Notes: a model not told the origin generated them from the sequence alone. A stretch of DNA of 64,000 nt from Pontiellaceae bacterium B1224 (GCA_029432815.1 JAROBA010000003.1:124001-188000); one strand, 5' to 3'; shown: positions 1 through 64,000, counted from the first letter of the stretch. A program made the numbers and translations.

Positions 1-306
1 AATGCTTTTGATCAACTCAACAGCTCCGGGCAACGGGGTGGCCTCTCCATTCTTTATATATTTCTGAAAGATTTCAGCTTTTTGCTCAATCAATCTCTTC
101 AGATCGCGGGAACTGACTTTCTGGTTGTTCAGCTTATACGCCTCACGAAACGCATCGCGGTCATCAAATCCGATATAAATTTCGCAGTAGTCTTCCCAGG
201 AAATTTCAATCCCGAGCGGGTTGAGTACTTCGTTAAAGGCCCGGAAATGCATCGGTTCACTGTCAACGATGATTCCATCAAAATCAAAAATTACGGCACT
301 CAGCAT
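1..306 (-). CDS. HAD-superfamily hydrolase (phosphatase/phosphomutase type), 3' part cut by window edge
   Basis: The reading frame starts at the ATG at 306 on the minus strand and runs off the left edge, so about 102 N-terminal residues are visible. HAD motif I is clear near the N-terminus (F-D-F-D-G around residues 7-11, followed by V-D-S-E-P), which supplies the nucleophile and general-acid aspartates. The following helical segment fits the C1 cap of beta-phosphoglucomutase / phosphoglycolate-phosphatase enzymes. The substrate cannot be told because the second half is missing. The start lies 28 nt downstream of the hrpA stop in the same direction, so the two may be cotranscribed. Confidence 0.85.
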   Translation of the reverse strand, partial: MLSAVIFDFDGIIVDSEPMHFRAFNEVLNPLGIEISWEDYCEIYIGFDDRDAFREAYKLNNQKVSSRDLKRLIEQKAEIFQKYIKNGEATPLPGAVELIKSI

Positions 307-334
307 GGTTCATCCTCTTATTCGTTACAGAGAG

Positions 335-3300
335 TTATAGCAGGTTCTTCCACGCTTCCTCAAGCCGTTGCGCAGAAACCTTTACAGGTATTTTAATTTC
401 AGGAGCAAAGCGGTTCACGCGGAATTCCTCCAATTGCATGGATAATTCTATTAAGCCGAATGCGTTGGCAATGTTATCGCTTTCCAGCAGCTTTTCATTC
501 AGGCGATTCTGGAAGGGTTCAACTTCAAGAAGTTTCCGGGTATCCGCATCGGAATTATTTTTTGCCCGTTGAATGCGCACTTGCATAGCTTTCAGATAAC
601 GTGGATAGCGGCTGAAAACATCCAATGTTTGGAGAAATCCAGGCCGGAACAGGAACTCGAGCTGCATTTCAAGATCGTGCAGTGTATCAAAATCGGCCGT
701 CAGGTTTGGGAGCTCGGTAAGAATCGCTTCACGCTGTTCCAGCAAGGCTGAAAGGATTCGGGCATTTTCTTCCACCATTTCATACAAGGAAGCACGCGCT
801 GACTTTGAACGTTCCGCAAAGATGTCGCCGTTTCGGATGGTATATTTTGAATCGTCGGTCAGCGCGTCAACGATGGCGCCGTTCATCAGATCCGTCAGAA
901 AATCGCTGTCGATGGAGGAAAGGGTCAGTTGCAGCATCGGGTTCAGCGGCGGGCGCTTCTCGACATATTTCACCTGATCCTTCTGCTGAATCCGGAACAG
1001 CTTTGCCAGCCCGGCCCGATGCGAATAGGCGGCCTCGACCTGGCTCATAAAGACCGCGCGGCCGACACCGGTCTCCGCCGCTGTGAGAGCCGGATAGCCT
1101 CGTGTTTTCTTATGATCTTCGCTGGTGATGAACTCAGGAAGCTCTGTGCCCGGCCAGATCTTGCCCGGTGGAAGGGTCCATTTGGCAAACGAGGTTTCCG
1201 CGCCACTCAAGTGGATATTCAGGCGGTGTTCCTCAGAAATCGAGGTGTGAACTTTAACGATCTCATCATTCCGTGTTTCGATTACTTTCATCTTAAGAAA
1301 GTTAGGCAGGGATTTTTCATCGAAATCCGAGGCGTCGACCGGGAGCTTGAACTCTGACTGGAGCCAGCGGGAAAGGGCTGTGAGGAGGGGCATTTCAAAT
1401 ACGGGCAGGCGGGACGCCTGCCGTACATCTTCCGTATCGCAGGCGTCTCGCCTGCTCGCTGCACAGAACTGCTCAGAAGTCTGGTCAATGGGAGAAAGGG
1501 TCGACCGCAGGTTTTTGGGGAGTGTACGCAGCAGCCGGTTTACCTTTTCATTCAGCCAGCCCGGCACCAGCCAGTCAGGTCCCCAGTCCGGTAGAAAGGC
1601 GAGCTTGTCCGTCGGGCAGACCAGCGCAATGCCATCCAGTTCATCGCCCGGTTCAAACGTATAGATCAGGTGAAAATCCTCTTCATGGAAGGTGAGGTAT
1701 TCCGGGTAATCGGCCGGTCGAATAGGGGAGCTCTGGTGATACATGGCATCCTTCAGGCGCATAGCAATACGTGCCTTGGACTTCCGAATCCACTGTTCCA
1801 GAGTCTGGACCGAATAGACATCATCAGGCAGGAGTCGGTCAAAATGGTCAAACACGGCATCGGTATCAAGCAGGGCGCCGGGGCGCCGGATTTTTTCTTC
1901 CAACGATTGGATATCGTCTAGCATTTTATGATGCAGCTTCAACCAGCCGCCGCGTGTCGATAGATTGGCCGGAACCATGCCTTCTTTAATGAAGATCTTG
2001 CGGGCGGCTTCCGGGTTGATCGGTCCGAAGTGAACGCGCTTACCTTCGGAGATCGTCAGCCCGCCGGAAAGTACCGATTCTTTCGCATAGACGAAGCCCT
2101 TGTTGGCATTCCATTCCGGCTGGGTGTAAATCGATTTACACAAATGAGGGGCCACCCCCTCCAGCCATTCCGGCTGAATCTCCGCCACAATACGGGCATA
2201 AAGCTTGGTGGTTTCCACCAGCGAAAATGTCATCACCCATTCCGGCGGTTTTTTAAAAAGGCCCGATCCCGGAAAAATGAAAAACTTTCGATTCCGTGCT
2301 GCAGTGAATTCCCGATCTTCACCCTTGAAACCGATATTGGCCGGCAGACCCGCCAGCAGGGAGCGATGAATCAGATCGTAGTTAGAATCTTCAAGTTTCC
2401 AATCCTTGGAAAACTTCCATTTCAGGTCGCGCACGTTTCCGCAGAGATCCTGCCAGAGGTTGCGCCATTCCATAATCCGTCGATAGTTGACAAAGTTCGC
2501 CTTGCAGAATTTACGCAATTTTCCGTGAGAGCTTCGCTCGTCCTGAATGGCATCCCAAAGATTTAGAATGGTGATGAAATCGGACTTAGGATCTTTCCAT
2601 TTGTTGTGAGCCAAGTCGGCGGCATCCGCTTTTTCCGTCGGTCGTTCGCGCACATCCTGAATCGAGAGGAAGGCCACGAGGATCAGGATTTCAGGAAGCG
2701 CACCTTCATCATGCGCCTGAACAATCATACGCGCCAGATGCGGGTCGGTCGGGAAGCGCGCAATGTCGCGGCCCATGCCCGTCAGCTTTCGGCCTTCATC
2801 GATGGCTCCGATATCGCGCAACGCTTTATAGCCCTCGTTCACCAACGTCGAACTCGGCGGGTCAATCAGCGGAAACTGATCAATCGGCGGCAGGTTCAGA
2901 ATATCCATTTGCAGAATAACACCGGCGAGCGACGTGCGGCGGATTTCCGGATCGGTATATTCAGCGCTGTTTTCGAGCGTCTCTTTGTCGTAGAGATAAA
3001 CGCAGATCCCGTCCGTCACTCGGCCGCAGCGCCCTCGCCGCTGCCGGGCGCTGGCCTGCGAAACCTGCTCGATCTGCAGACCCTGCACCTGCGTGCGCGG
3101 GTTAAAGCGGCTCAGGCGCACCTGCCCGGAATCAATCACATAATGAATGCCCGGAATCGTGATCGAAGTTTCCGCCACATTGGTCGCCAGAATAATGCGA
3201 CGCCGTCCGCCAACCTTGAATACGCGCTGCTGTTCGGCCATGCTGAGCCTTCCAAACAATGGAAGAACTTCGGTATGCTTAAAGTGCTGGCCCTCCAGTT

Positions 3301-4219
3301 TTTTGGTGGCATCTTTAATCTCACGTTCGCCGGGCAGGAAAATCAGTACATCGCCCTCGTTGTCCACATCCGAGATCCAGCGCATCGCCCGCAGAATATG
3401 GTTCGAAAGCTCCTCGTCTTTTCCCGGCGGCAGGAAAAAATCCTCCACCGGATACGTGCGGCCTTCAACTTCAATCACCGGCGCGCCATCAAAGAACTCC
3501 GAAAAACTATCGGCGTCCAGCGTAGCCGAGCTGATGACAACTTTCAGATCCGGCCGGACCTTCAGCAGGTTCTTTATGTAACCGAGCAGGAAATCAATAT
3601 TCAGGCTGCGCTCGTGGGCTTCGTCGATAATCAGACAGTCGTATTGCAGTAGATGCCGATCCCGCTGGGTTTCAGCCAGCAGGATACCGTCGGTCATAAA
3701 TTTGATGATGGTCTCATCGCAGGTCGAATCGTCGAAGCGGACCTGATAGCCCACGCCATTGCCGCAGTCCGAATCCATCTCTTCGGCCACGCGACGCGCC
3801 ATGCCGGTGGCCGCCAGCCGCCGAGGCTGGGTGACGCCGATGCGCCCGGTTTTACCCGCTCCGGCCTCTAACACGATTTTAGGCAACTGGGTGGTTTTAC
3901 CCGACCCCGTCGTGCCGCAGACAATCACCACCTGGTTTTCCTGAACGAGTTTTTTAATCTCATCCTTTTTTCCAGACACTGGAAGAATTTCGGGATAATC
4001 CAGCTTCAGCTCAACGGCCAGCCGCTTCTTTGCCCGTTCCAAGGATTGGAAATATTCCGACTGCAGTTTGGAAACGATTTTTTCAGCCGGCTGATTGTCA
4101 TGAATCCGCTGACGCACCCGCCGCATCAGAGCATTCAAATGCCCGCGGTCCCGCAAAAGCACGCCATCCAGTGCCTGTTTTACCGTCTGTAATAATTCCT
4201 TTATTTCCGCCTGATTCAT
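335..4219 (-). CDS. hrpA: ATP-dependent RNA helicase HrpA (DEAH box)
   Basis: About 1294 residues, the usual length of long HrpA proteins, a cytoplasmic DEAH-box 3'-5' RNA helicase family linked to mRNA processing and ribosome-stall rescue. Visible motifs in order: Walker A GTTGSGKTTQ near residue 102, DEAH near 199, SAT near 231 and motif VI QRRGRCGR near 393. Helicase-associated and OB-type regions and the long HrpA C-terminal domain follow. I prefer the ATG at 4219; an in-frame GTG at 4240 is possible. Oddities: three exact copies of the TTCCA-n5-TGGAA palindrome lie in the gene in three different frames, and a pair of REP-like palindromes (1405-1455) is translated in the C-terminal part, giving a stretch that reads RRDACDTEDVRQASRLP. 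Confidence 0.95.
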   Translation of the reverse strand: MNQAEIKELLQTVKQALDGVLLRDRGHLNALMRRVRQRIHDNQPAEKIVSKLQSEYFQSLERAKKRLAVELKLDYPEILPVSGKKDEIKKLVQENQVVIVCGTTGSGKTTQLPKIVLEAGAGKTGRIGVTQPRRLAATGMARRVAEEMDSDCGNGVGYQVRFDDSTCDETIIKFMTDGILLAETQRDRHLLQYDCLIIDEAHERSLNIDFLLGYIKNLLKVRPDLKVVISSATLDADSFSEFFDGAPVIEVEGRTYPVEDFFLPPGKDEELSNHILRAMRWISDVDNEGDVLIFLPGEREIKDATKKLEGQHFKHTEVLPLFGRLSMAEQQRVFKVGGRRRIILATNVAETSITIPGIHYVIDSGQVRLSRFNPRTQVQGLQIEQVSQASARQRRGRCGRVTDGICVYLYDKETLENSAEYTDPEIRRTSLAGVILQMDILNLPPIDQFPLIDPPSSTLVNEGYKALRDIGAIDEGRKLTGMGRDIARFPTDPHLARMIVQAHDEGALPEILILVAFLSIQDVRERPTEKADAADLAHNKWKDPKSDFITILNLWDAIQDERSSHGKLRKFCKANFVNYRRIMEWRNLWQDLCGNVRDLKWKFSKDWKLEDSNYDLIHRSLLAGLPANIGFKGEDREFTAARNRKFFIFPGSGLFKKPPEWVMTFSLVETTKLYARIVAEIQPEWLEGVAPHLCKSIYTQPEWNANKGFVYAKESVLSGGLTISEGKRVHFGPINPEAARKIFIKEGMVPANLSTRGGWLKLHHKMLDDIQSLEEKIRRPGALLDTDAVFDHFDRLLPDDVYSVQTLEQWIRKSKARIAMRLKDAMYHQSSPIRPADYPEYLTFHEEDFHLIYTFEPGDELDGIALVCPTDKLAFLPDWGPDWLVPGWLNEKVNRLLRTLPKNLRSTLSPIDQTSEQFCAASRRDACDTEDVRQASRLPVFEMPLLTALSRWLQSEFKLPVDASDFDEKSLPNFLKMKVIETRNDEIVKVHTSISEEHRLNIHLSGAETSFAKWTLPPGKIWPGTELPEFITSEDHKKTRGYPALTAAETGVGRAVFMSQVEAAYSHRAGLAKLFRIQQKDQVKYVEKRPPLNPMLQLTLSSIDSDFLTDLMNGAIVDALTDDSKYTIRNGDIFAERSKSARASLYEMVEENARILSALLEQREAILTELPNLTADFDTLHDLEMQLEFLFRPGFLQTLDVFSRYPRYLKAMQVRIQRAKNNSDADTRKLLEVEPFQNRLNEKLLESDNIANAFGLIELSMQLEEFRVNRFAPEIKIPVKVSAQRLEEAWKNLL
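1405..1455. repeat. REP-like palindrome doublet inside hrpA
   Basis: Two consecutive palindromes, GCAGGCGGGACGCCTGC (1405-1421) and GCAGGCGTCTCGCCTGC (1439-1455), each with 7-bp arms around a 3-nt centre. This resembles the doublets that RAYT transposases disperse, but it sits in frame in an essential-type gene and adds no stop codon. Confidence 0.75.
2397..2411. repeat. Palindrome TTCCAATCCTTGGAA
   Basis: Inside hrpA; read on the minus strand as S-K-D-W-K. Confidence 0.9.
3970..3984. repeat. Palindrome TTCCAGACACTGGAA
   Basis: Inside hrpA; read as P-V-S-G. Confidence 0.9.
4037..4051. repeat. Palindrome TTCCAAGGATTGGAA
   Basis: Inside hrpA near its start; read as F-Q-S-L-E. Confidence 0.9.
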
Positions 4220-4264
4220 AAGAGCCGGACATAACGCCACAGGGCGCGGGGGAGTTCAAGGTTT

Positions 4265-4292
4265 TTGACCGCGAAGACACAAAGCACAGAAA
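4265..4292. repeat. Degenerate CGAAGACACAAAGCACAGAAAG-type intergenic repeat
   Basis: The purine-biased run of GA/AG triplets between hrpA and the next gene resembles segments at 8937-9020, 35020-35074 and 39260-39300. Such runs typically occur as intergenic repeats; no gene is visible in 4241-4346. Confidence 0.4.
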
Positions 4293-4346
4293 GTTTATGA
4301 GTTTTCTACATCAACCGGTCAGGCTTGTTTTGATAAGCTTTGCTTT

Positions 4347-4972
4347 ATGAGCAAATACATTGAATTGAATAGGGTATTCCATCCGATCCCCAAGGATTAT
4401 TCATTTGATGAAAGCGCCTATGATTCTCCTTTTGCATGGTCGAGCAGAGAAGGAAAAACCTGGGATAGTCTTACTCCGCTATCGAGGGTTATCATTCTTG
4501 CCGAAGCAGGGGCGGGTAAGACCGAAGAAATTCAACAGACTACTCGCCGGCTTCGAAAAGAGGGCAAGGCTGCATTTTTTATTCGATTGGAGCATCTTGC
4601 CATAGATTTCGACGTTGCTTTCGAGGAAGGAGATCCCGAGCAGTTTTCTTCGTGGTTGGAGAACCAATTGATCGGGCAATATTTACGAGATCAACGCTCG
4701 CGCCTTGGGATCTTTTTACTTGTGAATACTAAAACTAAAAAATGGGAACATCCGGAAACTCGTAACTCGTTGGATTTCGCCGAACTCCTAACATGGCTTC
4801 GAAGTGAAAGCGAAGAAATGGTTGATAAAAATCAGCAGGTAGATCGTGTTGAAGTCATTGGCATTGATTTAACCAAGAGATGTGATTCTAGTCGTACGTT
4901 CAATCGTGGCCAAACTCACTAAAGGCGAGACGCTGTTTCTGGAGGCGTCGAGAAAGTTTCTGGGCATTTGAA
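4347..4972 (+). pseudogene. Truncated STAND/NACHT-like P-loop NTPase remnant
   Basis: An open frame from the ATG at 4347 to 4922 encodes about 191 residues with a Walker A motif ILAEAGAGKTEEI near residue 50, preceded by a short leader. Full proteins of this kind are large STAND/NACHT-like ATPases, often in defence loci, and continue with Walker B, helical and repeat domains. Here the protein ends soon after the P-loop region. Between roughly 4885 and 4972 another frame still reads like protein (...KGETLFLEASRKFLGI then stop), so a frameshift plus a deletion is likely. The DNA is AT-richer than its neighbours and abuts a RAYT gene. It could instead be a small intact P-loop protein; the family call is tentative. 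Confidence 0.5.
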
Positions 4973-5013
4973 GATTGAGGCAATGGGGCGAAAGATGTGC
5001 GCCTGTACGGAAA

Positions 5014-6003
5014 ATGAAAAAGAGCGAATATAATCCAAAGCTGCGTCATCCTCCTTCGCCAGGGCTACGGCGGACAGGTCGACGGAGCATTCGGCTGAAG
5101 GGGCATGATTATGCCGGGGGCGGGTTGTATTTTGTGACGCTGTGCGCGCATCGGGAGTTTATTTCTGCGGGGAAGGGGTGTCCGTTTGGAGAAAATGGGC
5201 CCCCATTCGGGGCGACATGCGTGTCGCCTGTACGGGGAATTATTGCGGAAGAGTGGCGGCGGTGTGGCGAGGTGCGGGATGATGTTTTTCCGGGTGAATT
5301 TGTGGTGATGCCGGATCATTTCCATGGGTTGATCCGTATTGTAAAAGGGGCGACATGCGTGTCGCCCGTACAATCCGAATTGGGGCATGTCATCGGGGCG
5401 TTTAAAGCGGCGGTATCGCGGAGAATCCGTAGGGGCGACACGCCTGTCGCCCACACGCCTGTCGCCCCTGATATCCGCATTTGGCATCGGAATTATTATG
5501 AAATGATTGTGCGTTCGGCGGAGGCGGAGCAAAAGATTGCCGCGTATATCCGGATGAATCCGTGGAAGTGTGTGCAGGCGTTTGAAGGCGGATTTCGAGG
5601 GATCGGGAATCCGGCCCTTTGGAACGCGGAAAAACTGGGCGTGTTGTGCAGTCGCAATGCACCGCATATTGGGCATATCCCAAATGCGGAGGTCTATTTC
5701 GGAGGATGGCATTCCCCGAAAGAGAAGGAAATTCTCGCCTGGCTGCTGGGAAAGAAACGGCGGGTGATTGCATGTTTTGCCTGGGATATTGAATCGGCCG
5801 CGACGGCGGTGCCCGGATTGGCCGACGCCTTGGAGGAAAATCGGATGTTGATGTTGGAGATGCGCAATCGCGACGGGGATCTGGCGGCGGCAGAGCAACG
5901 GAATCGATTTGTGATTAAACATTCGGATACGCTGTTTGTGCCGTATACGACTCCGGGCGGTATGCTGGATAGACTTTTGAAGGAAACCCGGAAATCAAAG
6001 TAA
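5014..6003 (+). CDS. REP-associated tyrosine transposase (Y1/IS200-like) fused to a DprA-like domain
   Basis: About 329 residues from the ATG at 5014, which has GGA just upstream; an in-frame TTG lies further upstream. The N-terminal part is a RAYT: YFVTLCAHR, the HxH metal motif in VVMPDHFHGLIRI, then WHRNYYEMIV with the candidate nucleophile tyrosine, and YIRMNPWK. RAYTs are single-strand HUH-type nucleases that mobilise REP palindromes. From about residue 195 the protein continues as a Rossmann-like domain (LGVLCSRNAP, GGWHSPKEKEIL, AEQRNRFVIKHSD, TTPGGML) that resembles DprA/LOG-type nucleotide-binding folds. Oddity: three GGCGACA-n4-TGTCGCC palindromes are embedded in the coding sequence (5211-5228, 5349-5366, 5434-5451), translated as ATCVSPV, ATCVSPV and GDTPVAHTPVAP. 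Confidence 0.82.
   Translation: MKKSEYNPKLRHPPSPGLRRTGRRSIRLKGHDYAGGGLYFVTLCAHREFISAGKGCPFGENGPPFGATCVSPVRGIIAEEWRRCGEVRDDVFPGEFVVMPDHFHGLIRIVKGATCVSPVQSELGHVIGAFKAAVSRRIRRGDTPVAHTPVAPDIRIWHRNYYEMIVRSAEAEQKIAAYIRMNPWKCVQAFEGGFRGIGNPALWNAEKLGVLCSRNAPHIGHIPNAEVYFGGWHSPKEKEILAWLLGKKRRVIACFAWDIESAATAVPGLADALEENRMLMLEMRNRDGDLAAAEQRNRFVIKHSDTLFVPYTTPGGMLDRLLKETRKSK
5211..5228. repeat. REP-like palindrome in RAYT gene, copy 1
   Basis: GGCGACATGCGTGTCGCC, 7-bp arms and 4-nt loop, translated within the transposase. Confidence 0.8.
5349..5366. repeat. REP-like palindrome in RAYT gene, copy 2
   Basis: Identical 18-mer to the copy at 5211-5228 and in the same reading frame. Confidence 0.8.
5434..5469. 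repeat. REP-like palindrome in RAYT gene, copy 3 with partial repeat
   Basis: GGCGACACGCCTGTCGCC (5434-5451) is followed directly by a second half-copy ACGCCTGTCGCCCC. It is read in a different frame from copies 1 and 2. Confidence 0.75.
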
Positions 6004-6102
6004 GGCATCATCGAGGGTGTTGGTTCTGCACCGTGTTGCTGTTCCAATCCGATGCGCTTGGGGATTGTTGCCTTTGGCGGGATTCGTCATAAATACGTGA
6101 TT

Positions 6103-6266
6103 ATGAAAACAGGTTTACTTCTATTTTGTATGTATGCGACAGCAGTCGTTTCGTTCGGCCTCCGGAACCGGATGACGATTTTGTCCATTTGTCGGATGCC
6201 GATAAAATAGCGGTGGTTGAAATTTTGAAAGCGACGGTGCCGGAGCTTTCCAAGGATTGGAACTGA
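6103..6266 (+). pseudogene. Small broken gene with hydrophobic leader, just upstream of dgt
   Basis: The ATG at 6103 begins a leader-like stretch (MKTGLLLFCMYATAVVSFG). After a shift near 6155-6163 another frame reads RPPEPDDDFVHLSDADKIA...ELSKDWN and stops at 6264-6266. Together they look like a small exported protein of about 50 residues with one frameshift. I do not recognise a family. The last codons (S-K-D-W-N) are supplied by a TTCCAAGGATTGGAA palindrome. The two halves could be chance; the main support is that both look protein-like and join where expected. Confidence 0.3.
6248..6262. repeat. Palindrome TTCCAAGGATTGGAA
   Basis: At the end of the small broken gene, just ahead of dgt. 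Confidence 0.9.
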
Positions 6267-6268
6267 GT

Positions 6269-7576
6269 ATGAAGAAAAAAATGACATGGGAAAAATTGCT
6301 GAATGCCAATCGACTTGGAAAACCGCAGGAGGTCGGGGCAACGAAGGAACGCTCGGGATTTCATCGCGATTATGACCGGATTGCATTCAGCCATCCGTTT
6401 CGACGGCTGAACGATAAAACGCAGGTGCATCCGCTTTCGCAGAACGATCATGTGCATTCCCGGCTGACGCACAGCCTGGAGGTTTCGATTGTCGGGCGCA
6501 GTTTGGGCATGGCCGTGGGCGATCGTATTTCCGGTCTGCCGGACGGAATCGGCCCGACGGATCTGGGGCAGATTCTGCAGGCGGCGTGTCTGATGCACGA
6601 TCTGGGAAACCCGCCGTTTGGTCATGCGGGAGAGGATGCCATTCAAATGTGGTTTTCCAATCCCCGGAACGCGCATTTTTTCGAAGGGCTGACCCGGGAA
6701 CAGCTTTTGGACTTCCAGTCTTTTGAGGGCAATGCCCAGGCCTTTCGTTTGGTGACGCATCTCGAACATAATCCGGGAAAGGGCGGCATGCAGCTGACCT
6801 ATGCCACGCTTGCGGCGCTCATGAAATATCCGTGGACCAGCCCGCACGCCGGCCCGAAGAAAAAGTTCTGTGCGTTTCAGTCGGAAGAAGTGCTCCTGAA
6901 GGCGGTCGCCGAACAGACCGGCCTCATTCTGCAGGATAGCGGGCAGTACTGCCGGCATCCGCTGGCCTTTCTGGCCGAAGCGGCCGATGATATTTGCTAC
7001 CGAATTATTGATCTGGAAGATGCTGCGGAAATCGGGTTGCTTCCGTTCGATACCGTTCGCGAAATTTTTGAGGACATTTCGAAAGCGGATGCGGATACTG
7101 CATTGAGTCAGAGAAATCAGCTTTCCTATCTGCGGGCCCGGGCCATCAATGCTTCAATACAGGCGGTGGCTCAGACCTTTATTAAACATGAATCGGCATT
7201 ACTCGCAGGCGAGATTTCATTCAGCACGGATTTAATCAGTTTATGCCCGCCGGAAATGCAGCGCCCGCTCGATGCCGTCAAAAAGCTGGCGCAGGATCGC
7301 GTCTATACGGATCATCGCAAAATGGAACTGCAGATCGGGGGCTATGCATTGCTGGGTAATCTGCTGGAAATTTTCTGCACGGCATTGGTTGAGCGGCTTG
7401 CGAATGAAAAGGTTTCCTACAAAACGGAACAGGTGATGGCGTTGCTTAAGTTTGAGGCGCCGAACTACGGTGATGCTCTGTATCCATCGTTGCTTAAAGT
7501 GACCGACTATATCTCCGGCATGACCGATCAATATGCCTCTCGCATGGCCCGCCAATTGAGCGGCCTGGGGGAATGA
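6269..7576 (+). CDS. dgt: Deoxyguanosinetriphosphate triphosphohydrolase-like protein (dGTPase)
   Basis: About 435 residues. HD-domain metal phosphohydrolase that removes triphosphate from dNTPs, chiefly dGTP, controlling nucleotide pools. The N-terminus (MTWEKLLNANRLG ... DRIAFSHPFRRLNDKTQV) matches the dGTPase signature. Metal ligands are seen in HSRLTHSLEVS near residue 63 and LMHDLGNPPFGHAGEDA near 108. The ATG at 6269 is chosen because GGAAC lies 7-8 nt upstream; a TTG at 6257 and an ATG at 6281 are in frame. The gene stands alone and is followed directly by REP-like doublets. Confidence 0.93.
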   Translation: MKKKMTWEKLLNANRLGKPQEVGATKERSGFHRDYDRIAFSHPFRRLNDKTQVHPLSQNDHVHSRLTHSLEVSIVGRSLGMAVGDRISGLPDGIGPTDLGQILQAACLMHDLGNPPFGHAGEDAIQMWFSNPRNAHFFEGLTREQLLDFQSFEGNAQAFRLVTHLEHNPGKGGMQLTYATLAALMKYPWTSPHAGPKKKFCAFQSEEVLLKAVAEQTGLILQDSGQYCRHPLAFLAEAADDICYRIIDLEDAAEIGLLPFDTVREIFEDISKADADTALSQRNQLSYLRARAINASIQAVAQTFIKHESALLAGEISFSTDLISLCPPEMQRPLDAVKKLAQDRVYTDHRKMELQIGGYALLGNLLEIFCTALVERLANEKVSYKTEQVMALLKFEAPNYGDALYPSLLKVTDYISGMTDQYASRMARQLSGLGE

Positions 7577-7578
7577 GG

Positions 7579-7763
7579 GGTAGGGCGGGTTGTCTCAACC
7601 CGCCGCGCTTGAGGGGGGACTCTGTGGAACGGCTTTGCGTGTGCTGACCGTTGGGACAACGGTCCTACCCGAGGTAGGGCGTGGTGTCCCACCGCGCCGC
7701 TCGGCGGACCGGCTCTCGGGAATGGCTCTGCGTATGCGGACCGTTGGGACAACGGTCCCTACC
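7579..7763. repeat. Two tandem REP-like doublets upstream of a RAYT pseudogene
   Basis: Units at 7579-7668 and 7673-7763. Each begins GGTAGGGCG(G/T)G and ends GGACCGTTGGGACAACGG...TACC, so each contains two palindromes in opposing order: a GGCGGGTT...AACCCGCC type, then GACCGTTGGGACAACGGTC. A third unit of the same design lies on the far side of the RAYT remnant (8252-8342). Confidence 0.8.
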
Positions 7764-7805
7764 TTGGGCCTTGCAAGAAACGTTGAATTTCACCATCTTG
7801 TTTTC

Positions 7806-8256
7806 ATGCTACCTGATCGTAAAAAAAATTGCCGCATGGGATTCCTTTGTGGGTGAAGGACGGATCGGAATATTTTATTACCATTTGTGCGAAGCCCAAA
7901 GGAATGAATCAGCTTTGTCATGATGAAGTTGCATCGGTTTTAAACAGCGCATTTTTATTCTATCAAAATCGGGGCGATCTCTGGCGTCATCTTTTGCTGG
8001 TGATGCCGGATCATTTGCATACGATCATCAGTTTTAATCGGGAGATAGGTATGGAAAAGTCGATGCGTGAATTTAAGAAATTCACTGCTCGTACTACAGG
8101 CATTACATGGCAACGCGATTTTTTTTTGATCATCGTCTTCGTCGGGATGAATCCTATGTCGAGAAAGCGCATTATATTCGGATGAATCCAGTTCGTGCGG
8201 GATTGTGTTCGCTTCCGGAAGAGTGGCCATATGTGTGGGAGAATTGTCCATGGTAG
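7806..8256 (+). pseudogene. RAYT (REP-associated tyrosine transposase) with two homopolymer frameshifts
   Basis: Reading ATG at 7806 gives MLPDRKK, then the frame must shift at an A8 run (about 7821-7828) to continue LPHGIPLWVKDGSEYFITICAKPKG. This leads into the HUH-type motif LLLVMPDHLHTI and WQRDFF. At a T9 run (about 8119-8127) the frame shifts again to DHRLRRDESYVEKAHYIRMNPVRAG and ends with TAG at 8254-8256, a stop codon lying inside the downstream REP unit. Both lesions are in homopolymers, so decay, sequencing error and transcriptional slippage are all possible. Unlike the copy at 5014, no DprA-like domain follows. Confidence 0.75.
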
Positions 8257-8342
8257 GGCGGGTTGTCCCAACCCGCCGTTCGGCGAATTAGCTCGGCGTG
8301 TGTGCTGTGCGTGCGCGGACCGTTGGGACAACGGTCCCTACC
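8252..8342. repeat. REP-like doublet downstream of RAYT remnant
   Basis: GGTAGGGCGGGTTGTCCCAA...CGCC followed by GACCGTTGGGACAACGGTCCCTACC. It is the same unit as at 7579-7763, giving the remnant a REP unit on either side, the arrangement expected for RAYT genes. Confidence 0.8.
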
Positions 8343-8350
8343 TGACGAGG

Positions 8351-8905
8351 TTATTGAAACTCTTCGGGGATTCGGATGGTTTTTAAAAACCGCTGAGAAT
8401 CAGCAATCATTTTTCCATCGCGGTAAAAGGCGCGGATAATTTCCAATGCCTGGAAACTTTCGTTTAGATTTTTTTCCAATGTTTGGAAGTCAGCGCGGTC
8501 GAGTTCTTCCAATGTTTGGATGTCGTCGATGGACGTTTCGCCGTCGGCGCCTTGGATGGCGTGGTAGAGCAGGGAACCGATGATTTTCAGGACGTCAGCG
8601 TGGAGTTCGTCGGGCTGATTGTAAAAATGGTCGTCGCAGAAATATTCGTAGCAAACAGAGGGCCTGCCTTTTTTTAGCGCGCAGCCGGTGGTGGTAAGGA
8701 ATCCCTTTTCGGTATCGTATTCTTCGGTCTGCTGATGGATCAGTTTTAGGAATGGACTCTTGATGGCTTCGACGCACATGACGGCATCGCAGCAAATGCA
8801 GGAACACTGCGAACAGAGGGAGTTTCCTTTGCGGGCAATGAGGATGCGCACGGCGGCTTCGAGGTCGGTGTAGCGTTTAATGTAGGCTGAAAGTTGATCG
8901 TTCAT
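8351..8905 (-). CDS. Uncharacterised cysteine-rich protein
   Basis: About 184 residues from the ATG at 8905; an extension to 8947 is possible. A tight cysteine cluster near the N-terminus (NSLCSQCSCICCDAVMC) and later isolated cysteines (TTGCALKK, SVCYEYFCDDHF) suggest metal or iron-sulphur binding, somewhat like YkgJ-type proteins, but I cannot assign a family with confidence. The C-terminal third is helical and contains IQTLEELDRADFQTLEKNL...FQALEI, produced by three copies of the window-wide palindrome at 8441, 8474 and 8507. The gene converges on the RAYT/REP patch. Confidence 0.65.
   Translation of the reverse strand: MNDQLSAYIKRYTDLEAAVRILIARKGNSLCSQCSCICCDAVMCVEAIKSPFLKLIHQQTEEYDTEKGFLTTTGCALKKGRPSVCYEYFCDDHFYNQPDELHADVLKIIGSLLYHAIQGADGETSIDDIQTLEELDRADFQTLEKNLNESFQALEIIRAFYRDGKMIADSQRFLKTIRIPEEFQ
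8441..8455. repeat. Palindrome TTCCAATGCCTGGAA
   Basis: In the Cys-rich gene; read on the minus strand as F-Q-A-L-E. Confidence 0.9.
8474..8488. repeat. Palindrome TTCCAATGTTTGGAA
   Basis: In the Cys-rich gene; F-Q-T-L-E. A one-mismatch relative follows at 8507-8521 (I-Q-T-L-E). Confidence 0.9.
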
Positions 8906-8936
8906 TACAGGTAGAGGAATATCAGTACGGTTGTTT

Positions 8937-9020
8937 TTTGGCCACAAGAGAACGCAGAGAACTCACGGCCGAATTAATTGTTTCTTTGTGCTCTTTGAGC
9001 CTTCGTGTTGAATTCATGTT
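8937..9020. repeat. Degenerate CAGAGA / CTTTGTG-type intergenic repeat
   Basis: An AGAGAACGCAGAGAACTCAC segment is followed about 25 nt later by TTTCTTTGTGCTCTTTGAGC, a roughly complementary stretch, so it forms an imperfect inverted repeat in the gap between divergent genes. Confidence 0.4.
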
Positions 9021-9107
9021 CGTTTTGTGGAAATTAAGTGAAAATGAAAATGGTTCGGAGCGGGGAAATAGTGAATATTCCCCAACGAATTTATGAGGAA
9101 ATCCATT

Positions 9108-9716
9108 ATGGCAGGCGGAAAGAAACCATTTAATAAGCGGGGCTCGGATTTCGGGCGAAGCAACCATCAGACGGCACGAAAGAATGCGCATGCGACGGGA
9201 ACGAAACCTCTGATTAAAGATGAAACGGACCTGCCTGCATTGCTGGAAAAGGCTAAGAATCCGCTGGTTCTGATTCTTGACTGTATTCAGGATCCGCACA
9301 ATCTGGGTGCATGTTTACGCTCGGCCAATGGCGCTGGGGTGGATGCCGTGATTATGCCGAAAGACCGGGCGGTCGGGGTGACGCAGACCGCGATTTCCAT
9401 CAGTTGCGGCGGGGCGACGCATACCCCGATTTTTCGGGTAACCAATCTGGCTCGGACCATAGAGACGCTGAAAGACCACGGGCTGCGCATTGCGGGCACA
9501 TCGGATCATAAAGGAACCGAGAATCTATACACTGCCGACCTTTCCGGTCCGCTGGCACTGGTAATGGGCTCGGAGGCGAAAGGGATGCGGGAGCTGACGC
9601 TGAAAAAATGCGACCTGCTGTTGGAAATTCCCATGGCCGGGTTTGTGGAGTGTCTGAATGTTTCCGTTGCGACAGGGGTTTGTCTTTTCGAAATCGTGCG
9701 CCGCCGCTCTGAATAG
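9108..9716 (+). CDS. SpoU/TrmH-family RNA 2'-O-methyltransferase (RlmB-like)
   Basis: About 202 residues. SPOUT-fold, SAM-dependent 2'-O-ribose methyltransferase; the nearest functional guess is 23S rRNA Gm2251 methylation. Motif 1 is DCIQDPHNLGACLRSANGAG, motif 2 is LVMGSEAKGMR and motif 3 is IPMAGFVECLNVSVATGV, forming the knot. The usual N-terminal L30e-like substrate-binding domain of about 75 residues is reduced to about 45 mostly basic, low-complexity residues. The ATG at 9108 is chosen because GAGGAAA lies just upstream; the ATG at 9093 has no ribosome site. Confidence 0.85.
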   Translation: MAGGKKPFNKRGSDFGRSNHQTARKNAHATGTKPLIKDETDLPALLEKAKNPLVLILDCIQDPHNLGACLRSANGAGVDAVIMPKDRAVGVTQTAISISCGGATHTPIFRVTNLARTIETLKDHGLRIAGTSDHKGTENLYTADLSGPLALVMGSEAKGMRELTLKKCDLLLEIPMAGFVECLNVSVATGVCLFEIVRRRSE

Positions 9717-9741
9717 GGTCCAGCTTATATTGTTTCAGGCT

Positions 9742-9756
9742 TTCCAATCATTGGAA
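9742..9756. repeat. Palindrome TTCCAATCATTGGAA
   Basis: Intergenic, 26 nt after the SpoU-type methyltransferase stop. Confidence 0.9.
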
Positions 9757-9881
9757 GGCGCTCGCAAAAACTATCCCAACCTTTGGATTGGTTGCATTTA
9801 GCAATCGGTTCTCAGGACATATATTGCTATAGCAGGCGCTCGTTTTTGAAAAAAGCAGATTAAAGAACAGGTTTTAAAGAT

Positions 9882-11480
9882 ATGATTTCAACATCAAATA
9901 TTACGATGCGTTTTGGTCAGACCGCTCTTTTTGAGGATGTCTCGGTAAAGTTTACACCGGGCAATCGTTACGGTCTGATCGGTGCGAACGGGTCGGGTAA
10001 ATCCACTTTCATGAAAATTCTGACCGGACAGCTGCAACAAAGCGAAGGTCAGGTCTCGATCGGGAATGACTGTTCGCTGGGGTATCTGCGTCAGGATCAT
10101 TCCGAATTTGATGAGTATTCGATCATCGACACGGTTTACATGGGAAATCCCAAGCTCTGGGCGATTCACACCGAGCGCGAATATCTCTACAACAAAGACG
10201 AACTGACCGATGCCGAGAATGATCGTTGCGCTCATATTGAAGAAGAATTCGGTGAAGCTGGCGGGTATACCATGGAAGCGGAAGCGGCGACGCTGCTGGT
10301 CGGTCTTGGTTTTACCGAAGACCTGTTTAATCAGAACATGACGGTGCTGCAGGGTGGGTTCAAGTTGCGGGTGCTCTTGGCGCAGGTGCTGTTCGGTCAG
10401 CCGGATATTCTGCTGCTCGACGAACCGACCAACCACCTGGACATGGAATCCATCGAATGGCTGGTGGATCTGCTGACGCGCTATACCGGTACGCTGATCA
10501 CGATTTCGCATGACCGCTTTTTCCTGAACCAGGTCTGCACCCACATTGCCGATTTGGACTTCCATGAAATCCGCATGTTCCCGGGCAACTACGACGACTT
10601 TACCATTGCCGCTCTTGAAGCACGGGAGCTGCAGGATAAGGCGAATAAGAAAGTGGAGAAGCAGGCAAACGATCTGAAGGCCTTCATATCCCGCTTTAGC
10701 TCCAATGCCTCAAAAGCAAAACAGGCGACCTCGCGCAAGAAACAGCTCGATAAACTGGAAGTAAAAAAGTTTAAAGCCAGCAGCCGCGTTTCGCCTTTCA
10801 TCCGCTTCACACCGAAAAACCGGTTGGGCGATAAAGTCATCGAAGCCAAAGAGATTTCAAAGACCTATGATGAAACGCTGTTTAAAGATTTCTCCTGTGT
10901 GATCGGTCCGGAAGAACGGGTGGCGATTATCGGTAAGAACGGAATCGGCAAGACGACGCTGCTGAATATTCTCTGTAAGCAGCTCAAGAGTGATACCGGC
11001 AAGGTGACATTTGGCGAAACGGTTGAGCTCGGAATGTTCCCGCAGGAAACAACCAAGTTGCTGGACCCGAAAGCGACTGCACTCGAATGGCTGGGCAAGT
11101 TCGGGAATGGCGAATATACGGAGGTGGAACTGCGTTCGTTTATGGGGCGTATGCTCTTCCGCGGCGAAGATGTTATGAAAAAAATCGGTGTACTCAGTGG
11201 CGGCGAAAAGGCGCGGCTGATCATTTCTAAAATGACGATGGAAGGCGGCAACGTGCTCGCATTGGATGAGCCGACCAACCACCTGGATCTGGAATCGATC
11301 GAAGCGTTGAACTTCGGACTCTCCCTGTTTCCGAACACCCTGCTTTTCGTTTCACACGACCATCGGTTTATCGCAACGCTGGCGACGCGTATTCTGGAAA
11401 TCACCGAGACCGGAATTATTGATTATCCGGGCACACTCGATGACTATGAAGCCATGAAACGCAGCAGGAAAAATAAATAG
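9882..11480 (+). CDS. ABC-F family ATPase, YbiT-like
   Basis: 532 residues, the size of the YbiT group of ABC-F proteins: soluble twin-ATPase factors that act on ribosomes rather than in transport. Two cassettes are seen: Walker A GANGSGKST near residue 36 with a degenerate signature LQGGFKLRVLL and LLLDEPTNHLD; then Walker A GKNGIGKTT near 354 with signature LSGGEKARL and ALDEPTNHLD. Between them lies the lysine-rich linker (FISRFSSNASKAKQATSRKKQ) typical of ABC-F. No transmembrane segments. It is monocistronic, preceded by 165 nt that carry an exact palindrome (9742-9756). Confidence 0.92.
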   Translation: MISTSNITMRFGQTALFEDVSVKFTPGNRYGLIGANGSGKSTFMKILTGQLQQSEGQVSIGNDCSLGYLRQDHSEFDEYSIIDTVYMGNPKLWAIHTEREYLYNKDELTDAENDRCAHIEEEFGEAGGYTMEAEAATLLVGLGFTEDLFNQNMTVLQGGFKLRVLLAQVLFGQPDILLLDEPTNHLDMESIEWLVDLLTRYTGTLITISHDRFFLNQVCTHIADLDFHEIRMFPGNYDDFTIAALEARELQDKANKKVEKQANDLKAFISRFSSNASKAKQATSRKKQLDKLEVKKFKASSRVSPFIRFTPKNRLGDKVIEAKEISKTYDETLFKDFSCVIGPEERVAIIGKNGIGKTTLLNILCKQLKSDTGKVTFGETVELGMFPQETTKLLDPKATALEWLGKFGNGEYTEVELRSFMGRMLFRGEDVMKKIGVLSGGEKARLIISKMTMEGGNVLALDEPTNHLDLESIEALNFGLSLFPNTLLFVSHDHRFIATLATRILEITETGIIDYPGTLDDYEAMKRSRKNK

Positions 11481-11511
11481 GCGGCATTGCGTAGAAGGGA
11501 GCTCTCTTTGA

Positions 11512-13458
11512 ATGCAACGGTATCTTAAAACGTTTTATTTGTGGCTCGCACTTTTTTCTGTGTGCAATGTGGTTTCTCTGATTTCCGTGCAGATGGGGAA
11601 AGCGTTTTCGCTGGAACGGTGGTTTTTATATCCGGTTGCGTGGATTTTTCAACTGCCGCTCGTGTTTGCTGTTGCTTCAATTGATCATGCGGTGAACGGA
11701 TGCTTTCGCCGACTTTCCTTAGAATTAAAAAAACCGGTGCGGTTTTTTCTGTGTCTGCTTTGTTCCTTTATTTTTATGGGAACCTACGCCGCATCGCAGG
11801 TGATGTATCAGCAGATTGAGATGTTTATTTCTCTCGATTCATTTCGAGCGGTATTGAGCAATCCCGGCCAGATCATTCCTGACATACAGCATGGGCTGGG
11901 CGGCGAGTTGCTGGTGATCGGGCTGCTGGCGATTCTGTTCAGCATTATTTACACGCGGCGTTATCACAGTCAGAAAGCTTCGCATTCTCCCACTGTTTTT
12001 GCCGTACTTTGTGCTGTGTTTCTGGCTTCCGGTGCCGGCGGGGTGGTCCTGGTTTATAAATCGGATAGCAACGTAGCCGATCGCATACGGCAGGATGTAC
12101 TACCGACCACCTATTTGACTTTTTCCATAATCGACAGTTTGTTGCCAACCGCATCGCCTTCAGTCGATTTTCTGACGGGCTTGGTTTTTGAGCCGCAGAT
12201 ATCCATGGATGAGTTTATGGCGGGGTGTGAGATAAGGAATAGACCCGATGTATATCTGATCATGCTGGAGTCGATTTCATGGAATCATTACGGCTTCACG
12301 GGCTATGAACGGGAGGTGTCGCCTCATATTGATGCGCTGGCTGCCGAGAGCGTCGTTTTCCCGAAAAGCTATACCATTGCGAATCATTCCAGCTATGCCC
12401 AGACCGGAATACATGCCTCTATGTATCCGTTGCGCCAAACGAGACTCGATCAGTTTGAAAACGTCAATTATCCGAAAACGCTGCTGTTTGATGTGCTGTC
12501 CCATGCGGGGTATCGCACCGCCTTTTTCTCGGCGCAGAACGAGGATTGGCTGGGAATGAAAACCTTCATTCAGGCGAACACCGAGATGCAGCACTTTTTT
12601 CATTCCAAGACGCTGCTCGGAAATAATATTGGAATGGAGTCGAAGCTGGATGATGATGTCGTGCGGTACTATGCCGAAGACTACCTGAGTGCGTGTGAAC
12701 CGGATCAGCCAGTATTTATGTACCTGAACCTGCAGGCCACTCATTTTCCCTATTCCATTCCGGAAGGGGTGGAAGAGCCGTTTCAGCCCTGTTCGACGGA
12801 TGACTTTGCTTTCAACTACACGGAATATGACCTCGAGAACCTGGATCGGGTCATCAATAAATTTGATAACGCACTTCGGTATGTAGACGACCAGGTCGGC
12901 GCGTTTATCAATTATTTAAAATCCATAGATCGATATGAAAACAGCCTGATCATTTTGACCTCAGATCATGGTGAAGCCTTCTACCAACACGGACTTCCAA
13001 CCCATGGAACATCGTTGTTTGAAGATCAGGTCCGGACCGCCACGCTGTTTAAGCTTCCGAACAGTGAACGGAGAGAAGTTCGGAACGATCCGATTTCGCT
13101 GATTGATCTCAACCCGACGGTGTTGGAAGTTTTGGGGCTGCCGAATCATCCGAACTTTCAGGGGCAGCAGATTCTGAATAAACCCCGCACCAGCCCGATA
13201 TATATGATGTCGCACAGTCTGGTGAAGTCGCATGGGCTGGTGGATTATCCGTGGAAATATTTCACGAGTGAGCGGGATGGGGAACAGCTGCTGAACCTGG
13301 AAATCGATCCCGATGAGCAGACGGATCTTTCGGCGGACTATCCGGAAATGCTCGAAGTTATGAAGAATAAACTTCAGGTGTATCAACTGCGCCAGCTCTA
13401 CTACTACAACGTCTTGCCGCAGCGGGAACGCGATCAGTCTTACCCTCCGCAGCATTAG
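11512..13458 (+). CDS. LTA-synthase-like membrane sulfatase-fold transferase
   Basis: 648 residues. Several N-terminal membrane segments (roughly residues 7-170) precede an extracytoplasmic alkaline-phosphatase-superfamily domain starting near residue 240 (DVYLIMLESISWNHYGFTGY). The nucleophile region reads IANHSSYAQTGIH, with no C-x-P-x-R sulfatase signature, and LTSDHGEAFYQHGLPTHGTS supplies metal ligands. This architecture matches phosphoglycerol or phosphoethanolamine transferases that modify envelope glycans or lipids rather than true sulfatases. It starts 31 nt after the ABC-F gene and may share its transcript. The exact head group is unknown. Confidence 0.82.
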   Translation: MQRYLKTFYLWLALFSVCNVVSLISVQMGKAFSLERWFLYPVAWIFQLPLVFAVASIDHAVNGCFRRLSLELKKPVRFFLCLLCSFIFMGTYAASQVMYQQIEMFISLDSFRAVLSNPGQIIPDIQHGLGGELLVIGLLAILFSIIYTRRYHSQKASHSPTVFAVLCAVFLASGAGGVVLVYKSDSNVADRIRQDVLPTTYLTFSIIDSLLPTASPSVDFLTGLVFEPQISMDEFMAGCEIRNRPDVYLIMLESISWNHYGFTGYEREVSPHIDALAAESVVFPKSYTIANHSSYAQTGIHASMYPLRQTRLDQFENVNYPKTLLFDVLSHAGYRTAFFSAQNEDWLGMKTFIQANTEMQHFFHSKTLLGNNIGMESKLDDDVVRYYAEDYLSACEPDQPVFMYLNLQATHFPYSIPEGVEEPFQPCSTDDFAFNYTEYDLENLDRVINKFDNALRYVDDQVGAFINYLKSIDRYENSLIILTSDHGEAFYQHGLPTHGTSLFEDQVRTATLFKLPNSERREVRNDPISLIDLNPTVLEVLGLPNHPNFQGQQILNKPRTSPIYMMSHSLVKSHGLVDYPWKYFTSERDGEQLLNLEIDPDEQTDLSADYPEMLEVMKNKLQVYQLRQLYYYNVLPQRERDQSYPPQH

Positions 13459-13697
13459 TCTCTTTCATTCAGTTTCCATTCATTTTACGTTCCTTTTGAG
13501 CCATCCTTAATCTGTTTCAATAGGATTGGAAAGGATTCGATGGAGATGATCCGTTGCCATATTTCCTGCTGCGAAACCACACCAGGAGTGCTTGATGCGT
13601 ATCAGGCTGGATGAAGCAGGCAACCTCGCGAGTATACGCTTTATGAAGACAACTGAGTCTGCTTAACTTCATCCAATCCAAAATCAAGGGAGTTTAG
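13459..13697. other. Intergenic region, no gene seen
   Basis: 239 nt between the LTA-synthase-like gene and the Dabb gene. It contains one imperfect relative of the palindrome (TTTCAATAGGATTGGAAA near 13516) and no convincing terminator or RNA gene. Confidence 0.5.
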
Positions 13698-13988
13698 ATG
13701 ATCAAACATATCGTAATGTGGAAATTTAAAGACGGTGTTGCTGAAGCCGATAAGCAGGAAGTCAAACGCCAGCTGGAAGCGCTCAAGGAGATTGTTCCGG
13801 AAGCCATCGAGATTGAAGTTGGTCTGGATGTCCTTAAAAGCGACCAGTCGCTGGATATGGTACTTAACTCCAAGTTCCAATCATTGGAAGATTTGAAAAC
13901 CTATGCAGCGCATCCCGAACACGTCAAAGTGGGAACATTCCTAAAGACCCTCGTTTGTGAACGTGTTGCCGTTGATTACGAAGTCTGA
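13698..13988 (+). CDS. Dabb (stress-responsive A/B barrel) domain protein
   Basis: 96 residues, a single dimeric alpha-beta barrel. The N-terminus MIKHIVMWKFKDG and the later AAHPEHVKVGTF are typical of the Dabb family, whose function in bacteria is mostly unknown. A good ribosome site (AAGGGAG) lies before the ATG. The stop overlaps the start of the shikimate kinase gene by one base (TGATG), so the two are translationally coupled. Residues FQSLE are encoded by a palindrome copy at 13875-13889. Confidence 0.88.
   Translation: MIKHIVMWKFKDGVAEADKQEVKRQLEALKEIVPEAIEIEVGLDVLKSDQSLDMVLNSKFQSLEDLKTYAAHPEHVKVGTFLKTLVCERVAVDYEV
13875..13889. repeat. Palindrome TTCCAATCATTGGAA
   Basis: In the Dabb gene; F-Q-S-L-E. 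Confidence 0.9.
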
Positions 13989-14485
13989 TGCCTAAGAGCA
14001 ACATAGTGCTGATCGGCATGCCGGCCAGCGGGAAAAGCACGCTCGGCGTTCAGCTGGCGAAGTGGTTGTCGATGGGTTTTATGGATACCGATCTGCTGGT
14101 GCAGGCGCGTGCGGGAATATCCATGCAGGCCTATCAGAATGCCCATGGGCTGGATGCCTACCAAACCCTCGAATGCGATACGGTGAAATCAGTCGTCTGC
14201 GAAAACTGTGTGATCGCTACCGGCGGCAGTGCCGTCTATTGCGAAGGCGCGATGCAGCACTTGAGGTCGATGGCCAGGATTATATTCCTCGACGTGCCCC
14301 TCGATGAAATCAAACGCCGTATCGGCGACACCTCGCAACGCGGCGTCGTCATCAAACCGGGCATGACCCTCGACGATCTTTTCGAAGAACGCCGGCCGCT
14401 TTATCTGCAGCATGCGGATGAGGTCATCGATTGTTTCGGCAAGACACCGGACGAATTGCTGGCCGAGATTCGGTGTTTATCGTAG
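13988..14485 (+). CDS. Shikimate kinase-like protein with displaced 3' end
   Basis: 165 residues. P-loop kinase that would phosphorylate shikimate in aromatic amino-acid synthesis. Walker A GMPASGKST is at residues 10-18 and the DTD substrate motif at 33-35; IATGGSAVY replaces the usual GGG, and ERRPLYLQHAD follows the lid. The C-terminus reads DELLAEIRCLS. A 19-bp copy of its 3' sequence recurs at 17013-17031, followed by codons giving LLAEIREGLK and a stop, which looks like the original end of this gene. The present C-terminus therefore seems to result from an insertion. Function is probably kept because only a few terminal residues changed. Confidence 0.75.
   Translation: MPKSNIVLIGMPASGKSTLGVQLAKWLSMGFMDTDLLVQARAGISMQAYQNAHGLDAYQTLECDTVKSVVCENCVIATGGSAVYCEGAMQHLRSMARIIFLDVPLDEIKRRIGDTSQRGVVIKPGMTLDDLFEERRPLYLQHADEVIDCFGKTPDELLAEIRCLS
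14454..14472. repeat. 19-bp direct repeat, left copy (candidate attachment site)
   Basis: AATTGCTGGCCGAGATTCG at the 3' end of the shikimate kinase gene. A perfect second copy at 17013-17031 bounds a 2.5-kb block with three genes. Confidence 0.8.
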
Positions 14486-14563
14486 ACACGTGCTTCCTGC
14501 GGGGTAATCCGTTCTTCTGCGAAAATACAGTTCAGCCCTTCAATAAATCTCCGATACGAATAA

Positions 14564-15223
14564 CTATCCAAGCGCGTCGCGGAGTGTCAGCGTTTTTATG
14601 GCGGCATCATCCAGTGCTGAATAAAGCTTGAAGAGAAACGTAATCACGTGATTCCAATCTGAAACTTCAATTCCCGAGATCTCGCCATCCGTAATCAGGA
14701 TCGCCTCAGAAAGCTTTATTTCATCGAGAGCTGTTCGTGGAACAGGAGGAGGGGGTTCTATTACCGACTGCGCCTTTGAAACAAAGTCTACAATTTTATG
14801 GCTGCCTGCCTCTGATATAATCCGAAGCGTTTTTTTATGCGAACAATGAGCCAGTTGCTCAATGGTATTGATGCCGAAGTCACTCAGTATAGAGGCCCAT
14901 GAATCACCGACCCCCTGAATGGTTTTACAAGGAAGGCGCGCCAATACGGGGTTTGGTGTATGAAAGGTATCAGAATTATCAATGCCCTTCATATTTTTGC
15001 CGAACCATAGCTCTGCAAGCCAGGGAGTGCCAGCCGGCATGGCATAGCCATTATCTATTTCGTTTACGGTTTTTGATCCGCAACAGATCCGGACGGTCTG
15101 CAATTCCAGCGCCGCAGGCAGTTCATCAATGGACATCATCTGCTGGATTGCAGCAGCCGTTTCGGCGTAGATCAGTTCTGAGAAACCCCGAATGCTATCT
15201 GTAACTGGAATTGAATCGGCCAT
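14564..15223 (-). CDS. Unrecognised protein with helix-hairpin-helix-like segment (third gene of inserted cassette)
   Basis: 219 residues; I do not recognise the family. The N-terminal helix (RGFSELIYAETAAAIQQMM) resembles the starts of the two upstream proteins. The middle has TIQGVGDSWASILSDFGI then NTIEQLAHCSHKKTLRII, which looks like tandem helix-hairpin-helix motifs of the kind that bind DNA backbones or mediate protein contacts. A proline-rich linker (EPPPPVPRT) precedes a C-terminal helical part. No signal peptide or membrane segment. Its ATG overlaps the upstream stop by one base (TAATG), so translation is coupled. Confidence 0.65.
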   Translation of the reverse strand: MADSIPVTDSIRGFSELIYAETAAAIQQMMSIDELPAALELQTVRICCGSKTVNEIDNGYAMPAGTPWLAELWFGKNMKGIDNSDTFHTPNPVLARLPCKTIQGVGDSWASILSDFGINTIEQLAHCSHKKTLRIISEAGSHKIVDFVSKAQSVIEPPPPVPRTALDEIKLSEAILITDGEISGIEVSDWNHVITFLFKLYSALDDAAIKTLTLRDALG

Positions 15224-15987
15224 TAAATTACAGTTCTGAATTCAATTTCAACTTCGCCGAGAATACTGGTGGTCGATGATGAAACTGAGGTGCTGTCTGC
15301 CTGCTTAACTTTAAATTTCACTCCGGGCAGAATTAAACTGCTTCTGTTTGTTCCCAGGCGATTTAACAGTGCGAGTTTACTCGTGTTAAAAGCTTCTATT
15401 TGAGGCAGTCGGGCCATTGAAACTGCTGGGCGAACGACCGTTGGAGTTGGCGGTTGCACCTCCTCTTCCTCCTCGGTTAAATCAAAGGTAACTTTTGAAA
15501 CGATTTTACCGCGGTCCACCACAATTTTAGGAATACCTGAATTCAGCATGTTTTGTAATACTGTTTGCTGTTCAACAGCAAGTCGTTCACGAATGCCGTC
15601 AAAGACCAAATCTGAACCGTCTTCGGTCAGCATAAATGTCCTGCCGCTTTTCGTGAAATGAACCTCTTCTTTCAGTTCAACTCCCAGTGCTTTGAAAAAC
15701 GCAGGCAACTCCATCTGATTATTGGTTGGAGGAAGATATGCGGAACCCTTTTGAGCAGGATTCTCATTTTCTTCCGATCCGAATAATTGAAATGCGGCCT
15801 CCTCAACCTGGTCCGATGTAATATACATCTCGGAGAATTCAGAAATGTTCAGATCGGCCGCCATTTCCAAATCACTGTGTCGGCGTATTTGATCTTCCAA
15901 TGAGGACGAAACCGCTTCGAACGTCTCGGAAATGAGCCCGGCGACAAATTCCGCCAGACCCAAATCGGCTAATTTTTTTTCACTCAC
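15223..15987 (-). CDS. Unrecognised protein, paralogue of the gene upstream (second gene of inserted cassette)
   Basis: 254 residues with no family I can name. It shares three blocks with the product of 15991-16773: an N-terminal amphipathic block (GLAEFVAGLISETFEAVSSS versus GFPEFTASLIGSTFDALISA), a central block (VLQNMLNSGIPKIVVDRGKI versus LIQNVIKQGLLRLVIENGVL), and a C-terminal strand (ILGEVEIEFRTV versus IFGGVKLNFKTD). The pair therefore arose by duplication. The central part is acidic (TEEEEEVQPPTPT). It starts 3 nt after the upstream stop. It looks soluble. Two related subunits would suit a hetero-oligomeric assembly, but that is inference. Confidence 0.65.
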   Translation of the reverse strand: MSEKKLADLGLAEFVAGLISETFEAVSSSLEDQIRRHSDLEMAADLNISEFSEMYITSDQVEEAAFQLFGSEENENPAQKGSAYLPPTNNQMELPAFFKALGVELKEEVHFTKSGRTFMLTEDGSDLVFDGIRERLAVEQQTVLQNMLNSGIPKIVVDRGKIVSKVTFDLTEEEEEVQPPTPTVVRPAVSMARLPQIEAFNTSKLALLNRLGTNRSSLILPGVKFKVKQADSTSVSSSTTSILGEVEIEFRTVI

Positions 15988-15990
15988 GGT

Positions 15991-16773
15991 TTAGTCGCTT
16001 TCCGGAAGAGGCAGGTAGTCCGTTTTAAAGTTCAGCTTAACACCACCGAAAATATTAATATTAGTGCCGGAGGAAGCGTTGGCGCTTGTGCTCGCAGTTT
16101 TTACACTCAGAGCTGTATTTCGGGAAGAACTGATTGAAGGACCGGAAAACAGGGAGCTGAACAGCCCGCTGGCACCTGTTTTTCGTCGAGTCGATGAGGT
16201 TCTGTTATAGCTGGATGTTTTGCGGGTATAAGACCTGCGATCCCACGCGGAGAAATGCAGACGGGTTTCCAGTACGCCATTTTCGATAACCAATCGTAAG
16301 AGTCCCTGTTTAATTACGTTCTGGATGAGGTTGTATTTATTTGCAGCAAGCCTGATGGCAACTGCATCCAGGATGGTATTAAGTTTGGAGGGCGTGAGTT
16401 TTTCTGCCGCCACAGTTGTATCAGCTACTCCGGCTTCAGCTGGCAGTTTAAGTTTATCGGTCAAGCGGGACGCTTCTGCGGCTGTCAATGTTGAATCTTT
16501 GTATACGCGGGTGGTTTCACCTTCGGCATCGGTCTCCAGCGCCGGAAGAACTTCTTCCAGAAAACGAAGAACTTCATCGCCGGTAATGTCGTCTTTTGTT
16601 TCGTTGATGTAGTCCTTGAGGATTTTTGCAGATTGCTCAAGCATTTCGGTGTAGGCCTCCATTTGGCGGATGTTGGCTGAAATGAGCGCATCAAAGGTAG
16701 AACCGATGAGGCTTGCTGTGAATTCCGGGAATCCGATTTCATCTAATCGACTGGCATTACTAATTGCTGACAT
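15991..16773 (-). CDS. Unrecognised protein, paralogue of the next gene (first gene of inserted cassette)
   Basis: 260 residues. The N-terminal half is helical and acidic (IRQMEAYTEMLEQSAKILKD, then DDITGDEVLRFLEEVLP). The C-terminal third is rich in Ser, Thr, Arg and Gly (KTSSYNRTSSTRRKTG, GLFSSLFSGPSIS) before a conserved end NIFGGVKLNFKTDY. It shares three blocks with the following gene product. A strong ribosome site (AAAGGAGAAC) precedes the ATG, and an AT-rich leader with a dyad at 16863-16875 lies upstream, so this is the promoter-proximal gene of the cassette. Visibly lower GC than both flanks. Confidence 0.65.
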   Translation of the reverse strand: MSAISNASRLDEIGFPEFTASLIGSTFDALISANIRQMEAYTEMLEQSAKILKDYINETKDDITGDEVLRFLEEVLPALETDAEGETTRVYKDSTLTAAEASRLTDKLKLPAEAGVADTTVAAEKLTPSKLNTILDAVAIRLAANKYNLIQNVIKQGLLRLVIENGVLETRLHFSAWDRRSYTRKTSSYNRTSSTRRKTGASGLFSSLFSGPSISSSRNTALSVKTASTSANASSGTNINIFGGVKLNFKTDYLPLPESD

Positions 16774-17012
16774 AGTGTTCTCCTTTACTCAGGGTTTCAT
16801 GTGAACATCTATGATGAGGATTTATATAGGGCTCGCAAGAAAAGATATTATGAATTCAATATCATATAAAATATGACACAAAGTGTAGAAGTTAACGCGT
16901 ATTAGTAGAAATATTATTGTTCTTTGATCCATGATATAATGGAGCGAAAATATTAAACATGCAGTGGTTCGAAATCTAAAGAGAATGTTTGCGAGGCATA
17001 TACGAAATGGGC
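16774..17012. promoter_or_regulatory. AT-rich leader of the inserted cassette
   Basis: 239 nt, strongly AT-rich, between the cassette's first gene and the right direct repeat. It carries the palindromic CATATAAAATATG at 16863-16875 (arms CATAT/ATATG), a possible operator or promoter core reading leftward. No open frame is convincing here. Confidence 0.5.
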
Positions 17013-17031
17013 AATTGCTGGCCGAGATTCG
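17013..17031. repeat. 19-bp direct repeat, right copy (candidate attachment site)
   Basis: AATTGCTGGCCGAGATTCG again, here followed by TGAGGGGTTGAAGTAG. Read in the shikimate kinase frame, it gives ...LLAEIREGLK and a stop at 17045-17047, one base from the convergent stop of the transglutaminase gene at 17049. Confidence 0.8.
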
Positions 17032-17048
17032 TGAGGGGTTGAAGTAGT

Positions 17049-17843
17049 TCAGTCGTTTCTATCGATACGTTGTACGTCGATATTTTGTGAAAGAATTGGC
17101 ACGGGGGGACCAAACTGGTTGTAGACGGCAACATCCGCCGCATCGCGGCCATAACCGATGGCGACGTATCCCCCTGTGAGTTGAAGCTGTGTTGCATCAA
17201 AGGTATACCAGCGGTCGGCCACATAGGCTTCGAACCAGGCGTGCAAGGCCATGGGCTGAAGTCCGTGCAGATAGCCCACCACCATGCGTGCGGGAATACT
17301 GAGACTCCGGCATAAGGTAATGCCGAGATGTGCAAAATCCCTGCACACCCCCCATCCCCGGTCATTAATTTCACAGGCAGAAAGATAGCTGTCGCAACCG
17401 AAGGGCTCAAATCGGATCGTATTGCGCATCCAGTTTTCAATGGCTTTCACCTGGTCGTAGCCGGGTAAAAAACCGGCAGTGATTTCCGAGGCCATCTGGC
17501 CAAAGCGTTCCGATTCGCAGTAGCGACTGGGCAGAAGATAACTTAATACCGCGTCCGGCAACGCCGAAACCTCGACAAACGGAGCTCCCGGCGCCTGATC
17601 AATATCGTCATCCGTTTTCACTTCCGCTGACGTGTGCACCGCGAAAGTTCCGGACGGGGCAATCAGCCGTTGGCAGAGATTACCGTAGATATCGGTGAAT
17701 TCAAACGCCGGCACACTGGGTACCATTTTGTATTCCTCGCGAGCGATCCACTGCTGTGCACCGCTGCGCGGGCGCAGCATCAGTACAAACGGAGTGGGCA
17801 CCGAGATATCAAAAACCAGATCGCAATTAGTTTTGAGCCACAT
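17049..17843 (-). CDS. Transglutaminase-like cysteine peptidase, last gene of CP-ATP-grasp cluster
   Basis: About 264 residues from the ATG at 17843, two bases after the upstream stop. The transglutaminase core is intact: cysteine in [15 protein letters not shown], histidine in LHAWFEAYV and aspartate in WYTFDATQ. Members of this family in such clusters are predicted to cleave or transfer peptides made by the accompanying ATP-grasp enzyme. No signal peptide is visible, so it probably acts in the cytoplasm. This short form lacks the extra domains of the 1104-residue protein at 21358-24672. Confidence 0.85.
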
Positions 17844-17845
17844 AG

Positions 17846-18805
17846 CTAAAGCCACCAATATTGTTGCGACTGTTGTTGCTGCTGTTGATTCTGACTCTGC
17901 AGTTGCTGACGATTTTGCTGCGCACGGATAATTTCGCTTTCAGGAATCATGTCGACCTGTGCGTGAACGGTATGCTTGCCTCCGCCGAGCAGAACGCCTT
18001 TGGCGGGGCTGACATCCTGGTAGTCGCGTCCCCAGCCGAGCGTGATATATTGCTCGTCGGCGATCTGATTATTGGTGGGATCGAGTTCGAGCCAGCCCGC
18101 CTGTGGGCAATAGACCGACACCCAGGCGTGCGAGGCATCGGCCCCGGCAAGCCGTGCCTGACCGGGTGGGGGGACGGTTTGGATGTAGCCGCTCATATAG
18201 CGAGCCGCGATGCCCACGCTGCGGAGGCAGGAAACCATTAGATGTGCAAAATCCTGACAGACGCCGCGCCGGTTCTGCAGCACCTCTGTTACCGGGGTGG
18301 CCACGGTGGTGGCCTTGGGATCGAAGGTGAAGTCAGTATCGATACGGGTCATCAGTTCCATGGCAACGGCATGAATGGTCATTCCCGGTCGGCATGAGGG
18401 AAGGGCATAGGTGCGGGCTTCTTCCAGGGGTTTCGCATAGAGCGAGGCGAAGCTGTATTGATAGGCGTCGAGTCCCAGTGGCGTGGTGTCCGTTCGCATG
18501 GTCTGCCGCGCAGACTCCCATGGAATGCCAGATCCGGACGCTGGAGGCCGCGGAAATATTTCGATAATGGATTTGGTCAGCACCTTCATGGCATCGTGTG
18601 GAGACTGGATCATGAAAAACGTGGCCGTGTTTCCAAAATAATCGAGACGTTCGGTCTGTACAACCGGATTCGGTTCGATGTCGATCTCGAAGGTTCTTAC
18701 CTTTTGCCAGGGCAGTTCTCGAGGCTTTAGATGCAGCGTGTTGTAAACAAACGTCACTGGCTGCGTATAGCGGAACGAGGTGAGGTGGCGGAGATGATAA
18801 ATCAC
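17846..18805 (-). CDS. Transglutaminase family protein with N-terminal beta domain
   Basis: About 319 residues. The GTG at 18805 is preferred because it overlaps the upstream stop (GTGA) and gives the family-typical start [12 protein letters not shown]. An N-terminal Bact_transglu_N-like beta region is followed by the core: cysteine in [12 protein letters not shown], histidine in [10 protein letters not shown] and aspartate in WLELDPTNN. The last 25 residues are almost all glutamine with serine ([17 protein letters not shown]), an unusual low-complexity tail. It is coupled to both neighbours and belongs with the fused ATP-grasp/alpha-E gene immediately upstream. Confidence 0.87.
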
Positions 18806-21342
18806 TCGTCCTCTCCGTTCCAACTTTCGGACCCGTAGGCCGATGCCAGCTTGCTGGTGGCATCCACGTGCGCCAGATAGCGATGTGTGATCAGGTTGCT
18901 GAGTTCCTGAACGCTGTCTATGACTTCCGAGAGCAGGGTGTGCAAGGTTGCACGGCGTCCTTTCGTATCAACTTGAGCAAGCTGGTTTAGATCGCAGTTT
19001 TGAATGTGCAATACAAGTTCGTCTGCCAGTGTTTGCTCCGGCAGCCGCCCGCGCCCATGTAGCTCCGACAGCGCGTGCACATGCCGGCTGATCAACACCA
19101 GCTGGTAGGCAATACTACGTGGATTTGAATCGTCGCAGAGCAGCAGGTCGAGCAGCGGCAGAGGAACCACGCGGCTTTGATAGCGTGAGCGGTAGGTCAT
19201 GGCGCTGTTGGCTACTTCAAGAATGGCATCCAGTACAGGAGGCTCGAACGAAGACGGCTTGACCAATAGCTCCTGAAGCAGTTGCGCACTCATGACAGCC
19301 CGTTCCATTCGGAACCCCATATCCATGAACCGCCATCCATAGCCGTGGGTCATGCTTTCTGAACTCAGCCCGGAAAAGGCCGCGAGCGGCATCAGCAACC
19401 GGTCGAGCATATCGAGCGCATCGAACAGATCTCCGCTGCTGGGGGTGGATTGCAATTCGCCTTGCATGCGATCGAGAATATGCCAGGTATCAATGCTGAT
19501 TCGTTCGCGCACAGTGGAGCCGATGCTGCAGGCGCTGATGAGTGCATTATGCAAATTTCCAGGAAGAGCGCGGTCAAAGATCATATTGAAGATCAGAGTT
19601 TTGGTCTCCGCGGCCTGTTTGATCGGATCGGTAATTGGATTTGCACCGGGTTCAGCGGTGGTCATTTCAGAAAGCGTGTGCAAAAGCACTGCTAATTCGG
19701 GTGTCCCGTCGGGTTGGGTTTCTTCGGTGAGCCTCCTGAGTATGGTTCGCAGCAGGCGGGCGTCCATGTCGGCACGTTGGACATAGCGGCCCAGCCAAAA
19801 GAGGTTATCAGCAACGCGACTTGAGAGATTGGCATCGCTGCGCGACGGTTCTATTTCATCTTCAACGGCCGGAAGCAGTGTAACGTGCCTGACCGCTCCG
19901 CGCGCTTTCAGCCAGGCATCTTTGGAGCCGCCGCCGCTTTCCATACTGACGATCGGCGAATCTGCTTGGGGCGACGTACGAACCAGACCGCCCGGCATCA
20001 CTTCCCAACCATCACGGGTGGCGACAATGAAGGCCCGCAGCATGGTATTGCGCGAAACGAGTTGCGAATCCTGCCAGCAGGGGGAGGACGACAGAGAGAT
20101 GCTCTCCTGCGCAATGAACTGTTCCGGTTCTGCTTTGATCCGGTCAGCAAGGGCCGTACGGTCGGCCGGGGAAAGGGACTGAACGAGGACCGCTTTTTCT
20201 CGTTGGTCGGAAAAGGCGCGCTTAATGACCCATCGGTCGAACTGATCCAGCACCTGCTTACACTCTTTTTCCTGGCCGCACCATAGAGTCGGCAGGGTGG
20301 CTAATTTGGGTTCTTCCCCGGTCAGGTTCCGGCAGAGAGTCGGGAAGAACGGCAGCAGGGCGGGGGTTTCGGCCAGCCCGCTACCGAGAGCATTGGCGAT
20401 GGCCACTTCGCCGTCGATGGCGGCTTGAACAAGACCGGGAATTCCCAAAAGGGAATCGCCGGCCAGCTCGAGCGGATCGCAGAGCGAGTCAGCCTGCCGG
20501 CGCAGGATGACATCCACTTTGCGCAGTCCGGACAGGGTTTTTCGAAAGACCTCGCTGCCGCGAACCGTCAGGTCGTTTCCGAGCACGAGCGGGTAGCCGA
20601 GATAGCGGGCAATGTAGGCGTGTTCAAAATAGCTGGAGCTGTGAGAGCCGGGCGTCAGTACCACAATATGCGGACTCAACGTCCGACCGGCGGCCAGTCC
20701 TTCCAGCGTATTACGCAACGTGGCAAAAAAAGAGGCCAACCGTTCCACTCCGCAAACGCGGTACATCGTCGGGAAGGTACGGGACATCATCAATCGGTTT
20801 TCCAGTGCGTAGCCTGCTCCGGGCGGCGTCTGCGAAAGGTCTTTCACCACGCTCCATTTTCCGGAAGGCGTGCGGGCGAGATCGACGGCGTGCAATGTGA
20901 GGTATTGTCCGTTTGGCGGTGTAAACTGGCAGCAGGGCCGCAGGAAATTCGGGTTGGCATACAGCAGTTCACTGGGCAGTACATTGTTTTTCAGAAGCTT
21001 TTGTTCCGAATAGAGGTCCGCCATTGTCAGGTTAAGTACCTTCATACGCTGGATTAACCCCGCCGAAAGCGCTTCCCATTCGTCGGGGTCAATCATCAGC
21101 GGAACCGGATCAAGCATCCATGGATGGCTGCTGCCCTGCTCATCGTCATAGACGTTGTAGGTTACACCGTTTTCTCGGATCATACGCTGCGTACGCAACC
21201 AGCGGGCGTCGATATTCCGCGCTCCGTACTCTTCCAGTTGGCGCAGCATCGGCTGCCAATGGGGGCGAATGGTTCCGTCGGGAGCCAGCATTTCAGGGTA
21301 TGCGCCCGGAAGTGGCCGAAAAGAATCGGTCATTGCACTCAT
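18802..21342 (-). CDS. Fused circularly permuted ATP-grasp and alpha-E protein
   Basis: 846 residues. The first roughly 480 form a CP-ATP-grasp domain (VVLTPGSHSSSYFEHAYIAR, VDVILRRQADSLCDPLEL, IANALGSGLAETPALLPF, WVIKRAFSDQ), an amidoligase-type fold predicted to join amino acids or peptides. From about residue 510 an alpha-E domain begins (RVADNLFWLGRYVQRADMDA) and runs helically to the end. In the other set of this cluster the same two domains are separate genes (25630-27087 and 24677-25630). Start at 21342; the ATG at 21333 is equally possible. Fifteen nt separate it from the upstream stop. Confidence 0.9.
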   Translation of the reverse strand: MSAMTDSFRPLPGAYPEMLAPDGTIRPHWQPMLRQLEEYGARNIDARWLRTQRMIRENGVTYNVYDDEQGSSHPWMLDPVPLMIDPDEWEALSAGLIQRMKVLNLTMADLYSEQKLLKNNVLPSELLYANPNFLRPCCQFTPPNGQYLTLHAVDLARTPSGKWSVVKDLSQTPPGAGYALENRLMMSRTFPTMYRVCGVERLASFFATLRNTLEGLAAGRTLSPHIVVLTPGSHSSSYFEHAYIARYLGYPLVLGNDLTVRGSEVFRKTLSGLRKVDVILRRQADSLCDPLELAGDSLLGIPGLVQAAIDGEVAIANALGSGLAETPALLPFFPTLCRNLTGEEPKLATLPTLWCGQEKECKQVLDQFDRWVIKRAFSDQREKAVLVQSLSPADRTALADRIKAEPEQFIAQESISLSSSPCWQDSQLVSRNTMLRAFIVATRDGWEVMPGGLVRTSPQADSPIVSMESGGGSKDAWLKARGAVRHVTLLPAVEDEIEPSRSDANLSSRVADNLFWLGRYVQRADMDARLLRTILRRLTEETQPDGTPELAVLLHTLSEMTTAEPGANPITDPIKQAAETKTLIFNMIFDRALPGNLHNALISACSIGSTVRERISIDTWHILDRMQGELQSTPSSGDLFDALDMLDRLLMPLAAFSGLSSESMTHGYGWRFMDMGFRMERAVMSAQLLQELLVKPSSFEPPVLDAILEVANSAMTYRSRYQSRVVPLPLLDLLLCDDSNPRSIAYQLVLISRHVHALSELHGRGRLPEQTLADELVLHIQNCDLNQLAQVDTKGRRATLHTLLSEVIDSVQELSNLITHRYLAHVDATSKLASAYGSESWNGEDE

Positions 21343-21357
21343 GGTTGGGCGATTCCC

Positions 21358-24300
21358 CTAAAGGCGTCGAAGGTCGAGCGTGACGGGCATTTCCGCATTA
21401 CGCGGGATGCGGCGCATCTGGAACGGTCCGGGCGTATGGCCCAGCGTCCGGAAGCGCTCGGCGCGTCTGGTTTCTGCTTCAAGTGCGTTGACAGGGAAAA
21501 TCTCATGGCTCCTTCCGCCGGGGTGGCTGACGTAATAGGTACAGCCTCCAACAGCGCGCGCATTCTGCCTGTCTACCAAATCAAATACAAGCGGCGCATG
21601 CACCGGAATCGTAGGGTGCAGGCAGCTCGGCGGCTGCCAGGCACGATAGCGCACGCCGGCCACATAAACGCCGGGCTGATCGGTTGCCGTAAGTGGAACT
21701 TCAATACCGTTCACTGCAATCGCGTGTTTCTGTTCGTACAACCCGGTCACCTTCACCTGCAGGCGTTCGAGCGAGGAATCGACATAACGTGCGGTTCCGC
21801 CGCCGCCAGCCTCTTCGCCAAGTACGAGCCAGGGTTCGATGGCCTGGCGCAGCTCAATCGTAACACCATCAACCGTAACGGTTCCAATGACTGGAAAACG
21901 GAATTCGAAGTGGGTGGCGAACCATTCCTGTCGGAACGGGAAGTTGGCATCGTTGAGCCGATCAATCACGTTGGCAAAATCCTGCTGAACATAGTGTGGC
22001 AGCATAAAACGGTCGTGCAGATGCGTCAGCCAGCGCGTCAGCGGCTCGTCGTAGGGATTTTCCCAGAAGTCGACAATCAAGGCCCGCAGCAGCAGCTGCT
22101 GGGTCAGGCTCATGCGGGCATGCGGCGGCATTTCAAAGCCGCGGAATTCAACGAGTCCGAGCCGGCCGGTGGCACTGTCGGGCGAATACATCTTATCGAT
22201 ACAGAACTCGGCGCGGTGCGTGTTGCCGGTCAGGTCGGTCAGCAAATGCCGGAAAACGCGGTCGACCAGCCACGGCGGAATCGACGGATCTTTCGAGTTT
22301 GGAATCTGACGGAATGCCAGTTCCATTTCATAGGCTGCATCCGGACGGCCTTCATCGACGCGTGGCGCCTGCGAAGTCGGGCCGATAAACAACCCGCTGA
22401 ACAGATAGCTCAGCGAGGGATGGTTCATCCAATAGCCTATCAACGATTTAAGCAGATCGGGCCGGCGCAGGAAGGGGGAGTCGGCCGGCGTTGCTCCGCC
22501 GACCACCACATGGTTACCACCGCCGGTGCCGGTGTGGCGGCCGTCGAGCTGGAACTTATCGGTGCGTAGCAGCCACTCGCGTGCTTCGTCGTAGAGCACA
22601 GAGGTATTGTTAATCATCTCGCGCCAGGAATAGGCGGGCTGAATGTTGACCTCAATCACGCCCGGGTCCGGCGTGACCTTCATGTATTCAATACGCGGAT
22701 CGTGCGGGGGTTCATAGCCTTCAATAAGCACAGGCGTGCCGGTGATTTCGGCGGCGTGTTCGACCGCAGCGACGAGATCGAGATAGTCTTCGATTTTTTC
22801 GCACGGCGGGAAGAACGCATAAAGACGCCCTTCACGACATTCCACGCACATGGCGGTGCGAACCACCCACGGGGCCGATTCTCCTAATTGCGGCAGCTGA
22901 TCGGACGTTTGCTCGTTATCTTCAAAGATACCGGTATCGCGCGGGGCGTCGCCACGATTTTGCGGAACCACAATCGCGCGGCGGCTCGGCAGCGGCGGAT
23001 GGTAGGCCGAAGGATCGGATGTGCCCATCACGGGGCGATCTTCCTTTTTCGCCCAGGGCAGGCTTTCGAGCGGCAGACGGAGTCCGAGCGGGGAGTCGCC
23101 GGGCACGAGATAGAGCTGTTTGCCGCGCAGCATCCAGAGTCCGCTCTGCCAGTTGGAGCCGGTGCGTTCGAGCGGCAGGACATATCCGACGGGAGTATTG
23201 AGCCCGCGGTTGAACACTTTGAGCAGCTGCTCGCGCTCCTGCGGATCATCCAACTTGCTGTCTAGCGGGCTGACGTTGATCGGCAGTTCACGTTCGCGCA
23301 GCGAAAATTTAACCGGGTCTTCGAAAGCGGGGTTGATGTAGTCGCGGTTGACGCCGAGCTGGCGGGTCAGTTCCTCCGTCAGCGCAAGCGCATCTTTGTA
23401 GGTGTGGCCGTACTCCTCGTTTTCACTGCCGATGAGTTTATCGTTGGTCCAGATTGGAAGACCGTCTTTTCGCCAGTATAGGCCGAGTGCCCAGCGGGGG
23501 AGCGGTTCGCCCGGATACCATTTTCCCTGACCGAAATGGAGCAATCCCTTTGGGCCGAAACGAGCACGCAGGCGGCGGATCAGTTTTTCGGAAAGCGGTT
23601 TTTTGGTGGGGCCGACGGCTCCGGTGTTCCACTCTTCACCTTCGAGATCGGTGCCGGAGATGAAGGTTGGTTCGCCGCCCATACTCAGGCGGACATCGCC
23701 TTTAACCAAGCGTTGGTCAACCGCATCGCCGAGTTCGACAACGGCCTGCCATTGGCCATCGGTGTAGGGCTTTGTGACCCGCGGATCTTCGTGAATACGG
23801 GTGACCGACATTTCAACATTAAATTCGGTTTCGCATTCGGTGATGCCACCTTCGAGCGGCGATGCGCCTTTGGCATCGGCCGAGGTGGCGAGCGGAATGT
23901 GGCCTTCACCGCAGAAGAGGCCGCTGGTGGCATCGAGCCCGACCCATCCGGCTCCGGGAAGATAGACCTCGCACCAGGCGTGCAGGTCGCAGACATCTTC
24001 AGTAACACCGGCGGGTGCGTTGGGGTCGACCGGCTTTTCATCGGCAGCGAGCTGGATGGAATAGCCGGACACAAAGCGGGCCGCAAGGCCGAGACGACGG
24101 AATAAATTAACCAGCAACCACGCAAAGTCGCGGCAACTGCCTTTGCCTTCTTTGAGCGTGCGCTCCGGGGTGTAGATGCCCGGGTCCATTCGCAGGGTAT
24201 ATTCGAGGCTGGCGTTCACCTTTTCATTCACCATAGCCAGAAATTCAATGCTACGGATTTCTGTCAGGTCAATCGATTCAAGGAATTCCTGAAAGCGCGG

Positions 24301-24672
24301 GGTCAGCCGTTGTTTTGCAAAATAAGAGCGGAGTTCGCGGCGAAGTTTATAGTTGTATTCAAAGGGGTAGGTCTCGGCATCCTCTTCGAGGAAAAAGTCG
24401 AACGGGTTGATCGGCTTGAGGTCGGCAACCAGATCGACCTCCATACTGAACATGCGCGTCGGTTCATTGACCAACAGGCGGGCAAGATAGTTGTTCTGCG
24501 GGTCCTGCTGCCAGTTGAGGAAGTGGTCTTCCGGTTCGATCTGCAACGAATAGCTGACGATCGGGGTGCGGCAGTGCGGTGTGGGACGAAGACGAATGAT
24601 TTGCGGTCCGAGTTCGGCAAGCCGATCGTAGAAATATTCGGTTTTATGGTGAAGGGCAATGCGAATGGCCAT
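21358..24672 (-). CDS. Large transglutaminase protein with DUF2126 region
   Basis: 1104 residues. It begins with a Bact_transglu_N-like beta domain (MAIRIALHHKTEYFYDRLAE), then the transglutaminase core with Cys180 (GKGSCRDFAWLL), His231 (DLHAWCEVYL) and Asp247 (WVGLDATSG). From about residue 330 the long DUF2126 region follows, including GGEPTFISG, GGGNHVVVGGATPADSPFL and PPHARMSLTQQLLLRAL. Proteins of this architecture accompany CP-ATP-grasp and alpha-E genes and are predicted to work on the peptide product. It carries the only exact TTCCA-n5-TGGAA palindrome (21882-21896) found between 13.9 and 30.3 kb. Four nt separate it from the alpha-E gene. Confidence 0.92.
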   Translation of the reverse strand: MAIRIALHHKTEYFYDRLAELGPQIIRLRPTPHCRTPIVSYSLQIEPEDHFLNWQQDPQNNYLARLLVNEPTRMFSMEVDLVADLKPINPFDFFLEEDAETYPFEYNYKLRRELRSYFAKQRLTPRFQEFLESIDLTEIRSIEFLAMVNEKVNASLEYTLRMDPGIYTPERTLKEGKGSCRDFAWLLVNLFRRLGLAARFVSGYSIQLAADEKPVDPNAPAGVTEDVCDLHAWCEVYLPGAGWVGLDATSGLFCGEGHIPLATSADAKGASPLEGGITECETEFNVEMSVTRIHEDPRVTKPYTDGQWQAVVELGDAVDQRLVKGDVRLSMGGEPTFISGTDLEGEEWNTGAVGPTKKPLSEKLIRRLRARFGPKGLLHFGQGKWYPGEPLPRWALGLYWRKDGLPIWTNDKLIGSENEEYGHTYKDALALTEELTRQLGVNRDYINPAFEDPVKFSLRERELPINVSPLDSKLDDPQEREQLLKVFNRGLNTPVGYVLPLERTGSNWQSGLWMLRGKQLYLVPGDSPLGLRLPLESLPWAKKEDRPVMGTSDPSAYHPPLPSRRAIVVPQNRGDAPRDTGIFEDNEQTSDQLPQLGESAPWVVRTAMCVECREGRLYAFFPPCEKIEDYLDLVAAVEHAAEITGTPVLIEGYEPPHDPRIEYMKVTPDPGVIEVNIQPAYSWREMINNTSVLYDEAREWLLRTDKFQLDGRHTGTGGGNHVVVGGATPADSPFLRRPDLLKSLIGYWMNHPSLSYLFSGLFIGPTSQAPRVDEGRPDAAYEMELAFRQIPNSKDPSIPPWLVDRVFRHLLTDLTGNTHRAEFCIDKMYSPDSATGRLGLVEFRGFEMPPHARMSLTQQLLLRALIVDFWENPYDEPLTRWLTHLHDRFMLPHYVQQDFANVIDRLNDANFPFRQEWFATHFEFRFPVIGTVTVDGVTIELRQAIEPWLVLGEEAGGGGTARYVDSSLERLQVKVTGLYEQKHAIAVNGIEVPLTATDQPGVYVAGVRYRAWQPPSCLHPTIPVHAPLVFDLVDRQNARAVGGCTYYVSHPGGRSHEIFPVNALEAETRRAERFRTLGHTPGPFQMRRIPRNAEMPVTLDLRRL
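21882..21896. repeat. Palindrome TTCCAATGACTGGAA
   Basis: In the DUF2126 gene; P-V-I-G. The only exact copy between 13.9 and 30.3 kb. Confidence 0.9.
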
Positions 24673-24676
24673 GAGG

Positions 24677-25630
24677 TCATGCTCCAGTAGAAAGTGCGGG
24701 GTCGGGATTAAAATGATCGAAGATGGCTGAGTTGATATTATTCATCGCGAGCTGCAGGTCCTCGATGAATTCATTCAACCCTGTTTCTATAATGTCGGAA
24801 CCGCTCAGAGACTCAAGTTTTTTACAGAGCGATGCCAGCTGTTTATGGGGTTCTCCCTGCTCACCATCGGTTATCAGGTTGAGGCTCTGCTGTGCGGACT
24901 GGAGGCAGAACAGGATTGCTCGGGGGAACGCCGGGTTGAGTACGATCATGTGGATAACATTGTCCCGCTGGATCAGTCCGTGCGTACGATGGTAGGCCTC
25001 GCGGGCGTCGAGCGAGAGCAGCAGGGCCAGCCATTGCATATCGTCGATGGACGTTTCCAGATCGGTGATCTGCGGATGGATGTAGAAATATTTAACGTGG
25101 AGCAGGCGCGAGGTCTTGTCGGCCCGTTCCATGAATTCCCCCAGTCGCCAGAAATGGTAGCCACGACCGCGTTCAATGATTTCGGAAAACATACCGGAAA
25201 TCATCATGCATTCCCGCTTAACCTCGCGGCAGAGCTCGAGGATCTGGCTATGGAAAAAATCTTTTCGACGGGCGGCATCGGGAACCAGTTTCCCCAGCGC
25301 ATTGATGGCTTCGAAAAGCTCGGCCGGCATATTTTCGCGCAGTCCCATTGCATTTTCCCGTGCGGCCCGCAGGCAGCTTGCAATGGAGTTGATATATTCC
25401 GGGTTGAACATCAGGAAATGCATCACATTCTCTGCGGTCGGTTCACCGCACCGCGCTTCAAAAATCTTGATGTCACCGGTAATTTCAATCAGCGGGCGCC
25501 ATTGCTCCTGTCCTCCTTGCTGGAGGTCGAGGTTCAGGTGGTAACTCACTTCGAGGAAGCGGGCGGTATTGGCCGCGCGTTCAATATAGCGGCTCATCCA
25601 CATGATCTGGTCTGCAACACGGCTTAACAT
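24677..25630 (-). CDS. Alpha-E domain protein
   Basis: 317 residues, almost wholly helical. The start MLSRVADQIMWMSRYIERAANTARFLEV is diagnostic of the alpha-E (DUF403) family, which always travels with CP-ATP-grasp proteins and probably acts as their partner or product-binding subunit. Later ERADKTSRLLHVKYFYIHP repeats the helical signature. The ATG overlaps the stop of the upstream CP-ATP-grasp gene (TAATG). The biochemical role of the family is not settled. Confidence 0.9.
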   Translation of the reverse strand: MLSRVADQIMWMSRYIERAANTARFLEVSYHLNLDLQQGGQEQWRPLIEITGDIKIFEARCGEPTAENVMHFLMFNPEYINSIASCLRAARENAMGLRENMPAELFEAINALGKLVPDAARRKDFFHSQILELCREVKRECMMISGMFSEIIERGRGYHFWRLGEFMERADKTSRLLHVKYFYIHPQITDLETSIDDMQWLALLLSLDAREAYHRTHGLIQRDNVIHMIVLNPAFPRAILFCLQSAQQSLNLITDGEQGEPHKQLASLCKKLESLSGSDIIETGLNEFIEDLQLAMNNINSAIFDHFNPDPALSTGA

Positions 25631-27087
25631 TAGATTTTCTCCAGTTCGTGTGAACGATCAACGACCCAGGTGTCTTTCGTGCCGCCGCCCTGCGACGAGT
25701 TGACCACCAGAGATCCTTTTTTCAGTGCGACACGCGTCAGGCCGCCGGGCAGCACATACGAATCGTCTCCACTATGCAGAATGTAGGGGCGCAGATCGAG
25801 ATGGCGGCCCTCAAAGTGACTGTCCACCATAACCGGCGCGCGTGAGAGCGACAGGGTGGGCTGCGAAATATAGTTTCTTGGATTTGCGCGCAGTACCTTA
25901 GCAAACTCCTCCCGTTCTTTTTTGGTGGATGCCGGGCCGATCAGCATGCCGTAGCCTCCGGATTCACTGGCGGGTTTAACCACCAGTTTATCAAGGTTGT
26001 CGAGCGTGTACTCCAAGGCTTCTTCGTCGATGCAGAGATGGGTCGGCACATTGGGTAGCAGGGGCTCTTCACCGAGATAATATTTAATCATGTCCGGCAC
26101 AAAGGCGTAGACCACCTTATCGTCGGCCACGCCGGTTCCCGGAGCATTGGCGAGCGTGAGGTGCCCGTCGCGGAAGGCCTTCATCATACCCTTGCAACCC
26201 AGGGTGGAGTCGGCCCGGAACACTTCGGGATCCAGAAATTCGTCGTCGACCCGGCGGTAGATCACATCGATGCGCTGCAGTCCGTCAACGGTCCGTGCGC
26301 AGACATATTTTCCGTCGTAGACCAGATCGCGGCCTTCCACGAGCTGGGCCCCCATTTGGCGGGCCAGGAAGGTGTGTTCAAAATAAGCCGAGTTGTAGAC
26401 GCCCGGCGTGAGCACCGCCACGTTCGGCTTTTCAATGCCCTCCGGCGCGAGCTTGTGCAGCATTTTCATGAATTGAATCGGATAGTCGACCACCCGCCGT
26501 ACGCCGCTCTTGTGGAAGACTTCGGGGAAGTTACGTTTCATCAGCGTGCGGTCGAGCAAAACATAGGAAACGCCCGATGGTACGCGCAGGTTGTCTTCGA
26601 GCACAAAGAAGGTGCCGTTTTCATCGCGGACGAGATCAGTTCCGGTCACATGGGCCCAGACGCCGCCGGGCGGGTTCAGATCCTGACACTGCGGGAGATA
26701 GCCTTTGGAGGAGGTGAATAACCATTCGGGTACAACGCCATCCTTGATGATTTTGCGCTTGTGGTAGATGTCGTCTATGAAATGATTAACGGCCTTGATC
26801 CGTTGCTTCAATCCGGCTTCAACCGGGTCCCACTCCTGCCCGTCAATAATACGCGGGACAATGTCGAACGGGATGGCGCGTTCGGTGCCTTCGTTCGACC
26901 CATAGACATTAAACGTAATGCCCATGCTCAGCATGGCGCGTTCGCTGGCTTCCTGACGCCGGCGCAGATCGCCCTTCGGCAGTTTTTCGATTGCTTCCAC
27001 AAGCAACCGCGCGCAGTCACGCGCCTGTCCCTGGTTATCGAATAGCTCATCGAAAAACCCGCCGGTATCATATCCCTCAAAAGTCAT
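25630..27087 (-). CDS. Circularly permuted ATP-grasp protein, first gene of cluster
   Basis: 485 residues. CP-ATP-grasp family (DUF404/DUF407): VAVLTPGVYNSAYFEHTFLA, VDVIYRR-like RIDVIYRRVDDEFLDPE, LANAPGTGVADDKVVYAF, the nucleotide-binding LVVKPASESGGYGML and the C-terminal VNSSQGGGTKDTW are all present. Predicted amidoligase that makes a peptide or peptide tag at ATP cost. Ribosome site AGAGGATG precedes the ATG. It heads a six-gene run on the minus strand in which every junction overlaps or is at most 15 nt, so one transcript from the AT-rich 27088-27324 region is likely. Confidence 0.92.
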   Translation of the reverse strand: MTFEGYDTGGFFDELFDNQGQARDCARLLVEAIEKLPKGDLRRRQEASERAMLSMGITFNVYGSNEGTERAIPFDIVPRIIDGQEWDPVEAGLKQRIKAVNHFIDDIYHKRKIIKDGVVPEWLFTSSKGYLPQCQDLNPPGGVWAHVTGTDLVRDENGTFFVLEDNLRVPSGVSYVLLDRTLMKRNFPEVFHKSGVRRVVDYPIQFMKMLHKLAPEGIEKPNVAVLTPGVYNSAYFEHTFLARQMGAQLVEGRDLVYDGKYVCARTVDGLQRIDVIYRRVDDEFLDPEVFRADSTLGCKGMMKAFRDGHLTLANAPGTGVADDKVVYAFVPDMIKYYLGEEPLLPNVPTHLCIDEEALEYTLDNLDKLVVKPASESGGYGMLIGPASTKKEREEFAKVLRANPRNYISQPTLSLSRAPVMVDSHFEGRHLDLRPYILHSGDDSYVLPGGLTRVALKKGSLVVNSSQGGGTKDTWVVDRSHELEKI

Positions 27088-27324
27088 AACATCCTCTCAT
27101 GCCTGTTTTCTCATTATAATGCACCTACTATGCCATTCGGGGTCGTTCGGCGAGTTCTTAATGCCGGAAATAATTGTAAATAATACGGGCTGAACAAGCA
27201 AAGAAAATGAGAGCAGAAATCGCCCTTTGCCCGGAGGTTTACGAGATGTTACAAATATGAGTTAATAAATTTTTTATTTACAAATATGAAATCAAAGTTG
27301 CGAGCAACCAGCAGCAGGAAAGAT
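27088..27324. promoter_or_regulatory. Probable promoter region of the CP-ATP-grasp cluster
   Basis: 237 nt between the LuxR-type regulator and the cluster on the same strand. The part nearest the regulator stop is AT-rich (near 27255-27290). No RNA gene or clear terminator is visible. The exact promoter cannot be fixed by eye. Confidence 0.4.
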
Positions 27325-28131
27325 CTAGGACTGGGTGGTCCTGCTATTTCCCCGTCGCTCGCGCCAGTTCGGTGCGGGAGCGAACGTGACCACCCGGAAA
27401 ATCTGTTCCAGATGCTTGGCAATCGTCCGTGGAGAAATCGCAAGAGCATCGGCAATTTCCACGTTGGTTTTTCCGGTGGCCACCAGCTCGACCACCTCGA
27501 GCTGGCGGCGGGTCAGCGCCTGAATGGCGGTCTGCATGGCGGAAAGTTCCTGCGCCAGTTGTTCCGTCTCTATTTGCGCGGTCTGGAGTTCCTTAAGTTG
27601 TTTTTCGAGCGCGCGGATGCGCTTCCAGTTTTTCCAGGCAATGTTGGCCTGCGGCTGGATCATCGAAAGCATCAGGAGATCCCGCTCCGTGTAGGCAGTG
27701 TCGCGGGAATAGCTCAATGCAATCAGTTCCTTCCGGTCGCCCACGCCGATCCATGCCTGATCCTCAATATCCGCCGGGCGGTAGACTTCGTTATACAGTT
27801 CCGTCATTCGGTACTCCACCGGGCTGAGTTCCGTTAACAACGTACCGACAGGCTGATTGGATGCACAATAGCGCTGAATCCCGGGATGCTGGTGCATGTA
27901 GCGGATGAATCCTTTAAAGGATTGGTCAGGAAGGCTTTGATTAATCGCCTGCTTTAACACTAAGGGCGATAATAAGAAATGAATGCTCATGAAGTGAATG
28001 CTCGGAAGAGCCTGACTGAGCACTACATACAGATGATTGCTGAACGGTTCCGCCGAGCAGGTGCAGTGCAACCGCTCGCAGATTTTCGACACCCGCCTTA
28101 ACTCCGCTGTATTGATGCTGTTTAAGCTCAT
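27325..28131 (-). CDS. LuxR/NarL-type transcriptional regulator without receiver domain
   Basis: About 268 residues from the ATG at 28131, chosen because AAGGAA lies upstream; an in-frame GTG at 28164 would add 11 residues. The C-terminal part holds the GerE/LuxR helix-turn-helix (LTRRQLEVVELVATGKTNVE, then IADALAISPRTIAKHLEQIF). The N-terminal 170 residues look like a small sensory fold (SYSRDTAYTERDLLMLSMI) without a phospho-acceptor aspartate pattern. A coiled segment (ALEKQLKELQTAQIETEQLA) links the two. It lies upstream of the ATP-grasp cluster in the same direction and is a plausible regulator of it. Confidence 0.85.
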   Translation of the reverse strand: MSLNSINTAELRRVSKICERLHCTCSAEPFSNHLYVVLSQALPSIHFMSIHFLLSPLVLKQAINQSLPDQSFKGFIRYMHQHPGIQRYCASNQPVGTLLTELSPVEYRMTELYNEVYRPADIEDQAWIGVGDRKELIALSYSRDTAYTERDLLMLSMIQPQANIAWKNWKRIRALEKQLKELQTAQIETEQLAQELSAMQTAIQALTRRQLEVVELVATGKTNVEIADALAISPRTIAKHLEQIFRVVTFAPAPNWRERRGNSRTTQS

Positions 28132-28235
28132 CGACTGAGATTCCTTCGAGATACGCAAAATCACGTATAGACATATAACCTATTATTTTTTGAATTTGAA
28201 CCTGAATTAAAAATGAATATGGAAAAGGAGGGATT

Positions 28236-30184
28236 GTGCTTAAAAAAATCTATTTGATGGGATGCGCGCTGTTAATGGCTTCGCCGGTTTTTGCGGCGAA
28301 TAACTGCTTAACGTTTGATGGTGTGGACGACTGGGTCAATACGGTGAGTGCGGGCGGGATTCCGCTCGCAGGCGATTTTACGGTGGAATGCTGGGCGAAG
28401 TGCGAAACCAATTCGGGGGCCTATACCGAAATTCTGTCGCAGGGCTCAGTGGGTAATGCATTAGTGCCAAGTCTCGCTCGGTTGGATTCTCGGAAAGAAT
28501 CGCGGCACGGGAATCGCGTTTCCTTTCGGCGACTGGCATCACTTTGCGGTCGTTAGAAGTTCGACCGACACCCTGATTTATGTCGATGGCGTGCAACGCG
28601 CTTCACTGGGCTTGGCGATTCCGAACCCGGCCTGCGACACACCGCTGCGGTTGGGATGTCAGTATCTACGATTTCAGCGGGAATGGATATAACGGAAACC
28701 TGAGAGATATGGATGTCTCTAATTGCTGGGAAACCGTGATTGCGATCGATATTAATGAGTTAAACGAGACGGTGGATTGGACGACGGACTCGTTTTCGTT
28801 GAGCGGAACCAACAGTCCAAACGTGACCCGCCTGTGGTGGACGAATGCCGCCAATGCAGCGAGTGGATAAATTCCGGTTTCCAATTTCACCTTTCAGGTC
28901 GCCGCCATTCCGCTCTCAAACGGCACCAACCTCATTTCCATGATCGGCGAAACCGCCTTTGGCATGCAGGATTCCGGCGAGATCCGGATCAACCGCGAAA
29001 TACTGCATGCCGGAAACTCTCCGGCTCACTATGTTTCCACCACAGGAAGCCACACCTGGCCCTACACCAACTCGGCCACCGCCGCCACCAACATTCAGGC
29101 GGCGGTCGATGCCGCCGCAACCGGCGACACGGTGCGGGTGGATTCCGGGACCTATCAGGAAGGCGCGGAAATCACGATCGCAAAAGCCATCACACTCGAA
29201 AGCCGCTATGGCGCAGACGAGACGATCATCAATGGACAGAACGCCTACCGATGCCTTTATCTCTCCAACGGTGCAACCGTCGATGGCTTTACCATTTCGA
29301 ATGGGTTTGCCGTTTCGAGCGAATTTTCCGTTTCGGGCGGATTTGCAGGGACTGGCGGCGGAATCCACTGCGACGGCAGTGGCACCGTACAAAATTGTAC
29401 GGTGTCTGAAAATTTCGCACTCGCCGGTGGAGGAATCTTCTGCAGAGGGGGCGGTACCGTGCAAAATTGTACGATCTCTGGAAATACAACGACCGGTGAG
29501 GGAGGAGGAATCTACTTCTACTACGATGGTACAGTAGAGAATTCCATCATTTGGAATAATTCCGTTGACGACGTAGTAAACTCTTATAATTCCGCCGTGA
29601 GCTTTTCCCGCATCTGCACAACACCGTCCATCGGCGATAACTGCATCACCAATGATCCGCAGCTGGTCGGTATGAAGCTTAGCCCTTCTTCACCATGTAT
29701 CGATGCGGGCATGGTGATTGAAGGAATCAACACGGATATCGATGGCATGCCACGCCCGCTGGATGGTAACGACGACGGCTTCGTCGCGACGGATATCGGG
29801 GCCTATGAACTGGTGAATGAACGGGCCGATTCCGATGGCGACGGGTTGTCCGATAGTGCCGAAATGAATTCGTTCGGCACCAGCCCCGTCAACAGCAACT
29901 CCGACGGCGATCCTGCCAGTGACTATGAGGAAACTATCGCCGACACCGATCCGCTCGACGACAGCGACTGGTTTCGCATTGAAGCGATCGAGGGCACTAC
30001 GGTCTGGTTCCAAACTTCTACAAACCGCCAATATAGTCTGCTTTGGTCATTGGACCTGAACGATGGACAATGGAGCTCCGTCAGGAATCAGTCTCCTGTT
30101 ATGGGCAGCGGCGGAATCGACTCGCTCACCGACCCCAACAGCGATCCTGCCTGCTTCTATCGCGTGGAGGTGGAACTCCCGTAG
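28236..30184 (+). pseudogene. Disrupted secreted LamG / right-handed beta-helix protein
   Basis: Starts with a signal peptide (MLKKIYLMGCALLMASPVFA) and a LamG-type fold (NCLTFDGVDDWVNT...FTVECWAK). The frame is lost near 28450-28500, continues elsewhere as GTGIAFPFGDWHHFAVV...YVDGVQRASLGLAI, then jumps again near 28640 to YDFSGNGYNGNLRDM with apparent loss of sequence, and meets TAA at 28868. The rest, readable in the same frame from there to 30184, has a beta-helix repeat region (GTVQNCTISGN-like repeats near 29380-29500) and a calcium-binding tail DSDGDGLSDSAE. Two frameshifts, a deletion and a nonsense codon make it non-functional as one protein; an ATG at 28940 could express the C-terminal part only. 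Confidence 0.8.
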
Positions 30185-30270
30185 ACGCGGTTCTTTCGGA
30201 CCATGCCAGAACCACGCGCCCTTTGCTTCGCAAGAAGCACGTCCTGCACTGGGGCATGAGTTGGCTGCAC

Positions 30271-31260
30271 TTATCCTGCAAAAATGCAGTTTGCGCCCTT
30301 GGTAAATCCGCGCTCTTTTAAAAAGGTGTGGATGTTTCGACGGGCTCCGCGGTTTCCAACCATTGGAAGAATGAAGCAGGAAGCGGGATCAGGTATTTTC
30401 GAATGATGGATGACGGGTGTTCCGCAATTCAGGGTGCGGGGTTTGAGGTCGATGTAGTGCGTAATGCGTAATCCGTATTGCTCCAGAACGGAGGCTCTTT
30501 TTCTTGTCACTCTGCCCGCGCCCCAGACGATGACGTCGGGGTGGTGGGGGTTGTTTTTTTTCAGCCATTGGAAAAGATAGCGGGCTTTGGTTTCGTAGAA
30601 GGCATCGATGGAATAGCGGGTGTCGGTGCGGGACAGGCGAGTGGGTGGATCGTTCCAGGTGATGAGTTCCTGATCCACTTTGCCGCACTGCACGCCGTGG
30701 CCCATCCATCGAAGCCAGAGTTCGTAGTCTTCCGGGAACGGGCCGTCGCGGTAGGCTCCGTACTTTTCGGGAAGTTCCCGGCGAAACATCACGGAGGGGT
30801 GGGCAAAGGGCGATTCGACAAACTGGTTGAGGGCAATCTCGTCCGGTTCAATCAGCGAATTGATCCAATCCACGTAGGCCGCATAACCCGCTTGCTTTCC
30901 GCGGTCGCCACCGAATTCAACCCGACTGCCGACCATTCCAAGGGTTGGAAACTTTTCGAGATAGGCTACTTGCTGTTCAATGCGTTCGGGATGGCAGAGG
31001 TCGTCGGCATCCATGCGGGCAATGTAATCGCCGCTGACGGCCGCCAGCCCGTCGTTCAGCGCCGGAACAATACCGCGGTGGGGGCGGTCGATCAGACGAA
31101 TATCTTTCCGGGGGCGCAGGATATCCAAGGTTCCGTCGGTGGACCCATCGTTCACCACAATGATTTCCAAGGATTGGAACTGTTGCGCCCGCAGGCTTTC
31201 CAGGGTTTGGAAAATCGTGGATTCGGCATTATAGGCCGGCATGACTACGGATACTTTCAT
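30271..31260 (-). CDS. Family 2 glycosyltransferase
   Basis: About 329 residues. The start MKVSVVMPAYNAESTIFQTL is typical of GT-A glycosyltransferases, followed by VNDGSTDGT, the nucleotide-sugar and metal motif ARMDADDLCHPER, and a catalytic-type DYELWLRW region. It would add a sugar to a lipid- or cell-surface glycan using a nucleotide sugar. After residue 230 an extra C-terminal domain (HPDVIVWGAGRVTRKRASVL) looks like a Rossmann segment. The ATG at 31260 is preferred to one 12 nt earlier. Four exact palindromes lie in the gene. Confidence 0.88.
   Translation of the reverse strand: MKVSVVMPAYNAESTIFQTLESLRAQQFQSLEIIVVNDGSTDGTLDILRPRKDIRLIDRPHRGIVPALNDGLAAVSGDYIARMDADDLCHPERIEQQVAYLEKFPTLGMVGSRVEFGGDRGKQAGYAAYVDWINSLIEPDEIALNQFVESPFAHPSVMFRRELPEKYGAYRDGPFPEDYELWLRWMGHGVQCGKVDQELITWNDPPTRLSRTDTRYSIDAFYETKARYLFQWLKKNNPHHPDVIVWGAGRVTRKRASVLEQYGLRITHYIDLKPRTLNCGTPVIHHSKIPDPASCFILPMVGNRGARRNIHTFLKERGFTKGANCIFAG
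30354..30368. repeat. Palindrome TTCCAACCATTGGAA
   Basis: In the glycosyltransferase gene; P-M-V-G. Confidence 0.9.
30936..30950. repeat. Palindrome TTCCAAGGGTTGGAA
   Basis: In the glycosyltransferase gene; P-T-L-G. Confidence 0.9.
31165..31179. repeat. Palindrome TTCCAAGGATTGGAA
   Basis: In the glycosyltransferase gene; F-Q-S-L-E. Confidence 0.9.
31198..31212. repeat. Palindrome TTCCAGGGTTTGGAA
   Basis: In the glycosyltransferase gene; F-Q-T-L-E, 18 nt from the preceding copy. Confidence 0.9.
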
Positions 31261-31737
31261 GGATATAACCATCCGGAAGCGTTGTCGTGTACTTTTTGGG
31301 ACATGAGCCCATCGTCGTAAATATCTGTGTTCATCGCTCTGTACAGTATGTAGATCCTGATTTTATTGTCAAATCCGCCTCTTTTACAGCTTGTGGTTCA
31401 ATTTTTAATGACCACAACATATAGGTATTTTATTTTCGGTTTGTTTCGAATGGGGACCTCGGTGCCGGAAGCCGTTTCGGGTAGGGTAATAGATGAGTCT
31501 ACAGCGGATGCTGTTTAATTAAATTTTCGTAAATCAGCTTCAGAAAGGGTCTTAAATCAGGAGTGTTGATCAGGGGAATATGATTTTTTCATTTTTTCCT
31601 TCAACTTGCGGATCACGCTCTATATTGTGCGCATGTTTTCGGGAGACTACTATATGTAGTACACTATATGTACTGCGAACAACACGCGCTCTCCGCCCAA
31701 AAACCGCAATAAACGCTTAAGATGAAAGGGGCCAATT
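31261..31737. other. Intergenic region upstream of nrdJ
   Basis: About 477 nt with no open frame of note. It is AT-rich between 31360 and 31640 and ends with two NrdR-like boxes (31646-31674) about 65 nt before the nrdJ start. I looked for a cobalamin riboswitch and saw no convincing one. Confidence 0.5.
31646..31674. promoter_or_regulatory. Two tandem NrdR-box-like sites
   Basis: The 10-mer ACTATATGTA occurs at 31649-31658 and again at 31663-31672, within near-palindromes ACTACTATATGTAGT and ACACTATATGTACT. This matches the general NrdR-box form (ACACWATATWTTGTGT-like) and lies just upstream of a ribonucleotide reductase gene, the usual NrdR target. The 14-bp spacing is closer than in the classical arrangement, so the assignment is moderate. 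Confidence 0.55.
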
Positions 31738-33996
31738 ATGGTTATAAAAGTTAAAAAACGCGATTACGCGACGGTAGATTACGACGAGCAGAAAATCTAC
31801 AAGGCCATTGAAAAGGCACTGAAAAGTTCAGTTCAGCATGATGACGACGTACCACAACATCTAGTAACGATCGTTAGAGATATTACCGCAAAGCTGGATA
31901 ATATTATTAAAGGCTACGAACGCCGCGGTAGTGAAGAAATTGATGTTGAGCACATTCAGGATCTGGTGGAACAGCAGCTGATGGGCGCCGGTCTCTATGA
32001 AGTGGCGAAAGCCTATATTTTGTATCGTGAAGAACACAAACAGGCACGTAATCAGCGTCTGCGTCCTGACGCATCCGCTATTCAGGACTATATGCTGGCC
32101 AGCCGCTATGCCCGTTTTCTTCCAGAGCTTGGAAGACGCGAAACCTATGCTGAAGCAGTCGGCCGTGTTCGCGATATGCATTTGCGCCAGTTTCCAGCTG
32201 CTGCCGAAGATATCAACTGGGCCTTCGATCAGGTCATCGATAAACGCTGTCTGCCCTCCATGCGTTCCATGCAGTTTGGCGGTAAGGCCATCGAAACCAA
32301 TCACGCCCGCATGTACAACTGCACCTTCGGCATCTGCGATCGTCCGGAATTCTTTGCGGAAGGTTTGTTTCTGCTGCTGTGCGGCACCGGAGTCGGATTC
32401 AGCGTAGAGTTTGAACATGTGGAAAAACTGCCGGCATTGGCTCATTCGGTTGATGAAGGCACCGTGGTTCATTTTAATATTCCTGACACCATCGAAGGCT
32501 GGGCGGATGCGATGCAGGCCCTGGTGGACAGCTACATTGAAGGCTATCTGGTTGAGTTTAACTATTCCCAGATTCGTCCGCGCGGTGCGCAGCTGAGCAC
32601 CTCCGGTGGACGGGCTCCGGGCCATGTTCCGCTACGCCGTGCACTGGAACGCGCCCGGGTAATCCTCGATGGAGCGTTGGGTCGCAAACTTAAACCGATC
32701 GAAGCGTACGACGTAATGATGCATGCGGCAGACGCGGTGATTGCCGGAGGCGTTCGCCGTTCGGCCACCATCTGCCTCTTCTCGCCGGATGATGGGGAAA
32801 TGATGAATGCCAAGCGCGGCAACTGGTTTGAAACCAACCCGCAGCGCGGCCGTTCGAATAACTCGGTTAAACTGATCCGTAACGAAACGTCAAAAGCACA
32901 GTTTTTGCGTATCTTCCAAAAACAGAAGGAGTGGGGGGAGCCCGGATTCTATTTTGCTAACGATCAGTCCCACGGCTGCAACCCCTGTTGCGAAATCGGC
33001 CTGAACCCGCATCTGGAGGTCAAGGATGCCGATGGCAACGTGACGGTTGAATCGGGCTGGCAGTTCTGCAACCTGACCGAGATTAACGGTGCAAAACTCC
33101 TGAGCGAAGAAGACTTCCGTATTGCGGTACGTGCCGCCACGATCATCGGTTCGCTGCAGGCGGCGTATACCACGTTCCCGTATCTCGGCGAAACCACTGA
33201 AAAACTTTGCCGCCGCGAAGCGCTGCTGGGTGTTTCCATCACGGGAATGATGGACTCTCCGGCTATCACGCTGGACCCGATTCTACAGCAGAAAATGGCG
33301 AAGTATGCCATTGAAGTGAATCGTGAGATTACGCTGAAGATCGGTTCAGAACCAGCCGCCCGTCTTACGTGTGTGAAGCCGGCCGGCTCCACATCGCTGC
33401 TTTTGGGTACCGCCTCGGGTATCCACCCGCGACATGCCCGCCGTTATTTCCGCCGGGCGCAGGCCAATAAGACAGATCCGGTTTATAAACACTTCAACGA
33501 AACCAATCCGCACATGTGCGAAGAGTCTGTTTGGAGCGCCAACAAAACCGACGACGTGATTACCTTCTGCGTGGAAGCCCCGGAAGAGGCGATTCTGCGC
33601 AGCGAAATGTCGGCCATGGATCTGCTGAAGCACGTGCATTCCACTCAGCAGAACTGGGTCGTGCCGGGCACCGCCCGTCCGGAACTGAATCCGGGATTGT
33701 ATCACAACGTTTCCAACACTCTGACCGTTCGTGATGACGAATGGGATGCCGTATCGGATTATATATGGGAAAACCGGGCCGACTTCACCGGCATCAGCAT
33801 GCTGGCCGCTGCGGGAGATAAGATGTATCAGCAGGCTCCGCACGAAGAGGTGCTGACGGCCCAGGATGAAACGCTGTGGAATGAGCTGATCTCCAAATTT
33901 AAATCCGTCGACTACACACTGATGGAAGAAGCGGAAGACGTCACCAATCTGCAGGGCGAAATTGCCTGTGCCGGTGGTTCCTGCGAACTCGTTTAA
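31738..33996 (+). CDS. nrdJ: Adenosylcobalamin-dependent (class II) ribonucleotide reductase
   Basis: 752 residues. Makes deoxyribonucleotides with a B12-derived radical, independent of oxygen. An N-terminal ATP-cone (KVKKRDYATVDYDEQKIYKA) gives allosteric control. The barrel has MYNCTFGICDRPEFFAEGLF, LLLCGTGVGFSVEFEHVEKL, the radical/redox cysteine region HGCNPCCEIGLNP and CVKPAGSTSLLLG. The C-terminus CAGGSCELV keeps the mobile redox cysteine pair. The pattern is that of the monomeric triphosphate-reductase subgroup. Ribosome site AAGGGG precedes the ATG. NrdR-like boxes upstream and a terminator downstream make it a single-gene unit. Confidence 0.93.
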   Translation: MVIKVKKRDYATVDYDEQKIYKAIEKALKSSVQHDDDVPQHLVTIVRDITAKLDNIIKGYERRGSEEIDVEHIQDLVEQQLMGAGLYEVAKAYILYREEHKQARNQRLRPDASAIQDYMLASRYARFLPELGRRETYAEAVGRVRDMHLRQFPAAAEDINWAFDQVIDKRCLPSMRSMQFGGKAIETNHARMYNCTFGICDRPEFFAEGLFLLLCGTGVGFSVEFEHVEKLPALAHSVDEGTVVHFNIPDTIEGWADAMQALVDSYIEGYLVEFNYSQIRPRGAQLSTSGGRAPGHVPLRRALERARVILDGALGRKLKPIEAYDVMMHAADAVIAGGVRRSATICLFSPDDGEMMNAKRGNWFETNPQRGRSNNSVKLIRNETSKAQFLRIFQKQKEWGEPGFYFANDQSHGCNPCCEIGLNPHLEVKDADGNVTVESGWQFCNLTEINGAKLLSEEDFRIAVRAATIIGSLQAAYTTFPYLGETTEKLCRREALLGVSITGMMDSPAITLDPILQQKMAKYAIEVNREITLKIGSEPAARLTCVKPAGSTSLLLGTASGIHPRHARRYFRRAQANKTDPVYKHFNETNPHMCEESVWSANKTDDVITFCVEAPEEAILRSEMSAMDLLKHVHSTQQNWVVPGTARPELNPGLYHNVSNTLTVRDDEWDAVSDYIWENRADFTGISMLAAAGDKMYQQAPHEEVLTAQDETLWNELISKFKSVDYTLMEEAEDVTNLQGEIACAGGSCELV
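32120..32134. repeat. Palindrome TTCCAGAGCTTGGAA
   Basis: In nrdJ; P-E-L-G. Confidence 0.9.
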
Positions 33997-34021
33997 ACTG
34001 TTGTACCTGTAATATCATCGG

Positions 34022-34052
34022 TGCGCTCCCGGCAACGGGGGCGCATTTTTTT
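34022..34052 (+). terminator. Rho-independent terminator of nrdJ
   Basis: Stem TGCGCTCCC / GGGGGCGCA with a short loop followed by TTTTTTT, 25 nt after the nrdJ stop. Confidence 0.85.
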
Positions 34053-34078
34053 GTCCAGAACCGGACGCCGCGAAAAAT

Positions 34079-34155
34079 GTAGAAGCGACGCCCTCGTCGC
34101 TTTCCCGATGAAGGGCGCAGGGCAGGAGCAAACGCGACGAGGGCGTCGCGTCTAC
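34079..34155. repeat. Inverted repeat with 22-bp arms (REP-pair-like)
   Basis: Left arm 34079-34100 (GTAGAAGCGACGCCCTCGTC...) and right arm 34134-34155 (...GAGGGCGTCGCGTCTAC) are near-perfect reverse complements around a 33-nt spacer, and each arm contains its own GCGACG...CGTCGC palindrome. Same design as at 63811-63881. Confidence 0.75.
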
Positions 34156-34169
34156 GTTACAGGGAGCTG

Positions 34170-35012
34170 TCAGTCCCGCTTCATCGTAAGCAGGGTAAAG
34201 CTGATCGTAACCTCAAGCTGATCCAGTTCCATGACGGATGCTTTTGCTTCTTCACCGGAACGCCAGAAAAGCGGGGTCATCCGAATGAGGTCGGCAATCT
34301 GTTCTTTGCAGAGCGTCTGTTTAAAGCTCAGGGATTCGCGGTTCGTTTCGATAAATTGCGGGGCGCATTTTTCGGCGGCCTGATCGGCCTTTTCTTTAAA
34401 GTCGCCCGAAGTAAATTGAAGCTGTTGTCGCAACTCAATTAAATGGTTGGGGCCTGGAACGCCGATGATCAGTGCACCGTCCGGTTTCAGGATGCGGCTG
34501 AACTCCTCGTTGTTGCGCGGAGCCAATATGCTGAGAATCACATCCATCGATGCATCCGCAATCGGAATGTCCCGCATGCCGTTGGCCACCAGCCACGTCG
34601 CTTTTTTGTGGCGTTTTGACGCTACCTGCACGGCTTTCTTTGAGATGTCGATGCCGCAGAAAAAACCGCTGTATTGATTGCTCAACGCTCCGAGCAGGTG
34701 GCCCTCGCCACAGCCTGAGTCCAAAATGGATACCTCGTCTTTTCCAAACATTGGGAAACGGGAAACTGCTTCAGTAAGCCCATCATACGCGCCGGAATCG
34801 AAAAACCGGCGCCGGGCCATCACCATCTCCGGATCATCGCCGGGCGTTTTGGATTTTCGCTGATGGCTCAACAGCAGGTTTACATAACCTTCTTTGGCGA
34901 CGTTAAACGGATGCCCGTTTTTGCATCCATACATCTTTTCCTGCGGCAATAAAGGTGCGCCGCAGACTGGGCAGAGAATAGGAGATGGGGCAGATATCTT
35001 CATAGGGGACAT
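34170..35012 (-). CDS. RlmA-like rRNA (guanine-N1) methyltransferase
   Basis: 280 residues. Class I SAM methyltransferase with an N-terminal zinc-binding knuckle (LCPVCGAPL ... YGCKNGHPFN), the hallmark of RlmA proteins that methylate G745/G748 of 23S rRNA. The SAM motif is ILDSGCGEGHLLG near residue 96, with GIDISKKAV as the acidic loop and SILAPRNNEEFSRILKPDGA as later motifs. The start may be the ATG at 35003 instead. A near-copy of the palindrome at 34742-34757 is read as PMFG. Confidence 0.85.
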   Translation of the reverse strand: MSPMKISAPSPILCPVCGAPLLPQEKMYGCKNGHPFNVAKEGYVNLLLSHQRKSKTPGDDPEMVMARRRFFDSGAYDGLTEAVSRFPMFGKDEVSILDSGCGEGHLLGALSNQYSGFFCGIDISKKAVQVASKRHKKATWLVANGMRDIPIADASMDVILSILAPRNNEEFSRILKPDGALIIGVPGPNHLIELRQQLQFTSGDFKEKADQAAEKCAPQFIETNRESLSFKQTLCKEQIADLIRMTPLFWRSGEEAKASVMELDQLEVTISFTLLTMKRD

Positions 35013-35019
35013 TATTTAC

Positions 35020-35074
35020 CACAGAGGCACTGAGTCACAGAGGATAGATTGTTTATATTCTCCGTGCCTCTGTG
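35020..35074. repeat. Inverted repeat CACAGAGGCACTGAG / CTCCGTGCCTCTGTG
   Basis: 15-bp arms with one mismatch at 35020-35034 and 35060-35074, extended by TACC ... GGTA ends at 35017 and 35093. It lies in the gap between two genes. Confidence 0.7.
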
Positions 35075-35100
35075 CTCTCCAGCGAAGCGGGTGGTAAAAA

Positions 35101-37719
35101 TCAGTTGGCGCTGATGATGCGGATGGCGTCCAGGCGCAGGCGGGCTTCGGACAGTTTGCGGTCGAGCTTGGTGATGGCTTTGCGAGCGTGCACGAGTTCT
35201 TCATCGCGAATGTTATCGTTGATCTCTTTTAGATATTCCAAACGTTGGAAATCCGTTCCCAGCGTTTCCCGCATAGATTGGCGTGCATCGGCAATGGCGG
35301 TTTCGGCCGACCGCTCCGCGAGCTCGCGGGTGGCTTCAATCATGGCCGGGATCATTTGTGTGCGAATCCCCTCATGCTCGAGCAGTCGCCACGGTTCGCC
35401 GTCTTTCAGATGGGTGGCCACGGTGTCGTCGACAGCAGTTCCGGTATGATCGACCGTAATGCTGATCGGGGTGGGCGGGAGGAAGCGGTCGGCATTGAGC
35501 GCCGGCGGTGCGATGGTTTCCAGCACATAGATGGCCTGGAGCTTCAGTGGCGCCTCCTGGGCCGGGTCGATGGCAATGGCGCAGCTACCGCGTTCGGAGC
35601 CGAGGATCACTTCATTGGCACCGGTCACCATCGGGTGGTCCCAGCTCATTAGAATATTATCCGGTCGGAGCAGGGCGTCGGCGCGATTGAAGGTGACCCG
35701 CAGTCCATCGGGCAGTAGCGGGAAAAGGTCATCGAACAGTTGGTCGGGTCGGATGTGAAAAGAGGTGGCGTCCAGCGGTTCGGCCCGTACTCCGTAATGG
35801 TCGAAGAGCTGCAGCAGATAGGTCTGCAGGTCAGCCGATTGTTCAATCTCTCTGATCTGTTCTGCCACCGCGTTTCCAATGTCTGGGCGGAAGGAGGAGA
35901 GTTCCAGCAGACGGTCGCGGCCCTCGGTAATCTGTTTGCGGAGCTTTTTATAGACCGTCTTGGTGTCGGTGATGACTTTATCGGTGACTTTATTTAACCG
36001 GGCATCAAAACGTTCCAGCATTTCATAACCGCCGATGACCGGTTCCTCAAAGGCATTGAGGCCTTCGTGCAACCAGCGCACAATATGTTGTTCGGGCGTT
36101 CCTTTCAGGTAGGGAACGTGGATGTGCACATCGCCGCGCTGGCCGATGCGGTCGAGCCGTCCGATCCGCTGCTCCAGCAGTTCAGGATCGCGCGGCAGAT
36201 CAATCAGTACCAGATGCGAGGCCATCTGGAAGTTGCGGCCTTCGCCGCCCATTTCGGAAACGACCATCACGCGGGCGCCCTCGGGTTCGGTGAACCAGGC
36301 GGCCTGCCGGTCGCATTGGACCAACGGCATCTGTTCGTGGAAATGGGCCACATCCACTCTCGATTGACTTTTTATGGTCTCAACAATTGCCGCAACTTCG
36401 GTACGCGTGCGGCCGATCACCAGCACTTTCTCATTCGGATGACCGATCAGGAAATTAAGCAGCCACTTCAAACGCGGGTCGTCCGGGCCTAACAATGCCG
36501 CACCTTCGGGAAGGTCAAGCGGTATGGGGTCGGCGTGGCGCTTGGGAAATCCGGTCATGCATCGGCGGGTGTTGCGGAAAATAACTCGGCCGGGCCCGTG
36601 GCGATCCAGTGCATCAGCCAGTTCAAATTTATCCATCGAGTCGAGTTGCGGTTCAAGCTCAGCTGCGACGGCTGCATAGCCATCGTGCTCTTCCTTGTAG
36701 CTTTCGAAGTTATAATACCGCTGCGGGTCGAGCAGGCGCAGGCGGGCAAAGTGGCTTTCGAGCCCCATCTGTTCCGGGCTGGCCGTGAGCAGCAGAAGGC
36801 GCGGCGTGTTTTCGGCAATATTTTCCACCACATCGTATTCGGGGCTGGTTTGTTCCGGCGACCAGTGGAGATGGTGGGCTTCGTCGACAATAAGGAGGTC
36901 CCATTTGCAGGCGGCCGCCTGTTCAGCGCGCATGGGATTTTCTGTGAGGAACTCGACGCTCGTCAGTACCAGCTGGTCGTCGAGAAACGGATTTGCGTCG
37001 GGCGCGCCGGCTTCGATGCTCAGGCAGCGCTCTTCATCGTAGATACTGAACGAGAGGTTAAACCGGCGCAGCAGTTCGACGAACCATTGGTGAACCAGGG
37101 CGTGAGGGACCAGAATGAGGACTCGCTGAACCATACCGCAGACCATGAGCCGATGAAGAATGAGACAGGCTTCAATCGTTTTTCCCAATCCCACTTCGTC
37201 GGCGAGCAGCACGCGCGGCAGGGGACGGTTACTGACTTCCTGCGCGATGTACAGCTGGTGCGGTAGCAGGTCAACACGTCCGCCGAGCAGGCCGCGTACC
37301 GGCAGACGGCCATAGCGGTGGCGCGCATTCAGTGCGTCAAGACGCAGATCGAACAGTGCGTTGGCGTCCACATGCCCGCCCAGAAGGCGGGTTTCCGGGC
37401 GGTCAAAGCTGGAGAGATCGCTGAGATCGGTTTCAATAAGCCGCGCGCCATCGGAAGCCACATAGGTTAGCAGGCCTGAGGTCTCGTCCTCATCGACGGT
37501 TTCAACGATCAGGCGATCGCCGTTCTGCGATGCAATTTCATCGCCCGCCGCAAATCGTACGCGTTTCAGCGGGGCGTTATTGATCGCATAGTGTCGTGTT
37601 TCGTCAGCGGCGTGATAGAGCACGGCCACGGTGCGGGTTCTCACATCGATGACCAGCCCCATGCCAAGTTCAGGTTCAGTTTCGCTAATCCAGCGTTGTC
37701 CGGGAAAGTAAATATTCAT
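35101..37719 (-). CDS. rapA: RNA polymerase-associated SWI2/SNF2 protein RapA
   Basis: About 872 residues. RapA binds core RNA polymerase and uses ATP to recycle it after stalling. The start MNIYFPGQRWISETEPELGM at 37719 matches the family's N-terminal Tudor-like region. Helicase motifs: LADEVGLGKTIEACLILH (motif I), VDEAHHLHW (DEAH form), LLTASPEQMGLESHF (III), and the C-terminal RecA lobe ending with EQRIGRLDRIGQRGDVHIH (VI). The family's RNA polymerase-binding domains follow. One perfectly palindromic copy TTCCAAACGTTGGAA (35236-35250) encodes FQRLE near the C-terminus. Confidence 0.93.
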   Translation of the reverse strand: MNIYFPGQRWISETEPELGMGLVIDVRTRTVAVLYHAADETRHYAINNAPLKRVRFAAGDEIASQNGDRLIVETVDEDETSGLLTYVASDGARLIETDLSDLSSFDRPETRLLGGHVDANALFDLRLDALNARHRYGRLPVRGLLGGRVDLLPHQLYIAQEVSNRPLPRVLLADEVGLGKTIEACLILHRLMVCGMVQRVLILVPHALVHQWFVELLRRFNLSFSIYDEERCLSIEAGAPDANPFLDDQLVLTSVEFLTENPMRAEQAAACKWDLLIVDEAHHLHWSPEQTSPEYDVVENIAENTPRLLLLTASPEQMGLESHFARLRLLDPQRYYNFESYKEEHDGYAAVAAELEPQLDSMDKFELADALDRHGPGRVIFRNTRRCMTGFPKRHADPIPLDLPEGAALLGPDDPRLKWLLNFLIGHPNEKVLVIGRTRTEVAAIVETIKSQSRVDVAHFHEQMPLVQCDRQAAWFTEPEGARVMVVSEMGGEGRNFQMASHLVLIDLPRDPELLEQRIGRLDRIGQRGDVHIHVPYLKGTPEQHIVRWLHEGLNAFEEPVIGGYEMLERFDARLNKVTDKVITDTKTVYKKLRKQITEGRDRLLELSSFRPDIGNAVAEQIREIEQSADLQTYLLQLFDHYGVRAEPLDATSFHIRPDQLFDDLFPLLPDGLRVTFNRADALLRPDNILMSWDHPMVTGANEVILGSERGSCAIAIDPAQEAPLKLQAIYVLETIAPPALNADRFLPPTPISITVDHTGTAVDDTVATHLKDGEPWRLLEHEGIRTQMIPAMIEATRELAERSAETAIADARQSMRETLGTDFQRLEYLKEINDNIRDEELVHARKAITKLDRKLSEARLRLDAIRIISAN
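35236..35250. repeat. Palindrome TTCCAAACGTTGGAA
   Basis: In rapA; F-Q-R-L-E. Confidence 0.9.
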
Positions 37720-37961
37720 AGGAGGGCGGAGACTACGGGATTGGCACAACCGTGCAAGTCAAAGAAGGGATCTAAACGGTGGCATTGCCAATGTTTGGAA
37801 GAAAACAGTACGCTTCGGATATTTACCAAGGGTTGGAAAAAAGAAAGCGGTGCAAGGAAAAGAGGAGGGAAACCTTGCACCGCCTATATGATCCCGCGGG
37901 AACATATATACCCACACGACGAAGCTCGTACGGGGTTGTGGACATATTTATGGATATTTTT

Positions 37962-38699
37962 TTATTCCGTATCCTGCGCTTCGCGTTGTCTCCGGTTTTG
38001 ACGCTGCTGGCGCATCATCTTGCGGGCATTTGCACGTTCTGTTTCTGAAATCTGGCCATCACCGTCTTTATCAAAACGTTTGAGTATCTTCTCGCGCTGT
38101 TCCGCAGTCACGTTCGGCCGGTTGTTTTCATCACGGCTAAGCCTTCGTTCCTGTCTCTGCTGCAGATTTGGCTGCTGTTGGTTTTGATTCTGGAACTGCT
38201 GACGCCGTTGCATTGCCTGCTGGCGCTGCCGTGGCGACCATTGCGGCTGATTTTGATTCTGTCCGGCCTGGATCCGGGCCTGTCGGCGGTTCAGTTGCTG
38301 CGGGGCCTGAGCCTGTAACTGCCGGCGTTGCTGTGGCCGTTGTTCCTGAACCTGTGCATTTTTCCGGCGCTGCTGGCGTTGCGGATTAAATTGGGGCATC
38401 CACTGTGGCGGGCCTTGCTCCCGCTGTGCCTGCATTCGACCATTTCTGCGGTTCAGTTGCTGCGCGGTCTGATTGCGGAACTGTCGGCGCTGCTGTGGCC
38501 GTTGTCGCTGAACCTGTGCATTTCTACGGCGCTGCTGCTGTTGGTTCTGAGGCGACCATCCGTAATTCGGGTATTGATTGATGTGGTTACCAGATCGTCG
38601 GCCTTCTTGCTGTTCGGTCTGTTGCCGCTGTGCTTCGGCGAATAGGGTTCCGGCAAACACGGTTGCCACGATGACTGCTGTTTTAATTCCTGATTTCAT
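37962..38699 (-). CDS. Exported Gln/Arg-rich repeat protein with C-terminal EF-hand
   Basis: 245 residues from the ATG at 38699, which has GGAGG at good spacing. A signal peptide (MKSGIKTAVIVATVFAGTLFAEA) is followed by about 170 residues dominated by Q, R and N. Within these a unit of about 50 residues is repeated: QQQRRRNAQVQRQRPQQRRQ ... QQLNRRNGRMQAQ and QQRRKNAQVQEQRPQQRRQ ... QQLNRRQARIQAG, each preceded by W-x-P-Q. The C-terminus has one EF-hand, FDKDGDGQISETE. I know no named family. A very basic, disordered, calcium-binding envelope protein is the most that can be said. Confidence 0.7.
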   Translation of the reverse strand: MKSGIKTAVIVATVFAGTLFAEAQRQQTEQQEGRRSGNHINQYPNYGWSPQNQQQQRRRNAQVQRQRPQQRRQFRNQTAQQLNRRNGRMQAQREQGPPQWMPQFNPQRQQRRKNAQVQEQRPQQRRQLQAQAPQQLNRRQARIQAGQNQNQPQWSPRQRQQAMQRRQQFQNQNQQQPNLQQRQERRLSRDENNRPNVTAEQREKILKRFDKDGDGQISETERANARKMMRQQRQNRRQREAQDTE

Positions 38700-38762
38700 T
38701 TTCTGCCTCCGTCTAATTGCTTCCCCTGTACGCATGTATAACGAAGCCGAACATAAAATATT

Positions 38763-38777
38763 TTCCAATGGCTGGAA
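38763..38777. repeat. Palindrome TTCCAATGGCTGGAA
   Basis: Intergenic between the Q/R-rich protein gene and the small membrane protein gene. Confidence 0.9.
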
Positions 38778-38814
38778 AAAAACGGCATGAGCATGCCGTT
38801 TGAGGTCAGTGTTC

Positions 38815-39189
38815 TTAATCGGAAAAGGTATGATGCCAGATAGAGGTTCCGTTGATGAGGAAGTCAATCTGGTCGGAGGCTTTACTCCACTGAAGATCGG
38901 GTTGATGCAGTTCCGGCGGTGTGTTGGTGTAGACCGGCAGGTAGAGTAGCTTGACCCAGGGTTTTTTATCGTTTTTCTGGTAATAGACTTCGTAGGAAGG
39001 TTGGTTGTCGAAATAGAAAAAAGTCCTGAGCCGAGCGGTTTTTGAACCATCCGGGGATATGATCCGAACTGTTTCATTGCTCGGTGGGGTCAGAATTCTG
39101 TAGGCAATGAAAATGACGAATAAAGCAAAAGCAATCTGCCCGAGCTTGGAGGCATTGAATAAGGTACGCTTTTTGTAGGTCTGTTTCAT
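38815..39189 (-). CDS. Unrecognised single-pass membrane protein
   Basis: About 124 residues from the ATG at 39189. A basic N-terminus ([15 protein letters not shown]) precedes one membrane helix ([17 protein letters not shown]). The rest is an extracytoplasmic beta-rich domain ([20 protein letters not shown]). No family recognised. A longer start at 39258 is possible but less typical. An exact palindrome sits just beyond its stop at 38763-38777. Confidence 0.55.
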
Positions 39190-39315
39190 GGGAAAGAATA
39201 TCGGATATCGCACAGGGAATGTCGAACCTGGAAACGGCGCCAGGTCGGATTCGGGCAATTAGAACATCTTTCGTCTTTGCGTCTTCGTCTCTTTGCAGTC
39301 ATAACTAGGCCTCTT

Positions 39316-40047
39316 ATGGAAAAACAACGAATATCAAAACTGATGGCGGGCCGTGGCATGTGCTCGCGGCGCGAGGCGGATCGCTATATTGAGCGGGGGC
39401 TTGTTCTTGTCGACGGCGAGGTGGTTTCGGAGCTGGGCACGAAGGTGGCTCCCGATGCAAAAATCGAACTGGCCGAGGCGGGTCGGAAGCGACAGGAGCA
39501 ACAGGCCACTTTCCTGATTAATAAACCGATCGGCTATGTTTCCGCGCAGCCGGAAGACGGGCATCGCCCGGCCTCTGATCTGCTGGATCGACCGAATCAG
39601 TGGAGCGAGGATCGATCGCAGCGCAAGTTTCATCATGGTCAGTTGCGGGGTTTGGCTCCGGCCGGGCGGCTGGATATCGACTCTGTCGGCTTGCTCGTAC
39701 TCACGCAGGATGGCCGTGTGGCCCGGCGAATTATCGGTGAAGATTCTGACGTGGATAAAGAATACCTGGTGCGTGTGGAAGGCGATCTTTCAGACGAAGG
39801 GTTGAAGTTGCTCAACCATGGACTGGAACTCGATGGCAAACCGCTTAAGCCTGCCAAGGTTACCTGGCAGAATGCAGATCAGCTGCGCTTCGTTCTGCGC
39901 GAAGGCAAGAAACGCCAGATTCGCCGGATGGTTGAGCTCGTCGGTCTCAAGGTTGTTGGCCTCAAACGCATCCGTATTGGCAAGGTCGTTCTCGGCAACC
40001 TGCCCGAAGGTCAATGGCGCTACCTCGGGGATCACGAGACGTTTTAG
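39316..40047 (+). CDS. 23S rRNA pseudouridine synthase (RluF/RluB type)
   Basis: 243 residues. An N-terminal S4 RNA-binding domain ([20 protein letters not shown]) is followed by the RsuA/RluB-type catalytic domain, with [21 protein letters not shown] carrying the catalytic aspartate and [16 protein letters not shown] the family's C-terminal motif. It isomerises one or more uridines of 23S rRNA; the length and [11 protein letters not shown] motif favour RluF over RluB, but the target site is uncertain. The ATG at 39316 is the first good start. Confidence 0.88.
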
Positions 40048-40114
40048 CAAAATGATTTTCACCTGAACGGTTTTAATTATTTTGCTCTAAATCATTTTGC
40101 CCTAGGTTTTTTGC

Positions 40115-41560
40115 ATGGCCATCGAACTACGAAACATGACTGAGGGTTTTGCCGATTTTCTGCACGATGAATCGCGCCGGGAAGGGCATGCTGAAAAGAT
40201 CTGTTTTCCAACCTCAGGAAACGACGTTTTCCAGGCATTGGAAATGGCACGTCAGTACAACTGGCCGGTCACGGTGCAGGGCGGGCGTACGGGAATTACC
40301 GGCGGTTGTGTTTCTGACGGCGGTCTGATTGTTAATCTCTCGCGCATGAATGCGATTGGAGAGATTGCAGACGGGCAAATGACGGTTCAACCGGGGGTTC
40401 TGCTGGCTGATGTTCGCGCAAAGCTTCAAGGCTCCGGCCTTTTCTTTCCGTCCGACCTCACGGAGACCAGTGCGTCGATCGGCGGGATGGTGGCGAATAA
40501 TGCATCTGGAGCGCGATCGTTTAAATACGGTGCGGTTCGGAACTGGATCCAATCATTGGAAGTGCTCCTCCCTCATGGTGAAGCCGTTAGATTGGAACGT
40601 GGGGTCCAGAAAGCTGAGGGGCTTTATTTCAGGATTGGGTCAATCGAGGGCGAACTTCCAAGCCTTGGAATCCCGGACGGTGTGAAAACTGCGGCCGGAT
40701 ATTTTGTGGAGCCGGATATGGATCTGGTCGATATGCTTGTCGGGGCTGAGGGGACGTTGGGCGTGGTGACGGAGGTTACGCTCAAGCTGCTGCCGGAACC
40801 GGAACAGATGAACGGGCTGACGGCGTTCTTTCTTTCCGAAGCGCAGGCACTTGAATTTGTGCGTTTTTTGCGCGATGGGTTTGATCCCGTTGCAATTGAG
40901 TTTTTCGACTTCCAATCATTGGAACTTTTGCGGCGTATGAAGAAGGGCGTCGCAGCCTTTGCTGACCTGCCAGCGTTGAATCCGGAGTTTCATACGGCCC
41001 TCTATTTTGAGTTTGATTCCGAGGTTCCGGATGACGTTGTTTCAAGATGCGACGATGCGATTGACTGCTGGCTCTCGGAAGGAGAGGCTGAAATTGCGAT
41101 GTTGAAAAACTTCCGGCACGCCATTCCTGAATCGGTAAACATGTTGATCGGGCAACGCAGGAAACTAATTCCGGAGCTGACTAAGCTCGGCACCGATATG
41201 TCGGTGCCGGATGAGCGGTTGGAAGCGATGATGCAGATGTATCATGAAGGTTTGGCTGAAGCGGGACTGGAATATGTGATCTTTGGTCACATCGGTAATA
41301 ATCACGTTCATGTGAATATCATACCCCGCTCGATGGAGGAATATAATCAGGGCCGGGCACTCTATCTGAAATGGGCCGAACAGGTGGTGGCTTGGGGCGG
41401 TTCGGTTTCTGCGGAACATGGCATCGGGAAAAATAAAACAGATTTCCTGAAGCTGATGCTTGGCGGAGAAAAGCTTAAGGCCATGCAAAGCGTAAAAAAG
41501 CTCTTTGATCCAGAGAACCGGTTGAACCCCGGCAATCTATTTCCCGATGTGGATGCGTGA
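40115..41560 (+). CDS. FAD-linked oxidoreductase, D-lactate/glycolate dehydrogenase type (GlcD family)
   Basis: 481 residues. FAD-binding PCMH domain first (VQGGRTGITGGCVSDGGLIV, SASIGGMVANNASGARSFKYG), then a FAD-oxidase C-terminal domain with FGHIGNNHVHVNII and SAEHGIGKNKTDFLKL, which hold the metal and substrate residues. Such enzymes oxidise D-2-hydroxy acids such as D-lactate or glycolate and pass electrons to the chain. No iron-sulphur domain is fused. Three exact palindromes (40229, 40656, 40910) and two near ones lie within the gene. Confidence 0.87.
   Translation: MAIELRNMTEGFADFLHDESRREGHAEKICFPTSGNDVFQALEMARQYNWPVTVQGGRTGITGGCVSDGGLIVNLSRMNAIGEIADGQMTVQPGVLLADVRAKLQGSGLFFPSDLTETSASIGGMVANNASGARSFKYGAVRNWIQSLEVLLPHGEAVRLERGVQKAEGLYFRIGSIEGELPSLGIPDGVKTAAGYFVEPDMDLVDMLVGAEGTLGVVTEVTLKLLPEPEQMNGLTAFFLSEAQALEFVRFLRDGFDPVAIEFFDFQSLELLRRMKKGVAAFADLPALNPEFHTALYFEFDSEVPDDVVSRCDDAIDCWLSEGEAEIAMLKNFRHAIPESVNMLIGQRRKLIPELTKLGTDMSVPDERLEAMMQMYHEGLAEAGLEYVIFGHIGNNHVHVNIIPRSMEEYNQGRALYLKWAEQVVAWGGSVSAEHGIGKNKTDFLKLMLGGEKLKAMQSVKKLFDPENRLNPGNLFPDVDA
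40229..40243. repeat. Palindrome TTCCAGGCATTGGAA
   Basis: In the GlcD-like gene; F-Q-A-L-E. Confidence 0.9.
40656..40670. repeat. Palindrome TTCCAAGCCTTGGAA
   Basis: In the GlcD-like gene; P-S-L-G. Confidence 0.9.
40910..40924. repeat. Palindrome TTCCAATCATTGGAA
   Basis: In the GlcD-like gene; F-Q-S-L-E. Confidence 0.9.
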
Positions 41561-41612
41561 AGCAATTCACTGCAGGGCGATGATTGGATTAATCCCAGTC
41601 ATAGCCGTCCCC

Positions 41613-42128
41613 TTAATCTGCCGGCGCATCCGGGTTCTGCTGGGCCTGTTTTTTCCGATCTTTGGAAGCCTGGCGCAGGTTCTGGAAAAACTCCTGCATC
41701 ACAAAGCGGCACTCACCTTCCATCAGGCCTGCTTCCGTTTCGACGGCATGGTTGAGATCCGCTTCGTTTAGAATATTGAATTTCGAGACGGCTCCGCCGC
41801 GGACAGGATCGGTCATGCCCCAGATCACTTTTTTCATGCGGGAAAGTACGAGGGCTCCGGCGCACATGGGGCAGGGCTCTTTGGTGACATACATGACGGC
41901 GTTGTTCAGTCTCCAGTTGCCCACGGCCTGTGTGGCCTGTGTGATGGCGAGTACTTCGGCGTGGGCGGTGGGATCGTTGAGGGTTTCGGTCTGGTTGTGC
42001 GCTTTGCCGATGACTTCGCCGTTCAGCACAATGACGGCGCCGCAGGGAACTTCGCCTTCTGCCGCGGCCTGCTCTGCTTCGCGCAGTGCCATGCGCATGA
42101 AAATAATGTCGTCTGAAAAGTTGTCCAT
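41613..42128 (-). CDS. tadA: tRNA-specific adenosine deaminase
   Basis: About 171 residues from the ATG at 42128; a GTG at 42140 is in frame and would overlap the upstream gene. Zinc deaminase that makes inosine at the wobble position of tRNA-Arg(ACG). The signature residues are present: HAEVLAI (zinc His and proton-shuttling Glu) and EPCPMCAGALVLSR (two zinc cysteines). Guanine deaminases are related, but the TadA-type N-terminus (MRMALREAEQAAAEGEVPCGAVIV) fits best. The same transcript as the lipid kinase gene is likely. Confidence 0.88.
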   Translation of the reverse strand: MDNFSDDIIFMRMALREAEQAAAEGEVPCGAVIVLNGEVIGKAHNQTETLNDPTAHAEVLAITQATQAVGNWRLNNAVMYVTKEPCPMCAGALVLSRMKKVIWGMTDPVRGGAVSKFNILNEADLNHAVETEAGLMEGECRFVMQEFFQNLRQASKDRKKQAQQNPDAPAD

Positions 42129-42136
42129 AGGACGTA

Positions 42137-43024
42137 TCACTCTACTGTTTTCGGGATGATGACGTTGAGCGCATTCGGCAGCACCTCAATATTGATTTCC
42201 TTGTCGGTCTTGTAGATTTCACCGTCGATTTGGATCGGGGAATCGCTGGTGCGCCGCACGGTCATTTTTTTGAAATGCCGATTGGTGACCAACGGATGGT
42301 GATGGAAGGTTTTTTCAATGAATCGATGTACCTGAGCAAGCACCATGGGCATGTCATTTTTTTCGATGGCGACCAGTTCCAGGTCGCCGCTGTCGGCTTT
42401 GGCATCGGGTGCCACCAGAAAATCGCTACCGAACTGGGACAGGTTGGCGACGGTGAAAATGAGCGGATGTTTAAAATCAAGGCGTTCACCATCGATTTCA
42501 ACATGGAAGGGTTCCGCTTTGTATTCCAGCAGCTGCTGCGCACCGGCGAGAACATAGGGGACCAGTCCGCGGAACGGATATTTCTCGAAGGTTTCAACCA
42601 ACGCCCCGTCCCAGGCCATACTGCAGGTTACAAAAAACAGTCGTTCGTTGGCCTTACCGACATCGATGGGAATGGTGCAGCCGTTGAGCAACGCTTCTGC
42701 GGCGGCTGCGGGCTGCAATGGAATTTTGAAGTGCCGCGCAAATCCGTTTCCACTGCCGGCGGGCAGTACGCCGAGGCTGACGTCGGTGCCGACGAGCGCT
42801 CCGCCAATGGTGTTGACCATACCGTCGCCCCCGACGACCAGCACAATGTCGATCCCGTATTCGATGGCGCGCTTGACCTTGGCCACGCCGTCGGCTGCGG
42901 ATTGACTGAACTGGAAGAAAATGTCGTGGTCGTCGTTATCCCAGGCTTCCTGAACCGCAGTAATATAGCGGTAAGGGCCTCCCATTCCTGACTTTGGATT
43001 AATCAATACGAGAACTTTTTTCAT
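42137..43024 (-). CDS. Diacylglycerol/sphingosine-kinase-family lipid kinase (YegS-like)
   Basis: 295 residues. The start VLVLINPKSGMGG and the nucleotide loop LVVGGDGMVNTIGGAL, followed by LGVLPAGSGNGFARHF, are the DAGK catalytic signature. A C-terminal beta-sandwich domain follows and ends with PIQIDGEIYKTDKEINIEV. It would phosphorylate a lipid such as diacylglycerol at the membrane. The stop lies 9 nt ahead of the tadA ATG. Confidence 0.9.
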   Translation of the reverse strand: MKKVLVLINPKSGMGGPYRYITAVQEAWDNDDHDIFFQFSQSAADGVAKVKRAIEYGIDIVLVVGGDGMVNTIGGALVGTDVSLGVLPAGSGNGFARHFKIPLQPAAAAEALLNGCTIPIDVGKANERLFFVTCSMAWDGALVETFEKYPFRGLVPYVLAGAQQLLEYKAEPFHVEIDGERLDFKHPLIFTVANLSQFGSDFLVAPDAKADSGDLELVAIEKNDMPMVLAQVHRFIEKTFHHHPLVTNRHFKKMTVRRTSDSPIQIDGEIYKTDKEINIEVLPNALNVIIPKTVE

Positions 43025-43202
43025 GGGATCTTTCTGTTTGCCAGTCTTCGGAAAAGTTGTAGCACAAGGTGGCGGCTTTGTGAACTGTTGGATGACGTAA
43101 TAATCGATCTGTAAAATGAAATTTCAGGATTAAGGCGATTTTTTATATTTCCGGTGTCCGGGTTTTAATAGCTTGTGCGTCTTATACCTTTTTAAGGAAG
43201 CT

Positions 43203-44843
43203 ATGGTTTTACGAATATCAGTTATTTCGGGAGGGGCAGCGGTTGTGCTGTTGTTGTCTTCCTGCACCAAGATTGGAAATTATGCCGAGAGGAAAGCCGA
43301 CGCCGCTGCTTATGGAAATATTCGCGGTGCGCAGCTTTCCGGGATGGGCGAATCGGATCCTTTTACGATTGATGATGAAGAGCATGAACGCATTCGGGAA
43401 CTGCTTGCTGCTGATAAGGACCGAACCGATGTCGAGAAGCTTTCGCTGTCGGAAACGCTGGCGATTGCGATGGTCAACAGCCGGGACTATCAATATCGAA
43501 AAGAGACACTCTTTCTTCTTGCGTTAAGTCTGTCTGAAATTCAAAAGGATTTTAACTGGAACTATGCCGCTTCGGCAGATGCATCAACGGGCTACGAGAC
43601 CTTTAAAGATGGAACTGCCGAAACCTTCGGGGATCAAGGAATCGATTCGACCCTCGCCGCCAGTGTAGGCCGCACCCTGGCCAGCGGGGCCCGAGTTTCG
43701 CTGAGTTTTACTCAGAATTATATTAACCTGCTGTCCGATCCGGATTCATCGGGCTCCAACAATGGCCTCTCATTCAATATCGTCCAGCCACTGCTGAATG
43801 GATTCGGTCCGTTGGTCACCATGGAACCGCTGAAACAGGCCGAACGGGACATGGTTTATGCCGTGCGCGATTTTAAACGCTATCAGCAGGATTTTGTGAT
43901 CGATATTTCCTCGGAGTATTATTCCACGCTGAGTGCGCGGGATCAGCTCTTTAACGAGCGGAGAAACTACGAATCATCTATTGCGAACCGGGAGCAGACA
44001 GAATCCTATGCCAAAGCCGGGCGCATTGCCGACTTTCAGGCTGCACAGGCGAGACAGAGCGAACTGAATGCCGCCGACAGCTGGTCGGTTGCACTGGCCA
44101 GCTATGAACAGGCGCTGGATGATTTTCGCTATACGTTAGGATTGCCGATTGATTTGAAAGTGGAACCGAACCCGGCTGAACTGGAACTATTGGCTTCGAA
44201 GGGATTGGTGGAGCTGGATATTACGTTGGAGGAAGCACTGACGAGTGCCGTTTCGAACCGATTGGATTTGATTAATCTTCGACAACAGGTTGAGGATAGT
44301 GAGCGACAGGTGGAAATTGCGCGGCGAAATTTTCTCCCGAACCTGGATGTGGATTATAACATTTCGAAAAGTTTCGAGAGTGAATCCGGAGAAGATGTGG
44401 AGCAGGATCTGGCCGTTCGTCTTAACCTGCCGTTCGACTGGACTGAGAAGCGAAATGATTACCGTAAAGCGCAGATCTCGCTCGATCGTGAGGTACGTTC
44501 GCTGGAGCAGGATACGGATGGGGTTCGGCTGGAAGTGCGCGATCTGTGGCGAAAACTGGGGCGAAACCGTTCCGTTTATAATAACCGCTTGCTGAGTGTG
44601 AAACTGTCGGAACGGCAGGTGGAGAACACTAAGCTGCTGCTTCAGCAGGGCAAGGCACTCACGCGGGATGTGCTGGATGCAGAAGAAGCGCTGCTCAGCT
44701 CCCGTAATCAGGCGACCGAGGCGTTGGTGGACTACACGATCAATCGCCTGCGTTTCTGGAACGCAATTGAACGATTTGAAATAGACCCTAAAGGAATGTG
44801 GTATGAGCAAGTTGAATCTGAAGAAGCTGTGGCAGCGCCGTAG
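43203..44843 (+). CDS. TolC-like outer-membrane efflux lipoprotein
   Basis: About 546 residues from the ATG at 43203, immediately after AAGGAAG. A lipoprotein signal (VVLLLSSC, Cys21) is followed by the two-fold repeated alpha-helical OEP structure (LNAADSWSVALASYEQALDDFRY, ...RLDLINLRQQVEDSERQVEIARRNFLPNLDVDYN). It would form the outer-membrane channel of the exporter whose adaptor, ATPase and permease are the next three genes. The 3' end overlaps the adaptor start by 41 nt. Confidence 0.9.
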   Translation: MVLRISVISGGAAVVLLLSSCTKIGNYAERKADAAAYGNIRGAQLSGMGESDPFTIDDEEHERIRELLAADKDRTDVEKLSLSETLAIAMVNSRDYQYRKETLFLLALSLSEIQKDFNWNYAASADASTGYETFKDGTAETFGDQGIDSTLAASVGRTLASGARVSLSFTQNYINLLSDPDSSGSNNGLSFNIVQPLLNGFGPLVTMEPLKQAERDMVYAVRDFKRYQQDFVIDISSEYYSTLSARDQLFNERRNYESSIANREQTESYAKAGRIADFQAAQARQSELNAADSWSVALASYEQALDDFRYTLGLPIDLKVEPNPAELELLASKGLVELDITLEEALTSAVSNRLDLINLRQQVEDSERQVEIARRNFLPNLDVDYNISKSFESESGEDVEQDLAVRLNLPFDWTEKRNDYRKAQISLDREVRSLEQDTDGVRLEVRDLWRKLGRNRSVYNNRLLSVKLSERQVENTKLLLQQGKALTRDVLDAEEALLSSRNQATEALVDYTINRLRFWNAIERFEIDPKGMWYEQVESEEAVAAP

Positions 44844-46347
44844 CGGTAAAATCATTCTCATAAGCGCGCTGGTAATCATTCTGGTTCTGGTGTTGAAGCC
44901 GGGGAAGGATGACCTGAAGGTTGATCTTGAAAAAGTTCAGCTGTGCCGTGTGCAGCGTGGTGATCTGGTGGTGAGTATTCTGCAGTCGGGCGAACTGATG
45001 GCTAAAAGCAGCCGCGATATTTTGAATGAAGCCTATCCGAATGCAAAAATCACTTCGATTGTTGAAGATGGTACGACAGTCACGAACGGCCAGCTGCTCT
45101 TTGAACTGGAGTCCAGTCAGCTGATGGAGCGATTTCTGGATCAGCAATCCGATGTGGCGGAAGCGGAGGCCAGTCTGAAACTTGCTGTGGAAAACCTGGA
45201 AATTGCCACCTTGAAGGGCGCAACGGATATTGAAACTGCCAAGCTCAAAGTGGAACTGGCGCGTCTGGACCTTAAAAAGTATGATGAGGTTGAATATGAC
45301 CAGATGGTCGATAAGGCGCAGTCGGAAATCTATCTGGCGGAGCAGGAACTTAAAAAGGCGCGCAGTGAACTGGAGGGAACCCAGGAACTGTTTGATAAGG
45401 GCTATTCGAACCGTCAGGAACTGGAAGCCGATCAGCTGAGTGTTGAACGCAGTGAAATTGAGGTGAAAAATAAAACCACCGATCTGAATATCCTGAAGGA
45501 ATACACCCACACAAAAAGCATCATGGAACTCAATAATTCGGTGTCGAATGCGGTGTCGGCGCTGGAGCGTCTTAAAAAAACCATTTCAGCCGATCTGCAG
45601 AGTAAGGAGGCCAGTATTGAGTCGAAGAAGACGCGTCTGGAAATTGAAAGAAATCAGCTGATGACCAAAGAGCAGGAGTTTGCCAATACAAAGGTCTATG
45701 CTGATTTTGAAGGACAGGTTTTCTATCCGCAGGATCGCCGGCAGGAAAAAATTGAAAAGGGAGCCACCGTGAATATGCGGCAGCGCATCCTCTCGTTTCC
45801 GGATTTGAGTGCGTGGGATTTAAAAGTCGGAATTCCGGAAGCCATGATTGATAAGGTTTCGCTGGGGCAGGAAGCTGTGGCCACTCTGGATGCCGTGCCG
45901 GGGCTGGTTTTGAGCGGCCGGGTTGAAAAGGTCAGCGCCGTACCTGATTCGCAGAACTGGTTCAGCTCCGGTGTGAAAACCTATACCATTATGGTTAGTG
46001 TTGAGACTGTTTCGGAGGGTCAGCTGAAGCCCGGTATGTCGGCCACCGTTGAAATTGTGACGGATCAGCTGCGGGATGTGCTCTATGTGCCGATTCAGTC
46101 CGTGGTTTCGAGCGATGGTAAGCACTATGTCTACGTCGTGAACCGGGGGAAGAAAGAACTGCGTGATATTGAAATCGGGAAATTCAATACCCATTCGATC
46201 GAAATTATTTCGGGGCTGGAGGAGGACGAGGAACTGCTGCTGTATGCGGAAGTTGAACTCGAAGCGGATGCTAAGTTGAAGAAAAGCCCGCTGGCCGAAG
46301 AGTCTAAGCCTCAGGAAGAGAAGCAGGATAGCAAGGGCGACGAATGA
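44803..46347 (+). CDS. MacA-like periplasmic adaptor (HlyD family)
   Basis: 514 residues. A cytoplasmic N-terminus and one membrane helix (IILISALVIILVLVLKPG) are followed by a biotinyl-lipoyl-like domain, a long coiled coil (roughly residues 110-290, for example SEIYLAEQELKKARSELEGT), and beta-barrel domains (KPGMSATVEIVTD). It would bridge the inner-membrane ABC transporter to the TolC-like channel. The hairpin is longer than usual. A charged C-terminal tail (KSPLAEESKPQEEKQDSKGD) has no clear role. Its stop overlaps the ATPase ATG (ATGA). Confidence 0.9.
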   Translation: MSKLNLKKLWQRRSGKIILISALVIILVLVLKPGKDDLKVDLEKVQLCRVQRGDLVVSILQSGELMAKSSRDILNEAYPNAKITSIVEDGTTVTNGQLLFELESSQLMERFLDQQSDVAEAEASLKLAVENLEIATLKGATDIETAKLKVELARLDLKKYDEVEYDQMVDKAQSEIYLAEQELKKARSELEGTQELFDKGYSNRQELEADQLSVERSEIEVKNKTTDLNILKEYTHTKSIMELNNSVSNAVSALERLKKTISADLQSKEASIESKKTRLEIERNQLMTKEQEFANTKVYADFEGQVFYPQDRRQEKIEKGATVNMRQRILSFPDLSAWDLKVGIPEAMIDKVSLGQEAVATLDAVPGLVLSGRVEKVSAVPDSQNWFSSGVKTYTIMVSVETVSEGQLKPGMSATVEIVTDQLRDVLYVPIQSVVSSDGKHYVYVVNRGKKELRDIEIGKFNTHSIEIISGLEEDEELLLYAEVELEADAKLKKSPLAEESKPQEEKQDSKGDE

Positions 46348-47045
46348 GTGAAGCAATCGTCGAACTGAAAGGCGCTGTAAAAGAATACGTCAACGGGTCA
46401 TTGCGCGTCACGGCCATGCGCGGGATTGATTTGCGAATCGATCGCGGTGAATATGCGGTGATCATGGGATCCTCCGGTTCCGGTAAATCAACCTGCCTGA
46501 ATATACTGGGGTGTCTGGACCGGCTATCGACCGGAACCTATCTGCTCGGCGGCGACGATGTTTCCAATCTGACGGATGACCAGCTCTCTGAAATACGCTC
46601 AAAACGGCTGGGTTTCATTTTTCAGTCGTACAATCTGATTCCACAGTTGAACGTACTGGAAAATATTGAAGTGCCCCTGTTCTATCAGGGCGTGCCGGAA
46701 TCGGAAGCGCGGAAAACTGCACAACAGCTCGCCAAACGTATGGGGTTGTCGGCCCGCCTGAAACACAAGCCGATGGAGCTGTCGGGTGGGCAGCAGCAGC
46801 GCGTGGCCATTGCGCGTTCGTTGGTTTGCGATCCGATTCTGATGCTGGCCGATGAACCGACCGGAAATCTGGATTCGAAAACCGGGTATGAAATTCTGGA
46901 GCTGATTGATGAGCTGCATGCGGAAGGAAAAACCATTGTGATGGTGACGCATGATGATGATATTGCGCATAGAGCGCAGCGCGTTGTCACATTCCGCGAC
47001 GGCGATATTATTTCCAATGATTGGAAGGGAGCCCCCAAGGTATGA
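46344..47045 (+). CDS. MacB/LolD-type ABC transporter ATPase
   Basis: 233 residues. Walker A GSSGSGKSTCLNILG, Q-loop in FIFQSYNLIPQLNVLENIEV, signature LSGGQQQRVAIARSL and Walker B LMLADEPTGNLDS are complete. It belongs to the MacB/LolD/FtsE subgroup that powers mechanotransmission rather than classical transport. The last residues (IISNDWKGAPKV) are encoded by an exact palindrome (47012-47026) and form a tail just before the overlapping permease start. Confidence 0.93.
   Translation: MSEAIVELKGAVKEYVNGSLRVTAMRGIDLRIDRGEYAVIMGSSGSGKSTCLNILGCLDRLSTGTYLLGGDDVSNLTDDQLSEIRSKRLGFIFQSYNLIPQLNVLENIEVPLFYQGVPESEARKTAQQLAKRMGLSARLKHKPMELSGGQQQRVAIARSLVCDPILMLADEPTGNLDSKTGYEILELIDELHAEGKTIVMVTHDDDIAHRAQRVVTFRDGDIISNDWKGAPKV
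47012..47026. repeat. Palindrome TTCCAATGATTGGAA
   Basis: At the 3' end of the ABC ATPase gene; S-N-D-W-K. Confidence 0.9.
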
Positions 47046-48322
47046 GTTCGATGCGCCCAGAGCGAATGGTGAAACTGGCGGTTAAAAATCTGGGCCAGTA
47101 TAAACTGCGAGCCGGTCTGACGATGCTCGGTATCATTTTCGGGGTTTCTTCCGTGGTGGCGATGCTTAGTGTAGGCGAGGGGGCCAATCAGGAAATTCAG
47201 GAAAAAATTCAGCGCATGGGCAGTCAGAATATTCTGATTAAAAGTGTCAAGGTGATGAATGATGAAGACTCCGGCGCCAATCGTAACTTTATCGCGTCCT
47301 ACGGACTGACCTATGACGACGCAGCGGATATGGCGCGCTTCGTTCCGAATCTGGAATCAAGCACCCCCATCAAACGATTGAGTTACAATGTTCAGTTTAA
47401 GGCACGTCGATTGCAGACCGATGTGGTGGCAACGGTGCCCTGGTTTCTGCGAGTGCAGAATTATCGAATGGTGCGGGGCCGTTTCCTCACAAGCGCCGAT
47501 ATGGATTTTGGAACGCCGGTCTGTGTGATCGGCACGCGTCTGGCACGCACGTTGTTTGCCGGGTTCGATCCGATCGGGCAGACATTAACCATTGATCGCG
47601 ATGCTTATACCGTGGTGGGCATCATCGGCGACATTGCACAGAGCGAACTGCCCCCGCAAAATGAACTGTGGCTGGAAGGCGAAAACCAGACGGTGTATAT
47701 CCCGCTTCGAACCTATATTCAAAAACGCGGCGATTTTTTTACGCAATGGTCGGAGGGCGGCGGTACCTTTGAAAAAATTGAACTCTATGAACTGATTCTG
47801 AGCATTGATGAACAGGAAAATGTGGTTCGAGCGGTGGATGCTGTTCGCCGGGTGCTGCAGAAAAATCATAAGAAAGAAGACTACAGCATTGTGGTGCCGC
47901 TGGAGCTGATTCGTCAGGCGCGCGAAACCCGGCGCTTGTTCAACATTGTGTTGGGGGCCATTGCCGCGATCTCGCTGATTGTGGGCGGGATCGGGATTAT
48001 GAACATTATGCTGGCGACGGTCAGTGAGCGAACCCGGGAAATCGGAATCAGGCGCGCACTCGGTGCCCGCCGGACGGACATCGTGCTGCAGTTCCTGATG
48101 GAGACGTTGATTCTTTCAATTTCCGGCGGCGTGATAGGGCTTGGTGTCGGAGCTCTGATTCCATGGGTGATTACCAAGGCAACGGATGTTCAAACGGTCC
48201 GGACTTTCTCAGCATTTGCCGTGGCCTTCACAGTGTCGGTTACGGTGTCGGTGGTGTTCGGGATTTATCCTGCGCGCCGGGCGGCCATGATGGATCCGAT
48301 CGATGCCCTGCGCCATGAATAA
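47042..48322 (+). CDS. MacB/FtsX-type ABC transporter permease
   Basis: About 426 residues from the ATG at 47042, which overlaps the ATPase stop (ATGA). It has the MacB plan: an N-terminal membrane helix (AGLTMLGIIFGVSSVVAMLS), a large periplasmic domain and a C-terminal FtsX domain with three helices, including LIVGGIGIMNIMLATVSERTREIGIRR in two overlapping parts. With the preceding three genes it forms a tripartite exporter, perhaps for a lipoprotein, peptide or macrolide-like substrate. Confidence 0.92.
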   Translation: MSSMRPERMVKLAVKNLGQYKLRAGLTMLGIIFGVSSVVAMLSVGEGANQEIQEKIQRMGSQNILIKSVKVMNDEDSGANRNFIASYGLTYDDAADMARFVPNLESSTPIKRLSYNVQFKARRLQTDVVATVPWFLRVQNYRMVRGRFLTSADMDFGTPVCVIGTRLARTLFAGFDPIGQTLTIDRDAYTVVGIIGDIAQSELPPQNELWLEGENQTVYIPLRTYIQKRGDFFTQWSEGGGTFEKIELYELILSIDEQENVVRAVDAVRRVLQKNHKKEDYSIVVPLELIRQARETRRLFNIVLGAIAAISLIVGGIGIMNIMLATVSERTREIGIRRALGARRTDIVLQFLMETLILSISGGVIGLGVGALIPWVITKATDVQTVRTFSAFAVAFTVSVTVSVVFGIYPARRAAMMDPIDALRHE

Positions 48323-50515
48323 TCAGAAGGTGTTTCCGATTGAAAGGTAAACGTGGGGGTCGCTGACTTCCTCCGCCTTGCCGATTCCCACGATGATCCG
48401 CCCGATGATGGTATCGGCCCCTAAACCTGCCAATGCTCCGATGTTTGTGTTCTTCACGCTGATGTCGTCGGAGTCCTGCCAGACATTTCCGACATCCATT
48501 CGGAGAATGGCAAAAACACCATCTCCATATGTCGGCGGGAGTCGCATCATGCGATAGCGATAGCCCAGACTGACGAGGCCGTAATAGTTTCCAAAAAGCT
48601 GATAGGGCGCATAGCCTGCAAAATTATCCATGCCGCCGAGGTGAAAAGTGGCGTAGAAGGGGAGGTCGGTGCCTAAACTGCTTCCCGCAGAAAATGTGGG
48701 GGTGAAGGTGTGGCGCCCGAACGTGAGCGGAGCGGTTGCGCCGAAGTCGATCCGGCTGAAGGTTTGGTCTGAACCCAGTTCTTCTCTTGTGAAAAATCCG
48801 TTAAACGCTACTTCATATCCTTTGGTCGGAAAATACGGATCATTCAATTGATTCAACCGCACCTGCGTGGTGATACCAACGACGGTGTCATCCACTTCTG
48901 GAAGCGCAATGATTCCTGAATTTCCGGAGTCCCAGACGTGTCCGCCCTGGATGCCGATCCGTACTTCTCCGTATTCGAATGCGCTGATTCCTGCATCCAG
49001 TCGGCCGATAATGCTGTCCTGATCTACTTCCGCAACAATGTTGTTGTCGCTGTAAATGTTGATCAGGTCATCGGAAAGTTCGATGGCCGGCGCGATGAAG
49101 AACCGTCCTCCACGGGATAGTGGTTGATACCATTCTGCCCCAACACCGCGAACCAATCCGCCTCCTTCAATTTCGAATCGTATTTCGCCGCCGTATGCAT
49201 TCAGCTGTGTGTGGGTATAATCCAGCAGCATAGCCCAGAGCAGAGAGGTTTCGCTGGAGGTTTCCAGTTTCATACCGAAGTGCAGATAGGCCGGACCCCA
49301 GAATTTATCGATCGCGTCGTACGTCAGATCATACCCTTCTCCATTGGGTTTCAGTTCGTAACTGACGGTCTGAAAAAGTTCCATGCCGTATATTCGGCTG
49401 ACATCGTCGTAGACGGTATTTAAATCGATGGGGCCTTCTGTACTTTGAATGCGGTAGCGAATACGTGCATCCGGCACCGTTTTATTTCCGGCAACCTGAA
49501 TGGATTTTATCTCAATTTCCGTCTTCCGGACGCGTCGTTGTTTTTTTAGGTAGGTCTGGAAGTCGGCCTCACTCACGGAAAGGGTTTCAAGTTGCTTCGC
49601 TTTTTTCTTCGCCGCCTCAAGACCAACGGGAATAATCTCCGCGACCATCTGAAAGGCACCGGCGGAAAATTCGACCAGATCCGGTTCAATCACGAGGTCG
49701 GACGACTCCAGTTGCCGTTCCTGTTCCGGACGTTTCATGAGCGTATACGTGCGTCCGAGCACGCTGCCGAGCGACTGAAAGTCGCTCTGCTGGCTGAGTT
49801 CGGCCGCAGAGGCCCCGACATCGACTGCAATAATATAGTCGGCCCCCATATTCCGGACGACATCCACTGGAATATTATCAAGGATTCCGCCATCAACATA
49901 AACACAGCCATCCATACGAACCGGCGTAAAGACGCCCGGCACCGCCATGCTGGCCCGCATGGCTCGCGCCAGACTGCCACTTTTCAATACCACCGATTCG
50001 CCTTTCAGCAGGTCGGTGGCCACGGCGCGGTAGGGAATGTTTAAATCATCAAAATCGGTGATGCCGGCGCTGTTGAGTGAAAAGTTTTCGAGCACATTAT
50101 TCAATTTCTGGCCATAGGACATGCCGGGTGGAAACAGGAATTTCAAATGGTTGAACCCAACTTCCAGACCCAAATAGCGTTTATAGTCCTGCTTTCTGCG
50201 GTAGACCATGTACTGCATTTGAGAGCCGTCTTTGAGAACGTCCCACCAGTTGAGCGAGGTGAATTGCTTTTCAATTTCATCCGGCGACATTCCGGAAGCA
50301 TACATGCCGGCAACGATGGCTCCCATGCTGGTGCCTCCGATATAATCGATGGGAATCTGCTGTTCCTCAAGCTCTTTCAGTACACCGATATGAGCAAAGC
50401 CCAGTGCGCCGCCGCCGCCGAGTACCAAACCGATTTTCGGCCGCTCCTCTTCCGTGGAACTCGCTGATGCCGTGATGACGATGCAGAAAACTGAAATGAA
50501 TACGCGCTTTATCAT
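48323..50515 (-). CDS. Patatin phospholipase with POTRA and outer-membrane barrel (type Vd / PlpD-like)
   Basis: 730 residues. A signal peptide (VFISVFCIVITASA) is followed by the patatin domain: oxyanion loop GLVLGGGGALGFAHIG, Ser63 in GGTSMGAI and Asp208 in YVDGGILDNIPVDV complete the catalytic dyad. From about residue 330 come a POTRA-like segment and a surface-antigen barrel ending in the aromatic terminus of a final strand (SIGNTF). This is the architecture of type Vd secretion, where the barrel exports or anchors the lipase. The gene meets the permease gene convergently with no intervening bases. Confidence 0.9.
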   Translation of the reverse strand: MIKRVFISVFCIVITASASSTEEERPKIGLVLGGGGALGFAHIGVLKELEEQQIPIDYIGGTSMGAIVAGMYASGMSPDEIEKQFTSLNWWDVLKDGSQMQYMVYRRKQDYKRYLGLEVGFNHLKFLFPPGMSYGQKLNNVLENFSLNSAGITDFDDLNIPYRAVATDLLKGESVVLKSGSLARAMRASMAVPGVFTPVRMDGCVYVDGGILDNIPVDVVRNMGADYIIAVDVGASAAELSQQSDFQSLGSVLGRTYTLMKRPEQERQLESSDLVIEPDLVEFSAGAFQMVAEIIPVGLEAAKKKAKQLETLSVSEADFQTYLKKQRRVRKTEIEIKSIQVAGNKTVPDARIRYRIQSTEGPIDLNTVYDDVSRIYGMELFQTVSYELKPNGEGYDLTYDAIDKFWGPAYLHFGMKLETSSETSLLWAMLLDYTHTQLNAYGGEIRFEIEGGGLVRGVGAEWYQPLSRGGRFFIAPAIELSDDLINIYSDNNIVAEVDQDSIIGRLDAGISAFEYGEVRIGIQGGHVWDSGNSGIIALPEVDDTVVGITTQVRLNQLNDPYFPTKGYEVAFNGFFTREELGSDQTFSRIDFGATAPLTFGRHTFTPTFSAGSSLGTDLPFYATFHLGGMDNFAGYAPYQLFGNYYGLVSLGYRYRMMRLPPTYGDGVFAILRMDVGNVWQDSDDISVKNTNIGALAGLGADTIIGRIIVGIGKAEEVSDPHVYLSIGNTF

Positions 50516-50595
50516 CGTTGTTTAATATCAGCGCAATCTTGAGGTATCGAGTTTTTTAGGCTGATAAATGGAGCCGCCTTCGCTACCTTTATTTC

Positions 50596-51495
50596 ATGTC
50601 GACACTAGGTGAAATAGGAGAGCACGAAACGATCAAACGCATTCTTCCAATGCTTGGAACTCATGCGGACCTTGCCGTCGGGCCAGGTGATGATTGCGCG
50701 GTATGCCGCATGGCAGGAACGGGGAACGATCAGGTGTTTACCACCGACCCGATTATTGAAGGCGTGCATTTCCAATCTTTGGAAAAACCCGAACGGGTGG
50801 GGAATAAAGCCGTGGGCCGCGTGCTGAGTGATATTGCGGCCATGGGGGCGCAGCCGCAGTGGATCCTCGTGAATGTCGTCGCTCCTCCAGAACTCGATTT
50901 CCAATATCTGGAAAAAATCTATCAGGGCATGAATGCATTGTGTGCAACATTCGGGGCAATCATCATTGGTGGCGATGTGGCCAAAGGCCCGGTGCTTGAG
51001 CTGCATGTTTTCGGAACCGGCCTGCAGCCCGCCGGAACCGCGCTGCTTCGTTCCGGGGGTGAGATCGGCGATTCTGTTCTGGTGACAGGGCCGCTTGGTA
51101 ACAGCTTGGCTTCGGGGCACCATCTCGATTTTGTGCCACGAGTGGAGGAGGGCATCTTTCTCCGCGAAACAGGACTGGTTCATTCAATGATGGATTTGAG
51201 TGACGGGCTGGCCACGGATCTTCGGCACATACTGAAACAAAGCGGTGTGGGCGCAACGCTGAAAAGCAGTGCGATTCCAAGGCTTGGAACTGTGGAGCAG
51301 GCCCTTTTTGATGGAGAGGATTTTGAACTCCTTTTAACGGCGTCCCCCGAAAATACAGTTAAACTCCAGCAGGACTGGGGCACCCGTTTCGGCTCCGAAC
51401 TTCCAGTCATTGGAACGTTGACGTCTGCCCGGGGAGAGCTGGAGGTGGATGGGCGGGAACTGGCATCAAAAGCTTTTGAGCACTTTTCTTCCTGA
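50596..51495 (+). CDS. thiL: Thiamine-monophosphate kinase
   Basis: 299 residues. Makes thiamine diphosphate from thiamine monophosphate and ATP, the last step of the pathway. Family motifs: GEIGEHETIKRIL at the N-terminus, VGPGDDCAV, TTDPIIEGVHF and MMDLSDGLATDLRHI. Downstream residues DGEDFELLLTASPE are the conserved ThiL C-terminal motif. Five exact palindromes are translated within its 900 nt (50645, 50770, 50899, 51275, 51401) and another lies 24 nt after the stop, the densest cluster in the window. Confidence 0.92.
   Translation: MSTLGEIGEHETIKRILPMLGTHADLAVGPGDDCAVCRMAGTGNDQVFTTDPIIEGVHFQSLEKPERVGNKAVGRVLSDIAAMGAQPQWILVNVVAPPELDFQYLEKIYQGMNALCATFGAIIIGGDVAKGPVLELHVFGTGLQPAGTALLRSGGEIGDSVLVTGPLGNSLASGHHLDFVPRVEEGIFLRETGLVHSMMDLSDGLATDLRHILKQSGVGATLKSSAIPRLGTVEQALFDGEDFELLLTASPENTVKLQQDWGTRFGSELPVIGTLTSARGELEVDGRELASKAFEHFSS
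50645..50659. repeat. Palindrome TTCCAATGCTTGGAA
   Basis: In thiL; P-M-L-G. Confidence 0.9.
50770..50784. repeat. Palindrome TTCCAATCTTTGGAA
   Basis: In thiL; F-Q-S-L-E. Confidence 0.9.
50899..50913. repeat. Palindrome TTCCAATATCTGGAA
   Basis: In thiL; F-Q-Y-L-E. Confidence 0.9.
51275..51289. repeat. Palindrome TTCCAAGGCTTGGAA
   Basis: In thiL; P-R-L-G. Confidence 0.9.
51401..51415. repeat. Palindrome TTCCAGTCATTGGAA
   Basis: In thiL; P-V-I-G. Confidence 0.9.
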
Positions 51496-51518
51496 ATGCG
51501 GCGTTTATTGATCCTTTT

Positions 51519-51533
51519 TTCCAATGGTTGGAA
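51519..51533. repeat. Palindrome TTCCAATGGTTGGAA
   Basis: Intergenic, 24 nt after the thiL stop, preceded by a T-run. Confidence 0.9.
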
Positions 51534-51609
51534 ACTTGTATTCCCTTTTGTTTCATGGATACTTACGACCTCATTTTGTAATCACTAATTTTGAAGCACT
51601 GGAGCAGTA

Positions 51610-53397
51610 ATGGCAGATAATAAGTCGTTTGAATCGACTCTTCACGATATCGTATACAGCATCGACACGGGCACGGGGCTCAAGATCATCCGTGTTCTCC
51701 TTTATATTCTGCTTCTTCTGCTGGTGGTTATGGTATTCACCGCCACGCAGTTTCGCGGTCTGAAATCGGAAGAGGCCATGGACCTCTGCCAGCTTGGGCG
51801 GAATATATCGGTTGAGCAGGGACTGACTACCAAGACGGTTCGCCCGCTGAGTATGTGGAAAATGCAGGAGCAGAATCCGAATGAAGATCCAATGATTGGA
51901 AATCATCCGGACCTTTTTAACGCCCCGGCATATCCTGCTCTTTTATCCCTCGGGTTTAAGTTTTTCGACCTGATCGGGGTGGACCCTTTTGAAATGCCTG
52001 AAGGAGCTCGTGGCGTTGCCATGCCGGCGGAGCAGTGGGTTGTGCTTCCCCTGAACCATATCTTTTCTATTCTCACCGGTTTGATTCTTTTCTCACTGGG
52101 TAAACGGATGTTTTCCCGTGAAATCGGGTTTCTGGGTATGACCATTTATTATTTGAGTAATCTGGTTTGGATGGATTCTGTATCCGGATTAAACGTCTCT
52201 ATGGGCATTTTCTTCTCAGTGGCTTCGTTTCATTCCATGGTCATCGCCATGTTGAATAAGCGTGATCGCCTGGCCACAGTAAAGTGGCTTATCCCATTTC
52301 TGCTTTCGATTGTTTTGGCAGGGGTAGCATTTTACACCCGGTTTATTACTGCCACGATCGTGCCGGGAATCTGTCTGTTTGCCTGGCTGATGGCTGGCCG
52401 TTTTCGTGGAGGCACTCGTTTTGTGCTCGTTTTTCTTGTCCTCTATGGATTGATGATTTCGCCATGGCTGGTTCGGAACTATCAGATTTGCGGTAATCCG
52501 ATCGGTATGGTGGGCTATGTTGCTCTCGAGGGTTCTCCCCAGTTTGTGGACAATGCATTGGATCGAGATTACCATCCTGAACTGACCGGCTCGTTGATTT
52601 CTACGGCACTCAAGCAGAAGTGGAAGCTTAATTATTCCGGTGCGTACGCTAAAGTGATTCCTGGCATGGGCGGCGGCCTGCTGATGGCCTTTTTCCTGAC
52701 CACCTTTTTCTATCACTTTGTCCGCCCACAGGTGAATTATCTGAGGTGGGGACTGGGGCTGTCTTTACTGCTGATGGTGATTGTGGCAGGCTTCTTTTCA
52801 GAGTCTTCAATGCTTATGCTTCACCTGTTCTGGCCGTTTGTTATTCTTTATGGTTTGGCTTTCTTCTACATCCTGATCGATCGACTCGACCTCGGCGTTC
52901 GTTTGTATAATCTGGGGCTGAAGGTCCTGGTAGCCGTTTTGGCGTTCATTCCATTCCTGCTCTCGCTGATGCCTCCCGCCGGTGCTCATCCATATCCACC
53001 ATATTATGCTCCAATCATCGGAGGGGTGGCGGGCATGCTGAATGAACGTGAAGTGCTGGTCACGGATATGCCATGGGCAACTGCCTGGTATGGTGATCGT
53101 GTTTCCATACTCCTGCCGAAGGATCTGGATCAGTTTTATGAAATCAACGATTACAAACAGTACATTTCCGGAATGTATTTCACCACGATCACGAAAAACA
53201 AACCGTTTGTTAAAGGGTTGCTGGATGGACCGGAACAAAGCTGGTTGCCGATCATGACTGGCCGAACGCCGCCGGACTTCCCGCTAAAACAGGCGGTAGC
53301 ACTGAGCCGACAGGACCAGCTCTTTCTGTCCGATCGCGACCGCTGGTCCAATTCCGGTGCTGGCGGAGGCGAGGCAGCTCAGCCTGAAGCCCCGTAG
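51610..53397 (+). CDS. Multi-pass membrane glycosyltransferase-like protein (GT-C type)
   Basis: 595 residues with about ten hydrophobic helices, for example IIRVLLYILLLLLVVMVFTA and the later LLLMVIVAGFFS. An early periplasmic loop carries the kind of acidic residue context seen in dolichol-phosphate-mannose-type GT-C enzymes (KSEEAMDLCQLGRNI, then APAYPALLSLG). No exact family can be named; undecaprenyl-phosphate-sugar-dependent transfer is a guess. The C-terminal soluble part ends with a Gly/Ala/Pro-rich tail. It is followed 13 nt later by fmt. Confidence 0.65.
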   Translation: MADNKSFESTLHDIVYSIDTGTGLKIIRVLLYILLLLLVVMVFTATQFRGLKSEEAMDLCQLGRNISVEQGLTTKTVRPLSMWKMQEQNPNEDPMIGNHPDLFNAPAYPALLSLGFKFFDLIGVDPFEMPEGARGVAMPAEQWVVLPLNHIFSILTGLILFSLGKRMFSREIGFLGMTIYYLSNLVWMDSVSGLNVSMGIFFSVASFHSMVIAMLNKRDRLATVKWLIPFLLSIVLAGVAFYTRFITATIVPGICLFAWLMAGRFRGGTRFVLVFLVLYGLMISPWLVRNYQICGNPIGMVGYVALEGSPQFVDNALDRDYHPELTGSLISTALKQKWKLNYSGAYAKVIPGMGGGLLMAFFLTTFFYHFVRPQVNYLRWGLGLSLLLMVIVAGFFSESSMLMLHLFWPFVILYGLAFFYILIDRLDLGVRLYNLGLKVLVAVLAFIPFLLSLMPPAGAHPYPPYYAPIIGGVAGMLNEREVLVTDMPWATAWYGDRVSILLPKDLDQFYEINDYKQYISGMYFTTITKNKPFVKGLLDGPEQSWLPIMTGRTPPDFPLKQAVALSRQDQLFLSDRDRWSNSGAGGGEAAQPEAP

Positions 53398-53410
53398 TCA
53401 GGAGGTTTAG

Positions 53411-54334
53411 ATGCGCATCATTTTCATGGGGTCCGCCGCACTGGCAGTTCCTTCACTCAAGGCTATTCTAAACTCAGATAAGGACGAGGTTGTTGGTGTG
53501 GTTTCGCAACCCGACCGGCCAGCCGGCCGCAAGCGGATGCTCACGCCTTGCCCATTGAAAGCTTTCGCCTGCGAGCAAGGTTTGCATGTCATGACCCCCG
53601 AGAAAATCGGAGATCCCGAGGCGGTACAGGCTCTGGAGGATCTTCAGCCGGATCTGCTCGTGGTTGTGGCCTATGGACAGTATATCCCGCAACGGGTGAT
53701 TCAGCTGGGGAAATACGAAGCCGTTAATGTGCATCCTTCCCTCCTTCCAAAATATCGCGGTTCCGCTCCGATTCAGTGGGCCATATTAAATGGTGACACC
53801 GTTACCGGTGTCAGCATTATTTATCTCGCGAAAAAAATGGATGCCGGCGATATCCTGCGTCAGGAAACCTTTCCATTGGGCAGCGACGAAACCTCGGCAA
53901 CACTGCATGACAAGCTGGCGGAGTTCGGTGCGGAATTGCTGATGAAGGCCATTGAGGACATTCGCAGCGGTTCGGGGGTCCGTACTGTGCAGGATGAATC
54001 CAAAATGGTTGAAGTGCGCAAGCTGACTAAAGACGATGGGAAGATTGACTGGTCGCTGTCTGCGCGGGCTATTCGAAACCGAATTCGCGCATTTGATCCG
54101 TGGCCCGGAAGTTTTTGTACGCTGCCGAATGGCGATGTGCTGAAGGTTTGGAAGGCCGAAATTGTCGATGACGGAAACGGTGAGCCTGGCGAGTTGCTGG
54201 ATGATCAGTTGTTGGTGGCCGCAGGCGAGGGCGCACTACGTTTAACTGAAATCCAACCACTCGGTAAAAAGCGTATGGAAGCCCTCTCGTTCCTGAATGG
54301 ATTTCCGGTTGCCAAGGGGCTGATGCTTAGTTAG
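53411..54334 (+). CDS. fmt: Methionyl-tRNA formyltransferase
   Basis: 307 residues. Formylates the initiator Met-tRNA using 10-formyl-THF. The N-terminal formyltransferase fold has IIFMGSAALAVPSLKAI and the catalytic segment HPSLLPKYRGSAPIQWAIL (Asn/His/Asp triad region) with AKKMDAGDIL. The C-terminal OB domain (RIRAFDPWPGSFCTL) binds the tRNA. The start has AGGAGG a few bases upstream. def is not next to it here. Confidence 0.93.
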   Translation: MRIIFMGSAALAVPSLKAILNSDKDEVVGVVSQPDRPAGRKRMLTPCPLKAFACEQGLHVMTPEKIGDPEAVQALEDLQPDLLVVVAYGQYIPQRVIQLGKYEAVNVHPSLLPKYRGSAPIQWAILNGDTVTGVSIIYLAKKMDAGDILRQETFPLGSDETSATLHDKLAEFGAELLMKAIEDIRSGSGVRTVQDESKMVEVRKLTKDDGKIDWSLSARAIRNRIRAFDPWPGSFCTLPNGDVLKVWKAEIVDDGNGEPGELLDDQLLVAAGEGALRLTEIQPLGKKRMEALSFLNGFPVAKGLMLS

Positions 54335-54342
54335 CGGCAAGG

Positions 54343-54386
54343 CACAAAAAAACAACCCATGGAAATCGCATCCTCTCGGATTTCCA
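54343..54386 (-). terminator. Terminator on the minus strand after the COX24-like gene
   Basis: Stem TGGAAATC / GGATTTCCA (54360-54386); on the minus strand it is followed by GGGTTGTTTTTTT. It serves the hisG-direction transcript and perhaps also fmt, which converges. Confidence 0.6.
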
Positions 54387-54457
54387 GGGATTGTAAAAAC
54401 AAAGCAAGGCCGAAGCGGTATGCTCCAGCCTTGAAATGGATCATAAGCTAAGTCAGC

Positions 54458-54547
54458 TTATTTCTTTTTATGACGATCTGCGCGACGACGCTTGCGACGC
54501 TTGTGATTCGACATTTTAGTTTTACGCCATTTTTTGATGGTACCCAT
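54458..54547 (-). CDS. Tiny basic AURKAIP1/COX24-like ribosomal protein (bS22-like)
   Basis: 29 residues, start GTIKKWRKTKMSNHKRRKRR and ending DRHKKK. It has an AGGAG ribosome site, unlike a chance frame of such length. The pattern K-W-R-K-x-K-M-S-x-H-K-R-R-K-R fits the AURKAIP1/COX24 domain, known from a mitochondrial small-subunit protein, and the related bacterial bS22. It would bind rRNA in the small subunit. Same direction as hisG, 40 nt apart. Confidence 0.8.
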   Translation of the reverse strand: MGTIKKWRKTKMSNHKRRKRRRADRHKKK

Positions 54548-54587
54548 GTTATCTCCTGATTGTGTCTTAAAAGGGTGAATAAGATAC

Positions 54588-55460
54588 TTACGCCACGACT
54601 TTGTTCAAGCTTAATTCAATAATTCCTTCGGCACCCGCTTCTTTCAGGGAAGGGATGATTTCGCGAACAACCGATTCGTCTACCACGGTTTCGATGGCAA
54701 ACCAACCATCGTCAGTCAGTGAATTCACTGTTGGGGAGTGCAGTGCTGGAAGCAACGACTTGACGGTCTCAAGGTTTTCGGCTTTGACATTCAGTTTCAG
54801 TAAAACTTTGTCGTCGGCGTCCAGTGCGGCTTTTAACAGCAGAGCAATTTTTTCGAGCTTCTGTTTTTTCCAGTCATCCGCCCAGGCATCCTGCGAGCAG
54901 AAAAACTGAGTGTACGACTCCATAATGGTTTCAACAATTTTAAGGTTGTTGGCTTTCAGTGAGCTGCCGGTTTCCGTGATGTCGACAATGGCATCCACGA
55001 AATCCGGAACTTTGACTTCCGTTGCACCCCAGGAGAACTCGACTTCGGCTTTAACACCATTGCGTTCCAGCCAGCGTTCAACAATGCCAACGCCTTCTGT
55101 AGCGATCTTCTTTCCTTCCAGATCCTTCACGGAGCTGATGGGGGAATCGTTCGGTACGGCCAGTACCCAGCGGATCGGGCGTTTACTCTGTTTGGAGTAG
55201 ACCATGTCGCACAGGTTCACCACGTTGGAGCCATTGGCTTCAACCCAGTCCAAACCCGCGATGCCGGCGTCCAGCATGCCATGCTCAACGTAGCGGCTCA
55301 TTTCCTGAGCACGCATTACGCGAATTTCAATTTCTTCGTCGTCGATCGACGGAAAATAGGAGCGCGAGCCGCCCTTGATGCTGAATCCAGCCTTCTTAAA
55401 TAGAGCGTAGGTCGATTCCTGTAAGCTGCCTTTCGGCAATCCAATCACCAGTTTATTCAT
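54588..55460 (-). CDS. hisG: ATP phosphoribosyltransferase, long form
   Basis: 290 residues from the ATG at 55460, with AAGGA before it. First enzyme of histidine synthesis, joining ATP and PRPP. Long-form features: NKLVIGLPKGSLQESTYALF at the N-terminus, GMLDAGIAGLDWV, and the phosphate loop DAIVDITETGSSLKANNLKI. The C-terminal ACT-like regulatory domain (APALHSPTVNSL-type region, then GWFAIETVVDESVV) permits feedback by histidine. No other his gene is in the window, so it is not in a his operon. Confidence 0.93.
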   Translation of the reverse strand: MNKLVIGLPKGSLQESTYALFKKAGFSIKGGSRSYFPSIDDEEIEIRVMRAQEMSRYVEHGMLDAGIAGLDWVEANGSNVVNLCDMVYSKQSKRPIRWVLAVPNDSPISSVKDLEGKKIATEGVGIVERWLERNGVKAEVEFSWGATEVKVPDFVDAIVDITETGSSLKANNLKIVETIMESYTQFFCSQDAWADDWKKQKLEKIALLLKAALDADDKVLLKLNVKAENLETVKSLLPALHSPTVNSLTDDGWFAIETVVDESVVREIIPSLKEAGAEGIIELSLNKVVA

Positions 55461-55542
55461 AAATCCTTTTCCTTTGTTGGTTTGGGAAAGCGGGGAATAT
55501 AGAGGAACAATCATGCACGTCCAATACCTGATTGTGAAAAAT

Positions 55543-55557
55543 TTCCAAACATTGGAA
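55543..55557. repeat. Palindrome TTCCAAACATTGGAA
   Basis: Intergenic between hisG and tRNA-Arg; a near copy (GTCCAGCCATTGGAA) lies at 55576-55590. Confidence 0.9.
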
Positions 55558-55619
55558 CTTTTGCCGAATCGACTTGTCCAGCCATTGGAAAACCCGTATT
55601 TCTATATCTTCTTCACCAC

Positions 55620-55695
55620 GCACTCATGGCCTAATGGATAAGGCAACTGGCTTCGAACCAGTCGATTGCAGGTTCGACTCCTGCTGAGTGCGCCA
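55620..55695 (+). tRNA. tRNA-Arg (anticodon TCG)
   Basis: Acceptor arms GCACTCA (55620-55626) and TGAGTGC (55685-55691) pair fully; the discriminator G and an encoded CCA follow. Anticodon stem ACTGG/CCAGT encloses loop CTTCGAA with anticodon TCG. The T-loop GGTTCGACTCC is standard. It abuts the convergent folE stop at 55702. Confidence 0.95.
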
Positions 55696-55701
55696 TTCTT
55701 C

Positions 55702-56244
55702 TTATTTTCCGATGAGTTTAAGGAATTCGTTGCGCGTGGAGGAATCCTTCCGGAAACTGCCGAGCATGGCCGAGGTGACCATGCAGGAATTCTGCTTTTC
55801 AACGCCTCGCATCATCATGCAAAGGTGCTGAGCTTCGATTACGACTCCGACCCCCTCAGGCGCAACTGCATCCATAAGCGTGGTGGCAACCTGGTTCGTG
55901 AGGCGCTCCTGAATCTGAAGGCGGCGGGCGAAGTGGTCGACAATGCGGGCGAGTTTGCTGACACCGAGGACTTTGCCTTCAGGAATGTAGCCGATATGGC
56001 ATTTCCCGAAAAAGGGCAGCATGTGGTGTTCGCACAGGCTGTAGAGCTCGATGTCTTTAACGATGATCATGTGATTGTCTTCAACGGTGAAGACGGCATC
56101 GTTGATGACATCCTCGAGCTTTTGATGATAGCCGCGTGTCAGGAATTCCATTGCTTTTGCAGCGCGCTGCGGGGTGTCGAGCAGGCCTTCGCGCGTGGGG
56201 TCTTCGCCGATTTTAGTGAGAATGTCTTTGTAGAGGTCGTTCAT
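55702..56244 (-). CDS. folE: GTP cyclohydrolase I
   Basis: 180 residues from the ATG at 56244, which has GGAG at normal spacing. Converts GTP to dihydroneopterin triphosphate for folate or queuosine routes. Motifs: [19 protein letters not shown], zinc ligand region [20 protein letters not shown], and [22 protein letters not shown]. The C-terminus [10 protein letters not shown] matches the group with that terminal variant. The other pathway genes are not nearby. Confidence 0.93.
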
Positions 56245-56327
56245 AGGGGCTCCGTATTTCGTACTGTGTATCGCTGAGAAAACAAACTGTCTGGATTCCT
56301 GCCGCAATACGCAATAAGCAATACGTA

Positions 56328-58022
56328 CTATTTTCTTCTGAGCTGCGCGAGAACGAGCAGGCCTTCAATAATCATCCAGAGCTGGAGAATGGTGATGACC
56401 AGGCCGATTACAAAAAGCATCCATTTGCTCTGTGAGTAGAAGTTTACGAGATTAATTTTCATGGCCCAGCTGGTCATGATGATCATAAAGACCATCGGGA
56501 TGGCGGTGAAAATGATGTTGATTTTCTTTCTGGCAAGCCAAACCGTGACGACCAGCAGGGCGAGACCGCCGAGTAGCTGGTTCACGGCTCCGAACAGCGG
56601 CCAGAGTGAAAGTGCCCCTTTGGCGTCGCCACCACTGGAAAAGGCGAGCAGGAGGGCGGTGGCTACGGCGATGAAGGTGGCGGGATGTTTCTTTCCAAGG
56701 ATTGGAACTTTGCTGCTGATGGCAATCTCGGAAATGATATAGCGTTGCAGGCGCGTAGCAGTGTCGAGGGTTGTGGCGGCAAACGAGGCGACAAAAACAC
56801 CCATCAGGGTGAGTATAATACTTTTGGGAAGCCCGATGCCGGAAATCATATTGGCCGCACCGGTCACGAAGGCGTCGATTTTTGCAGAAAGTCCGCCGGC
56901 CGCCGACCAGCTGGCATACTGCTGGTTAAAGGCTTCCGCGCCGGTGAAAAAGGTGCCGTCTTTCTCAAGACCGAGCCCGATGCCGGCCCCGCAGGCAATG
57001 ATGACGATGACGGCGAGCATGCCTTCGAGCAACATGCCTCCGTAGCTGATGGGCTGGGCACTGGTTTCCTGATCGCACTGTTTGGAGGAGGTGCCGGAGG
57101 AGACCAGGCAGTGGAATCCGGAAATGGCCCCGCAGGCCACGGTGATGAAAAGGATCGGGAAGAGGGATGGAGCGCCCGCGGCTCCAAGGTTGGTGGCAGG
57201 GGCGACCATCGGCGGGTGCGTGACGACGATGCCGAGCAAAAGCAGGCCCATGGCGATGCAGAGCTGAAATGCGTTAATGTAGTCGCGCGGCTGCAGCAGC
57301 ACGGTGACGGGCAGGGTGGAGGCCGTATAGGCATAGATCAGCAGAGCGATCACCCAGATGCCGACGCTTGAAAGGTTTCCAATGTCTGGAAGATGAACCG
57401 GGAACCAGGCGCCGATCACGATGGTGGCATACATCAATATCGTGGCTGCAATGCCGTAGGTGATGTGTGATTTTCCCTTTTTATAGACCATGAATCCCAG
57501 CCAGATGGCAATGGGGAGCTGTAGCCAGACGGGGATGACCGATTGCGGAAAAATGGAAAATACAGCGGCGATCACTACGCCGAAGATGGCGATGACCAAC
57601 CACAGGGCGAAAAAGATGATCAGCATGAAGAGCGACTTTACTCGCGGGTTGATGATGGTTCCGGCAATGTCTCCGATGGTTCGGCCTTCATGCCGCAGCG
57701 AGATCATCATGGAACCAAAATCGTGAACGGCTCCCATGAAAATGGAACCGACCAGAATCCAGATTAGAGCAGGCACCCAGCCCCAGATAATGGCAATGGC
57801 GGGACCGACGATAGGGCCGGTTCCGGCAATAGAGGTGAAATGGTGCCCGAACAGTACCGTCTTGTCGGTGGCCACGAAATCGATTCCGTCATCATGCATC
57901 TCGCTCGGGCATTTGGCAGCAGGATCAACCTTGAATATTTTCCTGCCAAGAAAACGACCGTAGGTGTGATAGGCAACGATGTATAAAACAGCGGCTAATC
58001 CGGCGATGATCAGAGAATTCAT
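56328..58022 (-). CDS. cstA: Carbon starvation protein A (peptide/pyruvate transporter family)
   Basis: 564 residues, about 14-16 membrane helices. CstA proteins take up peptides or pyruvate when carbon is scarce. Family regions: [46 protein letters not shown] (in two overlapping blocks), [19 protein letters not shown] and [16 protein letters not shown]. The short version lacks the long C-terminal extension of the E. coli protein. Exact palindromes at 56693 and 57377 are translated as PILG and PDIG. Confidence 0.92.
56693..56707. repeat. Palindrome TTCCAAGGATTGGAA
   Basis: In cstA; P-I-L-G. Confidence 0.9.
57377..57391. repeat. Palindrome TTCCAATGTCTGGAA
   Basis: In cstA; P-D-I-G. Confidence 0.9.
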
Positions 58023-58078
58023 AGCCGACGTTTTAACGCCGGTAAAAGAGTTCCGAAAAGCTTTTTTTATGATTTATC

Positions 58079-59074
58079 TTAGCTTTTAGAAGGTAGGGAG
58101 CATGTCATTCTGGTTAGGTTTGAACGCGTCGAAGTGATCGAGAGTTCTGCACCGATTCTTCCTGCTTTGTATCGCATGAGAGGAAGTCCCATTCCTTCTT
58201 TGTAGTCGGGATCGAGTGGTTTCCCGTCGTTTTCAATGATGAAAGAGGTTTGCAGCTCATTATTTTCGAGGCGGATAAATATGTATTTCGGAGCGGCATG
58301 ATGCAGAGCATTGGCTACGGCTTCAAACATGATTTTACATAGATCTGGTACCATATTTTCAGGTATTGTTTCCCAGTTCGGATTTTCCTGATACCGAATA
58401 TCGACGATTGAAACTTGGCTGATTTGCTTGCGCAGCAGGGATATCACTTCGGTCATTTTTCCGGTTGCGGGTATTTGACTGATGGAGTAATCGTCGATGG
58501 TGCACAGCTGTTTTATACAGTCCCTGATGATCATGCTGATGTTTTCGGCAACGATTGCGCGCGGATGATCTTCTGCGTGTAATTTCTGTTTTAGCAACTG
58601 GCTGGTGGCAAGCATGGCTTTCAGCTCTTCAAAGGGTTTTTCAATTAGGCGGTCATTCAGTTCGCGATTTTCCAGCTGCTGAGCATCGATCAGATATGCT
58701 GTTAATTGATCGAGATCTTTTGTTCGTTCTACGACAATCTCTTCGAGCGAATCATTCAGCTTATGATATTTGACCTGAATGGTCTTAAGCAGCGCGGTAC
58801 AACTTGAGAAAATAAGCTGAGATGCAATGCCGAATGGGTTGAGAGTTTCAAGAGCAGGTTGATCGGAATGAATAGAAAACAGACCGTAATGCACGGCAAG
58901 AGAAAGCAGGGTGGTAAGTAGAGCTCCTCGGTAGAGGTATAGCCAGCCGCCCAGCATTGTAAGGGGTATTGAGAAGAGCATAACCGTGATCTGCAGCTGA
59001 GAATACATGCTGAATATGAAGGCCACATAAAGTAACCAGGCCATGATATAGGTCTGAAATCGCGTTAATTTCAT
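58079..59074 (-). CDS. Membrane sensor with intact ATPase domain but no phospho-acceptor histidine
   Basis: 331 residues. Two or three N-terminal membrane helices (MAWLLYVAFIFSMYSQ, LTMLGGWLYLY) and a coiled segment precede a DHp-like helix. Where LytS/NarX-type kinases have E-L-H-D, this protein has E-L-N-D (Asn140), so the phospho-acceptor is missing. The C-terminal HATPase_c domain looks complete: N-box FEAVANALHHA, G1 ENDGKP, G2 EGMGLPLMRYKAGRIGA. The ATG overlaps the previous stop (TGATG-like, 4 nt). It appears to be a kinase-dead acceptor but a working ATP-binding partner. Confidence 0.82.
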   Translation of the reverse strand: MKLTRFQTYIMAWLLYVAFIFSMYSQLQITVMLFSIPLTMLGGWLYLYRGALLTTLLSLAVHYGLFSIHSDQPALETLNPFGIASQLIFSSCTALLKTIQVKYHKLNDSLEEIVVERTKDLDQLTAYLIDAQQLENRELNDRLIEKPFEELKAMLATSQLLKQKLHAEDHPRAIVAENISMIIRDCIKQLCTIDDYSISQIPATGKMTEVISLLRKQISQVSIVDIRYQENPNWETIPENMVPDLCKIMFEAVANALHHAAPKYIFIRLENNELQTSFIIENDGKPLDPDYKEGMGLPLMRYKAGRIGAELSITSTRSNLTRMTCSLPSKS

Positions 59075-60078
59075 GATTGATAAGTGGTTTTGTATTTTGG
59101 AACGTTAAAGTGAATGGTGCTGATACCCTGTGTGGAGGACGATTCTTTGAGAGTCCCATCAAGCTGCTTTAAACGGTATTGAATTAATCCTAATTGCGAG
59201 TCCTTATCGGTCATCGCGGGTGAACATCCAGTATGTTCAATTTCAAGCACAAAGTGCTTTTCGGAAGCATTCAGAGATATATCTATCCGGTCGGCGTCAG
59301 CATGAGTGGTTAAATAATTGATACTCTCCTGACAGATGCGGTAGAGCTGAAGGGCAATTGTTTCCGGTATATCAGTCATGCCGGAGAAATCGTTGACCTG
59401 AATGTGCGTCAAACGCATTTCACTGATACATCCTGCCAGTTCGGTCAGAGCTGAAACCAGGCCGACCTGGGCAATCCTTACCGGAAAGAGGGTTCGGGCA
59501 ATTTGACGGATGTGGTTATGAGCGCGGCAGGTTGAATCCATTAATGATGTCGCTGCAGATGTTGCCGAGCTACCTTCCTGTTCGAGCTGAGTAGCGAGAG
59601 AAGCGCAGAGCAACTGAATGCCGGTCAACTGTTGGCCGATGCCATCGTGAAGCTCTTGACCGCGGTTTACTCTTCGGATTTCCGCATTGTTCAGCAACTG
59701 CGCGGTGAGCAAGGATAATTCCGAATCGCGTTCTGCTACGCGTTCGTCAAGTTGTTGCGTTGTTTTCCGAAGAGCATCGTAATTGATTCGTAGCCGGCTG
59801 AAGAGATATACGACCAGAAGTGCGATTAAAATTCCCGTGATCCGGTCTGAGAAATAAATGTATTCATCGGCAAAGAACTGGTTGAGAGAAAATGCGATAC
59901 ATTCAATATAGAATACGAGAAGCAGCCCGCCTGTGCTGCCGATCAACCAGGCGCTGACTGCCAGAAAAGGAATCGCCGGAATCAGGACATTCGAATTCCA
60001 GGCATGGAACATTTCGAAGCAGAACAGGGGATACAGAATGCTAAATAAAAGGTATAGGATGGAGGTAATTCGTTTCAT
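59071..60078 (-). CDS. Membrane sensor histidine kinase (HisKA_3) with degenerate ATPase domain
   Basis: 335 residues. Membrane helices (SILYLLFSILYPLFCFEM, ITGILIALLVVYLFS) lead to a clear HisKA_3 motif RGQELHDGIGQQLTGIQLL with phospho-acceptor His144. The ATPase domain is poor: the N-box reads QESINYLTTHA with Tyr at the magnesium-binding Asn position, G1 reads EHTGCSP without the conserved Asp, and G2 reads SQLGLIQYR. The next gene has the opposite defects. No receiver-domain gene is adjacent. The gene follows the small membrane protein 60085-60348 by 6 nt. Confidence 0.82.
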   Translation of the reverse strand: MKRITSILYLLFSILYPLFCFEMFHAWNSNVLIPAIPFLAVSAWLIGSTGGLLLVFYIECIAFSLNQFFADEYIYFSDRITGILIALLVVYLFSRLRINYDALRKTTQQLDERVAERDSELSLLTAQLLNNAEIRRVNRGQELHDGIGQQLTGIQLLCASLATQLEQEGSSATSAATSLMDSTCRAHNHIRQIARTLFPVRIAQVGLVSALTELAGCISEMRLTHIQVNDFSGMTDIPETIALQLYRICQESINYLTTHADADRIDISLNASEKHFVLEIEHTGCSPAMTDKDSQLGLIQYRLKQLDGTLKESSSTQGISTIHFNVPKYKTTYQS

Positions 60079-60084
60079 TGAAGG

Positions 60085-60348
60085 CTAAACAGGCAGAGGG
60101 TTGCTGGCATTCGTTTGATACCAATTGAAAATATCAGCGTGGAGGTAACTTAATAGGTACATGAGAAAAAGAATGGCGGGGATCATGAGCGGAAGTCCGC
60201 GGGTGGTGCCATAGATCCAGGCGCCGAGACCGAGCAGGAGAAAGTGCGGAATCGCCACGGAGATGTTCCACACGGGGAACGCGACAACCGTGAACAGGGC
60301 GTACAGGAGCCAAGCTGAACTGTATAATATGGTGATAGGTCGAAGCAT
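60085..60348 (-). CDS. Small membrane protein paralogous to the sensor membrane domains
   Basis: 87 residues with two or three hydrophobic helices (ITILYSSAWLLYALFTVVAF, PHFLLLGLGAWIYGTTRGLP). The pattern L-Y-x-x-F and G-A-W-I-Y-G-T-T-R-G matches the N-terminal regions of both downstream kinases (S-A-W-L-I-G-S-T-G-G and G-G-W-L-Y-L-Y-R-G). It looks like a free-standing sensor domain, or a truncated third kinase. It is first in the operon, with an AT-rich promoter region upstream (60349-60440). Confidence 0.65.
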   Translation of the reverse strand: MLRPITILYSSAWLLYALFTVVAFPVWNISVAIPHFLLLGLGAWIYGTTRGLPLMIPAILFLMYLLSYLHADIFNWYQTNASNPLPV

Positions 60349-60485
60349 TTTAAAAGGTACGATTAAATAATTAATCTAATCTATAAGAGAAACCTCTGCG
60401 ATGTGAAGAAATTCGTTGCAATAACGCTATTAAGATCAAATTCGAATTGCGGCATAGGGGCGTGTTTTTGTATCATCTAGCGATT

Positions 60486-61565
60486 ATGAAAAAAACTCCG
60501 TTGCACGCGCAGCACCAGCAATTAGGCGCCCGGATGGGCGAATTCGGCGGATGGGATATGCCCATCCAGTATGCGGGTATTCTCGATGAACATGAACAAA
60601 CCAGGCGGCATACCTCTGTTTTCGACATCTGCCACATGGGCGAGTTTGAACTATACGGGAAAACCGCGCTCGAGGATTTGGAAACCCTGCTCACCTGCAA
60701 CATCCGATCCCTGAAAATCGGCCAGGTGCGGTATGGGTTTATGCTGAATGAGCAGGGCGGGGTAATTGACGATCTCACCTGCTACCGCCTCGACGAAGAG
60801 CGCTACATGCTCGTGGTGAATGCCGGAACGGCCGAAAAAGATGCCGAATGGATTCAGAAGCATATTTCCGATACCACGATTTTCATAGATATGTCTCCAG
60901 AAACCGCCAAGCTCGATGTGCAGGGGCCGGAATCGCGCGAGGTGCTCGAAGAGATCTTCGGCTGCGCCCTTCCGGAGCTTGGATATTTCCGCTTCAAGGA
61001 ATTCCAGGCATTGGAAGCCGGAACCATTATCAGTCGCACCGGCTACACCGGTGAATGGGGCTACGAAATCTATTTGCCGAACGAAGCCGTTGGGCAGCTG
61101 TGGGATAAAATTGTGGCACATCCCTACTGTGAGCCGGCAGGATTGGGCGCGCGCGATACGCTCCGGTTGGAAATGGGCTATGCTTTATATGGTCACGAGC
61201 TATCCGATATGCGCACGCCGGCACAGATGTCGCGCGGCATGTTTATTGATCGCAACAAGGATTTTATCGGTAGAGAAGCCGTGATGCACGATCTGGAAAT
61301 TCCGGAACATCTGTTAGTTGGTCTGAAATTCAATTCCAAGCGGGCCGCTCGTGAGCACGACAAAGTTTTTTCCGGCGAGACCGAAATCGGTGAAGTCACC
61401 AGCGGATCGCTGGCCCCCAGTCTGGGGCTCGCCGTGGCGATGGCCTACGTCAAATCCGATGCAGCAAAAGTTGGAAATATACTGGATGTGGAAATACGCG
61501 GTAAACGCTTCCCCGCCGAAGTCGTCGAACTGCCATTCTACAAAGAAGGCACCGCTAGATCTTAA
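60486..61565 (+). CDS. gcvT: Aminomethyltransferase, glycine cleavage T protein
   Basis: 359 residues. Transfers the methylene group from the lipoylated H protein to tetrahydrofolate. N-terminal MKKTPLHAQHQQLGARMGEF, FDICHMGEFELYGKTA and LTCYRLDEERYMLVVNAGT are typical; GYTGEWGYEIY and LGARDTLRLEMGYALYGHEL are the folate-binding and core motifs. The ATG at 60486 is preferred over an in-frame TTG upstream. gcvPA follows after an 83-nt AT-rich gap. No glycine riboswitch was seen upstream. Confidence 0.93.
   Translation: MKKTPLHAQHQQLGARMGEFGGWDMPIQYAGILDEHEQTRRHTSVFDICHMGEFELYGKTALEDLETLLTCNIRSLKIGQVRYGFMLNEQGGVIDDLTCYRLDEERYMLVVNAGTAEKDAEWIQKHISDTTIFIDMSPETAKLDVQGPESREVLEEIFGCALPELGYFRFKEFQALEAGTIISRTGYTGEWGYEIYLPNEAVGQLWDKIVAHPYCEPAGLGARDTLRLEMGYALYGHELSDMRTPAQMSRGMFIDRNKDFIGREAVMHDLEIPEHLLVGLKFNSKRAAREHDKVFSGETEIGEVTSGSLAPSLGLAVAMAYVKSDAAKVGNILDVEIRGKRFPAEVVELPFYKEGTARS
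61002..61016. repeat. Palindrome TTCCAGGCATTGGAA
   Basis: In gcvT; F-Q-A-L-E. Confidence 0.9.
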
Positions 61566-61648
61566 CAGAATAATTAAGACAAAATAATTCAGGCAGGCAG
61601 ATATATTATTCTGTCCGAATTATTCTGTCATTCAAAGGGTAGTAGAGT
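61566..61648. repeat. AT-rich repeat between gcvT and gcvPA
   Basis: GAATAATTAAGACAAAATAATTC and ATTATTCTGTCCGAATTATT alternate, giving interlocking short inverted repeats of the word ATTATTYTGTC. A related AT pattern (ATTATTTTGCTCTAAATCATTTTGCC) lies at 40075-40101 before the GlcD-like gene. Confidence 0.5.
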
Positions 61649-62998
61649 ATGAAAAAAACACCGTTTTGCGCTACGAGCGAACAGGATCAGGAGGCGATGT
61701 TCCAAACATTGGGAATCTCCGACTTCGACGATCTGTTTGCCGCCATTCCCGAGCACCTCCGTTCGGGGGAACTGAATATTCCGGAAGGTCTCTCTGAAAT
61801 GGAGATGATGCAGCATATCCGGAAGATCGCCTCTAAGAACTCGACCGATCTGGTGAACTTCTGCGGAGCAGGATTCTACGACCATTATATTCCCGCAGCT
61901 GTCAATGCACTTTCCAGCCGCGGCGAATTTTACACCGCCTATACGCCCTATCAACCTGAAGCATCGCAAGGCACCTTGCAGGCCGCGTTTGAATATCAGA
62001 CCGCCATCTGCCGCCTGACCGGGATGGAGGTCGCCAACGCATCGCTGTTCGATGGCGGAACGGCACTGATTGAAGGGATCATGATGGCCTTGCGCCAGAC
62101 CCGCCGGAACAAGGTGCTGGTGGATGAAGGCGTCAACCCGATTTATCGCGAAATGCTGCGTTGCTACACGCAGAACCTTTCCGTCGATTATCAGGAAGTT
62201 CCACTCTCTGGAAACGGTGTGGCCGATCGCAACGCCCATCTCGAAGCATTGGATGATTCGGTAGGGGCCGTGGTACTGCAGAACCCGAACTTTTTCGGCT
62301 GTCTGGACAATCTGACCGATCTGATTGAGAAGATCCATGAAGTAAAAGCGCTGGCCATTATGTCGGCTTATCCAATGGCGCTTTCTCAGGTTGAAACACC
62401 CGGAGCTATGGGGGCGGATATCGTGACAGGGGAGGGGCAAAGCCTCGGGCTTCCGCTCAACTTCGGTGGTCCGTATCTCGGGTTTATGGCGACCCGTAAA
62501 AAACTGGTGCGCAAAATGCCCGGTCGAATCGTCGGCGAAACTGTAGATGGGAAGGGGCGTCGCGGTTATGTGCTGACCCTTCAGGCACGCGAGCAGCATA
62601 TTCGGCGTGAGAAGGCGACCTCCAACATCTGTTCCAACGTGCAACTCTGTGCATTACGGGCCATCATTTATCTCTCTTTAGTCGGGCGCGAAGGTTTCCT
62701 TGAAGTTGGGCGCGAATGTATGGACCGCGCCAGCTACGCCTGGCACAAACTTACCAAAATTGAAGGCATCGAGCCCGCATTCAACCGCCGCTTCTTTAAT
62801 GAGTTTGCCATCCGCCTGCCGAAGGATGCGGCAGAAGTCGTCAGCTCGCTGGTCGATCAGGGCATCGCCGGAGGGTTCCCTGTCGGCCGCTATTACAAAG
62901 GCATGGAAAACGTGCTGCTGCTCGCTTTCACAGAAAAACGCACCAAAGAAGAAATCGACATCATGGTCGCCAAACTCGAAAGCGCCCTTAAGGCATAA
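61649..62998 (+). CDS. gcvPA: Glycine dehydrogenase (decarboxylating) subunit 1
   Basis: 449 residues, the N-terminal half of the split P protein. With GcvPB it decarboxylates glycine on a PLP cofactor. Family motifs: FCGAGFYDHYIPAAVNALSS, TAYTPYQPEASQGTLQAAFE, SLFDGGTALIEG and REQHIRREKATSNICSNVQL. GcvPB, expected to carry the PLP lysine, and gcvH would normally be next but a toxin-like pair is found instead. A near-palindrome (TTCCAAACATTGGGAA at 61700) encodes FQTLG. Confidence 0.93.
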   Translation: MKKTPFCATSEQDQEAMFQTLGISDFDDLFAAIPEHLRSGELNIPEGLSEMEMMQHIRKIASKNSTDLVNFCGAGFYDHYIPAAVNALSSRGEFYTAYTPYQPEASQGTLQAAFEYQTAICRLTGMEVANASLFDGGTALIEGIMMALRQTRRNKVLVDEGVNPIYREMLRCYTQNLSVDYQEVPLSGNGVADRNAHLEALDDSVGAVVLQNPNFFGCLDNLTDLIEKIHEVKALAIMSAYPMALSQVETPGAMGADIVTGEGQSLGLPLNFGGPYLGFMATRKKLVRKMPGRIVGETVDGKGRRGYVLTLQAREQHIRREKATSNICSNVQLCALRAIIYLSLVGREGFLEVGRECMDRASYAWHKLTKIEGIEPAFNRRFFNEFAIRLPKDAAEVVSSLVDQGIAGGFPVGRYYKGMENVLLLAFTEKRTKEEIDIMVAKLESALKA

Positions 62999-63038
62999 TG
63001 TAGACGCGTGCATCCAGCCTCGTCTATGTTGAGCAAGT

Positions 63039-63623
63039 ATGAAAAAAGAGCAACCAACTTGTTATGTGATCGCCGGCCCCAACGGGGCGGGAAAGACGAC
63101 GTTTGCCTTGCGGTATTTGCCGGAGATAACAGGGTGTCGGAATTTCATCAACGCGGATCTGATTGCAGATGGATTATCACCGCTGGATCCTGCCAGAGTT
63201 CAGTTGGAAGCGGGAAAGACCCTTCTGCGAGAAATTCGTTCCAATGTTCGGAAACGCGAAAGTTTTGCTTTTGAAACGACTCTTTCAGGTAGGTCATACG
63301 TCAAGTTGTTGAGGGAGCTGGATTCCACAGGTTGGAAAATCGTATTGTTTTATCTATGGATTCCCAGTGCAGAATTTTCAAAGGCAAGGGTGGAACAGCG
63401 GGTTGAAGCGGGAGGGCACGATATTCCAGCCGATGCCATTGCCCGACGTTACTCCCGAACAGTCTCTAATTTTTTGAATGTGTTTGCTCCGCTATGTGAT
63501 GAAGCGTTGTGTTATGATAATTCTAACACGGAACCGGTTCTGGTTTTTGAACAATTTATGGAGAGCCGGACCGTTCATGATTCGCATAGATATAAAGAAA
63601 TTATGAGGTGCTTTAATGAATGA
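63039..63623 (+). CDS. Zeta-toxin-like P-loop kinase (AAA_33)
   Basis: 194 residues. Walker A CYVIAGPNGAGKTTFALRYL and the acceptor-site motif FINADLIADGLSPLDPARVQ match zeta-type and related UDP-sugar or nucleotide kinases. ESFAFETTLSGRSYVKLL is the family's switch region. In chromosomes such proteins often pair with a small gene downstream, as here (overlap 8 nt). Likely toxin-antitoxin module; the substrate is unknown. Confidence 0.82.
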   Translation: MKKEQPTCYVIAGPNGAGKTTFALRYLPEITGCRNFINADLIADGLSPLDPARVQLEAGKTLLREIRSNVRKRESFAFETTLSGRSYVKLLRELDSTGWKIVLFYLWIPSAEFSKARVEQRVEAGGHDIPADAIARRYSRTVSNFLNVFAPLCDEALCYDNSNTEPVLVFEQFMESRTVHDSHRYKEIMRCFNE

Positions 63624-63807
63624 TGAAAAGCCAAGTAAGGTGGGGGAAGAAGCCCGGCAGGTGTTAAAGAGTGCCGTTCATGACGAATTGGTTAAAAAGG
63701 CCAAGTTGGGACAGGACGTTATTGTTAATCGCGATGGAAAGCCCTACAAAATTCCAGCAGCGGAGGCTCTGCGTATTCAGGAAGAGGCTAACGAATATAA
63801 GGCATAA
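63616..63807 (+). CDS. Small antitoxin-like partner of the zeta-like kinase
   Basis: 63 residues, mostly helical (EEARQVLKSAVHDELVKKAKLG), with a short middle strand VIVNRDGKPYKIPAAEAL. It overlaps the kinase gene, so the order is toxin then antitoxin, unlike classical epsilon-zeta. No DNA-binding motif is obvious. Confidence 0.7.
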   Translation: MNDEKPSKVGEEARQVLKSAVHDELVKKAKLGQDVIVNRDGKPYKIPAAEALRIQEEANEYKA

Positions 63808-63810
63808 TGT

Positions 63811-63881
63811 CTGGAGGGCGACGCTCCGTCGGAGCCCCGAAGGTATTGGAGGTATGGCTCGGACGGAGCCTCGCCCTCCAG
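63811..63881. repeat. Inverted REP-like pair before a RAYT gene
   Basis: Left arm CTGGAGGGCGACGCTCCGTC (63811-63830) and right arm GACGGAGCCTCGCCCTCCAG (63862-63881), near-perfect reverse complements, 16 nt before the RAYT start at 63897. Confidence 0.8.
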
Positions 63882-63896
63882 CAAAAAGATGAAACG

Positions 63897-64000
63897 ATGA
63901 CGGGAAAGAAAATCCAGAGTTTCGGGCGGAAGCATCCGGCGCATCAGCCGGTTGTTGAATGTAGGAATCGCTCAGCGATTGTATTTGTGACCGTATGTTC
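63897..64000 (+). CDS. REP-associated tyrosine transposase, N-terminal part only
   Basis: About 34 residues to the window edge, beginning GKKIQSFGRKHPAHQPVVEC and ending IVFVTVC, which is the usual RAYT first strand (IVFVTVCS-type). A palindrome AATCGCTCAGCGATT (63966-63980) is in frame within these codons, as in the RAYT at 5014. The rest lies outside. Confidence 0.75.
   Translation, partial: MTGKKIQSFGRKHPAHQPVVECRNRSAIVFVTVC

Follow-up and report, generated by a model that had tools for sequence, protein, structure and literature searches.

A 19-bp direct repeat flanking a foreign three-gene operon in Pontiellaceae bacterium B1224 may mark two kinase gene ends rather than a duplicated integration site

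Integrative elements such as tyrosine-recombinase islands insert at the 3′-ends of genes. Foreign DNA can be acquired through homology on one side and illegitimate joining on the other, as documented in several bacteria; such homology-facilitated illegitimate recombination (HFIR) is described for Streptococcus pneumoniae, Acinetobacter baylyi, Pseudomonas stutzeri, and Escherichia coli (PMC3240628). For the T6SS clusters of Vibrio cholerae and for Rhs loci, a sequential displacement of genes that leaves orphan 3′-ends has been proposed (PMC5361080). Moreover, defence hotspots that are located between conserved genes have been reported (PMC10250203, PMC10121019).

In the present work we analysed a stretch of 64,000 nucleotides of Pontiellaceae bacterium B1224, hereafter the window, in which three minus-strand ORFs, termed A, B, and C, lie between the two copies of a 19-bp direct repeat (Table 1). 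The left copy is part of a shikimate-kinase-family gene, and an earlier note on this DNA, made from the sequence alone, had read the arrangement as an integrated block. Like integrative elements, the locus has its insertion in the 3′-terminal part of a gene, carries a short perfect direct repeat, and keeps the gene frame intact. Unlike them, it comprises no integrase, its left edge consists of kinase-locus DNA with the remnant of a GT2 glycosyltransferase gene, and elsewhere the operon is found without repeats. The event that we propose below resembles HFIR, as one side would have entered via homologous DNA (the kinase) and the other joint would be illegitimate, with foreign DNA in between; likewise, no recombinase would be involved and the recipient would retain part of its own gene end. 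It differs from the HFIR cases in that it is seen only as an end product, in one genome, with a presumed crossover and donor, and in that the joint has no visible microhomology. Reminiscent of the displacement of effector-immunity modules in the T6SS clusters of V. cholerae (PMC5361080), a new module would have entered beside a conserved gene, with the old gene end pushed downstream and orphan 3′ remnants left behind. In contrast to the T6SS and Rhs loci, the anchor here is a kinase kept across the genus, and the module is devoid of a known toxin or immunity gene.

Table 1. Features of the locus, with positions counted from the first nucleotide of the window.
Feature	Position	Strand	Basis
Kinase, shikimate-kinase-family, 165 aa, intact	13988..14485	+	ORF; Pfam SKI E 3e-29
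Left copy of the 19-bp direct repeat, codes for ELLAEIR inside the kinase	14454..14472	+	
Degenerate GT2 3′-end remnant, RRFIEGLNCIFAE (cf. RGFTEGVNCIFAA), convergent to the kinase, stop codon lost	14515..14553	-	
Gene C, 219 aa, last in operon; left limit of recognisably foreign DNA	14564..15223	-	
Gene B, 254 aa, GTG start	15223..15987	-	
Gene A, 260 aa, first in operon	15991..16773	-	
AT-rich non-coding region upstream of A, presumably the operon promoter	16774..17012	.	
Second (right) repeat copy, 19 bp; here the kept kinase-tail fragment starts and the foreign DNA has its right edge	17013..17031	+	
Rest of the kinase-tail fragment, ...EGLK and stop, 1 base from the TG1 stop; counterpart of the G016 kinase-TG1 junction	17032..17047	+	
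TG1, transglutaminase-like gene, native right neighbour	17049..17858	-	Pfam Transglut_core 6.2e-21; synteny
Intact GT2 glycosyltransferase gene in its regular position ahead of the ribonucleotide-reductase-like gene; the remnant derives from this family	30271..31272	-	

The 19-mer AATTGCTGGCCGAGATTCG is present without mismatch at positions 14454-14472 and 17013-17031, as reported before, and has no third site in the window when up to three mismatches are allowed. The chance expectation for such a match is ~0.02. Reading of the ORF confirmed that the kinase terminates with ...DELLAEIRCLS, in line with the LLAEIRCLS end given previously. Likewise, the right copy does continue in frame to LLAEIREGLK, followed by a stop codon (TAG, 17045-17047) that is separated by one base from the convergent stop of TG1 (complement TCA, 17049-17051).

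Among the kinase orthologues within the genus, which share 64-87% identity with the window kinase, that of the congener G016 (87%) has a stop codon overlapping the TG1 stop. Hence, the uninterrupted kinase-TG1 junction predicted for a close relative is present in this genome. The comparison confirms that foreign DNA entered at the 3′-end of the kinase gene; the empty site itself does not separate the models discussed below. The wider order, kinase - TG1/TG2 - CP - (TG3) - alpha-E - CP2 - GT2 - ribonucleotide-reductase-like gene, is common to G016, G018, G024, G027, and the window, with the exceptions that TG1 is absent in three of those genomes and that TG3 was not detected in one. The region 16774-17012, which borders the right copy of the repeat, yielded no blastn similarity to the relatives or to the remaining window.

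At the left edge, a comparison with six congeners (G002, G006, G007, G008, G009, and G026) was informative. In these genomes a GT2 glycosyltransferase gene lies next to the kinase in convergent orientation, and its product has the C-terminus ...RGFTEGVNCIFAA or similar. In the window, RRFIEGLNCIFAE is encoded on the opposite strand ~30-70 bases past the kinase stop. Alignment of this remnant with the GT2 C-termini gave a score of 53, compared with a maximum of 35 in the control (n=2504 windows of equal length), and 27 of 31 bases are identical between the remnant and the G002 junction. Applied alone over the whole window, the HMM ranked the remnant second after the intact GT2, with a modest E-value of 0.035; the remnant extends over only ~13 codons and is devoid of a stop. 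The presence of a GT2 3′-end beside the left repeat indicates that the left junction is kinase-locus DNA and not element DNA. The earlier boundary at the left repeat can therefore not be maintained, as the bases to its right are GT2-derived; clearly foreign DNA starts ~90 bp further to the right, at the stop codon of gene C (14564). Judged by these flanks, the two copies come from different surroundings, a kinase-GT2 junction for the left one and a kinase-TG1 junction for the right one.

It had also been assumed that an inserted element supplied CLS as a replacement gene end. However, the orthologous kinases have a common ...ELLxEIR motif, after which their tails vary freely (IRALV, IRASA, IRELA, IRGVL, IRSLL, IRCLS). 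Given this natural variation, CLS need not stem from an element; on this comparison, CLS and EGLK are two such variable kinase tails. The repeat starts at the limit of the foreign DNA (17013) and extends up to the point of divergence of the two kinase tails. In our opinion, the 19-bp repeat is thus rather probably the stretch in which two kinase tails are identical, and not a target-site duplication.

The model that accounts best for the locus, and that we hold to be fairly probable, is that donor DNA was imported through recombination within the kinase, its right joint being illegitimate. The donor would have been DNA of a related strain or species comprising the 3′ part of the kinase, the GT2 3′ remnant, and the foreign operon A-B-C, whereas the recipient would have had the kinase-TG1 order seen in G016. 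Homologous recombination of the donor DNA would have occurred within the kinase. Its right end would have become attached by an illegitimate joint, 35 bp short of the end of the recipient kinase gene, where the sequence of the joint is observed and the mechanism is presumed; consequently, the last ten kinase codons and the stop of the recipient would have been left beside TG1. A site-specific recombinase would not be required. The product, comprising an intact kinase, the GT2 remnant, A-B-C, a kinase-tail fragment, and TG1, is what the window contains, whereas the crossover, the donor, and the mode of joining are inferred. The left junction within the kinase, with its flank of the kinase-GT2 type, would fit the homologous side of HFIR. 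The presumed donor arrangement kinase - GT2 remnant - operon was found in no genome, and none of the 27 congeners searched carries the operon as a candidate donor. Further observations speak against the import model. The GT2 remnant is short, lacks its stop, and has the modest HMM E-value mentioned above. The right joint (17012/17013) is abrupt without visible microhomology, whereas HFIR joints often have 3-10 bp of it. Finally, the presumed crossover in the kinase is without a visible breakpoint; the identity profile along the gene gave no clear recombination breakpoint, as is to be expected where DNA-level identity to the nearest relative does not exceed ~79%.

Alternatively, site-specific integration of a mobile element without a recombinase of its own into the kinase 3′-end could have duplicated a core of 19 bp and brought in the CLS end; in that case the element would have acquired the GT2 remnant in an earlier kinase-GT2 host. 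The exact repeat at both edges, the insertion in a gene 3′-end with a replacement end, and the empty site in G016 are all in keeping with such an event. However, no recombinase gene was found among the three proteins of the block in searches of Pfam, NCBIfam, PADLOC, and PHROGs, which corroborates the earlier observation that neither an integrase nor a transposase lies inside, and the left edge is made up of kinase-locus DNA rather than element DNA. Moreover, if the operon moved in this way it was expected to be bounded by repeats in other genomes as well, whereas flanking direct repeats of at least 12 bp were detected at none of four other A-B-C loci (L004, L005, L077, and L079; one L079 flank spans just 607 bp). 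A copy of the kinase tail was likewise found downstream at none of the loci of 14 relatives, and an 11-kb island at the same kinase-TG1 junction in G004 left no duplication of the kinase tail. With the GT2 remnant at the left edge, the lack of repeats elsewhere, and the G004 island lacking a tail copy, the notion of a duplicated site is not supported, nor is an integrative-element mechanism for the 19-bp repeat, and we consider integration of a mobile element distinctly unlikely.

Somewhat less remote, though still improbable in our view, is a duplication of the kinase. The ancestor would have possessed kinase 1 (CLS) next to GT2 and kinase 2 (EGLK) next to TG1, the operon would have replaced the DNA from within GT2 to within kinase 2, and the repeat would reflect paralogy. 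Such a history would explain the repeat without recombination between strains and is consistent with both breakpoints being inside gene 3′-ends and with the two kinase orthologues of G014, which are 78% and 73% identical to the window kinase. Yet, none of the examined relatives has a kinase-GT2 pair adjoining a kinase-TG1 pair, and an intact GT2 gene already occupies the usual distant position in the window, which means that an extra GT2 copy must be assumed. Under such a paralogue history, with truncation of the second kinase next to TG1, the expected sequence is the same as under the import model. There remains the question of whether the right copy is derived from a kinase at all, or resembles one by chance, or whether the contig was mis-joined at the repeat. 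The genome is a draft assembly of 204 contigs, and the contigs of G023, G013, and G011 stop within 60 bp of the kinase end. However, 19 identical bases in frame are followed by an open tail and a stop at a G016-type junction, for which chance is not a reasonable explanation; besides, typical assembly overlaps are probably longer than 19 bp and the native synteny is matched on either side, which renders chance or an artefact very improbable.

Besides recombination in the kinase, the import model implies a foreign origin of the operon. Among the 289 genomes searched in the phylum, the operon is present in this genome alone, and within the genus it was found in none of the 27 congeners searched (28 with this genome). 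The order A-B-C and the tight spacing are kept in L004 (Desulfobulbus), L005 (Chlorobium), L077 (G585), and L079 (G579), the loci in the Desulfobulbus and Chlorobium MAGs being at unrelated sites. The operon is common to at least three phyla. Gene product A is 55% identical to the protein of the Desulfobulbus MAG and 45% identical to that of the Chlorobium MAG, and A-like proteins are encoded in 8 of 258 genomes in the class of the Desulfobulbus MAG. Owing to its restriction to one genome of the phylum, its absence from the congeners, and the presence of A-B-C in the Desulfobulbus and Chlorobium MAGs, the operon is, by its distribution, foreign. The GC content of positions 14564-16773 is 46.8% compared with 52.4% in the window, in agreement with the lower GC content noted before for the block. 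A further argument of the earlier note concerned the TTCCAANNNTTGGAA-type palindrome, of which the window has 43 copies versus 0.27 expected. This palindrome is indeed missing from the block; however, it is missing from the whole region 13890-21881 (~8 kb) as well, including the native genes TG1, TG2, and CP, and its absence was therefore rejected as evidence of foreignness.

The gap between A and B comprises 3 bp and the stop codon of B overlaps the start of C by one base; A, B, and C are probably transcribed as a single unit. Protein A has the conserved N-terminus EFTAxLIxxTFDAL..ANxRQMEAY and the C-terminus NIFGGVKLNFKTDY, and B is a distant paralogue of A (22%, E 3e-8). In C, an N-terminal helix/strand part is combined with a helix-hairpin-helix region (residues ~95-140). 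None of the three proteins gave a significant integrase, transposase, resolvase, or curated-family match in Pfam, NCBIfam, PADLOC, and PHROGs. The sole resemblance to a curated family is that of the helix-hairpin-helix region of C to DNA polymerase IV (Y-family DNA polymerases), and searches with PDB sequences returned the same marginal match alone. PADLOC yielded marginal matches for A-B-C, the best with an E-value of 0.004, and did not assign them to a described defence family. Relatives of A were found neither in viral contigs nor in phage records. The AlphaFold models are weak (pLDDT 68 for C and 61 for A), and Foldseek with the C model retrieved chiefly the helix-hairpin-helix region of polymerases; in view of both, no function was read from them. 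A homology of C to a 261-aa protein of larger S8/amidase operons, suggested by eye, was not borne out by a profile comparison (probability 1%).

In the window and in L004 and L005, the compact A-B-C operon is found by itself. In L077, it is preceded by a gene with a caspase domain (E 7e-32) and by a gene whose product combines peptidoglycan-binding, chitinase-like, and papain-like regions, and it is followed by a gene for a papain-family protein. Genes for an S8 peptidase and an amidase accompany A-like proteins in L062 and L081-L083; in L056 the companions are an S8 peptidase and a peptidoglycan-binding protein. An A-like region is also part of longer proteins, which are encoded in operons with subtilase and amidase genes (L081-L083 and a Burkholderia plasmid) or with a subtilase and a peptidoglycan-binding protein (a Tolypothrix plasmid). 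Larger operons that combine the A-like domain with proteases and cell-wall hydrolases are found in cyanobacteria, Burkholderia, and relatives of the Desulfobulbus MAG. A link to Trypco2, based on one weak match to a neighbour protein (E 0.0098), was dropped as evidence.

The insertion locus itself contains defence genes in some congeners. In G004, the interval between kinase and TG1 harbors a type I restriction-modification system and a RhuM/Fic protein, in G025 the genes after the kinase include type I specificity and AbiEi-type genes, and in G021 TG1 is interrupted by the gene for a protein that matches the PADLOC candidate PDC-M49A (E 5e-210). In this respect the kinase-TG1 locus is reminiscent of the reported defence hotspots (PMC10250203, PMC10121019). 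It differs from them in that A-B-C is not a recognised defence system and in that only a few genomes are concerned. Because of the protease neighbours and the defence genes at the kinase/TG1 locus, a role in conflict or defence is our leading guess for A-B-C, by guilt by association and with low confidence. Tentatively, A-B-C may represent a non-enzymatic adaptor module of a protease-linked conflict system. It is likewise conceivable, at a similarly speculative level, that the operon is an undescribed, horizontally moving three-protein module of a conflict system linked to a caspase, papain, or subtilase, which was captured at a kinase/transglutaminase defence hotspot.

Taken together, a textbook-like integration footprint, with repeats, a gene 3′-end, and an empty site, can arise by ordinary recombination between two alleles, and such an alternative origin is recognisable only via the remnant of a neighbouring gene in the flank. 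The insertion is an ordinary type of event with an instructive footprint, and the operon is the part worth following. With its insertion locus, it provides a testable candidate for a conflict module, the relatives of which can adjoin genes for caspases or other proteases.

The stretch downstream of the shikimate-kinase-family gene ("kinase"), or within the convergent transglutaminase-like gene TG1, looks like a defence hotspot. Among the congeners, G004 carries type I restriction-modification and RhuM/Fic genes between kinase and TG1, G025 carries type I specificity and AbiEi genes downstream of kinase, and in G021 a protein matching the PADLOC candidate defence family PDC-M49A lies within TG1.

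In three further loci (L037 of G023, L043 of G013 and L055 of G011), the contigs end no more than about 60 bp beyond the kinase tail, and these breaks may reflect variation among strains at the junction. The 15-bp palindrome TTCCAANNNTTGGAA occurs in 43 copies across the whole window versus 0.27 expected (at most one mismatch allowed), none of them between 13890 and 21881.

Locations of the features compared
Feature	Locus	Positions
Junction stretches with defence-type genes	L097	1134-12214
	L041	1-3200
	L095	14441-18700
Palindrome-free interval	window	13890-21881
A-B-C operon with protease-type neighbours	L077	2114-10246
Large uncharacterised operon with A-like protein	L081, L082, L083, L056, L062	
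Mosaic comparison, TG/CP cluster	window	17049-27087
	L093, L101	

The foreign operon A-B-C recurs in G585, where its neighbours encode a protein with a caspase domain, one of 954 aa with PG-binding, GH19-like and papain-like regions, and a 604-aa member of the papain family. A large operon that includes several genes lacking annotation encodes an A-like protein, a subtilase and either an amidase or a PG-binding protein; this operon is common to Desulfobulbus MAG relatives and a Tolypothrix plasmid, and partial on a Burkholderia megaplasmid.

The TG/CP cluster right of the junction is a mosaic. Its TG2-to-CP2 stretch matches G008 at 84-96%, far above G016 (58-60% for TG2 and CP), whereas kinase and the glycosyltransferase gene GT2 are closer to G016. 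In G008, GT2 has moved to a different position. These results suggest that interspecies recombination is frequent at the TG/CP locus.
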